A stretch of DNA of 50,314 nucleotides, from positions 1 through 50,314 of the forward strand of contig AUJT01000028.1 in NCBI GenBank assembly GCA_000424365.1, written 5' to 3'. The notes under the pieces were generated by a model. That model was not told the origin of the DNA and ran no database searches. It was given only the letters and a program-made list of their open reading frames with translations. Shown piece after piece: positions 1-50,314 of the stretch. Within the stretch, counting starts at the first letter, position 1. Each line of letters starts with the position of its first letter. The DNA comes from Lachnospiraceae bacterium NK4A144 (GTDB taxonomy: Bacteria > Bacillota > Clostridia > Lachnospirales > Lachnospiraceae). Position numbers and translations under genes: made by a program.

Positions 1-29
1 GGATGGAAAAATGATTCGATGTTCGGTTC

Positions 30-58
30 TTGATGTACATACAAAAATGTGGTATGAT
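30..58 (+). promoter_or_regulatory. Promoter of the tRNA cluster
   Basis: A sigma-A-like promoter is seen: -35 TTGATG at 30-35, a 17-nt spacer, and -10 TATGAT at 53-58. Transcription would begin near 65, just ahead of the first tRNA at 72. The three tRNAs that follow are closely spaced and end at a terminator, so this likely drives all of them. Confidence 0.7.
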
Positions 59-71
59 AATCAAGATGTGT

Positions 72-144
72 GGGATCTTAGCTCAGCTGGGAGAGCATCT
101 GCCTTACAAGCAGAGGGTCACAGGTTCGAGCCCTGTAGGTCCCA
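72..144 (+). tRNA. tRNA-Val (anticodon TAC)
   Basis: The cloverleaf is complete. The acceptor arm GGGATCT pairs with AGGTCCC, the D arm begins TAGCTCAG, the anticodon loop is CTTACAA with anticodon TAC, and the T loop is TTCGAGC. The CCA tail is not encoded. First of three tRNAs in one short transcript. Confidence 0.97.
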
Positions 145-155
145 CTTAGAAATAC

Positions 156-228
156 GCCGATGTGGCTCAATTGGCAGAGCAGCTGATTTGTAATCAGCAG
201 GTTAACGGTTCGAGTCCGTTCATCGGCT
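156..228 (+). tRNA. tRNA-Thr (anticodon TGT)
   Basis: The acceptor arm GCCGATG pairs with CATCGGC, the anticodon stem GCTGA/TCAGC holds the loop TTTGTAA with anticodon TGT, and the T loop is TTCGAGT. It lies 11 nt after tRNA-Val and no CCA is encoded. Confidence 0.97.
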
Positions 229-249
229 TTTTCTTATATAATTTAATAT

Positions 250-330
250 GGGTGGTTTCCCGAGTGGCCAAAGGGGACAGACTGTAAATCTGCTGCGATT
301 GCTTCGGTGGTTCGAATCCACCACCACCCA
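250..330 (+). tRNA. tRNA-Tyr (anticodon GTA)
   Basis: A class II tRNA of 81 nt with a long variable arm. The acceptor arm GGGTGGT pairs with ACCACCC, the anticodon loop CTGTAAA gives anticodon GTA, and the T arm is GGTGG-TTCGAAT-CCACC. The long variable arm fits bacterial tRNA-Tyr. No CCA is encoded. Confidence 0.97.
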
Positions 331-339
331 CTTAGTTGT

Positions 340-371
340 AAGCGTATAGGAATTTGTCTATACGCTTTTTT
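340..371 (+). terminator. Intrinsic terminator of the tRNA cluster
   Basis: A perfect 10-bp stem (AAGCGTATAG / CTATACGCTT) with an 8-nt loop is followed by a run of T. It lies 9 nt after tRNA-Tyr. Confidence 0.85.
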
Positions 372-466
372 GTACTTAAAAAATATATACCATGCTTTTT
401 CTTGTACTAATTAGCAAAATAGAAGCTCAATCTTAATATTTTCATCATTTTTTTTAACATCACTTT

Positions 467-475
467 TGTTATAAT
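467..475 (+). promoter_or_regulatory. Extended -10 promoter upstream of the flotillin gene
   Basis: TGTTATAAT matches an extended -10 (TGnTATAAT). No good -35 is visible. A transcript from here would run through the palindromic repeat at 511-628 before reaching the flotillin start, so the repeat would sit in the 5' leader. Confidence 0.5.
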
Positions 476-510
476 TTAGTCAAAGTTCAGAACTGAACTA
501 AAATAATTTT

Positions 511-628
511 AATGATGTCAGGGGCAAAAGGTCAAAATCCGTTACGTGAGCGAGCTGGAAGCGAGTGAACAGTAACCAATCCGTGGCATCAGTAAGGGGC
601 AAAATTTACTTTTGACCCTTACATCATT
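511..628. repeat. Palindromic modular intergenic element, full copy (family a)
   Basis: The two ends are inverted repeats (AATGATGTCAGGGGCAAAA at 511 and the complement of AATGATGTAAGGGTCAAAAG ending at 628). Read on the minus strand, its first 53 bp match the element at 26054-26247 with about one difference. Its last 30 bp also match that element closely. The middle differs and carries the 45-bp module 534-578, which recurs at 50077-50121 with one change. Inner pairing GTTAC/GTAAC encloses it. It lies between the flotillin promoter and its ribosome binding site. Confidence 0.85.
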
Positions 629-666
629 TTAATTTTTTAGAACAATATTTTAAGGAGGAGAATATC

Positions 667-2175
667 ATGATTCAGTTTATCGTGATAGGAGCAATCATCA
701 TCATTATTTTGGTGATATGCGTACTGGGCTATGTCAAAGCCCCTACAGATCAGGCACTTATTATCTCAGGAATTTCCCGTGCACCGAAGGTAATCATCGG
801 ACGTTCCTCGATTAGAATTCCTTTCTTACAGCGAGTTGACCGTCTTCATCTCGGAATGCTCTCCGTTGATGTTAAAACATCAAGAACAATCCCGACTCTT
901 GATTATATCAATATCATGGTTGATTCCGTTGCAACTGTAAAGATCGGTACCACTCCTGAACTTCTGAAAGCAGCTCAGGAAAACTTCCTTAATAAGAACA
1001 GCGCTTACATCAACAACATGATCGTATGTGTACTCGAAGGTAATCTCCGTGAGATCATCGGTTCCATGAAGCTCACAGACATTATGAACGATCGTAAGAG
1101 TTTTGCTCAGAAAGTTTCTGAGGACGCTAAGGAAGATATGAATAAGATGGGACTTGAAATCGTTTCCTTCAATATTCAGAACATTTCTGATGGCGAACTT
1201 GGTGTGATCGATAATCTCGGTATTGCAAACACCGTTGCTATTCGTCAGAATGCAGAGATTTCCAAGGCAAATGCTGAAAAGGAAATTGCTGTTGCACAGG
1301 CTCTTGCAAAGCGCGAGGCCAACGATGCACGAGTTGCAACTGAGACTGCTATCGCAGAAAAGAATAACGAGCTCGCTATTAAGCAGGCTGGACTGAAGGC
1401 TGAAGCTGATGCTAAAAAAGCCGAAGCTGATGCGGCTTATGAGATTCACAATCAGGAACAGCAGAAAACTATCGCTGTTAAGACTACTGAAGCCGAGATC
1501 GCAAAACAGATGAAGGAAGTAGAACTTAAGCAGCAGGAAGCAGCTGTACAGGAGCAGCAGCTCAACGCAACTATCAGAAAGCAGGCTGATGCTGATAAAT
1601 ATCGTGTTCAGCAGGCATCTGAAGCTATGAACTATCAGACTCAGCAGCAGGCTGACGCTGAAAAGTATAAGAGGATCGCTGAAGCTGAAGCTAAGCTTGC
1701 TGAACAGCAGAAAGCTGCAGAGGCCGTTAGGATCGCCGGTGAGGCTGAAGCTGCCGCTATCGCAGCCAAAGGTAAGGCTGAAGCTGAAGCTATCGCAGCT
1801 AAAGGTAAGGCTGAAGCTGAAGCTATGGATAAGAAGGCTGAAGCTCTCCAGAAGTACGGTCGTGCAGCTATGACTCAGATGGTAGTAGAGAAACTTCCTG
1901 AGATGGCTAAGGCTATTGCTGAGCCTCTTGCAGCTATTGATAAGGTTACTATCATCGACGGTGGCGGAACTTCCGGAAGCGGTGTAAACAACATGGGAGG
2001 TTATGTTCCCGAAGTTCTTGCAAAGACTATTGAATCTGTAAGAGAGACAACTGGTTTTGATCTCACAGAAGTAATGAGAGCAAATACCTACGATGCTAAG
2101 ACAGACAAGAACATAAATCTTTCAGGTAAGGCTGACTTAAGTAGCCTTTCTAATTCAGTTAATTCTGATAAGTAA
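667..2175 (+). CDS. Flotillin-like SPFH/band-7 membrane protein
   Basis: A 502-aa protein with an N-terminal hydrophobic anchor (about residues 3-21), then an SPFH domain to about residue 190, then a long Ala/Glu/Lys/Gln-rich coiled coil with AEAEA-type runs (about 200-410) and a C-terminal tail. Length and layout fit bacterial flotillins of the FloT/YuaG type, which organise membrane microdomains from the cytoplasmic face. Flotillins are often paired with an NfeD gene; none is adjacent here. The start has the site AAGGAGGAG 8 nt upstream. The gene is bracketed by palindromic repeats, 511-628 before it and a minimal hairpin of the same family 6 nt after its stop. The subtype is inferred from layout. 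Confidence 0.88.
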   Translation: MIQFIVIGAIIIIILVICVLGYVKAPTDQALIISGISRAPKVIIGRSSIRIPFLQRVDRLHLGMLSVDVKTSRTIPTLDYINIMVDSVATVKIGTTPELLKAAQENFLNKNSAYINNMIVCVLEGNLREIIGSMKLTDIMNDRKSFAQKVSEDAKEDMNKMGLEIVSFNIQNISDGELGVIDNLGIANTVAIRQNAEISKANAEKEIAVAQALAKREANDARVATETAIAEKNNELAIKQAGLKAEADAKKAEADAAYEIHNQEQQKTIAVKTTEAEIAKQMKEVELKQQEAAVQEQQLNATIRKQADADKYRVQQASEAMNYQTQQQADAEKYKRIAEAEAKLAEQQKAAEAVRIAGEAEAAAIAAKGKAEAEAIAAKGKAEAEAMDKKAEALQKYGRAAMTQMVVEKLPEMAKAIAEPLAAIDKVTIIDGGGTSGSGVNNMGGYVPEVLAKTIESVRETTGFDLTEVMRANTYDAKTDKNINLSGKADLSSLSNSVNSDK

Positions 2176-2180
2176 TTTTT

Positions 2181-2218
2181 ATGATGTCAGGGACAAATGT
2201 ATTTTTGCCCCTGACATC
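2181..2218. repeat. Minimal copy of the family a terminal hairpin, at the flotillin 3' end
   Basis: ATGATGTCAGGGACAAA, then a short loop, then TTTGCCCCTGACATC. This is the end hairpin of the elements at 511, 26054 and 35164, standing alone 6 nt after the flotillin stop. It may be used as a terminator or as an mRNA 3' end. Confidence 0.75.
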
Positions 2219-2232
2219 TTTATGTAGGATAA

Positions 2233-2279
2233 AAAATACCGGCATATGCTCTTACAAAAGGGCATATGTCGGTATTTTC
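2233..2279. terminator. Bidirectional terminator between convergent genes
   Basis: A long stem (AAAATACCGGCATATGC paired with GCATATGTCGGTATTTT, one mismatch) has A-rich and T-rich flanks on both sides. It lies between the converging flotillin and nitronate monooxygenase genes. Confidence 0.8.
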
Positions 2280-3347
2280 TTACACTGCGTATTCAGGAAA
2301 TAGAGAGGTGATCAGTTTTTTTACGGTGGTCATTTCTGTAAGACGTCCAACATTATCTCCGGTAAAGAAGAGGCCATCTTCGAAGTTTCCCTTAACTGCT
2401 TCGATCAGTGCGTGTGTAATGCAGTAAGGAACTTCTGCAGGATTGCACATTTTTATGCATCGTGAGCAGTGCTTGGGAGCGATACGTCCTAAAACATCCA
2501 GTCTTTTGATAAGAGGAGTTTCTACTGCTCGTCCGGGCATACCTACGGGACTGTGGATTATTTTTACCTCTTCGGGGGTTGAATTAATAAGAACATCCTT
2601 GTAAGCCTGAGAAGCATCACATTCTTCTGTGGCGATAAAACGGGTTGCCATCTGAACACCGTCGGCACCGAGATTAATTGCCTTCTGAATATCTTCGTGA
2701 TCCCATATTCCGCCGGCTATGAATACAGGTATTTCTCTGCCGGCTTCTTCGGCGAAAGGTGCTATAGCAGATTTTACTTCCAGGAGTATATCATAGATAT
2801 CTCCACAGTTTCCGCTTAAAAGATCTTTTTCCTTAAATCCGAGATGACCGCCTGCTTTGGGTCCCTCAACAACGATGAAATCAGGGTAGCGATCGTATTT
2901 CTTTTTCCATGATCTGGCAATAAGCGTAGCTGCGCGACCACTTGAAACAATGGGAGCTATGAGAGCTGCACCTTCAGGTACATACTCGGGAAGATCAAGA
3001 GGAAGACCGGCACCGCAGATGACTGCATCGACACCTGCTGCTACAGCAGTCTTTATTGCTTCAGCATATTGCTGAGTTGCAACCATGGCATTTATAGCAA
3101 TCAGACCATTACCATTGGAGAGGCGATTGGCTTCTTCAATTTCTTTTCTAAGTGCACGAAGATTTGCTTCTTCGGGATGTGTATCAAAATCCGGTTCACG
3201 ATATCCGCAGTCAGCAGTGCTTATAGTTCCGATACCGCCGCAGGCAGCTACAGCTCCGGCAAGATGCTCAAGAGAAACACCTACACCCATACCTCCCTGG
3301 ATCAATGGGATAGTCTGTATTTTATTTCTGATCTTAAGTAATGACAT
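2280..3347 (-). CDS. Nitronate monooxygenase / 2-nitropropane dioxygenase-like flavoprotein
   Basis: A 355-aa FMN-dependent TIM-barrel protein. The N-terminus PLIQGGMGVGVS and the segment VVEGPKAGGHLG are typical of the NPD/NMO family. Family members oxidise alkyl nitronates; the FabK relatives reduce enoyl-ACP. The C-terminal part with several Cys (CSRCIKMCNPAEVPYC) and the G-D-N-V-G-R stretch fits the clostridial NMO type. FabK is less likely because no fatty-acid synthesis genes are nearby. The start follows GAGGT. It lies downstream of the deoR-type gene on the same strand but has its own promoter. Confidence 0.85.
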   Translation of the reverse strand: MSLLKIRNKIQTIPLIQGGMGVGVSLEHLAGAVAACGGIGTISTADCGYREPDFDTHPEEANLRALRKEIEEANRLSNGNGLIAINAMVATQQYAEAIKTAVAAGVDAVICGAGLPLDLPEYVPEGAALIAPIVSSGRAATLIARSWKKKYDRYPDFIVVEGPKAGGHLGFKEKDLLSGNCGDIYDILLEVKSAIAPFAEEAGREIPVFIAGGIWDHEDIQKAINLGADGVQMATRFIATEECDASQAYKDVLINSTPEEVKIIHSPVGMPGRAVETPLIKRLDVLGRIAPKHCSRCIKMCNPAEVPYCITHALIEAVKGNFEDGLFFTGDNVGRLTEMTTVKKLITSLFPEYAV

Positions 3348-3412
3348 TTTAATTCAACCTCATTTAGCTCAATGGCATTTATCTAAAAGAAATTTAACTA
3401 AATTACACAGAA

Positions 3413-3461
3413 ATAATACAGCGAGGGTATGTCTTTGTCAAGTAGTTTTGAAAACTACTTG
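3413..3461 (-). promoter_or_regulatory. Promoter of the nitronate monooxygenase gene with a perfect palindrome at the -35
   Basis: On the minus strand: -35 TTGACA (3436-3441), a 17-nt spacer, and -10 TATTAT (3413-3418). A perfect 23-bp palindrome (3439-3461, half-site CAAGTAGTTTT) covers half of the -35. It looks like an operator. It could also act as a hairpin at the 3' end of the deoR-type gene, but no T-run follows. Confidence 0.7.
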
Positions 3462-3469
3462 TGTGGTTA

Positions 3470-4249
3470 TTACGAATCACAGATTTGGAGCTTTACACCT
3501 TGCTGAAGAATGGCGCGTTCGTCTTTGGGGTCTATTCCGGAATCAGTGATGATAGTATTAAAGTCGCGGATATCCCCGAATTTTTTCATGACGCGATGAC
3601 CAAATTTAGAATGATCTACAAGCAGGATACTTTTTTCGGAATTTCGCATGATAGCCTGTTTTATAGAACAGTCTATTTCAGTGCTGGTTACTCCGTATAC
3701 GGTATCTATAAAACCTGTTCCGAGGAATGCTGAAGTAAAATGAAAACCTGATAAGTATGTCATGGTTTCTGCGTCCATGGTGCCTCCGTATTCAGCATGG
3801 TATTTTCCGGGTGCAATGAATAGATTAACGTATGGATTATGAGCACATTCCTCCATTACAGACAGGGAACTGGTTACTACTGTTACGTGAAGAGGCGGAA
3901 GGAAGCGCGTCATTAGAAGTACTGTGGTACTGGGATCGAGGTAGATGACATCGTTTTCGTGTATTAACTCTGCAGCACATCGTGCGATCGATACTTTTTC
4001 TTCATAAAAATCTTCTTTTCGCATGTCAAACGAATGAAAAGCCATACTTGGACGACGGAGAGTAGCACCTCCGTAATGAACGGTGAGAATGCCTTGTTCT
4101 TCCATGATATGCAGATCGCGTCGTATGGTCATATCCGATACGGCAAAACGGGATGAAAGCTCTTTTACAGTGACGGTGGTGTTCTCCTTGATGGTGTCGT
4201 AAATTTTTTCACGGCGAGCAATTCCGGTTATCTCAGTAGTCTGATCCAT
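3470..4249 (-). CDS. DeoR/GlpR-family transcriptional regulator
   Basis: A 259-aa protein with an N-terminal DeoR-type winged helix (about residues 10-65, with VKELSSRFAVSDMTIRRDL and the typical VHYGGA following) and a C-terminal DeoR sensor domain of the ISOCOT fold, which usually binds phosphorylated sugars. DeoR-family members mostly repress sugar-use genes. It is divergent from a HAD sugar-phosphatase-like gene, the likeliest target together with itself. The start has AGGAG 8 nt upstream. Confidence 0.9.
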   Translation of the reverse strand: MDQTTEITGIARREKIYDTIKENTTVTVKELSSRFAVSDMTIRRDLHIMEEQGILTVHYGGATLRRPSMAFHSFDMRKEDFYEEKVSIARCAAELIHENDVIYLDPSTTVLLMTRFLPPLHVTVVTSSLSVMEECAHNPYVNLFIAPGKYHAEYGGTMDAETMTYLSGFHFTSAFLGTGFIDTVYGVTSTEIDCSIKQAIMRNSEKSILLVDHSKFGHRVMKKFGDIRDFNTIITDSGIDPKDERAILQQGVKLQICDS

Positions 4250-4364
4250 ATATGTTCTCCTGTTTTTAATTGAATATTGTTGTTGAATGGAAGTCCGCAG
4301 CGTTTTATTCAGAGGTAATACGATTGAGCTCTGAAAAGCTAAGGATTGAATGACAAAAATTTTG

Positions 4365-4380
4365 GTGTTTAATCAAACAC
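4365..4380. promoter_or_regulatory. Candidate operator of the DeoR-type regulator
   Basis: GTGTTTAATCAAACAC is a perfect inverted repeat (6-bp arms, 4-nt spacer). It lies in the AT-rich gap between the divergent regulator and HAD genes. A related half-site GTGTTT recurs near 4432. Assignment to the regulator is inference from position. Confidence 0.5.
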
Positions 4381-4475
4381 AAATATATCACAAAATATAA
4401 GAAATTAAACATAAATAAACATTAAGCGGTGTTTATGCATGTGTTATTCTGTATACGAAGAACCTAAGGCTTCCG

Positions 4476-4517
4476 TGCTTGCGCGGAGAAAACGGAAAAA
4501 GTCGGATTCTTTGTTCT
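4476..4517. repeat. Short intergenic repeat with the core GTCGGATTCTTTGTTCT
   Basis: GCGCGGAGAA followed by AAAGTCGGATTCTTTGTTCT closely resembles 39196-39231 and partly 5361-5383. Here the left half of the hairpin seen at 39203 is altered. It precedes the true start of the HAD gene and should not be read as coding. Confidence 0.6.
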
Positions 4518-4549
4518 ATTGTTTTAGATATAAAAGTGGAGTGATTTAC

Positions 4550-5335
4550 GTGAATAGAAAAAGATATTTATTTTTTGATATAGATGGAACACTGGCAGCA
4601 GGAGGATATGAGAATTTTTACATTCCTGAGTCAGCACGGCTTGCACTTAAAAAGCTCAGAAAGGCAGGACATTTTCTGTGTATAGCTACAGGAAGGGCGC
4701 AGGCACTTGCAGTCGATATTATGCAGGATCTGGGATTTGAAAATATGGTGAGTGATGGCGGATATGGTGTGACTATACATAATTCACTTCTGGGCATAAG
4801 ACCGCTTCCGAAGGAAAATATAGTTGCACTTGTAAGAGAATGTCAGAAAAACGGATATCCGTGGGGGATTCAGGTTGATAATTCAGATACCAGGCTTGTG
4901 CCGGATGACAGATTTCAAAAGGCTGCGCAGGATATATATATGAAGCAGAATGTAGTGAAGGACCTTGATCCGAATAACTATGACAAGATCTATAAAGCGT
5001 ATGTTGCCTGCAACAGAGAAGAGGAAAAGACGCTTACTTCATTAAAGGATCTGCCGTGGTACAGATTTCATGATAATTATATTTTCATAGAGCCTGCATA
5101 TAAGTCTGTAGGGATAAAGAAAGTAATGGATTATTTCCATGCGGACTATAAGGACGCGGTGGTATTTGGAGATTCAGGAAATGATATTTCCATGTTTACG
5201 GATGACTGGACAAAGGTCGCTATGGGAAATGCTATTCCGGAATTGAAGGAGTTGGCGGATTATGTGACTGATGATGTAGATAAGAATGGCATATATAATG
5301 CCTGTGAAAAACTTGGACTGTTTCAAAGCGTATAA
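4550..5335 (+). CDS. HAD-superfamily phosphatase, Cof-like (IIB)
   Basis: A 261-aa protein. The first HAD motif is FFDIDGTLA near the N-terminus, and the last motif VFGDSGNDISMF near residue 200 matches the GDxxND signature of Cof-type IIB phosphatases, which act on phosphorylated sugars and cofactors. The GTG start at 4550 is chosen because GGAG lies 8 nt upstream. An earlier in-frame ATG at 4439 would translate the intergenic repeat at 4476-4517. It is divergent from a DeoR-type regulator, which suggests a sugar-phosphate substrate. Confidence 0.85.
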   Translation: MNRKRYLFFDIDGTLAAGGYENFYIPESARLALKKLRKAGHFLCIATGRAQALAVDIMQDLGFENMVSDGGYGVTIHNSLLGIRPLPKENIVALVRECQKNGYPWGIQVDNSDTRLVPDDRFQKAAQDIYMKQNVVKDLDPNNYDKIYKAYVACNREEEKTLTSLKDLPWYRFHDNYIFIEPAYKSVGIKKVMDYFHADYKDAVVFGDSGNDISMFTDDWTKVAMGNAIPELKELADYVTDDVDKNGIYNACEKLGLFQSV

Positions 5336-5360
5336 GTGTTTTAACCTTATAGGAAATTCC

Positions 5361-5383
5361 GAGAAAGTTGGATTCTTTGTTCT
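5361..5383. repeat. Partial copy of the GGATTCTTTGTTCT repeat
   Basis: GAGAAAGTTGGATTCTTTGT plus TCT matches the repeats at 4501-4517 and 39214-39231. It lies 25 nt after the HAD stop. Confidence 0.5.
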
Positions 5384-5391
5384 TCGATATA

Positions 5392-5441
5392 GTGCAGCGT
5401 GATCCTCTATGAGCTTGTGCTTGTAGAGGAGCGTGATGCAC
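5392..5441. repeat. Hairpin with a symmetric GCGTGA/GCGTGA internal loop
   Basis: GTGCA pairs with TGCAC and TCCTCTA pairs with TAGAGGA. Between the two helices each strand carries the same six bases, GCGTGA. The pattern of clean helices joined by a conserved internal loop is like the other repeats in this window. Confidence 0.6.
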
Positions 5442-5445
5442 ACAG

Positions 5446-5505
5446 AAAAAAAGATGGTGTCGAATTGGTGAAACTTTCGCCGCCGCATCTCAAGCCATCT
5501 TTTTT
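5446..5505. terminator. Bidirectional terminator-like hairpin
   Basis: An A-run then AAGATGG pairs with CCATCTT then a T-run. An inner stem GGTGA/TTCGCC is also possible. It sits between the HAD gene and the minus-strand gene at 5734, so it could serve both directions. Confidence 0.6.
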
Positions 5506-5733
5506 GTTTCCGAAGTAATAAACCAAGTCTGGTGAAGCTCTCGCCGCCTTACCTTTGTTCACTGCTTCATTTATTTGGTAATTAAATAATAGCTCATACA
5601 GAATAATAAATCAAGCATAAAAGTATATACAATTAGAAAATAAATCAAAAATTGTCATAAAAACAACTGCGATAATAATCTGAAGTACTCTTGTTTCGCG
5701 CATTTACGCTGAGGTTTCATGTGCAGAGATTAC
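5506..5733. other. Intergenic stretch with a possible decayed repeat
   Basis: No gene is seen. TCTCGCCGCC and TTACCTTTGTTCACTGCTTC (about 5540-5570) weakly resemble the complement of the 45-bp module at 534-578, flanked by ACCAA/TTGGT. The rest is AT-rich. Confidence 0.3.
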
Positions 5734-6420
5734 TTATATTGACACTTCTCCGGCAAATATCATAGCTGTATTCATATCTAAAAGCTCGCATAGTTCCATC
5801 ATTTTCCCAAAACGTTTATCTCTAAATCCGATCCCCTTTGGTCCATAATGATTAGTAAGGTAACGGCGACAGGTCGAGATAAGAGAACTGTTTGCCCGTT
5901 TAAATACGGTCTGACGCAGGTTGTATTCTGTTTCTGTCATGCGTTCGATACGATCAGCATCGCAGAGATCATTTTTTGTTCTTTTATAAAGAGAAATCGC
6001 ATCTGTGAATGCCTTATAGTCTTTTGACATAAATGGTGCGTCCATTTCTGACAATTCTGATAAAAGCGAGTTGATTTTTTCAGAGTTTATCTCAGAATTT
6101 ATATATTGCTCATTTCGCTTTAACATCACAGGGATCTTTTCTTCCATGAAAAATTTTATCTTTTCTATAAGCTTGGGCTCCACATCGATTTCTTCACTGA
6201 GAAGTTCAGCCTGAATGATGTCCCAATAACGGTTTGCCCGCGCGTAAGTATTCTCCATGGCAGAGTTCCATCCCTGATCATTTTGGATAGAATCAGGGTC
6301 TCCGAAGGGAACTTTACAGCTCATCATGGTCTTAAAAGCACCGATATTTCTTATTAAAAGGATAAGCTCATCAAGTTCTTTAGAAACATTTGTCGTTTTG
6401 GACTGTGTTTTGGCAGACAT
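5734..6420 (-). CDS. Uncharacterised cytoplasmic protein, helical
   Basis: A 228-aa protein I do not recognise. It has no signal peptide or membrane segment, is rich in Lys, Glu and Met, and is predicted by eye to be mostly helical. The C-terminal half contains RRYLTNHYGPKGIGFRDKRF, the most distinctive stretch. The start at 6420 is chosen because AAGGAGGT lies just upstream; a start 7 codons earlier has no ribosome site. It is divergent from another unknown gene at 6729 with a 308-bp gap. No function is proposed. Confidence 0.7.
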   Translation of the reverse strand: MSAKTQSKTTNVSKELDELILLIRNIGAFKTMMSCKVPFGDPDSIQNDQGWNSAMENTYARANRYWDIIQAELLSEEIDVEPKLIEKIKFFMEEKIPVMLKRNEQYINSEINSEKINSLLSELSEMDAPFMSKDYKAFTDAISLYKRTKNDLCDADRIERMTETEYNLRQTVFKRANSSLISTCRRYLTNHYGPKGIGFRDKRFGKMMELCELLDMNTAMIFAGEVSI

Positions 6421-6728
6421 AGAGCACCTCCTTATTATCAATATAGCATACGTAATACTACTAAAAGGATATACGAATTGTATATGTGCAGTCCATGTAT
6501 GTACGAGATTATGTACCAGAAAAATCTGATTATCTGGAAAGATACAAAAAAATGCATGGTAATTTTATTTATGGAATTAAAACTATAATTATCTATGTAA
6601 GTTTTTCCGATAGATAATTAGGTAGCACGTTACTGTTCATTATTTCGGCATAACGCGATTATTTATTTGTCTCTGAACTGTAACGTTAAACGCTTCTCGA
6701 TTGCGTAGGTTAGTGTGTGGAGGTGTAT
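6421..6728. other. Divergent intergenic region without a gene
   Basis: A 308-bp AT-rich gap between two divergent unknown genes. It should hold both promoters, but I cannot fix either with confidence. No repeat family seen elsewhere in the window occurs here. Confidence 0.5.
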
Positions 6729-7706
6729 ATGGATTACAGAATCGACGATATACGCAGAAAGATCGCGGAAAATACAGCAGAGGAAGAATTACAGGAAGTT
6801 AAGCATCCTTTGATGGAGTTAATACGTAGTGAAATTTTGGAAAGAAATGCAGGACGTACATATCTTGAGAATTTAGATAGAGTAATAGAAAAAGGTGTGG
6901 TACCGGCAGGAAAACTTAAGTTTAATGTGTATCCTCTTGGGAAAAAGGATGAGGAATTGCATCCGGAATATCTTGCCATCTGCAGAGGTAATGAGACACT
7001 GAACCATTATCTAAAGGCAGTTGATAAGCATCTGCAGGAGATGGAAGTCCGGATCGAGATGAGATCCGGAAGGGCAGGCGTTGAGAGCGTTGCATTTTTG
7101 CTTACGGATAAATGGGATCCGAAGGTATTTGATAAATTTGGTTCTTCTCTTACATCTCATTTCATAAAGGGAAATATGTGGATCGTTATCCTGCTCGTAA
7201 CAGACTATGGTGTTGCGCAGATCCCGTTCCTGCCGAATGATGAGGCAACTAGAAGTGATCTGAGACAGAGGATCAGTTCCAGAAATATCATCGGTACCCG
7301 TTCTTATGGTGAGCTGATGCTCAAGCAGCGCGGTGAAAAGATCGAGTACTATGAAGGAATCGGTTTCTCAAAAGAGCATGATAAGGATAAGAAGGGCGGA
7401 GCTTCGTACAGGTTTGATGTGGATGCTCTATATTGGAGAGCAGATAAGCCTGGAGAGCCGCATACTGAAGGAAAGATACCTGTTAAAGCGCTTCAGGAAC
7501 TTTTCCGTAAGATCGGATGGATCGCTGACTGCAGTGAGAAAGAGCTTACACAGAAGGCAAAGTCAGAGGATCAGAGAGAATGTACACTTGATATATTTGG
7601 TAAACATGTTATCTGGAAGAAGACCGGTGATGATGGAGATCGCTTCGCAGATATCATGAAGGCCATGAAAGAATTTATCACGATCTGTGACCAGCACAGG
7701 ATGTAA
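6729..7706 (+). CDS. Uncharacterised protein
   Basis: A 325-aa soluble protein I do not recognise. It has no signal peptide, membrane segment or clear motif. The central part (WDPKVFDKFGSSLTSHFIKG to QIPFLPNDEATRSDLRQRIS) looks globular, and a linker-like DKDKKGG lies near residue 220. The ATG at 6729 is preferred over an in-frame GTG 12 nt upstream because GGAGG (6719-6723) lies between them. A terminator follows at 7729. No function is proposed. Confidence 0.75.
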   Translation: MDYRIDDIRRKIAENTAEEELQEVKHPLMELIRSEILERNAGRTYLENLDRVIEKGVVPAGKLKFNVYPLGKKDEELHPEYLAICRGNETLNHYLKAVDKHLQEMEVRIEMRSGRAGVESVAFLLTDKWDPKVFDKFGSSLTSHFIKGNMWIVILLVTDYGVAQIPFLPNDEATRSDLRQRISSRNIIGTRSYGELMLKQRGEKIEYYEGIGFSKEHDKDKKGGASYRFDVDALYWRADKPGEPHTEGKIPVKALQELFRKIGWIADCSEKELTQKAKSEDQRECTLDIFGKHVIWKKTGDDGDRFADIMKAMKEFITICDQHRM

Positions 7707-7728
7707 TGACAGGGTTCAAAGTAAAATT

Positions 7729-7777
7729 GAAACAGGTATGTCGCGTTGTAGGAAATAGCGGCATACCTGTTTTTTTC
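7729..7777 (+). terminator. Intrinsic terminator
   Basis: AAACAGGTATG pairs with CATACCTGTTT, followed by a T-run. It lies 22 nt after the stop of the gene at 6729. Confidence 0.85.
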
Positions 7778-7809
7778 TGCCCAAATGTGGCAAAAATGTG
7801 GTCATATTG

Positions 7810-7815
7810 TATAAT
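7810..7815 (+). promoter_or_regulatory. -10 box of the sensor kinase promoter
   Basis: TATAAT lies 63 nt before the kinase start and after a terminator. The matching -35 is weak. Confidence 0.45.
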
Positions 7816-7877
7816 AGAAAGAACAATTATAATGGCATCATGGGAAAATATGACATCGGTTTGGGGTTGATCCGGGG

Positions 7878-9701
7878 ATGAATAAAGTAAAATGGACAAT
7901 GCGACAGGCAATATTGGCGTTGGTTATTGGATGTACGGTCTTTGCGGTGATCGCACTGACCTTTGCATTTGAAGTTACATCAAGAGAACAGATCAGAAGA
8001 GAAAGCCTGTTGAATAATGACGAGACACTTCAGCGCATGGAAACAGAGCTTAATTCCTATATTCATGGATTAACCGGAAAAATGCAGACCATATATACCG
8101 AGACGGATATGACGTATGCTATGAGGCATCCGTCGGTAGACCGTAGAAATCTGCTGGAGTATTACTGGAAAGCATGGAATCTTTCGGAAAAGAGATTTAC
8201 ATCAGATGATCAGCTCCTTGCCATGTATATCTATGATAATGAGGATCATCTGATAAGTTCGTGGAGAAAGCAGCCTTACAAGTATCCGCATGACCTGTAT
8301 GACACAGAAATATATGTGAATATATCTCACTTAAGGAGATATCTGAGATCGGATGATAATTCAGTCATGCTTTCCGGGTACCACAATGAGGCAGCAGATC
8401 AGGATGTGATTCGATTTGGCTTAAAACTCCATACTTATGACGACAGGCGGGATAAGTTTGGATATCTTATCTGCGATTTCAGTAGCCAGAATATTTCGGA
8501 GATAATGAATAAATACATATCTTCCAGAGATGTTTATGCATGGCTGCAGCCCATGGGGGACGCGTCTATAGCGCAGGTTGGAAATACAACAAAGGAAGAA
8601 AGCAGGATTTTTTCTGAGCTTACAAGAAGCGTAGCAATTGCGGAAGATGAGTTACCGGAGTATGGGGATGAATATGGTTCCTTCTATCTGAATCATCGTT
8701 CATCCGGTAAATATAATCTTCACATTTTGATGCTGACACCACAGTCACTGATGCTCGAAACGCAGAATACCCTGGTAAGGATGCTGATAGTGATAGCGAT
8801 CATAATGCTGATCGTAACGCTGCTTCTTGGGGTTCTGATATCAAGGTTTATATACAGACCGGTTGAAAACTTAAGTAATACTATCATCCGCATAAAAAAC
8901 GGTGATACGGATATAAGAGCAAAAACTGACGGATGGTGCGAAGAACTAAGAGTCATGGGGGATGAGTTTAATGAGATGCTTGACCGCATACAGAAGATGG
9001 TAGAGGAAGAATATGAAGCAAAGGTGCTGATGGAGAGAACACAGTACAAGGCGCTTCAGGCGCAGATAAATCCGCATTTTTTGTATAACACACTCGATAC
9101 CATGAGCGGAATAGCGGTATCTCAGGAATGTACGCTTGTCAGCGGATTATGCCAGTCTTTGTCGGCGATTTTCCGCTATAGTCTTGATATTTCCGAGACA
9201 CAGTCCACGCTTCAGCAGGAAATGGCACATGTCCGGAATTATCTCTATGTTATGGATGTACGAAATGGAAACTCGGTTAAATACACCTATCAGATAGATT
9301 CAGACACATTGCAGGACAATATTCCGAGGATCACACTGCAGCCTATTGTGGAAAATGCGCTGCAGCATGGATTACGGAGGACGCGGAGAAAAGATAAGGA
9401 ACTCATCATCAGGGCAAGACATGAAAGCGGCGAGCTGGTGATCACCGTAGAGGATAACGGTGTAGGAATGAATGCTGATGCCATGAATGAGCAGCTTGAA
9501 AAGGCTGATATGGGCAGGATAGAAATGGGTAGATCTATAGGTGTTCTGAACGTAAATGCCAGGATAAAGAGTGTTTACGGGAGAGAGTACGGTATTCATT
9601 TTGAAAGTGAAGAAGGTAAAGGAACAAGAGCAGTGATATTACTGCCGGTATTAAAGGAGGAGGTGGAAGATGAGCGCGAAGTACAGAGTGCTATCGGCTG
9701 A
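7878..9701 (+). CDS. YesM-type sensor histidine kinase
   Basis: A 607-aa membrane kinase. Membrane segment 1 spans about residues 10-31, an extracellular sensor about 32-298, and membrane segment 2 about 299-324. A HAMP region follows to about 375. The His-kinase motif QAQINPHFLYNTLD has the likely phosphorylated His at 400, and the ATP-binding part has PIVENALQHGL and VEDNGVGM. This is the layout of the YesM/LytS group, which usually senses sugars or their binding proteins. The end overlaps the response regulator by 32 nt, so the two are co-translated. The downstream sugar ABC genes are the likely target. Confidence 0.93.
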   Translation: MNKVKWTMRQAILALVIGCTVFAVIALTFAFEVTSREQIRRESLLNNDETLQRMETELNSYIHGLTGKMQTIYTETDMTYAMRHPSVDRRNLLEYYWKAWNLSEKRFTSDDQLLAMYIYDNEDHLISSWRKQPYKYPHDLYDTEIYVNISHLRRYLRSDDNSVMLSGYHNEAADQDVIRFGLKLHTYDDRRDKFGYLICDFSSQNISEIMNKYISSRDVYAWLQPMGDASIAQVGNTTKEESRIFSELTRSVAIAEDELPEYGDEYGSFYLNHRSSGKYNLHILMLTPQSLMLETQNTLVRMLIVIAIIMLIVTLLLGVLISRFIYRPVENLSNTIIRIKNGDTDIRAKTDGWCEELRVMGDEFNEMLDRIQKMVEEEYEAKVLMERTQYKALQAQINPHFLYNTLDTMSGIAVSQECTLVSGLCQSLSAIFRYSLDISETQSTLQQEMAHVRNYLYVMDVRNGNSVKYTYQIDSDTLQDNIPRITLQPIVENALQHGLRRTRRKDKELIIRARHESGELVITVEDNGVGMNADAMNEQLEKADMGRIEMGRSIGVLNVNARIKSVYGREYGIHFESEEGKGTRAVILLPVLKEEVEDEREVQSAIG

Positions 9702-11274
9702 TGATGAATTTTGGAGCAGGGAAAATATCAGACAGATGCTTCATTGGGAGGATTACTCGATAGATTTTCTGGAGCCGGCCTGTGACGGTGAGGAGGTTTT
9801 GGAGAGGATTCCGGAGGAAAAACCGGATATAGTTATAACAGATATAAATATGCCGTTTTTAAGCGGTCTTGAACTGTTGAACCGGATACATAAGGAGTAT
9901 CCGGAAATAATAACCATTGCGGTAAGCGGATATGATGATTTTCAGAAGGTAAAGGGTGTTTTTATCTCGGGGGGTATAGATTATCTGTTAAAACCGGTAG
10001 GGCGTGAGCAGTTAGTAGACACGCTCAGTAAAGCGATAAAAATGCTGGAAGAAAGAGAAGAAGCTAAAGCTGCCCGTGAAGACAGCAGACTTAAGGAAAA
10101 CTATATTTCATCATTTTTAGAAGATGACGAGTTTTCTTCGCTTTTAAGCGGGAAATTGTACAGACCCGGAAAAGAATCACATATTCCTTCGACAAGTGTA
10201 TTTTCGGAAATATCAACTTTGCTCATAAAGTTTCACGATGTTGAAATTCTGAAGCAGAGTTATCAAAAAGATATGCTGAAGATGTCCTATTCCTTAAAGG
10301 CAAAATTAAGGGAAATTATCGGGGATGATCGTACTATCGTTTTTAACTATAAAGATAAGGTGAACGAATTTATAGTCGAGTTAAATGCGACACCGGCGAG
10401 ACTCCGCTTTATTGCAGATAAAATACTGGAGGCTTTTCCTATAGACGAACAGGGACCGATAACGGTGGTTATTCATGATCAGTCCAGTTCACTTGATGAT
10501 ATAGCTGCGGTTTACAGGGAAATGATAGCAGAACTCGTTACCAGACCATTTGGGAGAGAGCATTGTATTGTGTCCTGCTCAAATGAAAAGAAAAAAACAG
10601 GACTTCAGGAAAGGTACACGGATCGGATCGAAGCATTGCTTTTGGAGTGTCTTTGCGATAAAGATACCGAACAGGCTCAAAATGTCATAATGGAGATGGC
10701 AGGACTGCAGAAATGTGACAGCAGCGGCTGGAGTCTTTTTGAAGTAACGCAGTTTACTACCGGTGTGATGAATACCATAGCGGATACTGACCGAAGGAAT
10801 GACGGTCGTGCCTATGAAGAAGTACTGGATGCAGTTAATTACGGACTCCGGACTCTTAATAAGGACATCATTCTTAATAATATCAAGGTGGCGCTCAGAG
10901 TGGCAGCGGGACCGAAGCCGACAGAGGATAATTCCATAGGAGATCAGGTGGAAAGTGTACGTGCGTTTATAGAGGAGCACTACATGGATCATTTATCGCT
11001 GTCAGAGCTTGCGGAGCAGTTCTATGTGGAACCGAGTTATCTTTCTAAAAAGTTTTCAAAGGAATATAACGAAACGATAACTGCATATATAACAAGATGC
11101 AGGATGGATCAGGCAAAGGAACTGATGATGGATGAGAAAAATAAGCTGGAAGTGATCTCCTTCAAGGTCGGTTACGATGACTATAACTATTTTAGTCGGG
11201 TATTTCGCAGGATAGAGGGAGTTAGTCCCAGCGAATACAGGAAGCGACAAAAAAGTGATAGTGCCTTTTTCTAA
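9670..11274 (+). CDS. YesN-type response regulator with AraC DNA-binding domain
   Basis: A 534-aa protein. The receiver domain covers about residues 1-125 with the phosphoacceptor Asp58 in IVITDINMP and the Lys of LLKPVG. A long middle region of unknown fold follows, and a C-terminal AraC double helix-turn-helix (about 430-530, ending ISFKVGYDDYNYFSRVFRRIEGVSPSEYR in pattern). It is translated from GGAGGAGG inside the end of the kinase gene. A terminator follows at 11312, so the ABC genes beyond probably have their own, regulator-dependent promoter. Confidence 0.94.
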   Translation: MSAKYRVLSADDEFWSRENIRQMLHWEDYSIDFLEPACDGEEVLERIPEEKPDIVITDINMPFLSGLELLNRIHKEYPEIITIAVSGYDDFQKVKGVFISGGIDYLLKPVGREQLVDTLSKAIKMLEEREEAKAAREDSRLKENYISSFLEDDEFSSLLSGKLYRPGKESHIPSTSVFSEISTLLIKFHDVEILKQSYQKDMLKMSYSLKAKLREIIGDDRTIVFNYKDKVNEFIVELNATPARLRFIADKILEAFPIDEQGPITVVIHDQSSSLDDIAAVYREMIAELVTRPFGREHCIVSCSNEKKKTGLQERYTDRIEALLLECLCDKDTEQAQNVIMEMAGLQKCDSSGWSLFEVTQFTTGVMNTIADTDRRNDGRAYEEVLDAVNYGLRTLNKDIILNNIKVALRVAAGPKPTEDNSIGDQVESVRAFIEEHYMDHLSLSELAEQFYVEPSYLSKKFSKEYNETITAYITRCRMDQAKELMMDEKNKLEVISFKVGYDDYNYFSRVFRRIEGVSPSEYRKRQKSDSAFF

Positions 11275-11311
11275 ATTGTGCTAATAGTCGCACATAACAA
11301 ATTGTTAAAAT

Positions 11312-11352
11312 AGCTCTATGAACAGGATAAAGCCTGCTCATGGAGCTTTTTT
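11312..11352 (+). terminator. Intrinsic terminator after the two-component operon
   Basis: AGCTCTATGA pairs with TCATGGAGCT (one G-U), with an inner CAGG/CCTG, followed by six T. It separates the two-component genes from the lipoprotein and ABC genes, though read-through is possible. Confidence 0.8.
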
Positions 11353-11380
11353 GATAAAAACCTAAGGAGGTTGCATATGG

Positions 11381-11833
11381 ATGGTCTATGGTAAAAAAAT
11401 TGCAGCAAGGCTGACTGCCATAAGTGTAGCGGCAATGCTCATATTTACCGGATGCGGGGAAACAAAACAGGCATCTATAAATACGGAAGACGGGATAACA
11501 AATATCCTGGACTATGTGACAGTAGAGTTTGATGGCAAAAATGGTGAAGGCACAGCATTTGTAAATGTAGATTATGACGGTCTGGAAACAGAAATGGTTG
11601 GTGGAGAAGAAAAGATAAAAGAACTTGATGACATGAGTGATCTTTCAAGACTTACTAAGTACATCAACGCAGTTTCATCTATTTCTTTAAGTATTGACCA
11701 AAACAAAGAACTCTCAAATGGAGATCAGGTAACTGTGACGGTTTCTTATGATAACACTGCGGCAGAATCAGCCGGTGTAACGTTTGGGGATGAAGAAAGC
11801 CGGACATTTGAAGTAAAGGGGCTTAAGGGGTAA
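11381..11833 (+). CDS. Small lipoprotein of unknown function
   Basis: A 150-aa secreted lipoprotein. The signal peptide ends in the lipobox IFTGC (Cys about residue 25). The mature part is acidic, with VTVEFDGKNGEGTAFVNVDY and QVTVTVSYDN patterns that suggest one or two small beta-sandwich (Ig-like or YkwD-unrelated) folds. AAGGAGG lies upstream. It sits between the sensor genes and the sugar-binding protein, so it may belong to the uptake system or to sensing. That role is inference. Confidence 0.75.
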   Translation: MVYGKKIAARLTAISVAAMLIFTGCGETKQASINTEDGITNILDYVTVEFDGKNGEGTAFVNVDYDGLETEMVGGEEKIKELDDMSDLSRLTKYINAVSSISLSIDQNKELSNGDQVTVTVSYDNTAAESAGVTFGDEESRTFEVKGLKG

Positions 11834-11923
11834 GTAAAGGATGCGTGGTTTCAGACCGTATCCGCGGATGGCACGGAACGGTTTAACATATTTTTCTTAT
11901 TTCTAAAGGAGGGTACCAGATTT

Positions 11924-13096
11924 ATGAAAAAGCAAATGAAGAAAGTGGGAGCACTGCTTTTAGCAGGAATGATGGCTACATCATCACTCGTAGGATGCGG
12001 CGCTGCAGCAAAGTCAGGTTCTGATGGAGCAGCTGCAGGCGGCGGATCAGGTGATGTAAAGATCGGTGTTTCTATCTGGAGTTCCACAGACGTACTTGGA
12101 AGCCAGTGTAAGAAGATTGTTGATAAGGCAGCTAAGGCTGTAGGCGCTGAAGTTCAGTACGTTGACCAGGGGCACGTATCAGAGCAGGTTACAGCATCTG
12201 TTGAGCAGCTCTGTGCAGCAGGATGTAAGGGAATCATCATCTGCAACTCAGCTGATTCTGAAATGACAAGTGCTATCAACACTTGTACAGAAAACGGTGT
12301 TTATATCGCACAGTTCTTCCGTATCATTTCAGAGGAGAACAGTCCTGAAGTATATAAGACAGCCTGCAACTCCAAGTATTATGTAGGTGCAGTTCATGAG
12401 GATGAGGTTACAAACGGCTATACACTTGTAAATCTTCTTCTTGAAAAAGGTGACAGAAATATCGGTCTCGAGGCATGGACCGTTGGTGATGCTACATTCC
12501 AGCTTAGATGGCAGGGATATCAGCAGGCGATCGAAGAGTGGAATTCTGCTCATCCCGATGATCAGGCAACACTTACTGAGCCCGTTTACGCTAATACATC
12601 TTCCGAAGAAGGTGCTGCAGCAGCTATGTCACTTTACAACTCCAATCCCGGAATGGATGCCCTGATCGTAGCAGGCGGCGGTGGAGATCCGCTGGTAGGT
12701 TCTATCGGTGCATATGCAAATGAAGGTCTTACAGGTAAGATCGACGTTGTATCCACAGACTTCCTTGATGACCTTGCTGAGCAGTTAAAGAGCGGCGGAA
12801 TGTTTGCTGAGTCCGGCGGACACTTCTGTGATCCTCTTTTCGCATTCCTCCTTGTTTACAACGCAGTTAAGGGTAACTACGTAAAGGATGAAGGAACATT
12901 TGGTTATGAGATCCTCTTCCCGTATCTGTATGTATCATCTCCTGATGACTATGCAAATTACGAGAAGTATTTCGTAAAGGACGATCCTTATACAGATGAA
13001 GAGATCGCAGCTATGGCAGCATATAGCTTTGATGACCTGAATAAGGCAGCTTCAAATCTTTCTATCGACGATGTTATCTCTCGTCACAGCAACTAA
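11924..13096 (+). CDS. Sugar ABC transporter substrate-binding lipoprotein
   Basis: A 390-aa binding protein anchored by a lipobox (SLVGC, Cys about residue 25) after a signal peptide, then an Ala/Gly/Ser linker. The mature part has the periplasmic sugar-binding fold of the ribose/galactose type (Peripla_BP_4), starting KIGVSIWSSTDVLGS and including VTASVEQLCAAGCKGIIICN. It delivers its ligand, probably a sugar, to the two permeases encoded next. AAAGGAGGGT lies upstream. A hairpin in the 87-nt gap downstream may raise its expression above that of the permeases. Confidence 0.92.
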   Translation: MKKQMKKVGALLLAGMMATSSLVGCGAAAKSGSDGAAAGGGSGDVKIGVSIWSSTDVLGSQCKKIVDKAAKAVGAEVQYVDQGHVSEQVTASVEQLCAAGCKGIIICNSADSEMTSAINTCTENGVYIAQFFRIISEENSPEVYKTACNSKYYVGAVHEDEVTNGYTLVNLLLEKGDRNIGLEAWTVGDATFQLRWQGYQQAIEEWNSAHPDDQATLTEPVYANTSSEEGAAAAMSLYNSNPGMDALIVAGGGGDPLVGSIGAYANEGLTGKIDVVSTDFLDDLAEQLKSGGMFAESGGHFCDPLFAFLLVYNAVKGNYVKDEGTFGYEILFPYLYVSSPDDYANYEKYFVKDDPYTDEEIAAMAAYSFDDLNKAASNLSIDDVISRHSN

Positions 13097-13119
13097 GATC
13101 ATTTTGTATTAACTTGGAT

Positions 13120-13154
13120 ATGCCGTATTTCCTGCCATCCAGGGGATACGGCAT
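13120..13154 (+). terminator. Intra-operon hairpin after the binding-protein gene
   Basis: ATGCCGTAT pairs perfectly with ATACGGCAT across a 17-nt loop, with only a weak T-run. Such hairpins between a binding protein and permease genes often stabilise or attenuate the mRNA; that role here is inference. Confidence 0.6.
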
Positions 13155-13183
13155 TTACTTTCAGCTCTTGCGGGAGGAGTTTT

Positions 13184-14131
13184 ATGACGAAATTTCAGAA
13201 ATTCAGGCAGAGCCATTGGTATGGACTATTGATACTGGTTCTGATCGCATTTGTATTTTGGGCTTTTTTCAAGGCTCTGGCACCTCAGACATTTGGTGAT
13301 CTTGATAAATTACAGACTTATCTGAAGACCGCTCTTTATTATGCAGTAGGCGGCTGCGGACTTTACTTTATCTGTGTAATGGGTCCTTTTGATATGAGTG
13401 TAGGCGCAAACATCGTGCTTTCGTCGGTGCTTGCAGTAAATATGAGCGAACGTTTCGGTTATGCAGGACTGCTTATTGCTCCTATGTTAAGCGGAGCTCT
13501 GGTAGGTCTCTTAAACGGACTTGTATATATTAAGCTTAGAATTTCATCACTTATCGTAACTGCCGGACTTTCTCTGGTGTACGAGGCTTTATCTATTTAC
13601 GCGACAAATGGTAAGGAAGCAATCCTTGCAGCAAACTACAGAGCTTTCGGTGATTATCCGGGAAACCTGATACTTGCTCTCATGGCTTTCTTCCTCTGCG
13701 GTTTTATCCTTAAATATACAAAAATCGGTACATACACTTACGCTATCGGCTCGAATGAAGTCGTAGCGAAAAACATGGGTGTAGATGTAGATATGTATAA
13801 AGTTGTTGCATTTGTGCTCTGCGGTTTCTTCGTAGGTGTTGAAGCTGTTCTTACTATTTCCTACGGAACATCAATGACAAGTGCATCAAATCTGGCATCC
13901 ATGAGCCGAAATTTCCCGCCTCTTATGGGAACATTTTTTGGTCTGGCTTTTAAGAAGTATGGACATCCGGTAATCGCAATTGTTATTGGAGAATTTATTA
14001 TCCAGCTTCTTTTCCAGGGATTTGTAGCACTTGGCGCACCGACCACTGTACAAAATATTGTAACCGGTATCGTGCTTCTGGCGATCGTTACCATGACTAT
14101 CAAGCCTGTTAAGGGTGCAGTTGTAAAGTAA
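13184..14131 (+). CDS. Sugar ABC transporter permease (RbsC/MglC-like), first
   Basis: A 315-aa integral membrane protein with about 8-10 hydrophobic segments. The family pattern of BPD_transp_2 is clear (VMGPFDMSVGANIVLSSVLA and YAIGSNEVVAKNMGVDVDMYK, the latter matching the GGNEEAARLSGI region of ribose permeases). It pairs with the second permease at 15654 to form the membrane channel. The start follows GGGAGGAG. It is 13 nt from the ATPase gene. Confidence 0.92.
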   Translation: MTKFQKFRQSHWYGLLILVLIAFVFWAFFKALAPQTFGDLDKLQTYLKTALYYAVGGCGLYFICVMGPFDMSVGANIVLSSVLAVNMSERFGYAGLLIAPMLSGALVGLLNGLVYIKLRISSLIVTAGLSLVYEALSIYATNGKEAILAANYRAFGDYPGNLILALMAFFLCGFILKYTKIGTYTYAIGSNEVVAKNMGVDVDMYKVVAFVLCGFFVGVEAVLTISYGTSMTSASNLASMSRNFPPLMGTFFGLAFKKYGHPVIAIVIGEFIIQLLFQGFVALGAPTTVQNIVTGIVLLAIVTMTIKPVKGAVVK

Positions 14132-14144
14132 AGGGGGAATAGAC

Positions 14145-15641
14145 ATGAGTGAAGTATTACTACATGCCGAAGGTATTGATAAAAACTTCGGTGTAACACA
14201 TGCAGTTGACCATGTCACTCTCGACTTTTACAAAGGAGAGGTACATGCGCTCATAGGTGAAAATGGTTCCGGTAAATCAACATTTACATCCTGTCTCACA
14301 GGAATCTATCACAAAGACACCGGTACATTTACACTGAACGGAAAAGAGATCAACGCAAAGAATCAGGTAGATGGAAACTATCAGGGTGTTGCGATCATCG
14401 TTCAGGAGATTGGTACTCTGTCAGGCCTGACAGTTGCAGAAAATATCTTTCTCGGTAAAGAGAATGAATTTACGACATTTTGTGTGAAAAACACAAATGC
14501 CATGAATAAGAAAGCTCAGGAACTTCTGGATTCCTACGGCTTTAACTATATCAAGGCAACAGACATTATCGATAAATATAACTTTGAGGATAGAAAGCTT
14601 ATCGAGATCGTAAAGGCTACACACTTTAAGCCGCAGATCCTCGTAGTTGATGAGACTACTACAGCTCTTGGTGAGAAAGGTCGTAAAGAGCTCTTTAAGG
14701 TTATGAAGGAGACACGTGATGACGGCAGATGCGTGATCTTTATCTCGCATGATCTGGATGAGGTCATCGAGCAGTCTGATAACATCAGTGTTCTTCGAGA
14801 TGGAGTCCTGATCGACACGGTTAAGAGTGCTGAGGTTAATACGGATGATCTGAAAAAACTCATGGTTGGACGTGAGATGAGTAATAACTACTATCGTGCG
14901 GACTATGGTGAGAAGATCTCATCAGAGGTAGTGCTGAAGGGCGAACATCTGACAGTTCCAGGAGAGATACAGGACTTCAGCATCGAGCTTCATAAGGGCG
15001 AGATCATTGGTATTGGAGGACTTTCCGAGTGCGGTATGCATGAAGTAGGTAAGGCACTTTTCGGTGCATCCTATGATAGAGAAGGAAAGGTAACTCTTGC
15101 GGATGGCACTGAGATAAATGATATCAAGACTGCCATAGATCACAGCATAGCCTATGCATCAAAGGACAGAGACAATGAATCTCTTGTCATCAATGATACG
15201 ATCCAGGATAACATCGTTTTACCGTCCATTGAAAACTTAAAGAGAAATCATATCCTGCATGCAAAGGATGAGAAGGCATTTGCAGAGAAATTTGCAAAGC
15301 AGATGAGTACAAAGATGGAAGGTGTACATCAGTTTATGTCGGCACTTTCCGGTGGTAATAAGCAGAAAGTTGTACTTGCACGCTGGATTGGAAAAGATTC
15401 TGACATTATTATCCTCGATTCACCTACGCGTGGTATCGACGTAAAGGTAAAGGCAGATATTTATCAGATGATGGACCGCATGAGAAAGAACGGTAAGTCG
15501 ATCATCATGATTTCAGAAGAAATATCCGAGCTCCTTGGTATGGCTGACCGTATCATCATCATGAAGAACGGACGTCAGAGCGGAGAGTTTGAGAGATCTG
15601 AGGTTCTGAAGGATACAGACCTCATTGCAAAGATGGTATAA
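14145..15641 (+). CDS. Sugar ABC transporter ATP-binding protein, double domain (RbsA/MglA-like)
   Basis: A 498-aa protein with two fused nucleotide-binding domains. Domain 1 has an intact Walker A (GENGSGKST, about residues 39-47) and Walker B (ILVVDETTTAL), but where the signature LSxGQ should be it reads KYNFEDRKLIEI. Domain 2 has a degenerate Walker A region (GIGGLSECGMHEVGK) but an intact signature LSGGNKQKV and Walker B (IILDSPTRGID). The intact Walker A of one half and signature of the other can form one working ATP site; the second site should be inactive. It energises import through the flanking permeases. Confidence 0.93.
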   Translation: MSEVLLHAEGIDKNFGVTHAVDHVTLDFYKGEVHALIGENGSGKSTFTSCLTGIYHKDTGTFTLNGKEINAKNQVDGNYQGVAIIVQEIGTLSGLTVAENIFLGKENEFTTFCVKNTNAMNKKAQELLDSYGFNYIKATDIIDKYNFEDRKLIEIVKATHFKPQILVVDETTTALGEKGRKELFKVMKETRDDGRCVIFISHDLDEVIEQSDNISVLRDGVLIDTVKSAEVNTDDLKKLMVGREMSNNYYRADYGEKISSEVVLKGEHLTVPGEIQDFSIELHKGEIIGIGGLSECGMHEVGKALFGASYDREGKVTLADGTEINDIKTAIDHSIAYASKDRDNESLVINDTIQDNIVLPSIENLKRNHILHAKDEKAFAEKFAKQMSTKMEGVHQFMSALSGGNKQKVVLARWIGKDSDIIILDSPTRGIDVKVKADIYQMMDRMRKNGKSIIMISEEISELLGMADRIIIMKNGRQSGEFERSEVLKDTDLIAKMV

Positions 15642-15653
15642 GGGAGGCCGATT

Positions 15654-16607
15654 ATGGAAAACGAAAAAAAGCAGAGTGTTCCTTTCATGGAGCGGCCTAT
15701 CGTGAGAACTGTCATGCCCTTTGCGGGTTTTACATTTATTGTAGTTCTGTTTGCGATTCTTACAGGTGGTCAGCTTTATACAGCAGGTAACTTAAAGCTC
15801 CTTTTGTCTCAGTCGTATGTGCTTTTGATAGCATGTATAGGAGTGTTTATGGTAATGACAATGGGAGGTCTGGATTTCTCTCAGGGCTCCATGCTCGGCG
15901 TATGCTCGGTAGTTGTTTGTTACCTTTCAAATGTAAATATGCTCCTCGCAGTGATCTGTGGTGTACTGACAGGCGGAGTCATCGGTCTGATAAACGGATT
16001 TTTTAATGTTAAGCGTAAGATCACATCGTTCATCGTTACTATCTGTAATATGTATCTTTTCCGTGGTGTGGTTGCATATGCGACAACAAAGACTCCGGTG
16101 TATGGTGCATCAAATATTACAGCATATAACACGATTGGATTTAACCTGACTTTCACAGTTGTGATCTTTGTGATCGCATTTGCAGTTTTTCAGTATTCAG
16201 GTCTCGGAAACAGACTGAAGGCGATCGGTGCAGGTGAAACAGCAGCGAGATTTGCTGGTGTAAGAGTAGAGAGAACAAAGATGCTCGTATATATGGCAGC
16301 GGGTATGATCACGGGACTCGCAGCATTTATAAACAGTATCAAGGTTGGTTCTGTAACGTCCACAGCAGGAAATCAGCTGGAAACACAGATCATGATCGCA
16401 CTGGTTCTCGGAGGAATGCCGGTTAATGGCGGCGCAAAGGTAAAGTTCTACAACATTATCCTCGGAGCCATGACATACAAGATCCTCACAGCAGGACTCG
16501 TAATGCTCGGAATCGAGCCAAAGACTCAGCAGCTCATCATGGGTATCGTATTCCTGGTAATGGTAGCAGTATTCGCTGATAGAAAGACAGGAATGATAGT
16601 TAAGTAA
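15654..16607 (+). CDS. Sugar ABC transporter permease (RbsC/MglC-like), second
   Basis: A 317-aa multi-pass membrane protein of the BPD_transp_2 family, with MGGLDFSQGSMLGVCSVVVC and LKAIGAGETAARFAGVRVER. Two different permeases in one operon imply a heterodimeric channel rather than the RbsC homodimer. It begins 12 nt after the ATPase gene, behind GGGAGG, and is the last gene before a strong terminator. Confidence 0.92.
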   Translation: MENEKKQSVPFMERPIVRTVMPFAGFTFIVVLFAILTGGQLYTAGNLKLLLSQSYVLLIACIGVFMVMTMGGLDFSQGSMLGVCSVVVCYLSNVNMLLAVICGVLTGGVIGLINGFFNVKRKITSFIVTICNMYLFRGVVAYATTKTPVYGASNITAYNTIGFNLTFTVVIFVIAFAVFQYSGLGNRLKAIGAGETAARFAGVRVERTKMLVYMAAGMITGLAAFINSIKVGSVTSTAGNQLETQIMIALVLGGMPVNGGAKVKFYNIILGAMTYKILTAGLVMLGIEPKTQQLIMGIVFLVMVAVFADRKTGMIVK

Positions 16608-16633
16608 AAAGAGTTTGAAATTAAAATGCTATT

Positions 16634-16679
16634 AACCCACCCTCGAAGTTTGCTATTGGACTTCGGGGGTGGGTTTTTA
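16634..16679 (+). terminator. Intrinsic terminator of the sugar ABC operon
   Basis: AACCCACCCTCGAAGT pairs with ACTTCGGGGGTGGGTT (wobbles allowed), followed by five T. It lies 26 nt after the last permease. Confidence 0.9.
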
Positions 16680-16919
16680 TAAATCATTAGCTGTTCTTAA
16701 AAATAACTTAAGAAAATAACGGATGATTTTATGCTACGATAGTTAAGCAGTTATGAGATATTTATTGTGCCATAATCGCAGGATAGGAGTATATATCTTG
16801 GTTAAATGCCGGTTGAATATGCGATGTTTAAGAGATATGCTTTATCTATCATTTTTTATATGGCGGGTCAGAGTAGTATCTAAGGGAGATTAATTCGAAT
16901 ATGTCGATTTGGAGGGCAA
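16680..16919. other. Intergenic region without a gene
   Basis: A 240-bp AT-rich stretch between the ABC terminator and the first small membrane protein gene. It should hold that gene's promoter, but no clear -35/-10 pair stands out and no repeat is seen. Confidence 0.4.
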
Positions 16920-17480
16920 ATGAAGACACCGTTTATTTTTTTAAGTTTATTAATTGGTATGACAAATAGTCTGGGAGGTTTTATAAGTATTGTGCTATTA
17001 CTCATGAACTATATAGGGTTGTGGCACATGTTTGAAAAAGCCGGAGAAGATGGATGGAGATGTATTGTTCCGCTTTATAATGTATATATTATGGGAGAGA
17101 TATGTGGAAAGGAAAAACTTTCAAAGATTATAATAGCGATCGAGCTGATCATGATGATTGTTCTTCCGGTAGTGGTATATGAGTTTATCAGAACATCCAA
17201 TAATCTGTTTTTTAAGGATGATATGACATCAGCGGTGGCATTAGGGATTACGATTGGGGCACTGATAACATTCATATCTGTCGTTATCAAAAAAATTCTA
17301 AGGACCATGCTTGATTACTATATAATAAAGTCATACGGCGCGCCTACAGTATTTTTACTTTTGACTTTTTTCTTGCCGGCAATTGCATGGATGATACTGG
17401 GATTAAGTGAGAAGTATCCGTATCGCGGATTATATAATCCAAACTATGTGAATTCGTACTGGCGCACAGGAAAGGTATGA
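16920..17480 (+). CDS. Small multi-pass membrane protein, DUF5684-like
   Basis: A 186-aa protein with about four membrane segments. The pattern GLWHMFEKAGEDGWRCIVPLYNVYIMGEICGK followed by a closing segment ending WMILGLSEKYPYRG matches a family of small Firmicute membrane proteins (DUF5684 type, by memory), whose function is unknown; related N-terminal domains are fused to signal peptidases. Ribosome site GGAGGG lies upstream. It is a paralogue of the next gene, which shares the same conserved core but adds a repetitive tail. Confidence 0.8.
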   Translation: MKTPFIFLSLLIGMTNSLGGFISIVLLLMNYIGLWHMFEKAGEDGWRCIVPLYNVYIMGEICGKEKLSKIIIAIELIMMIVLPVVVYEFIRTSNNLFFKDDMTSAVALGITIGALITFISVVIKKILRTMLDYYIIKSYGAPTVFLLLTFFLPAIAWMILGLSEKYPYRGLYNPNYVNSYWRTGKV

Positions 17481-17552
17481 AAACGGGTGTCCGTCAACAT
17501 TTAGTCTGATTATCAACGTGTCAGTACACTAGAATTAATGGAGGAGAATATT

Positions 17553-18476
17553 ATGGATTACACATCATTATCAGACAGCATGTCACTTATGACAAATGGA
17601 ATACAGCTAATGGTGAGCTTTGTAACAATGATCTTGGCATACATCGGTCTTTGGAATATGTTTTCCAAGGCAGGAGTTGAGGGCTGGAAGTGCATCATAC
17701 CGTATTACAATACGTATGTTATCGGACAGATCTCGAAAAAAGAAAAACTTGCAAAGATACTGATCATCATTCAGGTAATATCGGTAGTGGTTATTACAGC
17801 ATTTGTATGCTCTGCAATTGTTATAGGCGTTAATACCGTGAATTATGAAGATGTGAATGTATTTGCACTGGTCATCATGATCATTTCAGGTATAGCAACT
17901 ATAATGTTTGTGACTGCGGAAAAGATCATGGAAATCATCCTTCATTATAACCTTATGAAATCTTATGATGCACCTACAGTATTTCTGATCCTGGTCATCA
18001 TGTTCCCGTATGTGGCATGGTTGATCCTGGGATTTAGTAAGAAATATCTGTATAACGGAGGATATGGGGATTTTAACAACAGAACCGGAGCGAATCTTTA
18101 TAACACAGGAAATTTCAATCAGCAGAATAATTATAATAACGGATATTATTCACAGAATCAGAACTATGGTCAGCAGAATGGATATTATTCACAGAATCAG
18201 AACTATGGCCAGCAGAATGGGTATAATACTCAGAATCAGAACTATGGACAGCAGAATGGATATAACACACAGAATCAGAACTATGGCCAGCAGAATGGGT
18301 ATTATTCACAGAATCAGAACTATGGACAGCAGAATGGGTATTATTCACAGAATCAGAGCTATGGTCAGAGAAATGGGTATACTTCATACAATGAGAATAG
18401 CAGCGTGAACATGGATAGTTCATCTGATAATGAAACAGATAATTCAGAGAGCCGTGATGATACATTCAACCTTTGA
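17553..18476 (+). CDS. Small multi-pass membrane protein (DUF5684-like) with a Q/N/G/Y-rich tandem-repeat tail
   Basis: A 307-aa protein. The first 170 residues parallel the preceding gene (GLWNMFSKAGVEGWKCIIPYYNTY and WLILGFSKKYLYNGGYG). The C-terminal tail holds six 13-residue repeats of the pattern YYSQNQNYGQQNG and ends in an acidic, Ser-rich segment. The tail is predicted to be disordered, prion-like in composition, and cytoplasmic or surface side is not decided. The ATG at 17553 is chosen because GGAGGAG lies just upstream; the earlier in-frame ATG at 17538 overlaps that site. No function is known. Confidence 0.8.
   Translation: MDYTSLSDSMSLMTNGIQLMVSFVTMILAYIGLWNMFSKAGVEGWKCIIPYYNTYVIGQISKKEKLAKILIIIQVISVVVITAFVCSAIVIGVNTVNYEDVNVFALVIMIISGIATIMFVTAEKIMEIILHYNLMKSYDAPTVFLILVIMFPYVAWLILGFSKKYLYNGGYGDFNNRTGANLYNTGNFNQQNNYNNGYYSQNQNYGQQNGYYSQNQNYGQQNGYNTQNQNYGQQNGYNTQNQNYGQQNGYYSQNQNYGQQNGYYSQNQSYGQRNGYTSYNENSSVNMDSSSDNETDNSESRDDTFNL
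18144..18377 (+). repeat. Six tandem 39-bp repeats coding 13 residues each
   Basis: Six copies of a 39-bp unit, each coding YxxQNQNYGQQNG with small changes (YS, NT; the last has SYGQRNG). The unit is a multiple of three, so copy-number change would keep the frame. The units differ at several synonymous sites, so the array is not freshly duplicated throughout. Confidence 0.95.
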
Positions 18477-18488
18477 GTATTAGGAAAG

Positions 18489-18519
18489 CCTCGTCGGGAG
18501 AGAACCCGGCGAGGTTTTT
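18489..18519. terminator. Terminator between convergent genes
   Basis: CCTCGTCGGG pairs with CCCGGCGAGG (one G-U), followed by five T. It lies between the repeat-tail protein and the convergent PPK2 gene. Confidence 0.85.
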
Positions 18520-18520
18520 G

Positions 18521-19390
18521 TCATTCGTTTTCAAGGAGATCACGATAGGTTTGCAGGTTGTCCGTTTCCTCAGCGGAAAGTGTCGGAGGTGAAGCTCCGA
18601 TTTTCTTAAAGGTGGTGATCAGGATTTCAGAAAAAATATAACGGGTGTACCATTTATCATCTGCCGGTATTACAAACCATGGACTATCTTCGGTTGCTGT
18701 TTTATTGATCACATTTTCATATTTATCCAGGTAAGTATCAAAAACCTTTCTCTCGTCGAGATCTGCTTTCTCAAATTTCCAGTTCTTTTCTTTCAGTTCT
18801 ATCCGTTCAAGAAGCCGTTTCTTCTGTGTTTCTTTTGAAAGATGCAGAAAGATTTTTATGATCCTGTAACTGTTTTCATACAGATATTCTTCGAAATGAT
18901 TTACCTGATCTATTCGTTTGGATATAAATTTATCTTCATTTACATTTATTATCCTGTCTGCCATGGGATAGGTCTTCATCAGGTGTTTAACGTCTGCAGT
19001 TACGATATCTTCATAATAACTCCTGTTATAAATGGTGATCTCTCCGCGTCTTGGCAGAGCTTTATTTATACGCCACAGATAATCATGCTCGAGTTCCTCA
19101 GGCGAGGGGCGTTTTAGGCAGCATACGGAAACACCCTGAGGATTCATTGAGGATGCGACATGACGTATCAGTGAATCTTTTCCGGCGGCATCCATGGCCT
19201 GCAGGACGATAACAAGTCCTTCTTTTCTATATGAGTAAAATGTATGTTGAAGTTCGCTCAGGCGGATAAGATTTTTCTCGTATTTTTTTAAGATATCTTT
19301 TTTATCACCGGCGGCTTTTCTGCTGTCTGTGGGTATATCCTGAAGTTTACATTTTTTTGATCCATCAAAGCGAAACCTGCTCATGTCCAT
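18521..19390 (-). CDS. Polyphosphate kinase 2 family protein (polyphosphate:nucleotide phosphotransferase)
   Basis: A 289-aa protein with the PPK2 pattern: Walker A VLQAMDAAGKDSLIRH near residue 62, then YLWRINKALPRRGEITIYNRSYYEDIV with the conserved Arg/Tyr of the lid and Walker B region. PPK2 enzymes transfer phosphate from polyphosphate to nucleoside mono- or diphosphates. The single-domain length fits classes I or III; which nucleotide it uses cannot be read by eye. The start has AAAGGAG 9 nt upstream. It is monocistronic by appearance. Confidence 0.9.
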   Translation of the reverse strand: MDMSRFRFDGSKKCKLQDIPTDSRKAAGDKKDILKKYEKNLIRLSELQHTFYSYRKEGLVIVLQAMDAAGKDSLIRHVASSMNPQGVSVCCLKRPSPEELEHDYLWRINKALPRRGEITIYNRSYYEDIVTADVKHLMKTYPMADRIINVNEDKFISKRIDQVNHFEEYLYENSYRIIKIFLHLSKETQKKRLLERIELKEKNWKFEKADLDERKVFDTYLDKYENVINKTATEDSPWFVIPADDKWYTRYIFSEILITTFKKIGASPPTLSAEETDNLQTYRDLLENE

Positions 19391-19529
19391 AAATTTTTCT
19401 CCTTTGCCGAAGTCAGATCTGCAAGGGCAAGCGATGAAAAGATAGATGTCGTGCCTGTAAATATACTTCTTAATGTTTATCGGATAAAAGAGTGATGAAT
19501 GTTAAATAGAAAAGGTTAAAAATTTAACT

Positions 19530-19557
19530 TTGTTTTTTAGCGTTGACGTTTTATAAT
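19530..19557 (+). promoter_or_regulatory. Promoter of the fructose-bisphosphate aldolase gene
   Basis: -35 TTGTTT (19530-19535), a 16-nt spacer, and a perfect -10 TATAAT (19552-19557). It leaves a leader of about 70 nt before the ATG. Confidence 0.65.
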
Positions 19558-19636
19558 GTCTTTGAACCCTGTGAAAAGAAATGTGAGTTATTCATCTTTT
19601 CATCAAACACAAGTTCAAGTATAGGAGTGTAAGAAA

Positions 19637-20500
19637 ATGTTAGTATCTGCAACAGAAATGCTTAAAAAAGCAAAGGAAGGCCACTATGCAGTAGGTCAGT
19701 TCAACATCAACAACCTTGAGTGGACAAAGGCTATTCTGCTGACAGCAGAGGAGCTCAAGAGCCCTGTTATCCTTGGTGTATCCGCTGGTGCTGGTAAGTA
19801 TATGACAGGTTTCAGCACAGTAGCAGCAATGGTTAAGGCTATGGATGAGAGTCTCGGAATCACTGTTCCGGTTGCTCTTCACCTTGATCATGGTACATAT
19901 GATAACTGCTATGACTGCGTAAAGGCTGGATTTACTTCCATCATGTTCGACGGATCTCACTACGATATCGAGGAGAACGTTGAGAAGACAACTGAGCTCG
20001 TACATGTTGCTCACAAGCTTGGTCTTTCTATCGAGGCTGAGGTTGGCGGAATCGGCGGAGAAGAAGACGGTGTTGTAAGTGCCGGCGAGTGCGCTGATCC
20101 TGAAGAGTGCAAGAGAGTTGCTGATCTTGGCGTTGATATGCTCGCTGCAGGTATCGGTAACATCCATGGTAAGTACCCTGCTGATTGGGCTGGACTTCGT
20201 TTCGATGTTCTTGACAACATTCAGGCTAAGACAGGTATAATGCCGCTCGTTCTTCACGGTGGTACAGGTATCCCGGATGATCAGATCAAGAAGGCTATCA
20301 GCCTTGGTGTATCCAAGATCAACGTAAACACAGAGTGCCAGCTTGTATTTGCTGAGGCTACTCGTAAGTATGTTGAGGCTGGTAAGGACCTTGAGGGTAA
20401 GGGCTTCGATCCTCGTAAGCTTCTTGCACCGGGCTTTGACGCTATCAAGGCTAAGGTTAAGGAGAAGATGGAGCTTTTCGGATCTGTTGGAAAGGCTTGA
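19637..20500 (+). CDS. fba: Class II fructose-1,6-bisphosphate aldolase
   Basis: A 287-aa zinc-dependent aldolase of glycolysis and gluconeogenesis. The class II signatures are present: ALHLDHGTYDNC with the zinc-binding His and catalytic Asp, EAEVGGIGGEEDG, the zinc His in GNIHGKYP, and LHGGTGIPDD with the third zinc His. INVNTECQ matches the phosphate-binding end. Codon use is strongly biased, as for a highly expressed gene. AGGAGTG lies upstream and a strong terminator follows. The family also includes tagatose-bisphosphate aldolases, but isolation from galactitol or tagatose genes favours Fba. Confidence 0.95.
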   Translation: MLVSATEMLKKAKEGHYAVGQFNINNLEWTKAILLTAEELKSPVILGVSAGAGKYMTGFSTVAAMVKAMDESLGITVPVALHLDHGTYDNCYDCVKAGFTSIMFDGSHYDIEENVEKTTELVHVAHKLGLSIEAEVGGIGGEEDGVVSAGECADPEECKRVADLGVDMLAAGIGNIHGKYPADWAGLRFDVLDNIQAKTGIMPLVLHGGTGIPDDQIKKAISLGVSKINVNTECQLVFAEATRKYVEAGKDLEGKGFDPRKLLAPGFDAIKAKVKEKMELFGSVGKA

Positions 20501-20535
20501 GTCTAAACTCTGCACTTGTTCATACGAATATAGAA

Positions 20536-20568
20536 AACCCCGGACTGAGAAATCGGTCCGGGGTTTTT
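20536..20568 (+). terminator. Intrinsic terminator of fba
   Basis: AACCCCGGAC pairs perfectly with GTCCGGGGTT, followed by T. It also faces the end of the convergent EamA gene. Confidence 0.9.
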
Positions 20569-20581
20569 GTACTTAATTCTG

Positions 20582-21520
20582 TTATGACTTTTGCTTACGA
20601 AATACGGTTATTATGCCGATGCATACGAATATCAGGGCAAGTATTCCATAGATGCTGAAAGCTTCATTTTGCTCGTGTAGAAGTACAGCAGACAGGAGAA
20701 CACCTACCAGTGGATTAATGAAACCAAAGACTGCTATACGACTTACATCATTGTGGCTTAGGAGCAGTCCCCAGAGAGTGTAGGCTGCGGCGGAGATAAA
20801 AGCCATGTAAAACAGCAGCAGGACGGCAAGAGGCGTAGTGAGCTCCAGATGACCTCCGGCAAGGAAACCGAAGATCGCCATTATAAGGCCGCCTCCTGTA
20901 AACTGCCATCCGCTTAGTGCGACAGCATTTTCGCCTTTGGAAAAGATCTTTATGAAATTTGCGGCAGCGGAGGCCATCAGGGTAGAAATGAGGATAAAGC
21001 CCTCTCCGGTGAGAGATAGTGTTCCTGTATTCTGTCCCGGGATCTGTACGATAATTACTCCAGCAAAACCAAGCACACATCCGAGAACTTTTGTGAGCGT
21101 CAGTTTTTCAAAGCGAAATATAAAGGCCGCGGCCAAAAGAGTTAAGAAAGTGGCGGAAGCCTCTATTATTGAGCTTGCCACGCCTGATGCGTGTGCGAGT
21201 CCTATATAAAAGAAAAAGTACTGTCCGACTGTCTGTGTCATCATAAGGATGATAACGTATTTGATCGAAGCAGGTTTTATGAGCAGTGGTGATCTTTGAC
21301 GGAAGCTGCCAAAGAGGAGTACCATGATACCTGCAAAGAAGAATCGGATGCCGGCAAAAAGCATTTGAGAAGCGCTGTCTCCGGAGGCGATATTCATTAG
21401 AGAATAGCCGACTTTTATGCTGGGAAAAGCTGATCCCCATAGGAATGTCGCAAAGAATGCGGCGGCAAGGATCACAGGTGTTTTAGTCCAAATTATTGTG
21501 TTATCTGTTTTGGTATTCAT
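20582..21520 (-). CDS. EamA-family (DMT superfamily) transporter
   Basis: A 312-aa integral membrane protein with ten hydrophobic segments in two EamA halves (AFFATFLWGSAFPSIKVGYS at the start and GFINPLVGVLLSAVLLHEQ in the second half, both typical). Such proteins export or exchange metabolites such as amino acids; substrate unknown. The start at 21520 (MNTKTDN) is chosen because AAAGG lies upstream; an in-frame ATG 28 codons earlier would add a non-hydrophobic tail without a ribosome site. Confidence 0.9.
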   Translation of the reverse strand: MNTKTDNTIIWTKTPVILAAAFFATFLWGSAFPSIKVGYSLMNIASGDSASQMLFAGIRFFFAGIMVLLFGSFRQRSPLLIKPASIKYVIILMMTQTVGQYFFFYIGLAHASGVASSIIEASATFLTLLAAAFIFRFEKLTLTKVLGCVLGFAGVIIVQIPGQNTGTLSLTGEGFILISTLMASAAANFIKIFSKGENAVALSGWQFTGGGLIMAIFGFLAGGHLELTTPLAVLLLFYMAFISAAAYTLWGLLLSHNDVSRIAVFGFINPLVGVLLSAVLLHEQNEAFSIYGILALIFVCIGIITVFRKQKS

Positions 21521-21646
21521 TATGTAAACCTTTCCGGTGTTGATATATATCGGGGTCAGATGCAGACCATTACAGAGAATAGAACATTTAAGGTAATGAG
21601 TCAAGAAACTGTGGTTAACATAAAGTGAGATGAAGAGGAGGGTTCT

Positions 21647-22129
21647 ATGCAGAATAGTGTCAGAACTTTCGATGATTTTGGCTTAAAAGGTAATAGAGAT
21701 GCTGCGAGATATATAGTACCGAGGCCGGAGGCAGTTCTTCATTTCGGCGATATGTCATATATGGGGATTCTGGTTGAGAAGTTATTATCTATCATAAAGG
21801 GTAATTCCGTCTGCCTTATCCATAGTATTGATGGAGGACTGACTGCTATTACGCATAATTCGGGCGGGCAGTATTTTAAGGTGGCATGGGCGGCAGAGGA
21901 AGTGAGAGATCAGGCGCATTTAGAGGCGGCTGTACGATATGCTGTTAATTCTTCAGAATCCGAGCATTTTCTTATTATGTACGAAGTCAGGGAGGGAGAT
22001 TTCAGGTTTGTGGTTGATCCGGATATAAGAGCTGACGAGGATCCCGGAGACATATTTAATGTTGCACTAGATGATATTCCGATCGAACTTGGTATAGCGT
22101 CAAAGATGAAAATAAATTTAAATGATTGA
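21647..22129 (+). CDS. Uncharacterised small protein
   Basis: A 160-aa soluble acidic protein I do not recognise. No signal, membrane segment or catalytic motif is visible. FRFVVDPDIRADEDPGDIFN near the C-terminus is the most striking stretch. GAGGAGGG lies 5 nt before the start and a terminator follows the stop, so it appears to be a real single-gene unit, divergent from the EamA gene. Confidence 0.75.
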   Translation: MQNSVRTFDDFGLKGNRDAARYIVPRPEAVLHFGDMSYMGILVEKLLSIIKGNSVCLIHSIDGGLTAITHNSGGQYFKVAWAAEEVRDQAHLEAAVRYAVNSSESEHFLIMYEVREGDFRFVVDPDIRADEDPGDIFNVALDDIPIELGIASKMKINLND

Positions 22130-22137
22130 TGAGTTTG

Positions 22138-22167
22138 AAGGCTGTTCCTTTTGGGAACAGCCTTTTT
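22138..22167 (+). terminator. Intrinsic terminator
   Basis: AAGGCTGTTCC pairs perfectly with GGAACAGCCTT across a 5-nt loop, then T. Confidence 0.9.
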
Positions 22168-22257
22168 ATGCGAAACTTGTTTAAGGTTGTGTTAAAATAG
22201 CTTTGCGTGACTTTTTATATCAAATGAGTCATGATCATATTTGTGGAGGTACATGAA

Positions 22258-22941
22258 ATGAAAAAGAAAGTAATAAATGTCCTGATCTCGTTAGTTTGTG
22301 CAGCGTCTATGCTGACGCTCACTGCGTGCGGAGGCAGCAAGGCAGGAAGTGATGCGGAAGCATCAGGCACAGCAGCAGAGACTGAGGCTGCGGGTTCAGA
22401 AGAAGGTGAAGCCGCAGATGGTGGATCAGAAACGGAGTATACAGGAAAAAAATATGAAGCTGTGATCAAGGTGAAGGATTATGGCGATATTAAAGTGGAT
22501 CTGTATGCTGACGCGGCTCCGATATCAGTTGAGAACTTTGTAAAGCTCTCAAAAGAAGGTTTTTATGATGGACTGACATTCCATCGTATCATCAGCGGCT
22601 TTATGATCCAGGGCGGAGATCCGCTCGGAAACGGTACAGGCGGCTCAGATGAGAGTATTAAGGGCGAATTTGCATCAAATGGAGTAGAGAATAACCTTTC
22701 TCACACAAGAGGTGCTATTTCAATGGCGCGTTCAGCAGATCCTGACAGTGCAAGCTCACAGTTCTTTATCGTTCATGAAGACAGCGAATTCCTTGACGGA
22801 GAGTATGCCTGCTTTGGATATGTGACAGAGGGGATGGATGTAGTCGATAAGATATGTGAAAACACACCGGTTCAGGATGATAATGGTACTGTTGCATCAG
22901 AGGATCAGCCGGTTATCGAGAGCATCACGATCACTGAATGA
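22258..22941 (+). CDS. Cyclophilin-type peptidyl-prolyl cis-trans isomerase, lipoprotein
   Basis: A 227-aa secreted protein. A signal peptide with lipobox LTLTAC (Cys about residue 24) is followed by an acidic low-complexity linker, then a cyclophilin domain with [42 protein letters not shown] and the C-terminal [14 protein letters not shown]. It should catalyse prolyl isomerisation of exported proteins outside the membrane. The ATG at 22258 is chosen because GTGGAGGT lies upstream and because it puts the signal peptide at the N-terminus. Confidence 0.92.
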
Positions 22942-22977
22942 TAGTCATACGTATGAGATTTGCGGTACGAGGTAAAT

Positions 22978-24039
22978 ATGGAAGAACAGCAGAAGCATAA
23001 GAGGCGTCCGCATTACAGCGGGAAATATCCTAAGAAATTTAATGAGAAATATAAGGAACATGACCCGGAAAAATATGCAGACACTATTGAAAAAGTAATC
23101 TCAAAGGGAAGCACTCCTGCCGGTATGCATATTCCGATCATGGTGCAGGAAATCCTCGAGGTTCTGGATATAAAGCCGGGCGAAAAAGGTCTGGACTGCA
23201 CTCTGGGATACGGCGGACATACAACAAAGATGCTTGAAAAGCTTGAAGGGCAGGGGCATCTGTATGCATTAGATGTGGATCCTATCGAGATAGTAAAGAC
23301 AAAGGCTCGTATTGCAGACCGTGGATTTGGCGACGATATTTTTACAGCGATACAGACAAACTTCCGAAATATCGATGAAGTAGCTGAGAAATACGGTCCG
23401 TTTGACTTTTTGCTGGCAGATCTCGGTGTATCGTCGATGCAGATAGATGATCCTAGCCGTGGTTTTTCCTATAAGACCGATGGACCGTTGGATCTGAGAC
23501 TGGATCCTGAGCATGGAGAAAGCGCCGCAGAAAGAATTCTTAAGCTGGATGCGGATGAGCTTGCAGGAATGTTTATAGAAAATTCCGATGAACCGTATGC
23601 AGTTGAGATAGCTGATAAGATCGCTTTCTATAAAAAATGCGGAAAGAGTTTAGATACTACGACCGCACTCAGAGAATTAATAGAAGGTGTTATTGTTATG
23701 CAGAAGGACATTCGCGGTCTATCAGATAAAGAGAAAAAGGATGCCGTGAAAAAGTCCTGTGCAAGAGTATTTCAGGCACTGCGAATAGACGTAAACAGTG
23801 AATTTGAGGTGCTTTACGAATTTCTGGAGAAGCTTCCGGGTGTGTTGGCATCGGGAGGAAGAGCTGCTATTCTGACTTTCCATTCGGGTGAAGACAGACT
23901 TGTGAAGAAAGCATTTAAGCAGTTAACATCCACAGGTGAATATGAGTCAAATAAGGATGTGATCCGACCTACACCGGAGGAAAACTTCCGAAATCCGAGA
24001 GCGCATTCCACAAAGCTGAGATGGCTGCGTAAATTATAA
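22978..24039 (+). CDS. rsmH: 16S rRNA (cytosine-1402-N4) methyltransferase RsmH, second type outside the division cluster
   Basis: A 353-aa S-adenosylmethionine-dependent methyltransferase. After a basic extension of about 50 residues, HIPIMVQEILEVLDIKPGEKGLDCTLGYGGHT gives the family start and SAM site. DLGVSSMQIDDPSRGFSYKTDGPLDLR and ILTFHSGEDRLVK are RsmH signatures. Canonical RsmH is about 310 aa and lies in the dcw cluster with mraZ and ftsL. Here the neighbours are a cyclophilin and proC, as known for a second RsmH copy in some Clostridia. Start chosen at the ATG after GAGGT; an upstream TTG is less likely. Confidence 0.9.
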   Translation: MEEQQKHKRRPHYSGKYPKKFNEKYKEHDPEKYADTIEKVISKGSTPAGMHIPIMVQEILEVLDIKPGEKGLDCTLGYGGHTTKMLEKLEGQGHLYALDVDPIEIVKTKARIADRGFGDDIFTAIQTNFRNIDEVAEKYGPFDFLLADLGVSSMQIDDPSRGFSYKTDGPLDLRLDPEHGESAAERILKLDADELAGMFIENSDEPYAVEIADKIAFYKKCGKSLDTTTALRELIEGVIVMQKDIRGLSDKEKKDAVKKSCARVFQALRIDVNSEFEVLYEFLEKLPGVLASGGRAAILTFHSGEDRLVKKAFKQLTSTGEYESNKDVIRPTPEENFRNPRAHSTKLRWLRKL

Positions 24040-24148
24040 GAAGCGTGCAAAAAATAAGAATTATGAAATGCCTGGTGAGCGAATTGGATAGGCTTCGGGC
24101 ATCTGGCAACATTTGGTCATATATAAACTGGCGTTTATGGAGGCATAT

Positions 24149-24943
24149 ATGAAGATCGGATTTATCGGCTGCGGAAATATGGCAGGTGCAATGATACAGG
24201 GTATCCTTGATTCCGGGAAATGTAAAAATGATGAAGTGATAGCATCAAACAGATCGGAAGAAAAGCTTAATGATAAGAAAGAAAAGCTCGGAATACATGT
24301 GACTACAGATAATAGAGAAGCGGCAAAATTTGCGGATATCATTTTTTTGTCCGTAAAGCCGCAGTTTTATGAAAAAGTGATCGAAGAAATAAGGGATGTT
24401 GTTACGGAAGAAAAGATAATAGTGACAATAGCACCGGGAAAGACTCTGGCGTGGCTCAAAGAGAAATTTGGAAAAGAATTAAAGATCATCCGTACCATGC
24501 CAAATACACCAGCTATGGTAAAAGAAGGAATGATGGGAATGTGCGCGAACGAACGTGTTTCATCGGATGAAATAGAGATGGTGCGCGATATCTGTGATGG
24601 ATTTTCTAAAACAGAGGTGATCCCGGAAAATCTTATGGATGTAGTAACGGCTGTTAGTGGAAGTTCTCCTGCATATGTATTTATGTTTATCGAAGCTATG
24701 GCTGATGCGGCGGTTGCCGGGGGAATGCCGAGAGCGCAGGCATATACTTTTGCAGCTCAGGCGGTGCTTGGAAGCGCAAAGATGGTACTTGAGACAGGAA
24801 AACATCCCGGAGAACTGAAGGATATGGTCTGCTCCCCTGCAGGAACCACGATCCAGGCTGTAAGAGTTCTCGAAGAAAAAGGTCTGAGAAGCGCTGTATT
24901 TGAATGTATGGAAAAGTGCCTGGAAGTATCAAGGAAGATGTGA
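24149..24943 (+). CDS. proC: Pyrroline-5-carboxylate reductase
   Basis: A 264-aa enzyme for the last step of proline synthesis, reducing pyrroline-5-carboxylate with NAD(P)H. The Rossmann start KIGFIGCGNMAGAMIQGIL and the C-terminal signature (AVSGSSPAYVFMFIEAMADA, then MPRAQAYTFAAQAVLGSAKMV) are clear, and the length is standard. The ATG at 24149 follows ATGGAGGCATAT; an upstream in-frame TTG and ATG would add a tail that contains the ribosome site. Confidence 0.95.
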   Translation: MKIGFIGCGNMAGAMIQGILDSGKCKNDEVIASNRSEEKLNDKKEKLGIHVTTDNREAAKFADIIFLSVKPQFYEKVIEEIRDVVTEEKIIVTIAPGKTLAWLKEKFGKELKIIRTMPNTPAMVKEGMMGMCANERVSSDEIEMVRDICDGFSKTEVIPENLMDVVTAVSGSSPAYVFMFIEAMADAAVAGGMPRAQAYTFAAQAVLGSAKMVLETGKHPGELKDMVCSPAGTTIQAVRVLEEKGLRSAVFECMEKCLEVSRKM

Positions 24944-24954
24944 GACAAAGAAAA

Positions 24955-24990
24955 CGGTGTCAAATCTACGAAGCTGCAGATTTGGCACCG
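24955..24990. terminator. Bidirectional terminator between convergent genes
   Basis: CGGTGTCAAATCT pairs with AGATTTGGCACCG (one mismatch), with an A-run before and T-rich sequence after. It separates proC from the convergent binding-protein gene. Confidence 0.8.
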
Positions 24991-25016
24991 CTATTATTTT
25001 ATGATATGGGGCTGTT

Positions 25017-26027
25017 TCAGTCTCCCTCAACTCCGTCATAAACATAAGCTGAGAGTTCTCCGGGAGCCTCGTTTGTGATGAAATCATTGTCATCCATGAA
25101 CTTGGCAAGAGTGATCACTCCGCCGACCTTTGATGAATATTCGACACCGTCACGGCTCATCCAGTCTTTCATGGTCTCGGCATCCTTGTCATTGACCTTT
25201 GCAAGGATCTCGGCAGTTTCATCAGGGTTTTCCTCGATGAACTTCATTGCCTCATCGGTTGCCTTTACAACTGCCTGGTAGAGCTCAGGGTTGTTGTCGT
25301 GGAGAGATGTGGATGCAAGACCTACGATAAAGGAATTGCCCTGAGGCCATACTGTGCTGAAGTCATATACTTCGTGGAGATCAGCATTATCATCTTCCTG
25401 GAAAGTATATGGTGCAGATGTTAAGTGAAGAGCTACACTTCCTGAAAGAAGTGAAGACATTCCATCCGGATGTGCCATTGCTGCGATGTTATTATCGAGC
25501 GCATGTGCATCACCAAGTTCTTTTTCACATGCCATAGCGAGAAAAAGATGCTGGATACTTCCGACATTTACGAGAGCGATCTGATCTGTGCTCTGAATAT
25601 CGGAGAGAGAGTTTATATCAGCTTTGTTTGTATAAAGCTTATTGGGAATAGATGAAACATTGCTGTAAATCTTGTACTGAACACCGCTTGTGATTCCGGT
25701 AATAGCCGGTGCGATACCCATTGCGCCGACATCAAGCTGACCGGAAGCAAAGGCTTCGTTGATCGCAGATCCGGAATTAAGGGTAGTCCATTCAACGTTA
25801 ACGTCGCCGTCATAATTCTTTTCGATGAGGCCCTTTTCCTGCATGATAGCATAGGGTGCATAGGCAAGACCGTACTGAACTGCGAGGCGGAGAGTTGCGG
25901 TTTCACCTTTTGAGGAAGTGCTGCCGGAAGAACCGGAAGAAGCTCCGGATGCGCCGCCGCAGGCTGTGAGAGATGCAGCAAGTACAGCAGATAAAAGAAC
26001 GGATGTGATTTTCTTTAATGATATCAT
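25017..26027 (-). CDS. ABC transporter substrate-binding lipoprotein (SsuA/TauA/NMT1-like)
   Basis: A 336-aa binding protein. The signal peptide ends in lipobox SLTAC (Cys about residue 22), followed by a Gly/Ser linker. The mature part TLRLAVQYGLAYAPYAIMQEKGLIEKNY and LNSGSAINEAFASGQLDVGAMG is typical of the SsuA/TauA/NMT1 fold for sulfonates, taurine, nitrate or pyrimidine precursors; the ligand is not decided. It follows the ATPase gene on the same strand after a 363-bp gap that contains a palindromic repeat element. Confidence 0.88.
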   Translation of the reverse strand: MISLKKITSVLLSAVLAASLTACGGASGASSGSSGSTSSKGETATLRLAVQYGLAYAPYAIMQEKGLIEKNYDGDVNVEWTTLNSGSAINEAFASGQLDVGAMGIAPAITGITSGVQYKIYSNVSSIPNKLYTNKADINSLSDIQSTDQIALVNVGSIQHLFLAMACEKELGDAHALDNNIAAMAHPDGMSSLLSGSVALHLTSAPYTFQEDDNADLHEVYDFSTVWPQGNSFIVGLASTSLHDNNPELYQAVVKATDEAMKFIEENPDETAEILAKVNDKDAETMKDWMSRDGVEYSSKVGGVITLAKFMDDNDFITNEAPGELSAYVYDGVEGD

Positions 26028-26053
26028 GTTTTCCCTTTCTTAGTTAGATATGA

Positions 26054-26247
26054 ATGATGTAAGGGTCAAAAGTAAATTTTGCCCCTTACTGATGTCACGG
26101 ATTGCTTCATTGCTACGCAATTCCCGCAATCCTAAAACACTCGCATTCCGCGTAATAACGCTACTTGCTTGTGTTTTGCGGGTTCCAAGGTCGCAATCCT
26201 CTTTGTGCAAGCACAATCGGATTTTGACCTTTTGACCCTGACATCAT
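26054..26247. repeat. Palindromic modular intergenic element, full copy (family a), inside an ABC operon
   Basis: A 194-bp element with ends ATGATGTAAGGGTCAAAAG and CTTTTGACCCTGACATCAT. In order it forms a hairpin AAGGGTCAAAA/TTTTGCCCCTT, a hairpin GGATTGC/GCAATCC, a hairpin AAAACAC/GTGTTTT around CTCGCATTCCGCG, and a hairpin AATCC/GGATT around TTGTGCAAGCACAA. The left end can pair either with its near partner or with the far right end. It lies between the ATPase and binding-protein genes, so it is probably transcribed on the minus strand. Confidence 0.88.
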
Positions 26248-26390
26248 ATGAAGCTTTGTGTAAAGTTGTAACTATTATGAAGAGTTACATAAAGTTCAAA
26301 GTTACGTGTGAAGTTACTGATCTATAACAGTGAATCATAATCAATAACCAATAGTATTATAAGTGTTGATTGATCACTGTCAAGAAGAGC

Positions 26391-27143
26391 TTATCCCTCA
26401 AGAGCATCTTCAAATTTTTTCCAAAGTTCGCCGTATCCCGGTGATGCAGGAGTGACGGGCTTGGGAATAGGATTTTCCAGATCTATCTTTAATTCTCCGT
26501 GTTTGGACATTAGCATAACGCGTGTTCCTAAAACAAGGGCTTCCTGAATATTGTGAGTGATGAAGATAACTGTTAGTTTTTCTTTTTCTGCTATTTCATG
26601 AAGCTCACGCTGGAGTTTATTTCGTGTCATGGCATCGAGAGCCGCAAAGGGCTCATCCATCAGCATGATGCGGGGGCGAAGTGCAAGTGCTCGGGCGATC
26701 GCTACACGCTGTTTCATTCCTCCGCTTAGCTGGTGAGGATAGAAGTCTTCGTATCCGGAAAGACCGATGAGTTCCAGATGTTTTTTTACGATCTTAGTGA
26801 GCTCGGCTTTATCGCGTATACCCATCTTTTTAAGAGGATATTCGATATTTCCGCGAACTGTTTTCCAAGGATAGAGCTGGTCAAAGCTCTGGAAAACCAT
26901 CATGCGATCCATGCCCGGCTTCGTTACTTTTTTTCCATCCACGAGGATCTCACCCTCATAGGATTCAAAACCGCAGATGCAACGTATAAGTGTTGTCTTT
27001 CCGCATCCGGAGGGACCGAGGATGGACAGGAAATCACCCTCGTTTATGCTGAAATTCATGTTGTCCAGTATGTTTTCAGAGTCCGGAGTGTCGTTATAGT
27101 TTTTTGTTAAATTACATACTTTAAGCAGTGCCTCAGTTGCCAT
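26391..27143 (-). CDS. ABC transporter ATP-binding protein (SsuB/TauB-like)
   Basis: A 250-aa single ATPase domain with Walker A GPSGCGKTT (about residues 43-51), Q-loop VFQSFDQLYPW, signature LSGGMKQR, Walker B IMLMDEPFAALD and switch His in FITHNIQEA. The Q-loop LYPW and D-loop FAALD type are those of the nitrate/sulfonate/taurine group. Its start overlaps the end of the permease gene by 11 nt, so the two are translationally coupled. Confidence 0.94.
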   Translation of the reverse strand: MATEALLKVCNLTKNYNDTPDSENILDNMNFSINEGDFLSILGPSGCGKTTLIRCICGFESYEGEILVDGKKVTKPGMDRMMVFQSFDQLYPWKTVRGNIEYPLKKMGIRDKAELTKIVKKHLELIGLSGYEDFYPHQLSGGMKQRVAIARALALRPRIMLMDEPFAALDAMTRNKLQRELHEIAEKEKLTVIFITHNIQEALVLGTRVMLMSKHGELKIDLENPIPKPVTPASPGYGELWKKFEDALEG

Positions 27144-27909
27144 TTTTTACAATACCCCACTTTCTTACGGTTTTTACTTCAATAGTGCGGAATACACCGT
27201 ATTCAACGACAAGACCTATAATGATGATAACAAGGAGGGAAGCGAAAACACCTGCTGTGTCAAGGTTTGTCCTCTTCATAAAAATGTACCATCCGATACC
27301 TGCGCCGCTTCCTGTTGTGCCAAATACCATTTCGATTGAAATAAGTCCACGCCAGGCACGAGCCCAGCCGACTCTCATGCCGGAGAGAACGCTGTTAAAG
27401 GAGGCAGGAAGATAGATTCCGGTTACGAGACCAAGCCCTGAAAGACCGATGTTTTTTCCGCTTTCTACATAGATTGATGGAACTGAGCGGAAACCATCAA
27501 GGATATTTCTGGACATGGGCCACAGAACACCGTGAACGACGATAACGATAACGGTTGTCTGCCCTATTCCGAACCAGAGGATAGCCAACGGTAAAAGAGC
27601 TATTCCGGGGATGAGGTCCATGACGGATACTACGAAATTGTAGATGTAATAGAAATGTTTGCTGACAACGGACAGACCGGAGAGGATAAAAGAAAGAATG
27701 ATGCCGATCCCCAATCCTTTTGTGATGAGTCCTAAAGAGTATAATGTGTAGCTCAGGAGATCGTTGTCGGTAAATCCGGTGATAAATGATTCTCCTATTT
27801 TTTCTAGTGTAGGAAACATCAGAGGTGCGCTGCTGGTCTTACTGACATATTCCCATATGGCGAGCAGTACAGCGACGAAGATCAGTCGTGTGAGTATTTT
27901 GTTTTTCAT
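27133..27909 (-). CDS. ABC transporter permease (SsuC/TauC-like)
   Basis: A 258-aa membrane protein with about six hydrophobic segments and the BPD_transp_1 pattern (ISVMDLIPGIALLPLAILWFGIGQ and the cytoplasmic loop YLPASFNSVLSGMRVGWARAWRGLISIE). It forms the channel for the importer encoded by the flanking ATPase and binding-protein genes. First gene of the transport unit, 70 nt after the LysR gene on the same strand. Confidence 0.93.
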   Translation of the reverse strand: MKNKILTRLIFVAVLLAIWEYVSKTSSAPLMFPTLEKIGESFITGFTDNDLLSYTLYSLGLITKGLGIGIILSFILSGLSVVSKHFYYIYNFVVSVMDLIPGIALLPLAILWFGIGQTTVIVIVVHGVLWPMSRNILDGFRSVPSIYVESGKNIGLSGLGLVTGIYLPASFNSVLSGMRVGWARAWRGLISIEMVFGTTGSGAGIGWYIFMKRTNLDTAGVFASLLVIIIIGLVVEYGVFRTIEVKTVRKWGIVKNGN

Positions 27910-27979
27910 AGATTAAGATCCTTTCTTAGTTTTTAATAAAAAACATATGACTTTTTATCATTTCATTACTTAAAAAAAC

Positions 27980-28924
27980 TCATTCATTTTCAAGATTTTT
28001 AGCGAGGAGATCGGTAAATGCGCGTCCGGCGGCTGAAACAGATTCCTGCTTTGAAGAACAGACGTAGAGCTGTCGTCTGCATTCTTCATTACCGACGAGG
28101 TAATAAGTCAGGTTTTTCATGCCGTGCGTTTTTACTATAGGAGACGGAGCAAGCGACATACCGGCACCGGCGGAGCTAAGAGAATAGCTCGTAAGTATCT
28201 GGTCTGCCGTGATGATCTGACCGGGCGTACTTCCTGCATCGCGAATAAGCTTTCGGAAAATCTTGCCAACGTTTTGCGTTTCGGCGAGGAATACAACAGG
28301 AAGTCCATTGAAGGTTTTGAGATCAACATGCGGTTTTGAAAAATCCTGAGAAAAAATTTCATTCTCCGTTAGCTGATATTCTTTTAATCCGGCATTTACA
28401 TCCCATTCTGACGGAACAACGAGAAGCAGTCGGTTTTCCTTTATTTTGCGGAAAGACAGTTCTTCGCTGTCAGGGACGGAAGGGGTAAAGAACAGATCGA
28501 TGTCGCCTGCAAGAACAAGTCGGGTAAGCTCAGGAACAGGTCGGTCTGTGATATGAAGTTTTATACCGGGATATTTCCTGGAAAAATCAGTGACGGTCTT
28601 TGGAAGATAAGTGGAATTGAAAAGAGTTGCACCACCCACAGTCAGTTCACCTGTTTCCAGATTTGTCATGTCCGAAATATGACGGACAAAATTTTGTTCA
28701 ATCCTAGCGTCCATCTCGCAATAATCAAGATAAGCCTTTCCAGCTTCAGTAAGCGCAAGAGGTTTGACGGAGCGATCAAAGATCTCGATATTGTAATAGG
28801 TCTCGATCTTTTTTATCTGTGCACTTATGGCAGGTTGGGAGACATTTAGGGCTGCAGCAGCTTTGGACATGTTTTTTATCTCTGCGACCGTTCGTATAAA
28901 AAGATAGGAATTTTTATTGTCCAT
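27980..28924 (-). CDS. LysR-family transcriptional regulator
   Basis: A 314-aa protein with an N-terminal LysR helix-turn-helix (about residues 5-65, MSKAAAALNVSQPAISAQIKKIE) and a C-terminal effector-binding domain of the LysR fold. It is upstream of and in the same direction as the transporter genes, and divergent from the aldo/keto reductase, so it may control either. Cys/sulfur-type or aromatic ligands are common for such regulators; none can be inferred here. Confidence 0.9.
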   Translation of the reverse strand: MDNKNSYLFIRTVAEIKNMSKAAAALNVSQPAISAQIKKIETYYNIEIFDRSVKPLALTEAGKAYLDYCEMDARIEQNFVRHISDMTNLETGELTVGGATLFNSTYLPKTVTDFSRKYPGIKLHITDRPVPELTRLVLAGDIDLFFTPSVPDSEELSFRKIKENRLLLVVPSEWDVNAGLKEYQLTENEIFSQDFSKPHVDLKTFNGLPVVFLAETQNVGKIFRKLIRDAGSTPGQIITADQILTSYSLSSAGAGMSLAPSPIVKTHGMKNLTYYLVGNEECRRQLYVCSSKQESVSAAGRAFTDLLAKNLENE

Positions 28925-29093
28925 TGCGGTGTCCTTTGGTATTTATAAAATTCGTTTTATCGTTTCATAATAATAAAATTATAAATCCTGGTTAAAATGT
29001 GTCAATGATAAAGAGGTTGATCCAATTGATAAAAATGGTGAAATGTAATATCGTGATGTCAGGGTCAAAAAAGACAACAGAAGGAGAAGGACA
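28925..29093. promoter_or_regulatory. Divergent LysR / aldo-keto reductase promoter region
   Basis: A 169-bp AT-rich gap with several dyads such as TTTATAAAATTC / GAAACG-flanked TAATAATAAAATTATAAA near 28940-28985. LysR regulators typically bind here, but I cannot fix one site. The half repeat of family a lies at 29053-29070. Confidence 0.35.
29053..29070 (+). repeat. Single end of a family a element
   Basis: GTGATGTCAGGGTCAAAA matches the left end of the elements at 511, 26054 and 35164. No partner end follows; the sequence runs straight into the ribosome site of the aldo/keto reductase. It could be a truncated copy. Confidence 0.6.
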
Positions 29094-30101
29094 ATGGCAG
29101 ATATTGCGAACGTGTATAAAGCTGGGGCAGAGCGGTACGAAAAAATGGAGTATAACCGCGTGGGAAAAAGCGGGTTGAAATTCCCGGCGATATCTCTGGG
29201 ATTTTGGCATAATTTCGGCAATAACGGAAGTTATGATAATATGAAAGCCATTTGCAGGACTGCGTTTGATAACGGGATCACCCAGTTTGATCTGGCTAAT
29301 AACTATGGGCCTGCATATGGAAGTGCGGAGACTAATGCAGGGCGGATTCTTAAGGAAGATTTTAAGCCCTATCGTGATGAACTGGTCATCACATCAAAAG
29401 CCGGTTATGATATGTGGGACGGACCTTACGGTAACTGGGGATCAAGAAAGTATCTCATCGCTAGCTGTGATCAGAGTTTGAAACGGCTGGGACTTGAATA
29501 TGTTGATATTTTTTATCATCACAGGATGGATCCTGAGACACCGCTTGAAGAAACCATGGAAGCTTTGCTTCAGATCGTTCGTAGCGGAAAAGCACTTTAT
29601 GCAGGCATTTCAAATTACAATAAAGAATTTACGAAGAGAGCAATGGAGATTGCAAAGGAGATACATCTGCCTCTTATCGTGAATCAGAGGCGTTATTCAC
29701 TTCTGGACAGAACTATAGAAAGTGATGGAGTAAAGGATTTCTGCGCGGAAAACGGACTCGGTATCATTGCTTTTAGTCCTATGGCGCAGGGACTTCTCAC
29801 TGATAAATACTTGAATGGAATCCCGGCAGACAGCCGTATGGCAAGGGATGGCAGATATCTTCACAAGAGTGACCTGACATCAGAAAAGCTGGAAAAGATT
29901 CGTGCTCTAAACGAGCTAGCATCTAAGCGTGGACAGTCTCTTGCGGAGATGGCTCTCGCGTGGATACTGCGTGACGGAAAAGTAGCATCAGTCCTCATCG
30001 GAGCATCCAGACCGGAGCAGATACTTCAAAATCTAAAGATAATCGGACACTGCGATTTCTCGGAGGAAGAACTCAAGAAGATAGATGAGATCTGTGGGTG
30101 A
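29094..30101 (+). CDS. Aldo/keto reductase (YghZ/L-glyceraldehyde-3-phosphate reductase-like)
   Basis: A 335-aa TIM-barrel reductase that uses NADPH. Family motifs are FDLANNYGPAYGSAE with the catalytic Asp and Tyr, ITSKAG with the catalytic Lys, FYHHRMDPETPLEET with the catalytic His, and VLIGASRPEQILQN for cofactor binding. The closest pattern is the YghZ/potassium-channel beta-like group that includes L-glyceraldehyde-3-phosphate reductase. Start after AAGGAGAAGG. It is monocistronic, divergent from the LysR gene, and followed by a terminator and a palindromic repeat. Confidence 0.9.
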   Translation: MADIANVYKAGAERYEKMEYNRVGKSGLKFPAISLGFWHNFGNNGSYDNMKAICRTAFDNGITQFDLANNYGPAYGSAETNAGRILKEDFKPYRDELVITSKAGYDMWDGPYGNWGSRKYLIASCDQSLKRLGLEYVDIFYHHRMDPETPLEETMEALLQIVRSGKALYAGISNYNKEFTKRAMEIAKEIHLPLIVNQRRYSLLDRTIESDGVKDFCAENGLGIIAFSPMAQGLLTDKYLNGIPADSRMARDGRYLHKSDLTSEKLEKIRALNELASKRGQSLAEMALAWILRDGKVASVLIGASRPEQILQNLKIIGHCDFSEEELKKIDEICG

Positions 30102-30111
30102 AAAAGTAGGA

Positions 30112-30146
30112 AAAGGTGTTGGTGCAAGTGCATCAGCGCCTTTTTA
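30112..30146 (+). terminator. Intrinsic terminator of the aldo/keto reductase gene
   Basis: AAGGTGTTGGTGC pairs with GCATCAGCGCCTT (several G-U pairs) around AAGT, then five T. Confidence 0.75.
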
Positions 30147-30151
30147 ATTTT

Positions 30152-30238
30152 CGGAGCACTTAGCGAGGTATTTTCGAGCTTAGTGCGTGTTATGCAAGTT
30201 CGCTTGGCGAGGTTTTGTCGAGCCTAGCGTAACTTGTT
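30152..30238. repeat. 87-bp double-hairpin repeat (family c), copy 1
   Basis: Two hairpins in tandem: GCACTTAGC...GAGCTTAGTGC and AAGTTCGCTTGGC...GCCTAGCGTAACTT, each with a GCGAGG...TCGAGC-type interior. A second copy of the same length lies at 39097-39183. The first hairpin is identical in both. In the second hairpin two base pairs have changed on both strands together. It stands right after a terminator. Confidence 0.9.
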
Positions 30239-30287
30239 GACGTAGACATACCTATATGGTATTTTAAATTAACCAAAAGGTTAATTT
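30237..30287 (+). promoter_or_regulatory. Promoter and operator of the toxin-antitoxin operon
   Basis: -35 TTGACG (30237-30242), 17-nt spacer, -10 TATTTT (30260-30265). Immediately after the -10 lies a perfect palindrome AAATTAACC-AAAA-GGTTAATTT (30266-30287) over the expected start of transcription. This fits autorepression by the helix-turn-helix antitoxin. Confidence 0.75.
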
Positions 30288-30309
30288 GAAATAAGAGGGT
30301 GATCAATAT

Positions 30310-30648
30310 TTGAAAATTACCTATGCCAATTCCAGGGTTGAAAAATATTTTACCGACTTCAATAAAATGAAAAAAGAGTTACCGTCGGATTGGGTAAGAA
30401 CAATAAAGAAACACATTGATAGATTGTCTGCGGCGGAATGCTTTGGAGACTTCCTTAAATTGGGTTTAGGAAAGCCTGAGCAGTTAAAAGGCTATAAAAA
30501 CATTAGATACTCATTGCATGTAGCTCCGCATGTGAGGCTAATAATCGAACCTGACGCAGATCAGGATACAATTATGATATGTGAGGAAATTGAGGTGGAA
30601 GGAGTGAGTGATTATCATGGCAGTAAAGAAAACTGGTATATCCCGTGA
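30310..30648 (+). CDS. higB: RelE/ParE-superfamily toxin, HigB-like
   Basis: A 112-aa small basic protein with the HigB pattern LGKPEQLKGYKNIRYSLHVAPHVRLIIEP. HigB toxins cut mRNA on the ribosome. The start is a TTG after GAGGGTGATC; no better in-frame start is seen, and a weak start suits a toxin. It is the first gene of the pair, as usual for hig loci, and overlaps the antitoxin by about 32 nt, giving translational coupling. Confidence 0.82.
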   Translation: MKITYANSRVEKYFTDFNKMKKELPSDWVRTIKKHIDRLSAAECFGDFLKLGLGKPEQLKGYKNIRYSLHVAPHVRLIIEPDADQDTIMICEEIEVEGVSDYHGSKENWYIP

Positions 30649-31711
30649 TCTTATAATACATCCGGGAGAAACAATTTTTGATATATTGGAAGAACGCGGT
30701 ATTTCACAAGCTGATCTTGCTGCCAGTACAGGTGTCTCGGCGGCTTATGTCAGCAATGTGATCGCTGGAAAAAAAGATATTTCGGCGAAGTTTGCTTTTG
30801 CATTGGAATACGCGCTAGATGTTCCTAAATCATTTTGGTTAAATCTTCAGGCAAATTATGATGCAGAATTATTGGAACTTAATGAGAATCAGACTATTAC
30901 AGAAGAGGAAAGAACAGCACGTGACGAGGTAAAAGATGTTGTAAAATACTTGCGAAATAAAGGGATAATATCGAAGAATGAGAAGAAAGACGAATCTATT
31001 CTTTCATTGCGGAAGGCATTAAAGATAAGTAATATTGCTAATCTTAAGGAATTGATTCCTACAGGTGCATTCCGGATGTCGAGTAGTGCCAGCATAAACC
31101 CGTATGTGTTAGGGGCATGGATAAGACTATGTCAGATTAGAGGAGAAAAACAAAGCCTGGATTCTGTGTTTGATGTAAAGAGAACAGATGAATTGATTTA
31201 TAAATTAAAGAATATAATGCTTGATAGAAATACGGATGTGCAAAAGGCACTAATGGAGGTATTTGCGCAGTATGGCATAGATTTTTCTATTGTTAAGAAT
31301 TTTAGAGGTGCTCCGGTTCAAGGATATGTTTCACTTAAAACGGATGGTTATCTTCAAATGGTTATTACACTCAGAAATTCTTATGCAGACATTTTTTGGT
31401 TTTCTGTATTTCACGAGTTAGGGCATATCGTTAACGGAGATATTTCCAGACAATCTAAATTTGTAGATTATGGAATGGATGAAAATAAAGAAAAAGCTGC
31501 AAATCAATTTGCTAGGGAGAGATTAATAAAAGAGCCTGACTATCAGTTATTTGTTAACGGTCACGATTTCTCGATTGAATCAATTAAAAAATTTGCGGTA
31601 GGTCAAAGAGTGATGCCATATATCGTGATTGGAAGGCTTCAGAAAGAGAGAAAACTGTCGTATAAACTTTACAGTGAATATAAGCTCAGATATAAGTGGG
31701 CGAATGAATAA
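30617..31711 (+). CDS. HigA-like antitoxin fused to an ImmA/IrrE metallopeptidase domain
   Basis: A 364-aa protein. Residues about 8-80 form an XRE helix-turn-helix of the HigA type (HPGETIFDILEERGISQADL, then VSAAYVSNVIAGKKDIS). The C-terminal part carries an ImmA/IrrE zinc peptidase motif HELGH (His266, Glu267, His270). HigA antitoxins are normally about 100 aa; the fused peptidase suggests regulated cleavage of itself or another repressor. Start taken as the ATG at 30617; a GTG at 30608 is closer to AAGGAG and also possible. Antitoxin role is inferred from the HigB partner and domain. Confidence 0.85.
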   Translation: MAVKKTGISRDLIIHPGETIFDILEERGISQADLAASTGVSAAYVSNVIAGKKDISAKFAFALEYALDVPKSFWLNLQANYDAELLELNENQTITEEERTARDEVKDVVKYLRNKGIISKNEKKDESILSLRKALKISNIANLKELIPTGAFRMSSSASINPYVLGAWIRLCQIRGEKQSLDSVFDVKRTDELIYKLKNIMLDRNTDVQKALMEVFAQYGIDFSIVKNFRGAPVQGYVSLKTDGYLQMVITLRNSYADIFWFSVFHELGHIVNGDISRQSKFVDYGMDENKEKAANQFARERLIKEPDYQLFVNGHDFSIESIKKFAVGQRVMPYIVIGRLQKERKLSYKLYSEYKLRYKWANE

Positions 31712-31746
31712 GTCCATTGAAAAAGCAGAATGTAGTGATTTTGAAC

Positions 31747-31794
31747 GTATCATTTTGATACCTTTTTATTATTAGTAAGGTATCAAAATGATAC
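31747..31794. repeat. Nested palindromes: two inverted copies of GTATCATTTTGATACC
   Basis: GTATCATTTTGATACC at 31747-31762 and its exact complement at 31779-31794, spaced by 16 nt. Each copy is itself a near-palindrome (GTATCA-TTT-TGATAC), so there are four GTATCA half-sites. No T-run follows. It lies between the toxin-antitoxin operon and the convergent mscL gene. It could be a hairpin that ends transcription or a double binding site. Confidence 0.8.
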
Positions 31795-31861
31795 TGTAAT
31801 TGGCAGAGCTTTTGATCAGTACCTATTTCTTCGTGAGAAACAGGAATTCACTCAGATTTGC

Positions 31862-32350
31862 TCATACCTCAGGTATAGCAGGGATTTCTGCTGTGCAGTG
31901 AGGGCATCTGGTAGCTTCGATGTGGATCTCTGACTTGCAGAAAGGACAGGTCTTGACTGTCGGTGCAGCCTCTTCCTCAGCGTCTTTTTTGGCTGAGAAT
32001 TTGTCGCGGACAGAATTCATTCCCTTTACAAGGAAAAAGATCACAAGTGCCATGAGCAGGAAATTGATCACAACAGTGATAAATACACCGTAATTCAATG
32101 TAGCGGCACCTGCCTCCTGCGCAGCGGCTAGTGTAGCATAGTGTGAACCATCGAGTGAGATGAACCAGTTCTCGAAATTGATACCACCGGTCAGAACACT
32201 GATCACAGGCATGATGATATCATTAACAAGAGAATTGATGATGCTCTGGAACGCTCCGCCGATGATAACACCGACTGCCATATCCATAACATTACCGCGC
32301 ATGATAAATTCCTGGAACTCTCCTACAAAACCTTTTGTCTTATCGGACAA
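31862..32350 (-). CDS. mscL: Large-conductance mechanosensitive channel with a C-terminal zinc ribbon
   Basis: A 162-aa protein. GFVGEFQEFIMRGNVMDMAVGVIIGGAFQSIINSLVNDIIMPVIS is the first membrane helix pattern of MscL, with the second helix near residues 95-120. MscL opens on membrane tension to release solutes after osmotic downshock. Beyond the usual end it carries two CxxC knuckles (CPFC and CPHC), a zinc ribbon. The start is taken as TTG at 32350, since AAAGGAGG lies 8 nt upstream; an ATG at 32449 would add 33 residues without a ribosome site. Confidence 0.9.
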   Translation of the reverse strand: MSDKTKGFVGEFQEFIMRGNVMDMAVGVIIGGAFQSIINSLVNDIIMPVISVLTGGINFENWFISLDGSHYATLAAAQEAGAATLNYGVFITVVINFLLMALVIFFLVKGMNSVRDKFSAKKDAEEEAAPTVKTCPFCKSEIHIEATRCPHCTAEIPAIPEV

Positions 32351-33011
32351 TTTTTTCGCCTCCTTTACTTGAGAATAAACGTATTGTTTGGTACGATCCG
32401 AAAAGCCCCTTGGCTTTGAAAGATCAGATACGTACGTATTTATGTACATTCTATCATTTTGGGTGTATTACGACAATTTGCTTTTGAGTATTTGAAAACA
32501 AAAAATAAAATTACACTGGATGTTCTAAGATTAATACAAAAATAACACAAGGAATCTAAATGTACTCAAAAGAAAACAGCGGTTACATAAAAATATTACG
32601 TAAACAAACATGAGTTACATAATATAATTACGTGAACAATTTAAAGTAAACCATAAAGCAATCTGATAAGTATACAATAACGCTGTTTACATGAATTCCG
32701 CCGTCGTTAGGACATATTTTTGCTATTGTAAGTAAACATAACTTTTTCACACTTTGTCGAATAATGAAATACAAGTTTGACAAAATGATTTCAAAAAAGA
32801 AAAAGTCTGAAAAAATAATTGATTTCCACACGAAAGAATGGTATCATTTATGAAAATTTAATGATTTAGCGTCCTAAAGTAAATAAAGGAAGGGTATCAA
32901 CGCAGGTATGTTCCGAAACAGGAACGCCTGCGTTTTTTATATAAAAACGCTATATTAGCGGCTGCCTTAGGGTGATGGGAACTGTTGACTGGTTTAGAGG
33001 AGGTATTAGTT
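32351..33011. other. Long AT-rich region between divergent mscL and symporter genes
   Basis: About 660 bp without a credible gene. It should contain the mscL promoter and a long leader for the symporter gene. A terminator-like hairpin lies at 32899-32938. I looked for a glycine riboswitch, often found before such symporters, and did not see its conserved core. Confidence 0.5.
32899..32938 (+). terminator. Terminator-like hairpin in the symporter leader
   Basis: AACGCAGG pairs with CCTGCGTT, with inner TTCC/GGAA, followed by six T. It is upstream of the symporter start by about 75 nt and has no gene before it on this strand. It may be an attenuator, or end a short RNA. Confidence 0.7.
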
Positions 33012-34538
33012 ATGATTGAAAAAATCTCAAGTATGAACGCATCTGTAAACGGGTTTGTGTGGGGAGTCCCTATGCTGATCCTGCTTATCGGTACCGGAAT
33101 AATGATGACCATTAGAAGTGGTTTTTTTCAGGTGTCCCACTTCAAACACTGGATACATCATACGATAGGCGCGATCTTTACAGATAAAAAAGTAACGGCA
33201 CATACAGAAAAAAAGGATAAATCAATAAGTCAGTTTCAGAGTCTTTGTACGGCTCTCGCGGCTACGATAGGAACAGGTAACATCGCCGGTGTGGCAGCGG
33301 CTATCGTATCCGGTGGTCCCGGCGCTATATTCTGGATGTGGATCGTATCGTTTTTCGGAATGATGACAAACTATTCAGAAAATGTACTTGGCATCTTTTA
33401 CCGCAGAAAGAACAGTAAGGGAGAATGGTGCGGCGGTGCCATGTATTACCTCAGAGAAGGTCTTGGTTCAAAGAAGGGCTGCGAAGCTATCGGCAAAGGG
33501 CTTGCCGGACTGTTTGCTTCTTTCTGTGTACTGGCATCTTTCGGTATCGGAAATATGACACAGGTAAATACAATCGCAGCAAATATGAATGCAGTATTTA
33601 ACATCCCGACATTCATCATCGGAATAATCCTCATGATCCTCGCTGCAATCGTAATCGTTGGCGGTATTAAGAGAATAGGTACTGTAACAGAAAAACTCGT
33701 GCCTTTCATGGCAATCGCTTATGTGATCGGTGCAGTAATAATCATCGCAGTAAATGCAGGACGTTTTCCTGCTGCTTTCGTGGCAGTCATCCGCGGAGCA
33801 TTTGCACTTAAGGCAGTTGGCGGCGGTATCGTAGGTTATGGCGTAATGCTTGCGGTTACATGGGGTATGAAGCGCGGCGTATTCTCAAACGAAGCAGGTC
33901 TTGGATCATCTGTAATGGTTCATTCAGCATCAAACGTAAAAGAGCCTGTAGCTCAGGGAATGTGGGGAATCTTTGAAGTATTTGCTGACACTATCGTTGT
34001 CTGCTCACTTACAGCATTTGCAATCCTCTGCTCAGGAGTAGTAAACCTCGAAGATGGAACAATGATCTCAGACGCAGCTTCCACCGCACTTGTATCTGAA
34101 GCATTCTCGACAGTATTCGGAAAATTCGGTGCAGGTTTCATCGCATTTGCGATCTTGCTTTTTGCTTATTCAACAGTTCTTGGCTGGAGCCAGTACGGAC
34201 TGCGTGCATTTGAGTATCTCTTCGGTGAAAAATCTACCATTATCTATAGAGTAGTATTTGTAGCATTCATCCTCGTAGGCGCAACAATGAACCTCCAGCT
34301 CGCATGGGATCTTTCAGATACATTTAATGGACTCATGGCTATCCCGAACCTTATCGGTGTAATCTCCTGCAGCGGAACAGTGCTTGCCATCACCAGGAAC
34401 TATGTAGAGAGAAAGATCAAAGGCAACACTGAATTAAGTCCTATGTATTCCGCATACGATGACATCCAGAATGCTCAGGAAGAAGCAAACGACGGAGATA
34501 TCTCTGATATAGAAGGAATAGAACCCGGATTTAATTGA
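33012..34538 (+). CDS. Sodium:alanine/glycine symporter (AGCS family)
   Basis: A 508-aa multi-pass membrane protein. Family signatures include SLCTALAATIGTGNIAGVAAA (with S and T in place), GPGAIFWMWIVSFFGMMTNYSE, and GMKRGVFSNEAGLGSS. AGCS carriers bring in alanine or glycine with sodium. The ATG at 33012 follows AGAGGAGG; an earlier in-frame ATG at 32985 has none. A terminator-like hairpin lies in the leader. Confidence 0.93.
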   Translation: MIEKISSMNASVNGFVWGVPMLILLIGTGIMMTIRSGFFQVSHFKHWIHHTIGAIFTDKKVTAHTEKKDKSISQFQSLCTALAATIGTGNIAGVAAAIVSGGPGAIFWMWIVSFFGMMTNYSENVLGIFYRRKNSKGEWCGGAMYYLREGLGSKKGCEAIGKGLAGLFASFCVLASFGIGNMTQVNTIAANMNAVFNIPTFIIGIILMILAAIVIVGGIKRIGTVTEKLVPFMAIAYVIGAVIIIAVNAGRFPAAFVAVIRGAFALKAVGGGIVGYGVMLAVTWGMKRGVFSNEAGLGSSVMVHSASNVKEPVAQGMWGIFEVFADTIVVCSLTAFAILCSGVVNLEDGTMISDAASTALVSEAFSTVFGKFGAGFIAFAILLFAYSTVLGWSQYGLRAFEYLFGEKSTIIYRVVFVAFILVGATMNLQLAWDLSDTFNGLMAIPNLIGVISCSGTVLAITRNYVERKIKGNTELSPMYSAYDDIQNAQEEANDGDISDIEGIEPGFN

Positions 34539-34617
34539 TAATTGATATGTTTTGAAACTGATAATCAGAAACACGCATTTACTGCGGGGTTCGTACGAAA
34601 GTTTTCACTGAACAGAA

Positions 34618-34650
34618 ATGGGCAATTTTTGAATGCGAAGCATTGCCCAT
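34618..34650. repeat. Hairpin with the TTTGAATGCGAAGCAT motif
   Basis: ATGGGCAA pairs with TTGCCCAT, and inside it ATGC-GAA-GCAT forms a short hairpin after TTTGA. The inner motif is the same as in the large elements at 34797 and 45948 (TTTGAGATGCGAAGCATC). Confidence 0.65.
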
Positions 34651-34687
34651 GTCAAAAGTCATGATTATCTAAAATAGGACCTATAAA

Positions 34688-34732
34688 AGCTGAGAACCTG
34701 TGATAAATTCGAAGGATTCTCAGCTTAGTTTT
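34688..34732 (+). terminator. Intrinsic terminator of the symporter gene
   Basis: AGCTGAGAA pairs perfectly with TTCTCAGCT, followed by TAGTTTTT. It lies 150 nt after the symporter stop; the stretch between holds the small hairpin at 34618. Confidence 0.75.
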
Positions 34733-34796
34733 TATTCAAGAAAATAAGTTGGTATATTAGATTCTAACCATGTTGTTTCCAGTAGTGAAAACGTAA

Positions 34797-34989
34797 GTGT
34801 AAAACGTATAACTATATCCTGGAGCAATCAGCCGGCAGCACTTGGCGAATACGCTGCCCGAATAGGAAATTTCTGCGCACTGTTTGAGATGCGAAGCATC
34901 GAGTTGGGCAGAAATTTCCGAGTATATGAGGGCGGTGCGTGAGCTTAGTGCAGTCCGAGCGCGAAAGGATATAGTTATACGTTTTGCAC
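34797..34989. repeat. Large multi-helix palindromic element (family b), copy 1
   Basis: Helices: outer 24 bp at 34797-34820/34966-34989 (one G-U); CAGCACT 34836-34842 with 34947-34953; GCTGCCC region 34853-34859 with 34930-34935; GGAAATTTCTGC 34865-34876 with 34908-34919; and GATGC-GAA-GCATC at 34888-34900. The single-strand stretches AATCAGCCGGCAG, CGAATAGG, TTTGAGATGCGAAGCATCGA, GAGCTTAG and GTCCGAGCG recur in the copy at 45948-46142, whose helices have other sequences. It lies between the symporter terminator and the pgi element. Confidence 0.92.
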
Positions 34990-35163
34990 GTGCCTTGATG
35001 CGAAAATGTATATGTATAATGTTTCTGCTATGATAAAAAGCTATTTTTATGTCAGTGAGTAAAGGATTATTAAAAAAGACCGATAAATTTAAATAGGGCA
35101 TGAAAAGAACATTGTTAATAAAAAATCACAATGTCCTTGCTAATTACAAGCGAAACGGTCATA

Positions 35164-35365
35164 ATATGAAGTCAGGGTAAAAAACAATTTTTTTACCCTG
35201 ACCGATGACACGAATTGCTACGCTGCTAAAGCAGCTCGCGCAATTCTAAAACACTCGCATTCCGCGTAATACGCTACATGCTCATGTTTTGCGGGTTCCA
35301 AATAAAAAATCCTTTTTGTGCAAGCACAATCGGATTTTTTACTTTTAACCCTGTCATTATCATAT
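35164..35365. repeat. Palindromic modular intergenic element, full copy (family a), before pgi
   Basis: About 200 bp with the same hairpin order as the element at 26054. The first hairpin is CAGGGTAAAAA/TTTTTACCCTG, where the base changes relative to 26054 keep the pairing. Then come GAATTGC/GCAATTC, then AAAACA/TGTTTT around CTCGCATTCCGCG, then AAAAATCC/GGATTTTT around TTGTGCAAGCACAA, and the far end TTTTAACCCTG. It ends 20 nt before the -10 of pgi. Confidence 0.88.
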
Positions 35366-35384
35366 TTTCGTGCATGCCTACATA

Positions 35385-35390
35385 TATAAT
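35385..35390 (+). promoter_or_regulatory. -10 box upstream of pgi
   Basis: A perfect TATAAT lies 52 nt before the pgi start. The -35 would fall at the right end of the palindromic element (about 35362-35367), so the element may touch this promoter. Confidence 0.5.
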
Positions 35391-35442
35391 AGGAAACCGT
35401 ACAATGGATTCCTGACGGCATCAGAGAAGGAGGATTATTTAA

Positions 35443-37023
35443 ATGATTAATTGGAAAAATCTTGATACACTGAAGTCTTTTGAAGAACTCAGCAAAGTAG
35501 CCCGTGTAGACCTCGTAAAGGCTATGAGCGGCGAAAGCGGAGCAGAGCGTGTAAAGAAGTACTCCGTACCGATGGCTGAGGGAATGGCATATAACTATGC
35601 TGCAAAAGAAGTAGATGATGACGTACTCGCAGCACTTGCAAAGCTTGCTGATGAAGCACAGCTCACAGAAAAGTACGAAGAGCTCTACAACGGCGCAGTT
35701 ATCAATACAGGTGAAAAGAGAATGGTTCTTCACCAGCTCACACGTGGACAGCTTGGAAATAAAGTAGAAGCTGACGGCGTAGACAAGAGAGAGTTCTACA
35801 AGAAAGAGCAGAAGAGAATCGCAGAATTTGCAGAAAAGGTACACTCCGGTGCGATCGCAAACGCAGCAGGCGAGAAGTTTACAACAGTAGTACAGATCGG
35901 TATCGGCGGAAGTGATCTCGGTCCTCGCGCTATGTACCTCGCTCTTGAGAACTGGGCAAAGAAGAACAATAAGTTCAAGATGGAAGCAAAGTTCATCAGT
36001 AACGTAGATCCTGATGATGCATCAGCAGTACTTAATTCTATCGATGTAGCACACTCCATCTTTATCCTCGTATCAAAGTCCGGTACAACACTTGAGACAC
36101 TTACAAATCAGTCCTTCGTAATGGATGCACTGAAGAAGGCTGGTCTTGAGCCGGCTAAGCATATGATCGCTGTAACATCCGAGACATCACCGCTTGCACA
36201 CAGCGATGACTTTATCGAAGCATTCTACATGGATGATTATATCGGTGGACGTTACTCCTCAACATCAGGCGTAGGTGGAGCAGTGCTTTCACTCGCATTT
36301 GGCCCTGATGTATTCGCAGAGTTCCTTGACGGAGCAGCAGCTGAGGATAAGCTCGCTACAGAGAAGGATCTCCTGAAGAACCCGGCTATGCTCGATGCAC
36401 TTATCGGTGTATATGAGAGAAACGTACTTGGTTATCCGAGCACAGCAATCCTTCCGTACTCTCAGGGACTTAGCCGTTTCCCGGCACACCTGCAGCAGCT
36501 TGATATGGAGTCTAACGGTAAGTCTGTTAACCGTTTTGGTGAGCCTATCGACTATGTAACAGGACCGGTAATCTTCGGTGAACCCGGTACAAACGGCCAG
36601 CACTCCTTCTATCAGCTCCTTCACCAGGGAACAGACATCGTTCCGATGCAGTTCATCGGCTTCAAGAACAGCCAGATCGCAAACGATGTAGACATCCAGG
36701 GCAGCACAAGCCAGCAGAAGCTCTGCGCAAATGTAGCAGCTCAGATCGTAGCATTTGCATGTGGTAAGGCTGATGACAATAAGAATAAGAACTTCGAGGG
36801 CGGACGTCCGTCCAGCATCATCATTGGTGATCAGCTGAATCCGAAGACACTCGGCGCACTCCTTGCTCACTTCGAGAACAAGGTTATGTTCCAGGGCTTC
36901 GTATGGAACGTAAACAGTTTCGATCAGGAAGGTGTTCAGCTTGGTAAGGTCCTTGCAAAGAAGGTTCTTGCACACGAGACAGACGGAGCGCTCACAGAGT
37001 ACAGCAAGCTTCTTAATATCTGA
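35443..37023 (+). CDS. pgi: Glucose-6-phosphate isomerase
   Basis: A 526-aa enzyme that interconverts glucose 6-phosphate and fructose 6-phosphate. Signatures are IGIGGSDLGPRAMYLAL, SKSGTTLETLTNQ for phosphate binding, GGRYSSTSGVGGA, and the C-terminal region with VNSFDQEGVQLGKVL. The length is that of the longer bacterial form rather than the 450-aa clostridial form. Codon bias is strong, as in fba. GAAGGAGG lies upstream, and a strong terminator follows. Confidence 0.96.
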   Translation: MINWKNLDTLKSFEELSKVARVDLVKAMSGESGAERVKKYSVPMAEGMAYNYAAKEVDDDVLAALAKLADEAQLTEKYEELYNGAVINTGEKRMVLHQLTRGQLGNKVEADGVDKREFYKKEQKRIAEFAEKVHSGAIANAAGEKFTTVVQIGIGGSDLGPRAMYLALENWAKKNNKFKMEAKFISNVDPDDASAVLNSIDVAHSIFILVSKSGTTLETLTNQSFVMDALKKAGLEPAKHMIAVTSETSPLAHSDDFIEAFYMDDYIGGRYSSTSGVGGAVLSLAFGPDVFAEFLDGAAAEDKLATEKDLLKNPAMLDALIGVYERNVLGYPSTAILPYSQGLSRFPAHLQQLDMESNGKSVNRFGEPIDYVTGPVIFGEPGTNGQHSFYQLLHQGTDIVPMQFIGFKNSQIANDVDIQGSTSQQKLCANVAAQIVAFACGKADDNKNKNFEGGRPSSIIIGDQLNPKTLGALLAHFENKVMFQGFVWNVNSFDQEGVQLGKVLAKKVLAHETDGALTEYSKLLNI

Positions 37024-37049
37024 TAAACCAGCAATATAAAGAATTTATA

Positions 37050-37076
37050 GGGAGACCGCTTCGGCGGTCTCCTTTT
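37050..37076 (+). terminator. Intrinsic terminator of pgi
   Basis: GGAGACCGC pairs perfectly with GCGGTCTCC around a TTCG tetraloop, then four T. Confidence 0.9.
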
Positions 37077-37114
37077 CTATACTTTAAAATATACAAACGG
37101 TTGTTTTTTTACGA

Positions 37115-39043
37115 TTGTGGGGCTATGATACACAAGTAGAGAATTGGGTTATAAATATACAATGGGTGAGTAAATTGGGGATCACACAAACACTGAAAAA
37201 ACGGATAAAAGCGAACTGGATAAGTTTTGGTGATTTTATCAGAGAAGAAACAAATCTGATCGGTAAAAGCTGGAAGCAGGTTCTGCCTTTTATCCTTTTA
37301 TATACTTTTATAGGGGCACTGGTCAGAAATCTCGTTGGAGATACCATGAAGTGGTGCCTTGAAAAAATAATCGGCACAACATATATAGGACCGGAAAACC
37401 TCATATCAGCGATCACGTCCTTTAGAGCTATACTGCTCCTGCCGGTATTTGGGATAATAATCTCCTTCATATCCATAATGGAGATCGAAGCTCTCATATA
37501 TGGTTTCAGCATGGCTCGTATGGGCGCAAAGCCAACGATCACAGGTATGATGGCAGCTTCGCTCTATGCCTGTAAAAAAAGTGCACATCCGAGAAACTGG
37601 CTGATCATATTTTATGTAGTACTGCTGCTTCCTTTCACAAAGGTGTTGTCGCTTTCGAATGCGTCATCACTTTTGGAGATTCCCGGATTTGTAGAACAAT
37701 ATATAAGTGATAACGAAATATACAATCTGATCTATACAGCAATATATATCTTTTTTGTGGTAGTGGAATTCAAATGTATCTTTGCTCTGAACTGCTTCGT
37801 GTTGGAAGATATAGACTTTGTCTCCGCCTGTAAAAAGAGTCTCAGGCTGATACGGGGGAATTTTATTAAAACCGTCTCGATCCTGGGTATTTTATATGTG
37901 GTAGTTCATATTGTTATCGTATCCATTTCATCGGTAGTGTCCGCTAACTTTCAGGATCTGATAAGGCTGGTGCTTGGAAGCAATGGATCATTGTCCGAAG
38001 CATACAGGCTTGCAAACACGATATATCTGGTGAAAAGGTTCTTTGCTGCAGTTGCGTATCCCATGACAAATATCGCTGCGCTCACGACACTTTATTACGT
38101 CTATATGAAAGAAGCGCGCATAAAAACAGAAAGACCGAAGGTTTTTAATGAGTCAACACCTTCGGTCAGGCAGAAACTCATCGCAGCTGTTATTATCCTT
38201 AGTGCCGGAATATACGGTCTGATGGAAGTGCGTCCGTACCTTGGCTACATGACAGCAAAGCCCCATGAGCCGGGAATCGTAGCGCATAGAGGAGATTCTG
38301 TAGTAGCACCGGAAAACACTATGCCGGCATTTGAGCTGGCTCTTGCAGAAGAGCCGGAATGGGTGGAATTTGACGTCCATGAGACAAAAGACGGAGTGAT
38401 GGTCGTAAGTCATGATGACAATCTAAAGCGAGTCACCGGAAAAAAGGTATATGTACATGAACTTACTTATGAAGAACTTGAAAAACTTGACTGTGGTTCC
38501 TGGTTTTCGGATGAATATGCAGGGCTTAAGTTTTCGACATTTGATGAAGTACTGAAGACATTTAAGAACAGTAATATAAGGCTGCAGGTTGAGATCAAAC
38601 CTACAAAGTATGATCATGAATTAGAAGAAAAAGTGCTGCAGATCATAAATGATAACGGCATGCATGATCGCTGCATCATTACGAGCCTGAAAGCTGTGCC
38701 TCTAAAACGGATAAAAGAACTGGATCCTACCATGATCACGGCATATAGCATGTACATAGCATGGGATCATATAGAGGACATCACCTGGTCGGATTACTTT
38801 ACTATAGAAGAAAGCAACGTAACACCGGAACTCGTGGCAGACATTCATAAAGCCGGTAAAAAGTGCTTTGCATGGACTGTCAACTCAGAAGAAACAGTTC
38901 AAAATCTGGTGGACTGCAACGTGGACGGGATACTTACTGATGATCCTCAGATGATGTGGAATGCTTTGGATAAAGCAGATTATACCGGAGGAATCCGGAA
39001 ATTTATGAATATACTGGCAGATCGTTTAGTAGAAGGTTATTAA
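37115..39043 (+). CDS. Membrane-anchored glycerophosphodiester phosphodiesterase
   Basis: A 642-aa protein. The first 370 residues form a membrane domain with about seven hydrophobic segments (glycerophosphodiester phosphodiesterase membrane domain type). The C-terminal GDPD domain (about 385-630) has AHRGDSVVAPENTMPAFELAL, EFDVHETKDGVMVVSHDD with the catalytic His/Glu/Asp, and a QVEIKP pattern. It should release glycerol phosphate from lipid- or teichoic-acid-derived diesters outside or at the membrane. The start is uncertain: the listed TTG has no good ribosome site, and GTG or TTG starts 17-20 codons later are possible. Confidence 0.85.
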   Translation: MWGYDTQVENWVINIQWVSKLGITQTLKKRIKANWISFGDFIREETNLIGKSWKQVLPFILLYTFIGALVRNLVGDTMKWCLEKIIGTTYIGPENLISAITSFRAILLLPVFGIIISFISIMEIEALIYGFSMARMGAKPTITGMMAASLYACKKSAHPRNWLIIFYVVLLLPFTKVLSLSNASSLLEIPGFVEQYISDNEIYNLIYTAIYIFFVVVEFKCIFALNCFVLEDIDFVSACKKSLRLIRGNFIKTVSILGILYVVVHIVIVSISSVVSANFQDLIRLVLGSNGSLSEAYRLANTIYLVKRFFAAVAYPMTNIAALTTLYYVYMKEARIKTERPKVFNESTPSVRQKLIAAVIILSAGIYGLMEVRPYLGYMTAKPHEPGIVAHRGDSVVAPENTMPAFELALAEEPEWVEFDVHETKDGVMVVSHDDNLKRVTGKKVYVHELTYEELEKLDCGSWFSDEYAGLKFSTFDEVLKTFKNSNIRLQVEIKPTKYDHELEEKVLQIINDNGMHDRCIITSLKAVPLKRIKELDPTMITAYSMYIAWDHIEDITWSDYFTIEESNVTPELVADIHKAGKKCFAWTVNSEETVQNLVDCNVDGILTDDPQMMWNALDKADYTGGIRKFMNILADRLVEGY

Positions 39044-39048
39044 AAAAC

Positions 39049-39086
39049 TGCCCGGCAGGTTAAGTGAGCCTGCTGGGCAATTTTTT
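39049..39086 (+). terminator. Intrinsic terminator of the GDPD gene
   Basis: TGCCCGGCAGG pairs with CCTGCTGGGCA (one G-U), followed by ATTTTTT. Confidence 0.88.
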
Positions 39087-39096
39087 GTGCATTGTG

Positions 39097-39183
39097 CGGA
39101 GCACTTAGCGAGGTATTTTCGAGCTTAGTGCGTGCCATGCAAATTCACTTGGCGAGGTTTTATCGAGCCTAGTGATATTTGTT
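39097..39183. repeat. 87-bp double-hairpin repeat (family c), copy 2
   Basis: Second copy of the repeat at 30152-30238, in the same orientation and also directly after a terminator. About nine positions differ. The first hairpin is unchanged; in the second, AAGTTCGCT/AGCGTAACTT has become AAATTCACT/AGTGATATTT, with two pairs changed on both sides. Confidence 0.9.
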
Positions 39184-39202
39184 TTGATGCGCCGCGCGCG
39201 GA

Positions 39203-39231
39203 GAATCTGACAAAGTCGGATTCTTTGTTCT
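39203..39231. repeat. Hairpin repeat GAATCTGAC-AAA-GTCGGATTC followed by TTTGTTCT
   Basis: A 9-bp stem (one G-U) with a three-base loop. The right half and the following TTTGTTCT recur at 4501-4517 and 5366-5383. It lies just beyond the stop of the minus-strand cysteine desulfidase gene and could act as a terminator for a plus-strand transcript. Confidence 0.7.
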
Positions 39232-39239
39232 GGAAATTA

Positions 39240-40589
39240 TTAATCGGTATGAGTCATGATCTTTAAGATTTCCTGATCGGTAGCTCTCATGCCCTCTGAA
39301 CCGATATCTGAAACATTGCCTATGGTATTTTCGATATCGGAATCAAGGATACCGTCACCACCGTGGAATTTCTGACCGTACTGGCACATTTCAAAGCCCA
39401 TGATACCGGCATTTACAGAAAGAGCGATCTTTGCTGCACAGGATGGCTTCGCTCCGTCACAAATGATACCGGATGCAATAGCAAGGGAGTTTGACAAGGT
39501 CTGTGAAATAGTCTTGTAGTCAGCTCCGTACAGAAATGCTATGCCGCATCCTGCTGCACATCCCGCGCTAACCGCACCGCAAAAAGCAGAAAGTGCGCCG
39601 ATACCGTATTTAATGTGAACGGAAATAAGGTTTGAAATGAGCAAGGCGCGGAGCATGGTATCTTCGGAAACGCCAAGCTCTTTTGCATAAGTTATAACAG
39701 GCATTGTAACGGTGATGCCCTGATTACCGCTTCCGGAATTTATGACTACAGGGAGTTCGCAGCCGCTCATACGAGCATCGGATCCTGCGGCTGCATATGC
39801 CTGAGCCCTGTTTCTGACAGTGTTTCCGCCGGTTGCCAGCATGGTGCTTCCAATATTTGCGCCCCAGTTATTTTTAATACCCTCATTTGCTATAGCACTG
39901 TTGCACTTTATCTGACGGATAAGTATATCGCGAACAAGAGAAAGGTCGGTATTCTGGGCAAAATCAAGAATATTTGAAACAGTGAGCATAGCTTTTTTGG
40001 AAGCGATGCTGCTTGATGATTCGCAAGATTCTTCGTGTCCCGGAACAAAACCTGTATCGAGAAGAACATCGTTATTTTTCTTTTCAAAGATTATGTTTGT
40101 GTGGGTACGTGCTATCCTTACTTCGGAGCTGTCTTTTCCGGCAGAAAGGATTATGCGGATATACAGTTTTTCTGAATTTTTGGAAGCAGATACCGTTATG
40201 GGAGTATGAGAAAGAAAGTCTTTGATATCTACGCGATCCTGTTCAGTGATACCTGCGATCACTTCGAGTCTCAGTGAAGCGTCACCGGCTACGATACCTG
40301 CAGCAGCCGCTGCGGGAATTCCCTTCATTCCGTCAGTTCCGGGTACGACTACGCTCTTTGCATTCTTTATGATATTTCCGCTTACCTCGATCTCGCACTG
40401 ATCCGGAGTTTTTCCGAGTATACGGCGGGCTTCTGCGGCACAGTATGCGATTGCAATGGGTTCTGTGCAGCCGAGAGCCATATCAAGTTCATTTTTCAGG
40501 ATATCAGCAAAGTCAGTTTCGGTGAGATCACCATAAACATGATTAGCATTTTCTGTACTGATTTCTTTTGTTTCAAATGTGATCTTCAT
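39240..40589 (-). CDS. cyuA: L-cysteine desulfidase / serine dehydratase alpha-like protein (CyuA, UPF0597)
   Basis: A 449-aa protein of the CyuA/YhaM family, which degrades cysteine to pyruvate, ammonia and sulfide using an iron-sulfur cluster. The family start NELDMALGCTEPIAIAYCAAEARR, the glycine-rich NSGSGNQGITVTMPVITYAKE, CGAVSAGCAAGCGIAFLYGA and ICDGAKPSCAAK carry the conserved Cys ligands. GGGAGAA lies upstream. It is divergent from a LysR regulator, with a palindromic repeat (40697-40767) in between. Confidence 0.9.
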   Translation of the reverse strand: MKITFETKEISTENANHVYGDLTETDFADILKNELDMALGCTEPIAIAYCAAEARRILGKTPDQCEIEVSGNIIKNAKSVVVPGTDGMKGIPAAAAAGIVAGDASLRLEVIAGITEQDRVDIKDFLSHTPITVSASKNSEKLYIRIILSAGKDSSEVRIARTHTNIIFEKKNNDVLLDTGFVPGHEESCESSSSIASKKAMLTVSNILDFAQNTDLSLVRDILIRQIKCNSAIANEGIKNNWGANIGSTMLATGGNTVRNRAQAYAAAGSDARMSGCELPVVINSGSGNQGITVTMPVITYAKELGVSEDTMLRALLISNLISVHIKYGIGALSAFCGAVSAGCAAGCGIAFLYGADYKTISQTLSNSLAIASGIICDGAKPSCAAKIALSVNAGIMGFEMCQYGQKFHGGDGILDSDIENTIGNVSDIGSEGMRATDQEILKIMTHTD

Positions 40590-40696
40590 AGGCGTTCTCC
40601 CGGATTTGGTACTTTATTTTTTCATAATGTATCATGGAACTCTATATTTGAAAAATTGAAATAAATGAAAAGCCTTATTAATTATTTTGATATAAT

Positions 40697-40767
40697 GAAA
40701 ACGCGTAATGCTCGTGTTTTAGAATTGAGTGAGCTTCGTAAGAAGCGTAGCAATTCGTGTCATCATT
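40697..40767. repeat. Inner modules of a family a element, standing alone
   Basis: Read on the minus strand it gives AATGATGACACGAATTGCTA, a hairpin GAATTG/CAATTC around CGCTTC-TTAC-GAAGCTC, then a hairpin AAAACACG/CGCGTTTT around AGCATTA. These are the second and third hairpins of the element at 35164, without its outer ends. It sits in the divergent cyuA-lysR promoter region. Confidence 0.8.
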
Positions 40768-40789
40768 AAATGTCTCAAGGAGAGCGAAA

Positions 40790-41671
40790 ATGGAGTTTAA
40801 GAATCTCGATACATTTATAAGAGTTGCGGAACTGGAGAATTTTTCGGAAGCAGCGGAAGAACTTGGCTTTTCTCAGTCTACAGTTACTACTCAGATACAT
40901 ATGCTGGAGGAACAGCTGCATACTAAACTTTTTGACAGAAATGGAAAAAGGGTGAGTCTGTCTGCGGCAGGACGGAAGTTTCTGGAGTACAGCTATCGGA
41001 TAAGACAGGCAGAGGAAGAGGCGGCAGACTATTTCTTGAGGGAGCAGGAACCTGAGGGACTTTTACGGATCGGCATCATGGAATCGGTCTGTGCTTCGGG
41101 TTATGACAGGTATCTCATAGACTATATGCTGAAATATCCAAAAGTCACGGTAAAGCTGGAAGTCTGCACGACCTTTGAAGCTTTGGAACGCTTGGAAAAG
41201 GGAGAACTGGATGTGATCCTGACTCTCGATCACAGGATAAAGCGTGAAGACTGGGAAACAGTTTATGAAAAAGAAGAGGATATAGTCTTTTTCTGCTCGC
41301 CGGATCATCCTCTGGCAAAAAAGAAAAGTATAAAAGTTGAAGAACTGCTTACAGAAGATTTCCTTATGGTAGAAGAAAAGTGCAATTACAGAGAAGCCTT
41401 TGAACAGGACATGCAGACTCGTGGAAAAACTGTTAAATGCAGGATGGAGATAGGACACTGCGGAGTGATAATCGACGCAGCTGCCAAGGGACTCGGATTA
41501 TCACTTTTGCCGCGTTTTACCGTATGCGATGCTTTGGAGAAAGGTCGCGTTAAGGAATTAAATATATCTGACTATCATCTGCAAATGGATCTGCAGATGA
41601 TATATGACAAAAAACGTTGGAAAAGCCATGTATTAAAAGCATTTTTTGAAGTAATGGATATGCTGTGGTAA
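40790..41671 (+). CDS. LysR-family transcriptional regulator, probably of cyuA
   Basis: A 293-aa protein with an N-terminal LysR helix-turn-helix (FSEAAEELGFSQSTVTTQIHMLEEQ, about residues 16-40) and the two-lobed effector domain with ADP-type loop DVILTLDHR. Its divergence from cyuA suggests that it senses cysteine or a related thiol, which is inference. The ATG at 40790 follows AAGGAGAG; an earlier in-frame start at 40757 overlaps the palindromic repeat. Confidence 0.9.
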   Translation: MEFKNLDTFIRVAELENFSEAAEELGFSQSTVTTQIHMLEEQLHTKLFDRNGKRVSLSAAGRKFLEYSYRIRQAEEEAADYFLREQEPEGLLRIGIMESVCASGYDRYLIDYMLKYPKVTVKLEVCTTFEALERLEKGELDVILTLDHRIKREDWETVYEKEEDIVFFCSPDHPLAKKKSIKVEELLTEDFLMVEEKCNYREAFEQDMQTRGKTVKCRMEIGHCGVIIDAAAKGLGLSLLPRFTVCDALEKGRVKELNISDYHLQMDLQMIYDKKRWKSHVLKAFFEVMDMLW

Positions 41672-41730
41672 AATTTTCTATCAAAGGGAAAAGGTATTTG
41701 TAAGTATCAAAATGTGATCAGGAGGAGATT

Positions 41731-42126
41731 ATGGCTGGGATCAAAGACGCTTTTTCAAAGGGAATAACTACTATTAACATGAAAACAAACGGGCTTATGG
41801 AACAGAATAAGCTCAAGACATATATTTCTACACTTACACAGCAGGAGGAAGAACTGTACTCCAAGCTTGGACGTCTCATGTATCAGAACTGGAAAGAGGG
41901 AAGGATGGATACTTCTGTTTATACAGGAATGATGCAGGAAATAGATAAGAAAAAAGCAACTATCGCTGAGCAGCAGAAGAAGATCGAGGAGATAAAGGAG
42001 CAGGAAAATCAGGTACTTGGAACAGCAGGTCCGGCAGTTGATCCAAATGCTGTTTTTTGTGGTCATTGTGGTGCGCAGAATAATGCAGGAAGCAGATTTT
42101 GTTTCCGCTGCGGTCAGCAGTTGTAA
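41731..42126 (+). CDS. Coiled-coil protein with a C-terminal zinc ribbon
   Basis: A 131-aa soluble protein. Residues about 20-90 are charged and helical, likely a coiled coil (QQEEELYSKLGRL and AEQQKKIEEIKEQEN). The C-terminus FCGHCGAQNNAGSRFCFRCGQ is a double CxxC zinc ribbon. The next gene carries near-identical zinc ribbons, so the two may act together. AGGAGGAG lies upstream. The function is unknown. Confidence 0.85.
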   Translation: MAGIKDAFSKGITTINMKTNGLMEQNKLKTYISTLTQQEEELYSKLGRLMYQNWKEGRMDTSVYTGMMQEIDKKKATIAEQQKKIEEIKEQENQVLGTAGPAVDPNAVFCGHCGAQNNAGSRFCFRCGQQL

Positions 42127-42298
42127 TAGAAATGGATGACCTTAAGAAAATCTTATAAATTGAAACCGTATTATTTACAGGCTTTACTATGATATAATCA
42201 ACAAGACTGTCCATTATAAGATACATATATAAGAAACATGACAGTTTTTTGTCAGATATAGACTGACAACATAAGGAGAATATTAGGGAGGAAAAATT

Positions 42299-44620
42299 AT
42301 GTTCTGCACACATTGTGGGGCTAAGCTTGAGGACGGCGTAAGAGTCTGCCCGGTTTGCCATACAGAAGTAGAGTTTTTTGAAGAAGCAGGCACACCTGTG
42401 GCACCGGTTCAGGAGCCGGCACAGCCGATAGAGGAGCCTGTACAGCAGGTTGAAGAAAATGTACAGCCTGTACAGGAGCCTGTAGAAGAAAATGCACAGC
42501 CTGAGCAGGGCTACACGGAGTATACACTTCCGACTCAGGAAGAGACAGCTCAGGAACAGAGTTTTACAACATGGACAGAAGAGGTAACTGAGCCGGCACA
42601 GGAATTCGGAAATACAGAGGGAACAGAGCAGTTCTCACAGGATGAAATCCCGACTGCAGCAGGTACTCAGGGATTTATTTTCTGCACACGCTGCGGAGCT
42701 CAGAATGAAGAAGGAAATCAGTTCTGCGTATCTTGCGGAAATAGCCTTTTTGATTCAAATGAAGGCGCAAAGAAGCAGAAAGAGAAGGAAAAGAAGGGAT
42801 CTGCAGGAACAGTTCTTAAGATCGTGATCCCGATCCTGGCAGTTATCGTACTTGTAGTGATCGGTGTATTTGCAGTAGGAGCCCTTTTCAAGGGTAAGTC
42901 CAAAGCAAGTAACGGCATTGTATATATGAAGGATAATGATATCCTTGGAACAGGTTTCTCAAAGATCAAGCCGTATACTATCTGTGATCATTACGGTGAA
43001 GACACTGAAACAACTTATGTTGGTGTACAGTTCTCGGATGACGGAAAGTATATCTTCTATCCTGAGGACATTGAGTATGATGGAGGCTTTGAACTTCACT
43101 ATCGTAAGGCTTCTAATAAGAAGGGCGATGGAGAAAAGCTTGACAGCGATGTAAGACAGTTTGATGTTCTCAAGAATAATAAGGTTGTTTACAAGAAGGA
43201 TACAGATCTTTATATTACAGACCTCAAGGGAAATAAAGAGAAGTTTGCAAAGAGCGTATCTGAATACTACATTTCCAAGGATGAGACAAAGGTTCTCTGG
43301 AAAAATGACGAGAACGATCTCTACATCACACCTTTCAAGGGACTTGAGAAGGATAAGGTAGCTGGTGACGTTTATTCCATGTATGCATATTCTGATAACT
43401 TTGACAGGATCGTATATGGAGAACAGGATGATACTTCAGATACAGTGATCCTTCATACTGTTACAAAGAACAACAATACAAAGGTGTCTTCTTCTGTTCG
43501 AAATGTAAATGTAGTTGATATCGATGGAAAGACCGGTATTTACTATTTCAAGGATGGTGATTCAGTAAAATCAACTCTCTATGATTTCATCGATGACGAT
43601 ATGCTTGAAGCTGACAGCAAGATGGAAGAACCTGATATGGATGACTATAAGAAGACAAAGACGGTTCGGGGATTCTTTGGCTGGACAACTACTCAGACAG
43701 AGATAGATGATGAGTACTATGAGAAGCTGGATGAATATCGTGAGAAGGAGAGCCGCGACAGCATCAGAGAGAGCCTCAAGAAGCAGGAACTCGATACTCC
43801 TATGTCAGACCTTTACTACTACAATGCCGACAAGGATTCAAGTGATAAGATCGCAGAAAGTGTAATAGCAGCAAGTGACGATATTTACACATTTGGTGCA
43901 GACTGTCAGTTCTATACAGAACTTGATGAGGACAGTCTGAAGCGAAACAAGTTCTCTGATCTGATGAAGGGTGATTACTATTCAGCAATAAGCGGCATTG
44001 AGGAAAAGATCGGTAAGGGATCAAAGCTTTATGTTGCAAGCGGAAAAAATACTGCTGAGGTTGATCTCGATCTTTCAGATGTAGGTATTAGCAACTGTGC
44101 TCTTGATACTAAGAACGGACAGGTTTACCTGCTTGCGGTAGATCCGAAAGAGGATTCACCTACAGAGGGAGATCTTTACACCGTAAATTACGCAAAGAAC
44201 CTCGGTAAGATCAATAAGTACGATACATCTGTTTCCAGTATCGCAACAGTTGTAGATGGAGATATTTATTATCTGAAGGATGTAGATAAAAAGGATAACT
44301 CCGGAGATCTTTACAAGAACAAAGAATCCATCGATCACGATGTATATCAGTACAGAGTTATTGATGCAGGTGATGACGGAGAAATTTATTACTTCAAAGA
44401 TTATGATGAATCTGATTATGCAGGTACATTCTGCAAGGTAAGCAAGAATAAGTCTGTTGTGATCGCAGATGACGTATATAGCTTCAGATATTATGATTCA
44501 AATCACATCGCACTTCTCACAGATCATAGTGAAAAGCACAATACAAACGACCTCAAGCTTTATACAGGATCAAAGAAGCTTAAGGACATCGATACAGACG
44601 TAACTTATATTCTGTATTAA
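42299..44620 (+). CDS. Zinc-ribbon membrane protein with a large extracellular propeller-like domain
   Basis: A 773-aa protein. It starts with a zinc ribbon (CTHCG...CPVC, residues 3-20), then a Pro/Glu/Gln-rich linker with QEPVEEN-like repeats, a second zinc ribbon (CTRCGAQNEEGNQFCVSCG, about 130-148), and one membrane helix (about 174-195). The remaining 570 residues are rich in Tyr, Asp and Lys with recurring blade-like units (IYYLKDVD, LYITDLKG, IYYFKDYD), suggesting a beta-propeller outside the cell. It may be a surface sensor; no ligand is known. GGGAGG lies upstream. Confidence 0.85.
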   Translation: MFCTHCGAKLEDGVRVCPVCHTEVEFFEEAGTPVAPVQEPAQPIEEPVQQVEENVQPVQEPVEENAQPEQGYTEYTLPTQEETAQEQSFTTWTEEVTEPAQEFGNTEGTEQFSQDEIPTAAGTQGFIFCTRCGAQNEEGNQFCVSCGNSLFDSNEGAKKQKEKEKKGSAGTVLKIVIPILAVIVLVVIGVFAVGALFKGKSKASNGIVYMKDNDILGTGFSKIKPYTICDHYGEDTETTYVGVQFSDDGKYIFYPEDIEYDGGFELHYRKASNKKGDGEKLDSDVRQFDVLKNNKVVYKKDTDLYITDLKGNKEKFAKSVSEYYISKDETKVLWKNDENDLYITPFKGLEKDKVAGDVYSMYAYSDNFDRIVYGEQDDTSDTVILHTVTKNNNTKVSSSVRNVNVVDIDGKTGIYYFKDGDSVKSTLYDFIDDDMLEADSKMEEPDMDDYKKTKTVRGFFGWTTTQTEIDDEYYEKLDEYREKESRDSIRESLKKQELDTPMSDLYYYNADKDSSDKIAESVIAASDDIYTFGADCQFYTELDEDSLKRNKFSDLMKGDYYSAISGIEEKIGKGSKLYVASGKNTAEVDLDLSDVGISNCALDTKNGQVYLLAVDPKEDSPTEGDLYTVNYAKNLGKINKYDTSVSSIATVVDGDIYYLKDVDKKDNSGDLYKNKESIDHDVYQYRVIDAGDDGEIYYFKDYDESDYAGTFCKVSKNKSVVIADDVYSFRYYDSNHIALLTDHSEKHNTNDLKLYTGSKKLKDIDTDVTYILY

Positions 44621-44640
44621 TGGTAATATATTTGTTAGGG

Positions 44641-44666
44641 GCGGGGCCGTGAGGCCCTGCTCTTTT
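44641..44666 (+). terminator. Intrinsic terminator
   Basis: GCGGGGCC pairs with GGCCCTGC (one G-U) around GTGA, then TCTTTT. Confidence 0.75.
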
Positions 44667-44695
44667 GACTTATAGGAAATATTTTGTGTTAAACT
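44665..44695 (+). promoter_or_regulatory. Promoter of the ThrE operon, possibly leaderless
   Basis: -35-like TTGACT (44665-44670), 19-nt spacer, and extended -10 TGTTAAACT ending at 44695. The ATG is 7 nt beyond the -10, so transcription would begin at or next to the start codon. No ribosome site precedes the ATG. Confidence 0.5.
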
Positions 44696-44701
44696 AAGAC
44701 C

Positions 44702-45475
44702 ATGGAAAACGAACGTAAAAAAATGACTAAACTGGTCCATGCGCTTTTATGCATGGGCGAAGCGCTTGTGAGCTGCGGCGCGGAGATCTTTAGAGTTGAA
44801 GACACGCTTAATCGTGTTGGATATGCTTATGGCGCCTCAAATATGAATGTTTTTGTGATCACATCGAGCATAGTGATCACGATGGAAATGCCTGACGGTC
44901 AGCTGATGACTCATACCCGCAGGATCAGAAATGCGAATGGCACTGATTTTACGAGGCTTGAAAAATTAAATGAATTAAGCAGAGAGATCAGTTCGTCGCC
45001 GATTCCTCCGGAAAAACTCGAGGAAAGGATAAAAGAAATAGCATCCGGGAAATGCAGGAGAAGAGAACTGCTTGCGGGATATGTACTTGCGTCGGCGTTT
45101 TTTACGATATTTTTCGGAGGCTCTCTCTATGATGCTGCAGCGGCAGGTGTTGTCGGTGTATTTATATGGATCCTCGCGATATACCTCATGCCTTTCTGCA
45201 TGAATAACGTGGTCTATCAGTTTTCAGCATCGCTGTTATCTGGACTGCTCATATGTGCGGCAGCTAAGATCTTTCCGGTACTTAGCATGGAGCACATCAT
45301 GATAGGAGATATAATGCTCCTGATCCCCGGAATCATGTTCACAAATTCTCTTAGAGATGTTTTGCTCGGAGACACGATTTCCGGAGCAATGAGACTTATA
45401 GAAGCTATACTCCTGACATTTGCGCTGGTGCTTGGATTTGTAGCTGCAATCTGGATAGTAGGGAGGGCTTTATGA
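44702..45475 (+). CDS. Threonine/serine exporter family protein, N-terminal subunit (ThrE domain 1)
   Basis: A 257-aa protein with a cytosolic N-terminal domain (EALVSCGAEIFRVEDTLNRV, then VFVITSSIVITM) and about five membrane segments after residue 125, ending with LLIPGIMFTNSLRDVLLGDTISG, the signature of this family. In Corynebacterium a single ThrE carries both parts; here the partner is the next gene, overlapping by 4 nt. The complex should export threonine or serine, or a related small metabolite. No ribosome site is seen; the transcript may be leaderless. Confidence 0.9.
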   Translation: MENERKKMTKLVHALLCMGEALVSCGAEIFRVEDTLNRVGYAYGASNMNVFVITSSIVITMEMPDGQLMTHTRRIRNANGTDFTRLEKLNELSREISSSPIPPEKLEERIKEIASGKCRRRELLAGYVLASAFFTIFFGGSLYDAAAAGVVGVFIWILAIYLMPFCMNNVVYQFSASLLSGLLICAAAKIFPVLSMEHIMIGDIMLLIPGIMFTNSLRDVLLGDTISGAMRLIEAILLTFALVLGFVAAIWIVGRAL

Positions 45476-45912
45476 GAGATGCGATAATACAGCTCATCAC
45501 CGGAGCGGTTGGATCGGTGGGATTTGCGCTGGTATTTCATGTTAGAAAGAGCTATTTTTTGCACGTGCTGGCAGGAAGTATTTTATGTTGGGGAACATAT
45601 CTCGCGGCAACAGCTGCTCTTGGCGGTACTGAAGTATTTATTCCGACATTGATATCGGGTTTTGTGACTGCGATCTTTGCGGAGATCCTTGCACGTGTGT
45701 GCAAGGCCCCGTCGACTGTCTTCTTTATGACTTCTATCATACCGCTTATCCCGGGACGTACACTTTTTTACTTTATGCAGGCGATCGTCAGGGAGCAGTA
45801 TAGTCAGGCATCGAATTATGGAATGGCAACATTTCTCACAGCCCTCGGCATCGCTCTTGGTATGAGCGCCGCCTGGACGATCTGCGACTTTTCAAGAAAG
45901 ATCGGGCGGTAA
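45472..45912 (+). CDS. Threonine/serine exporter family protein, C-terminal subunit (ThrE domain 2)
   Basis: A 146-aa protein with four or five membrane segments and the family pattern SGFVTAIFAEILARVCKAPSTVFFMTSIIPLIPGRTLFYFMQ. Its start overlaps the stop of the first subunit (ATGA), so the two are coupled. It ends the operon. Confidence 0.92.
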   Translation: MRDAIIQLITGAVGSVGFALVFHVRKSYFLHVLAGSILCWGTYLAATAALGGTEVFIPTLISGFVTAIFAEILARVCKAPSTVFFMTSIIPLIPGRTLFYFMQAIVREQYSQASNYGMATFLTALGIALGMSAAWTICDFSRKIGR

Positions 45913-45947
45913 AAAGTGTATTTGAATTGATTTTTGGCTTTCCGGAC

Positions 45948-46142
45948 AGTGCAGGTATGATAGTTATTTCTTTCCACGCTCGGACAGTTCTAAGCTCATG
46001 CACTGTCCTCATGAACACGGAAATTTTCGCATAACTCGATGCTTCGCATCTCAAACAGTATGCGAAAATTTCCTATTCGGACAGTGCATTTGCTAAGAAC
46101 TGCCGGCTGATTGTTACAAGAAATAACTATCATACCTGCACT
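45948..46142. repeat. Large multi-helix palindromic element (family b), copy 2
   Basis: In reverse orientation to copy 1. Helices: perfect 25-bp outer stem 45948-45972/46118-46142; CAGTTCT 45985-45991 with 46096-46102; ATGCACTGTCC 45998-46008 with 46079-46089; a perfect 14-bp stem 46019-46032/46060-46073; and GATGC-TTC-GCATC at 46038-46050. Nearly every helix has a different sequence from copy 1 yet is fully paired, while the loops are kept. It lies between the ThrE genes and the GH3 gene. Confidence 0.93.
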
Positions 46143-46211
46143 TGTATTACGATTGACTAAAGAATTTATGCTTACTGATAAATATACACTTTCGGAAACA
46201 ATGATGAAAAA

Positions 46212-46242
46212 TTGACAGAAAAATAGGCAGTTATGCTATGAA
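46212..46242 (+). promoter_or_regulatory. Possible promoter of the GH3 gene
   Basis: TTGACA (46212-46217) with TATGAA (46237-46242) at a spacing of 19, or TATGCT at 15. Spacing is not ideal. Confidence 0.35.
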
Positions 46243-46340
46243 TCTTTGAGACGATTTTTGATACACTGAGTAGGTGCTGCTGTTTAAGGAAGGTACGAGA
46301 TTGCACGTGACTTGGACTTATAAGAAAGGCAAAATGAAAA

Positions 46341-48827
46341 ATGCGAAAGATCAAAGTAAGACCATATTCAGGAACAAAGAGTAACGAAATAACTGACAGA
46401 GAGCGGAAAGGCATGGCGGTTGCGCGGAAGGCAGCGGCTGATGGAATCGTTCTCCTTGAAAATAAAGAAAATGTGCTTCCGATAAGTAAGGGAAGCCGTG
46501 TAGCGCTGTATGGATCCGGTGTGTCTAATACTATAAAGGGCGGAACAGGCTCAGGTGATGTAAATGAGAGACATAGCGTAACGATCGCAGAAGGATTTAG
46601 AGACGCAGGATATGCGATCACGACAGAAGAGTGGATCGAGGATTACAGCAGACGTTTCACAGAGGCTCGAAACAATTGGAGAGATGAGATCAATAAAAAC
46701 GCTGAGGGAAAGGATTTCTTCACAGTCTATACAACAACTCCGTTCGTTCGACCTGTTGGAATGGAAATAACGAAAACTGATGCGGATACGGCATTTTATG
46801 TAATAAGCCGTGTAGCAGGAGAAGGCGCAGACCGCTTTGATAAAGAAGGTGACTATCTCCTTACAAAAGATGAAGAAAAGGAACTCAATACGATCTGTGA
46901 ACTGTATGAGAAAGTCGTAGTAGTTCTGAATGTAGGCGGAGTCATCAATCTGTCATTTATGGATAAGCATGAAAATATCCTTGGACTCGTCCTTTACTCA
47001 CAGGCTGGAATGGAGGGCGGACATGCGCTGGCTGATGTAGTGTCCGGTGATGTAACCCCTTCCGGAAAACTCACTGCGACATGGGCATATAAGTACAGCG
47101 ACTATCCGAATGCGGCAGAATTCTCCCATAATAATGGAAACACAGAAGAGGAGTTCTATAACGAAGGTATTTATGTAGGATACCGTTATTTTGATAGCTA
47201 CGATATACCGGCACGGTACTGCTTTGGCTACGGTCTGTCATATACGGATTTTGAGATCGAGACAGAAGATATCGCTGAAGTTAAGGGCGAAGGCTTTGAC
47301 GTGACTGTAAGCGTGAGAAACACAGGCGAAGTTAGCGGAAAGGAAGTTGTACAGGTATATGTTTCCTGCCCCGACGGAAAAATTGAGAAGGAAGACCGCC
47401 GTCTCGCAGCATTTGCAAAGACAAAGCTGCTTAATCCCAGAGAGGTTCAAAAAATTGTGCTTCGTGTTCCGTTCAAGGCGCTCACTTCCTATAGTGAAGA
47501 AATACCGGGATGGGTTCTGGAAAAGGGAATTTACGGCGTATTTGTAGGAAATTCTCTCGATGATTCAGCATTGGATGCTGCAATAGAGCTTACAGAGGAT
47601 GTGGTAACTATCCGGACTGAGCACATCTGCACTCCTAAAAAAGAGGTTAAAGAGTATCATAGGGACCTCGATCAGAGGATAGAATTATCAGAGGTAATAG
47701 GAGAAGCGGCAAAAATCGACGGTTTCCAGATCATCACTGTATCGGCGGCAGATATACCTGTAAAAACTATAGAGTACAAGACAAATGCGGAGCTTGCAGA
47801 TGCAGAGGGCATGAAGATCGTCGATACTCTTTCTGAGGATCAGATAAAGCAGCTCGCGACAGGAGATCCCGGTAAGGGACAGGATGCAGCTCTCGGTGCT
47901 GCAGGAAATTCTGTTCCAGGATCTGCGGCACAGACCAGCCGATGCGCAGAGGACAAGGGAATCGCAAGTATCGTGCTTGCAGACGGCCCGGCGGGCTTAC
48001 GTCTCATGAAGTACTACTTTGTGAAAGATGGAAGCATCGTTAATATGCCGTTCCAGTTTAGCCTTGAGGGTGGTATTTTCTGTAAAGATGCAGATAAGAC
48101 CGAGGGAGAGCGTTACTATCAGTATTGCACTGCCGTACCGGTAGGAACAATGCTCGCACAGACCTGGGATACGGAGCTTGTTTCTGAGGTTGGAACAATG
48201 GTCGCAGGAGAAATGCAGGAATTTGGCGTGACTCTCTGGCTCGCACCGGGTATGAATATCCAGAGAAATCCGCTCTGCGGCAGAAACTTTGAATATTATT
48301 CCGAAGATCCGTTAGTGTCTGGAAAGATCGCGGCTGCTATGACAAACGGTGTGCAGAAGATAAAGGGCTGCGGAACTACTATAAAGCATTTTGCGTGCAA
48401 CAATAATGAAGATAACCGCATGAACTGTGACAGTATCATGTCTGAGAGAACCATGCGTGAGATATATCTCAAGGGCTTTGAAATCGCGATCGAGGAGTCT
48501 CAGCCGATGTCTATGATGACGAGTTATCCTGTGGTAAATGGTATCCATGCAGCGAATAACTATGACCTCTGCACAAAGGCTGCGAGAAATGAATTTGGCT
48601 TCAAGGGACTCATCATGACAGACTGGACGACCACTCACTACGGACCGTCCTGTACGGCAGCGGGGTGCATGAGAGCCGGAAACGATATCGTCATGCCGGG
48701 ATGTGCAAACGACCAGAAAAATCTCACAGAAGAGTTGGCATCAGGTGTACTCAAAATGGAAGACCTGAAAGCCTGCGTATCAAGATTCATCAGAACAGTA
48801 ATGCAGTCAGACTGCTACGAAGACTGA
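46341..48827 (+). CDS. Glycoside hydrolase family 3 beta-glucosidase with inverted domain order
   Basis: An 828-aa enzyme with no signal peptide, so probably cytosolic, cleaving beta-glucosides such as cellobiose. The usual GH3 order is reversed: the alpha/beta sandwich comes first (AADGIVLLENKENVLPI at residues about 34-50, then VVVVLNVGG), followed by a fibronectin-like segment (GKEVVQVYVS, about 335-390). The TIM barrel comes last, with the KHFACNNNEDNR substrate loop and the nucleophile Asp761 in GLIMTDW. The same order is known in Butyrivibrio and Ruminococcus enzymes. The ribosome site (AAAGG) is weak. Confidence 0.93.
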   Translation: MRKIKVRPYSGTKSNEITDRERKGMAVARKAAADGIVLLENKENVLPISKGSRVALYGSGVSNTIKGGTGSGDVNERHSVTIAEGFRDAGYAITTEEWIEDYSRRFTEARNNWRDEINKNAEGKDFFTVYTTTPFVRPVGMEITKTDADTAFYVISRVAGEGADRFDKEGDYLLTKDEEKELNTICELYEKVVVVLNVGGVINLSFMDKHENILGLVLYSQAGMEGGHALADVVSGDVTPSGKLTATWAYKYSDYPNAAEFSHNNGNTEEEFYNEGIYVGYRYFDSYDIPARYCFGYGLSYTDFEIETEDIAEVKGEGFDVTVSVRNTGEVSGKEVVQVYVSCPDGKIEKEDRRLAAFAKTKLLNPREVQKIVLRVPFKALTSYSEEIPGWVLEKGIYGVFVGNSLDDSALDAAIELTEDVVTIRTEHICTPKKEVKEYHRDLDQRIELSEVIGEAAKIDGFQIITVSAADIPVKTIEYKTNAELADAEGMKIVDTLSEDQIKQLATGDPGKGQDAALGAAGNSVPGSAAQTSRCAEDKGIASIVLADGPAGLRLMKYYFVKDGSIVNMPFQFSLEGGIFCKDADKTEGERYYQYCTAVPVGTMLAQTWDTELVSEVGTMVAGEMQEFGVTLWLAPGMNIQRNPLCGRNFEYYSEDPLVSGKIAAAMTNGVQKIKGCGTTIKHFACNNNEDNRMNCDSIMSERTMREIYLKGFEIAIEESQPMSMMTSYPVVNGIHAANNYDLCTKAARNEFGFKGLIMTDWTTTHYGPSCTAAGCMRAGNDIVMPGCANDQKNLTEELASGVLKMEDLKACVSRFIRTVMQSDCYED

Positions 48828-48856
48828 GATAAGATAGCGAAATAGTAAAAATTAGG

Positions 48857-48896
48857 GCGTACTCATGACTTTAAGTTCATGGGTACGCCTTTTTTG
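48857..48896 (+). terminator. Intrinsic terminator of the GH3 gene
   Basis: GGCGTACTCATGA pairs with TCATGGGTACGCC (one G-U), followed by six T. It also faces the end of the convergent Abi gene. Confidence 0.9.
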
Positions 48897-48952
48897 AACA
48901 GAGTAATAGAGTTTTTCGAAACGACCAAGCAGAGATAAGAAATAGCGAACTA

Positions 48953-49834
48953 TTAAAGTACTTTTATCCAATCATTACGGAAACCATAATAATCCATACG
49001 AACGAATGGATATTTTTTAGTTAAATCAATAATAGCGATCTTTAACTCTATAAAATCATCATTGGAAAGAAGACGTTTCATAATAAGGATAAATCCATAA
49101 AAATGAGCATTGTCTATTGTGCCGTCAGGATTTTTTCTGAGAAATGTTTTTTCTTTTTTGTTTAAGGATGGTTTTTGCTCAAATAGACGGTTATATATTC
49201 GGCTACCATGAGCACATAAGTTCCTTATGATTGTCATACTGTGCATATATTTTCCGAGTATTACAGACCCTTTATTCATATTAAGACCAAATTTATTCGC
49301 AACGGCATCTTTTATACTCTGCTCGGAGATTGAGTACAAAAAAGAAATGTCGGAAATTGTGAACAAATCAATATATGCCCAAATAGGAATAGCTTCGTGA
49401 AGGTCATTTACAAAATGTTTGAGATAAGCCTCGTGAGGAAGTCTGCGAGTTTTTTGAAGTTCAGCTTTTTCGATTATTTCCTTGTGTTTTTTCTTATTTG
49501 TAAAAAGATTTTCATCGAAGTGACCCGTTGCACCATGAACTTTGGAAAATTCATAGGCATATATTGATTTAAAGTTCACTTCGATTATTTCTAAATAGCG
49601 AAGGATGAGATTTCTTAGCTCACGGTCAAAATTATAGATATCTACAATATTTTGAAACGTTGAAGAACTGGAAAAACGGTCATTTTTTCGAAGTGTAAGT
49701 GAATATCCACTTATTCGGTAGTAATTATTTCGTAAAAGAAATTCTCGTGCCAAGGTTTCGTTGGTGATTATAAGTCCACGAGATTTAAGAAGTTCGATTT
49801 GCTCATTGATAGTTTTGAATACTTTTTCTGACAT
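48953..49834 (-). CDS. Abi_2 (AbiD/AbiF) family HEPN protein, phage-defence or toxin type
   Basis: A 293-aa protein of the Abi_2 family. FLLRNNYYRISGYSLTLR and YNFDRELRNLILRYLEIIEVNFKS are typical of the N-terminal half, and the HEPN-type RNase motif R-x4-H is seen in IRNLCAHGSRIYNRLF about residue 220. AbiD/AbiF proteins act in abortive infection. The start at 49834 is chosen because TGGAG lies just upstream; starts 5 and 14 codons earlier run into the leader hairpin. A structured RNA and a good promoter lie directly upstream. Confidence 0.88.
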   Translation of the reverse strand: MSEKVFKTINEQIELLKSRGLIITNETLAREFLLRNNYYRISGYSLTLRKNDRFSSSSTFQNIVDIYNFDRELRNLILRYLEIIEVNFKSIYAYEFSKVHGATGHFDENLFTNKKKHKEIIEKAELQKTRRLPHEAYLKHFVNDLHEAIPIWAYIDLFTISDISFLYSISEQSIKDAVANKFGLNMNKGSVILGKYMHSMTIIRNLCAHGSRIYNRLFEQKPSLNKKEKTFLRKNPDGTIDNAHFYGFILIMKRLLSNDDFIELKIAIIDLTKKYPFVRMDYYGFRNDWIKVL

Positions 49835-49858
49835 GAAAAACTCCATAGAAACAAAACG

Positions 49859-49898
49859 CCCCCAAGTGTGCATGCGTTTCCGCAGAGGCCTGAGGGAG
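49859..49898 (-). ncRNA. Compact hairpin RNA leader upstream of the Abi gene (possible abiF-type RNA)
   Basis: On the minus strand CCCTCAG (49890-49896) pairs with TTGGGGG (49859-49865, two G-U). Inside, TGCG-GAAA-CGCA (49873-49884) forms a stem with a GNRA tetraloop, leaving side loops GCCTC and TGCACAC. The predicted start of transcription falls only a few bases before it, so the hairpin would form the 5' end. A structured RNA motif is known upstream of abiF genes; assignment to it is from memory and not verified by alignment. Confidence 0.55.
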
Positions 49899-49909
49899 AT
49901 GTTAAATAT

Positions 49910-49938
49910 AGTTTATCAGTAATAGAAGAACTCGTCAA
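49910..49938 (-). promoter_or_regulatory. Promoter of the Abi leader RNA and gene
   Basis: On the minus strand, -35 TTGACG (49933-49938), 17-nt spacer, -10 TAAACT (49910-49915). Transcription would begin around 49903, just before the hairpin. Confidence 0.65.
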
Positions 49939-49986
49939 TATAAAGCAAGTATTTTGTACACAAAACAAACAAAGTTACTGTTCAGA

Positions 49987-50018
49987 CGCAACCGGAGCAC
50001 TACGCTGCGGAGGTTGCG
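49987..50018. repeat. Hairpin repeat CGCAACC/GGTTGCG
   Basis: A 7-bp stem around GGAGCACTACGCTGCGGA. The CTACGCTGC string also occurs in the second hairpin of the element at 35164 and, as CTACGC, at 26054. It may be another module of the same system. Confidence 0.5.
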
Positions 50019-50034
50019 ACCAAGAAAGATGAAA

Positions 50035-50121
50035 AGCCATTGGATTTTGCCCATCGCCGGAGGCGATTTAATTGGCAAAATCCGTTACGCGAGCGAGCTG
50101 GAAGCGAGTGAACAGTAACCA
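50035..50121. repeat. Hairpin plus 45-bp module shared with 534-578
   Basis: GGATTTTGCC (50042-50051) pairs perfectly with GGCAAAATCC (50074-50083), with ATCGCC-GGA-GGCGAT inside. The following module (50077-50121) matches 534-578 with one difference in 45 bp and forms GTTAC/GTAAC. The outer family a ends are missing here. Confidence 0.85.
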
Positions 50122-50285
50122 AACAAAATACTGCGGGGGGTATAATGTTAGACAAATAGAAGTGTGTTGCAGGGATCTCTTAAAGATAAAAAATGCAATT
50201 ATTTTTGAGAATAGATAGTATAATTAGGGTATAAAATTTCCACAACTATAAAAATATTGAAGTTTTGGAAGAAAAGGGTGAAGCT

Positions 50286-50314
50286 ATGATAGGACGAAAT
50301 GAAGAGAAAAAAAT
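50286..50314 (+). CDS. Start of a gene cut by the window end, possibly an AAA-type ATPase
   Basis: An ATG with AAAAGGGTG upstream opens a frame reading MIGRNEEKK before the window ends. A MIGR-E-E opening is common in prokaryotic ATP-binding proteins of the AAA/DUF234 type, but nine residues are too few to be sure. Confidence 0.4.

Follow-up and report, generated by a model that had tools for sequence, protein, structure and literature searches.

Two hairpins in a Lachnospiraceae genome belong to a new, genus-restricted family of interspersed palindromic repeats with an unusual evolution

The stretch of DNA analysed here (50,314 nt in full, referred to as the window) contains two long hairpins in opposite orientation. 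A sequence-only reading had proposed a candidate structured RNA or palindromic element family, with nested helices and kept unpaired stretches common to both copies; the hairpins, their opposite orientation and these structural features were all found as described. Both were matched by a covariance model, R1, built from 13 places carrying the tip sequence in the window's own genome (G000). Copy 1 lies on the plus strand at 34794..34992 (213.8 bits, E 1.3e-42; paired part about 34797-34989) and copy 2 on the minus strand at 45946..46144 (218.3 bits, E 1.4e-43; paired part about 45948-46142). The RNA minimum free energy was -100.8 kcal/mol for the plus strand of 34780-35005 (z = -8.37) and -110.6 kcal/mol for the minus strand of 45935-46155 (z = -14.06), and in neither case was any of 200 shuffles as stable. 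The conserved 5' motif is located at 34825..34845 in copy 1 (+; CAATCAGCCGGCAG..CTTGG, one mismatch to the pattern) and at 46093..46113 in copy 2 (-; CAATCAGCCGGCAG..CTTAG, no mismatches), while the fixed tip TTTGAGATGCGAAGCATCGAGTT is matched exactly at 34883..34905 (+) and 46033..46055 (-). The outer stems had been described as unrelated between the copies, which does not hold: 14 of 25 positions in the outer 5' arm and 152 of 202 aligned columns overall are identical, so that the copies are homologous and have diverged within a single family. The genes nearby encode an alanine symporter, phosphoglucose isomerase, a ThrE exporter and a GH3 enzyme.

Two smaller features accompany these copies. 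A small hairpin with the similar tip GAATGCGAAGCATTG is located at 34618..34650, no strand being assigned, and the surrounding region 34601-34660 folds at -18.0 kcal/mol. Its existence had been claimed correctly, and its location on the 5' side of copy 1 fits the partners and remnants found elsewhere in the family, but R1 gave no match to it at E 0.01; kinship with the family is therefore suggested rather than established, and it is possibly a decayed partner of copy 1. Alignment of L017 with L102 and L065, together with the window sequence, places a short stub at 46300..46311 (no strand assigned), where a second, divergent hairpin is present in the related genomes G009 and G030 and absent here. 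Copy 2 is one of a back-to-back pair, both hairpins of which are retained in G009 and G030, its partner being missing from the window.

The tip sequence alone was found at 13 places in G000 at up to three mismatches and at none with a reversed-pattern control, and the R1 search of this genome recovered 21 full copies and three shorter forms (142, 123 and 112 bp), the element ranging in size from about 165 to 270 bp. Within a set comprising this genome and 60 relatives, matches were obtained in 19 of 61 genomes, all belonging to one genus (37 genomes searched), and in none of the 24 genomes from other families of the order. Together with strong covariation, these further copies in relatives of the same genus bear out the proposal of a palindromic element family. 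Copy numbers are patchy, with some 20-30 each in G000, G009, G030 and G013 and none found by R1 in G032 (4.2 Mb, three contigs), although in the match counts per genome a palindrome may be counted again by its hit on the second strand, and weak matches are lost to the filters. A motif pattern applied to a genome collection retrieved 75 stretches, of which 72 derive from Lachnospiraceae, two from Acetatifactor sp., a genus of the same family, and one from Bacteroides sp. 214; the last (L174) does not form the hairpin (-29.1 kcal/mol) and was taken as a chance hit. Many of the 75 stretches carry rumen-sample titles. The same pattern retrieved no viral contigs, and copy 2 had no plasmid or phage match. 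Rfam, searched at the gathering score, likewise placed nothing at the window's hairpins, in keeping with the earlier reading, which had recognised no known RNA class in them; it reported two Clostridiales-1 RNAs and three tRNAs in the window, and tRNA only in eight loci of other subfamilies. A relaxed Rfam search of three element loci gave Clostridiales-1 and three hits far below threshold, two of them over hairpins, and the overlapping mir-26 (18.8 of 57 bits) and rne5 (14.8 of 180) hits were taken as chance.

Each copy has three parts: the outer stem, about 25 bp long and variable, an internal-loop module that is conserved, and a tip specific to the subfamily. The module reads AGC-N8-CTTAG-nGA on the 5' side and TGAGCTTAG...GAGC on the 3' side, with variants; distant subfamilies share it, again with variants, and differ in stems and tips. 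Complementarity of the stems was assessed over 71 pairs. In 13 copies, both sides had changed in 38 pairs, against 19.4 +- 2.5 in 500 shuffles; in 53 copies, this was the case for 56 pairs, against 31.7 +- 2.5 after shuffling and 17-23 with slid partners. The covariation score of the 53 copies was 0.433, compared with 0.152 when shuffled, and 95.8% of cells were paired, compared with 29-45% for slid partners. Covariation thus clearly exceeds both controls. From divergent but paired stems it had been argued that selection acts on structure, and this step is unsafe, since template switching can yield the same pattern at the DNA level. Homogenised arms and inverted spacers have been published as signatures of that process (PMC8604942), and compensation alone is therefore no proof of RNA selection.

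The history of individual copies could be followed at orthologous sites. Among 19 positional orthologue pairs from G000, G030 and G009, the orthologue was the nearest copy in 15, with identities of 97-99.5% for eight pairs, 95-95.5% for four and 76-86% for three; in the remaining four, the nearest copy lay elsewhere and the site was occupied by another family member. The 150-bp flanks are often far less alike than the elements, as for L021/L055, with 107/150 upstream positions identical versus 201/202 element positions. The near-identity of many orthologous copies may also mean a host function at each site, a point that counts against the explanation favoured below. The inner part of L070 is 95% like its paralogue L054, while no copy is more than 76% like its outer part; the core of L070 looks to have been acquired by conversion.

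In G013, core and arms have diverged to different degrees. Thirteen copies have a 158-nt core; in the 12 that were compared, the cores are 93.7% identical and the arms 54.9/54.2%. Between these 12 copies an arm pair differed in 512 comparisons, and 446 of these were double Watson-Crick changes, a count that favours complementarity because the copies were chosen for at least 14/16 matching arm positions; five of the 22 G013 copies, one with the 158-nt core, fell below that threshold through indels or decay and were left out. When all 22 are taken, the two arms of a copy match each other at 309 of 352 ungapped positions. Moreover, in the G013-type subfamily the core lies in opposite orientation at four of seven orthologous sites (G013, G026, G029 and G001). 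Visible homology of the arms, together with a core that reads backwards, is present at L268/L094 and L267/L207; at the other two sites the elements may instead have been inserted independently at the same place. That homologous arms are visible at only two of the four sites weighs against the favoured explanation. One ambiguous site, L269/L265, with the same orientation and flanks common on one side, stands outside this count, which would become four of eight with its inclusion. No flip occurs among the 19 positional pairs of the window's own subfamily; L031/L075 resembles one but is a divergent pair, the left member of which is half deleted in L075.

The nature of the changes was analysed as well. 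Between copies 80-90% alike, double changes in the outer stem comprised 319 transitions and 421 transversions, and this lack of a transition excess argues against a route mainly through G-U, whereas inner double changes showed a slight transition excess (403 vs 292). In 12 copy pairs at least 90% alike, 32 one-sided changes were counted against two double ones, implying that pairing is restored with some delay and not at once.

The two strands of the hairpin are not equivalent. Across the 53 copies, 115 G-U cells face 43 A-C cells (outer stem 28:20, rest 87:23); two columns contribute 29 G-U and 11 A-C, and with these removed the count is 86 vs 32. For 39 copies of the G013-type subfamily (17 of the 22 G013 copies and 22 of 25 further matches, with odd tips, two short forms and one duplicate omitted), the corresponding count is 57 vs 19 (first 18 pairs 44:13, rest 13:6). 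The excess on one strand therefore amounts to 2.7-3:1, and it is located mainly in the inner pairs of the window's subfamily and mainly in the outer pairs of the G013 type. The plus strand is also more stable than its complement in 47/53 copies as RNA and in 39/53 as DNA. Template switching treats both strands alike, so that the G-U excess cannot be derived from it and suggests some moderate selection on one folded strand. It should be noted that the G-U, arm-pair and double-change counts are not independent, because the copies have common ancestry.

On this basis, we conclude that the hairpins form a new family of bacterial interspersed palindromic repeats of the ERIC, YPAL and bcr1 kind, restricted to one genus and with an unusual evolution. 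As in that class, whose repeats measure about 50-300 bp, many dispersed copies are found, mostly intergenic, with one common stem-loop fold shared by 53 copies. The repeats are multi-copy, present or absent at orthologous sites and often better kept than their flanks; a site is occasionally taken over by another member, and the outer arms vary by locus yet stay complementary. We somewhat favour an account in which the arms and the core orientation are shaped by template switching and conversion, with moderate selection on one folded strand, since the arms, the changes of orientation and the conservation fit it and the G-U excess points to strand selection. New copies would arise by transposition or a hitch-hiking process, and arm complementarity would be upheld mainly by template switching, one arm being copied from the other. 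The same process may flip the core, and ectopic gene conversion probably spreads cores among loci. A protein, or the transcript wherever the repeat is transcribed, may still use the fold, as the moderate one-strand selection suggests. Against this account, neither a transposase nor a target-site duplication or mobilising partner could be identified.

The next best explanation, which we regard as possible but doubtful, is a MITE or REPIN-like element moved in trans by a host transposase, for example an enzyme of the Y1/RAYT type working on the folded single strand, its structure being maintained only as a requirement of active copies. Palindromic throughout, the element carries terminal inverted repeats, as MITEs do, and its presence and absence at orthologous sites agree with movement. 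Element E1 of G013 is missing from G029 and G007, E2 from G029 and G001, and E3 from G029, G001 and G026; between G013 and G029, presence and absence are reciprocal for two elements (L095/L197), and apparent losses leave stubs or half hairpins. The arrangement of neighbouring copies points in the same direction. All 11 close pairs examined (seven distinct sites, window's subfamily) stand back to back with 35-229 bp between them, and of 53 copies 28 have partner sequence or remnants on their 5' side and three on their 3' side. Other arrangements exist: G009:C130 has a plus copy and a truncated minus copy 0.8 kb apart in reverse order, and G013:C36 and G026:C60 each contain two same-strand copies within 1.6 kb. 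However, at the filled and empty sites, where the flanks have diverged, no clear target-site duplication was seen by eye. Nor was a parent element with a transposase and the same ends, or any gene-bearing version, found in G000, where all 24 hits of the 5' motif at up to three mismatches fall in known, truncated or remnant hairpins; further motif hits lie outside the listed model matches in G030 (C1:234210, and C11:6473 with three mismatches) and in G009. A transposase accompanying the further copies, an outcome that would have told against the structural proposal, was not found.

The candidate mobilisers fare no better. No linked RAYT/Y1 transposase gene, of the kind expected beside REP/REPIN sequences, was found for the hairpins, and Y1 transposases, considered as mobilisers, showed no correlation with the element across 41 genomes: G009 has none and 32 element matches, while G032 has 17 and no element. 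Around 10 RAYT-like genes R1 detected nothing at E up to 10. A loose motif scan near such genes returned two weak hits, L253 and L258. Lagging-strand insertion into single-stranded DNA was also rejected, as the element strand agreed with the local third-position GC skew in 33 of 61 copies and disagreed in 28, a count that includes orthologous loci of both G000 and G030. Conserved flanking inverted repeats were considered as a general feature and discarded as a local composite, none being found for 19 copies in G000; flanking inverted repeats of at least 12 matching bases accompany 5/22 G013 copies vs 13/462 control pairs, and four of those five are a small GGGAGACAGGGGGACGGTCC-type hairpin.

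Less probable again, and in our judgement unlikely, is a new class of structured noncoding RNA, transcribed from the plus strand, in which the hairpin, through its fixed internal loops, binds a protein or acts in trans and RNA selection keeps the stems paired. The strong covariation in both the 13- and the 53-copy alignments, the one-strand G-U excess, the better folding of the plus strand, the conservation of orthologous copies beyond their flanks and the dominance of one-sided changes between the closest copies are all in line with such an RNA. So are the single changes in orthologues, with 25 G-U and 8 A-C in the inner part and 18 and 11 in the outer part, a count in which one of the 19 pairs (L016/L080) was entered with the wrong strand for L080. 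On the other hand, promoter and terminator signals do not rise above control. A sigma-70-like score, the sole promoter measure applied, was 12.48 for the 5' flank vs 12.36 for the 3'-flank control and 12.13 for shuffled sequence, and a downstream T-run follows just 5/53 copies. The copies also stand in both orientations to the adjoining genes: among 67, the orientations are 29 ++, 23 --, 10 +-, 4 -+ and one with one side missing. Finally, the reversal of the core between species at four of seven sites, in another subfamily, counts against this reading. The part of the sequence-only reading that saw a candidate structured RNA is thus kept alive by the G-U excess and weakened by these last observations.

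A further reading, which we hold to be quite improbable, would make the hairpin a protein-binding module of single-stranded RNA or DNA, set inside locus-specific self-complementary "barcode" arms. The module would move between barcodes by conversion and flip freely, and a dedicated host protein would recognise the folded strand. If this were true, the family would constitute a natural record of how a structured nucleic acid evolves through template switches and cassettes.

With respect to genomic place, 45 of the 67 copies overlap no ORF of at least 80 aa and 22 overlap one, according to mechanical ORF calls. The neighbours at a few other loci (10 proteins) include YgbB, GH3, an amidase, arginyl-tRNA synthetase, a permease and cobalamin genes, and are varied. 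A cis-acting mRNA element, whether terminator, stabiliser or 5'-leader regulator, would accord with the position of the 3' end, which in the window's subfamily is frequently no more than about 20-45 bp away from the start or stop of a gene, and with the spacers between divergent genes, which seem to be avoided (4/66 copies vs 65/313 spacers in 20-kb stretches and the window), but it is highly improbable given the mixed orientations, the neighbours without common function, the lack of a fixed place upstream of related genes and the core that is reversed in related species at some sites.

The wider meaning of the family lies in how covariation is read. Covariation is usually taken as proof of a functional RNA, and here it coincides with signs of DNA-level arm copying, namely cores reversed between species, arms changing in pairs and an outer stem without transition bias. 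With some 20-30 copies per genome in several genomes, distinct subfamilies and orthologous sites, the family could help to separate template switching from RNA selection, and it adds a large repeat family to the genomes of rumen Lachnospiraceae. No earlier account of such a Lachnospiraceae family appeared among the matches listed in the literature searched, which were titles and abstract openings with few subscription papers or preprints.

Several known systems invite comparison. PMC2267715 describes ERIC, YPAL, bcr1, Efa-1 and others, species by species, as stem-loop repeats of 50-300 bp with many intergenic copies, and in PMC3446304 bcr1-bcr3 are called MITE-like and often placed within UTRs or operon spacers. 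The hairpins resemble them in being many-copy, intergenic and stem-loop forming; they differ in host and may differ in combining a fixed inner module with variable complementary arms and a core reversed between species. No named family was matched in the Rfam, plasmid and phage searches. REP/REPIN and TIRYT sequences with RAYT-type transposases (PMC3733652) are likewise palindromic interspersed repeats with inverted doublets, but the REPs span 20-40 bp, while the present hairpins span about 200 bp and have no linked Y1/RAYT gene. Closer at hand, Clostridiales-1 RNA (RF01699; listed in PMC2864571) is also a structured repeat, similar in size and present both in the same genome and in the window, with 87 matches in this genome, 68 of them above the gathering score. 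Its model does not match the hairpins and its Rfam type is sRNA, which illustrates that an Rfam "sRNA" can be a high-copy interspersed repeat. With regard to process, PMC8604942 reports that when template switching takes place between inverted repeats the arms become homogenised and the spacers inverted, and that proteobacterial non-coding inverted-repeat regions are better conserved than their surroundings; PMC8794818 proposes the same process for RNA hairpins, inverted loops included. The predicted homogenised arms and inverted spacers or loops parallel the arms of G013 and the reversed cores. The scale is different, since the inverted spacers described for yeast genes in PMC8604942 gave substitutions of 2-5 bp, whereas the unit reversed here is a core of about 160 bp that is itself a hairpin.

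The tip, the fixed apical sequence of the hairpin, contains GCGAAGC in both window copies (34883-34905 and 46033-46055). As this motif forms an unusually stable mini-hairpin as DNA, its presence in both tips would favour a role at the DNA level.

In the subfamily carried by three related genomes (G006, G025, and G027; loci L048, L049, L062, L063, L097, L098, and L099), the scaffold is constant and each locus has its own tip loop of ~30 nt. Among the orthologous pairs, L049 and L099 have similar tip loops, as do L097 and L098; those of L048 and L062 are dissimilar. It can also be observed that a gatccttcgcttcgctcaggatgac-type short repeat adjoins the hairpins of these genomes, lying in the flanks at the loci listed, and that a second hairpin core is present in tandem in L097 and L098.

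Regarding G013, another relative, 4 of the 22 hairpins studied (L196 8826-9093, L196 15980-16179, L199 4582-4785, and L205 10001-10200) are enclosed by inverted copies of a small GGGAGACAGGGGGACGGTCC-type hairpin, an arrangement that looks as if composite movement had occurred. At a further hairpin locus, L013, a weak match to a CRISPR direct-repeat family was found at 253-290 (minus strand); its 27.4 bits fall short of the gathering score, which is 50.

Clostridiales-1 RNA (RF01699) was matched by Rfam twice in the window, at 26090-26246 and 35203-35359, both on the minus strand. A search of the window's genome with the Rfam model returned 87 matches, 68 of them above the gathering score and 14 sharing an identical score of 128.7 bits. 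From this copy number and the repeated equal scores, Clostridiales-1, classed by Rfam as an ‘sRNA’, behaves in this genome as a high-copy interspersed repeat.
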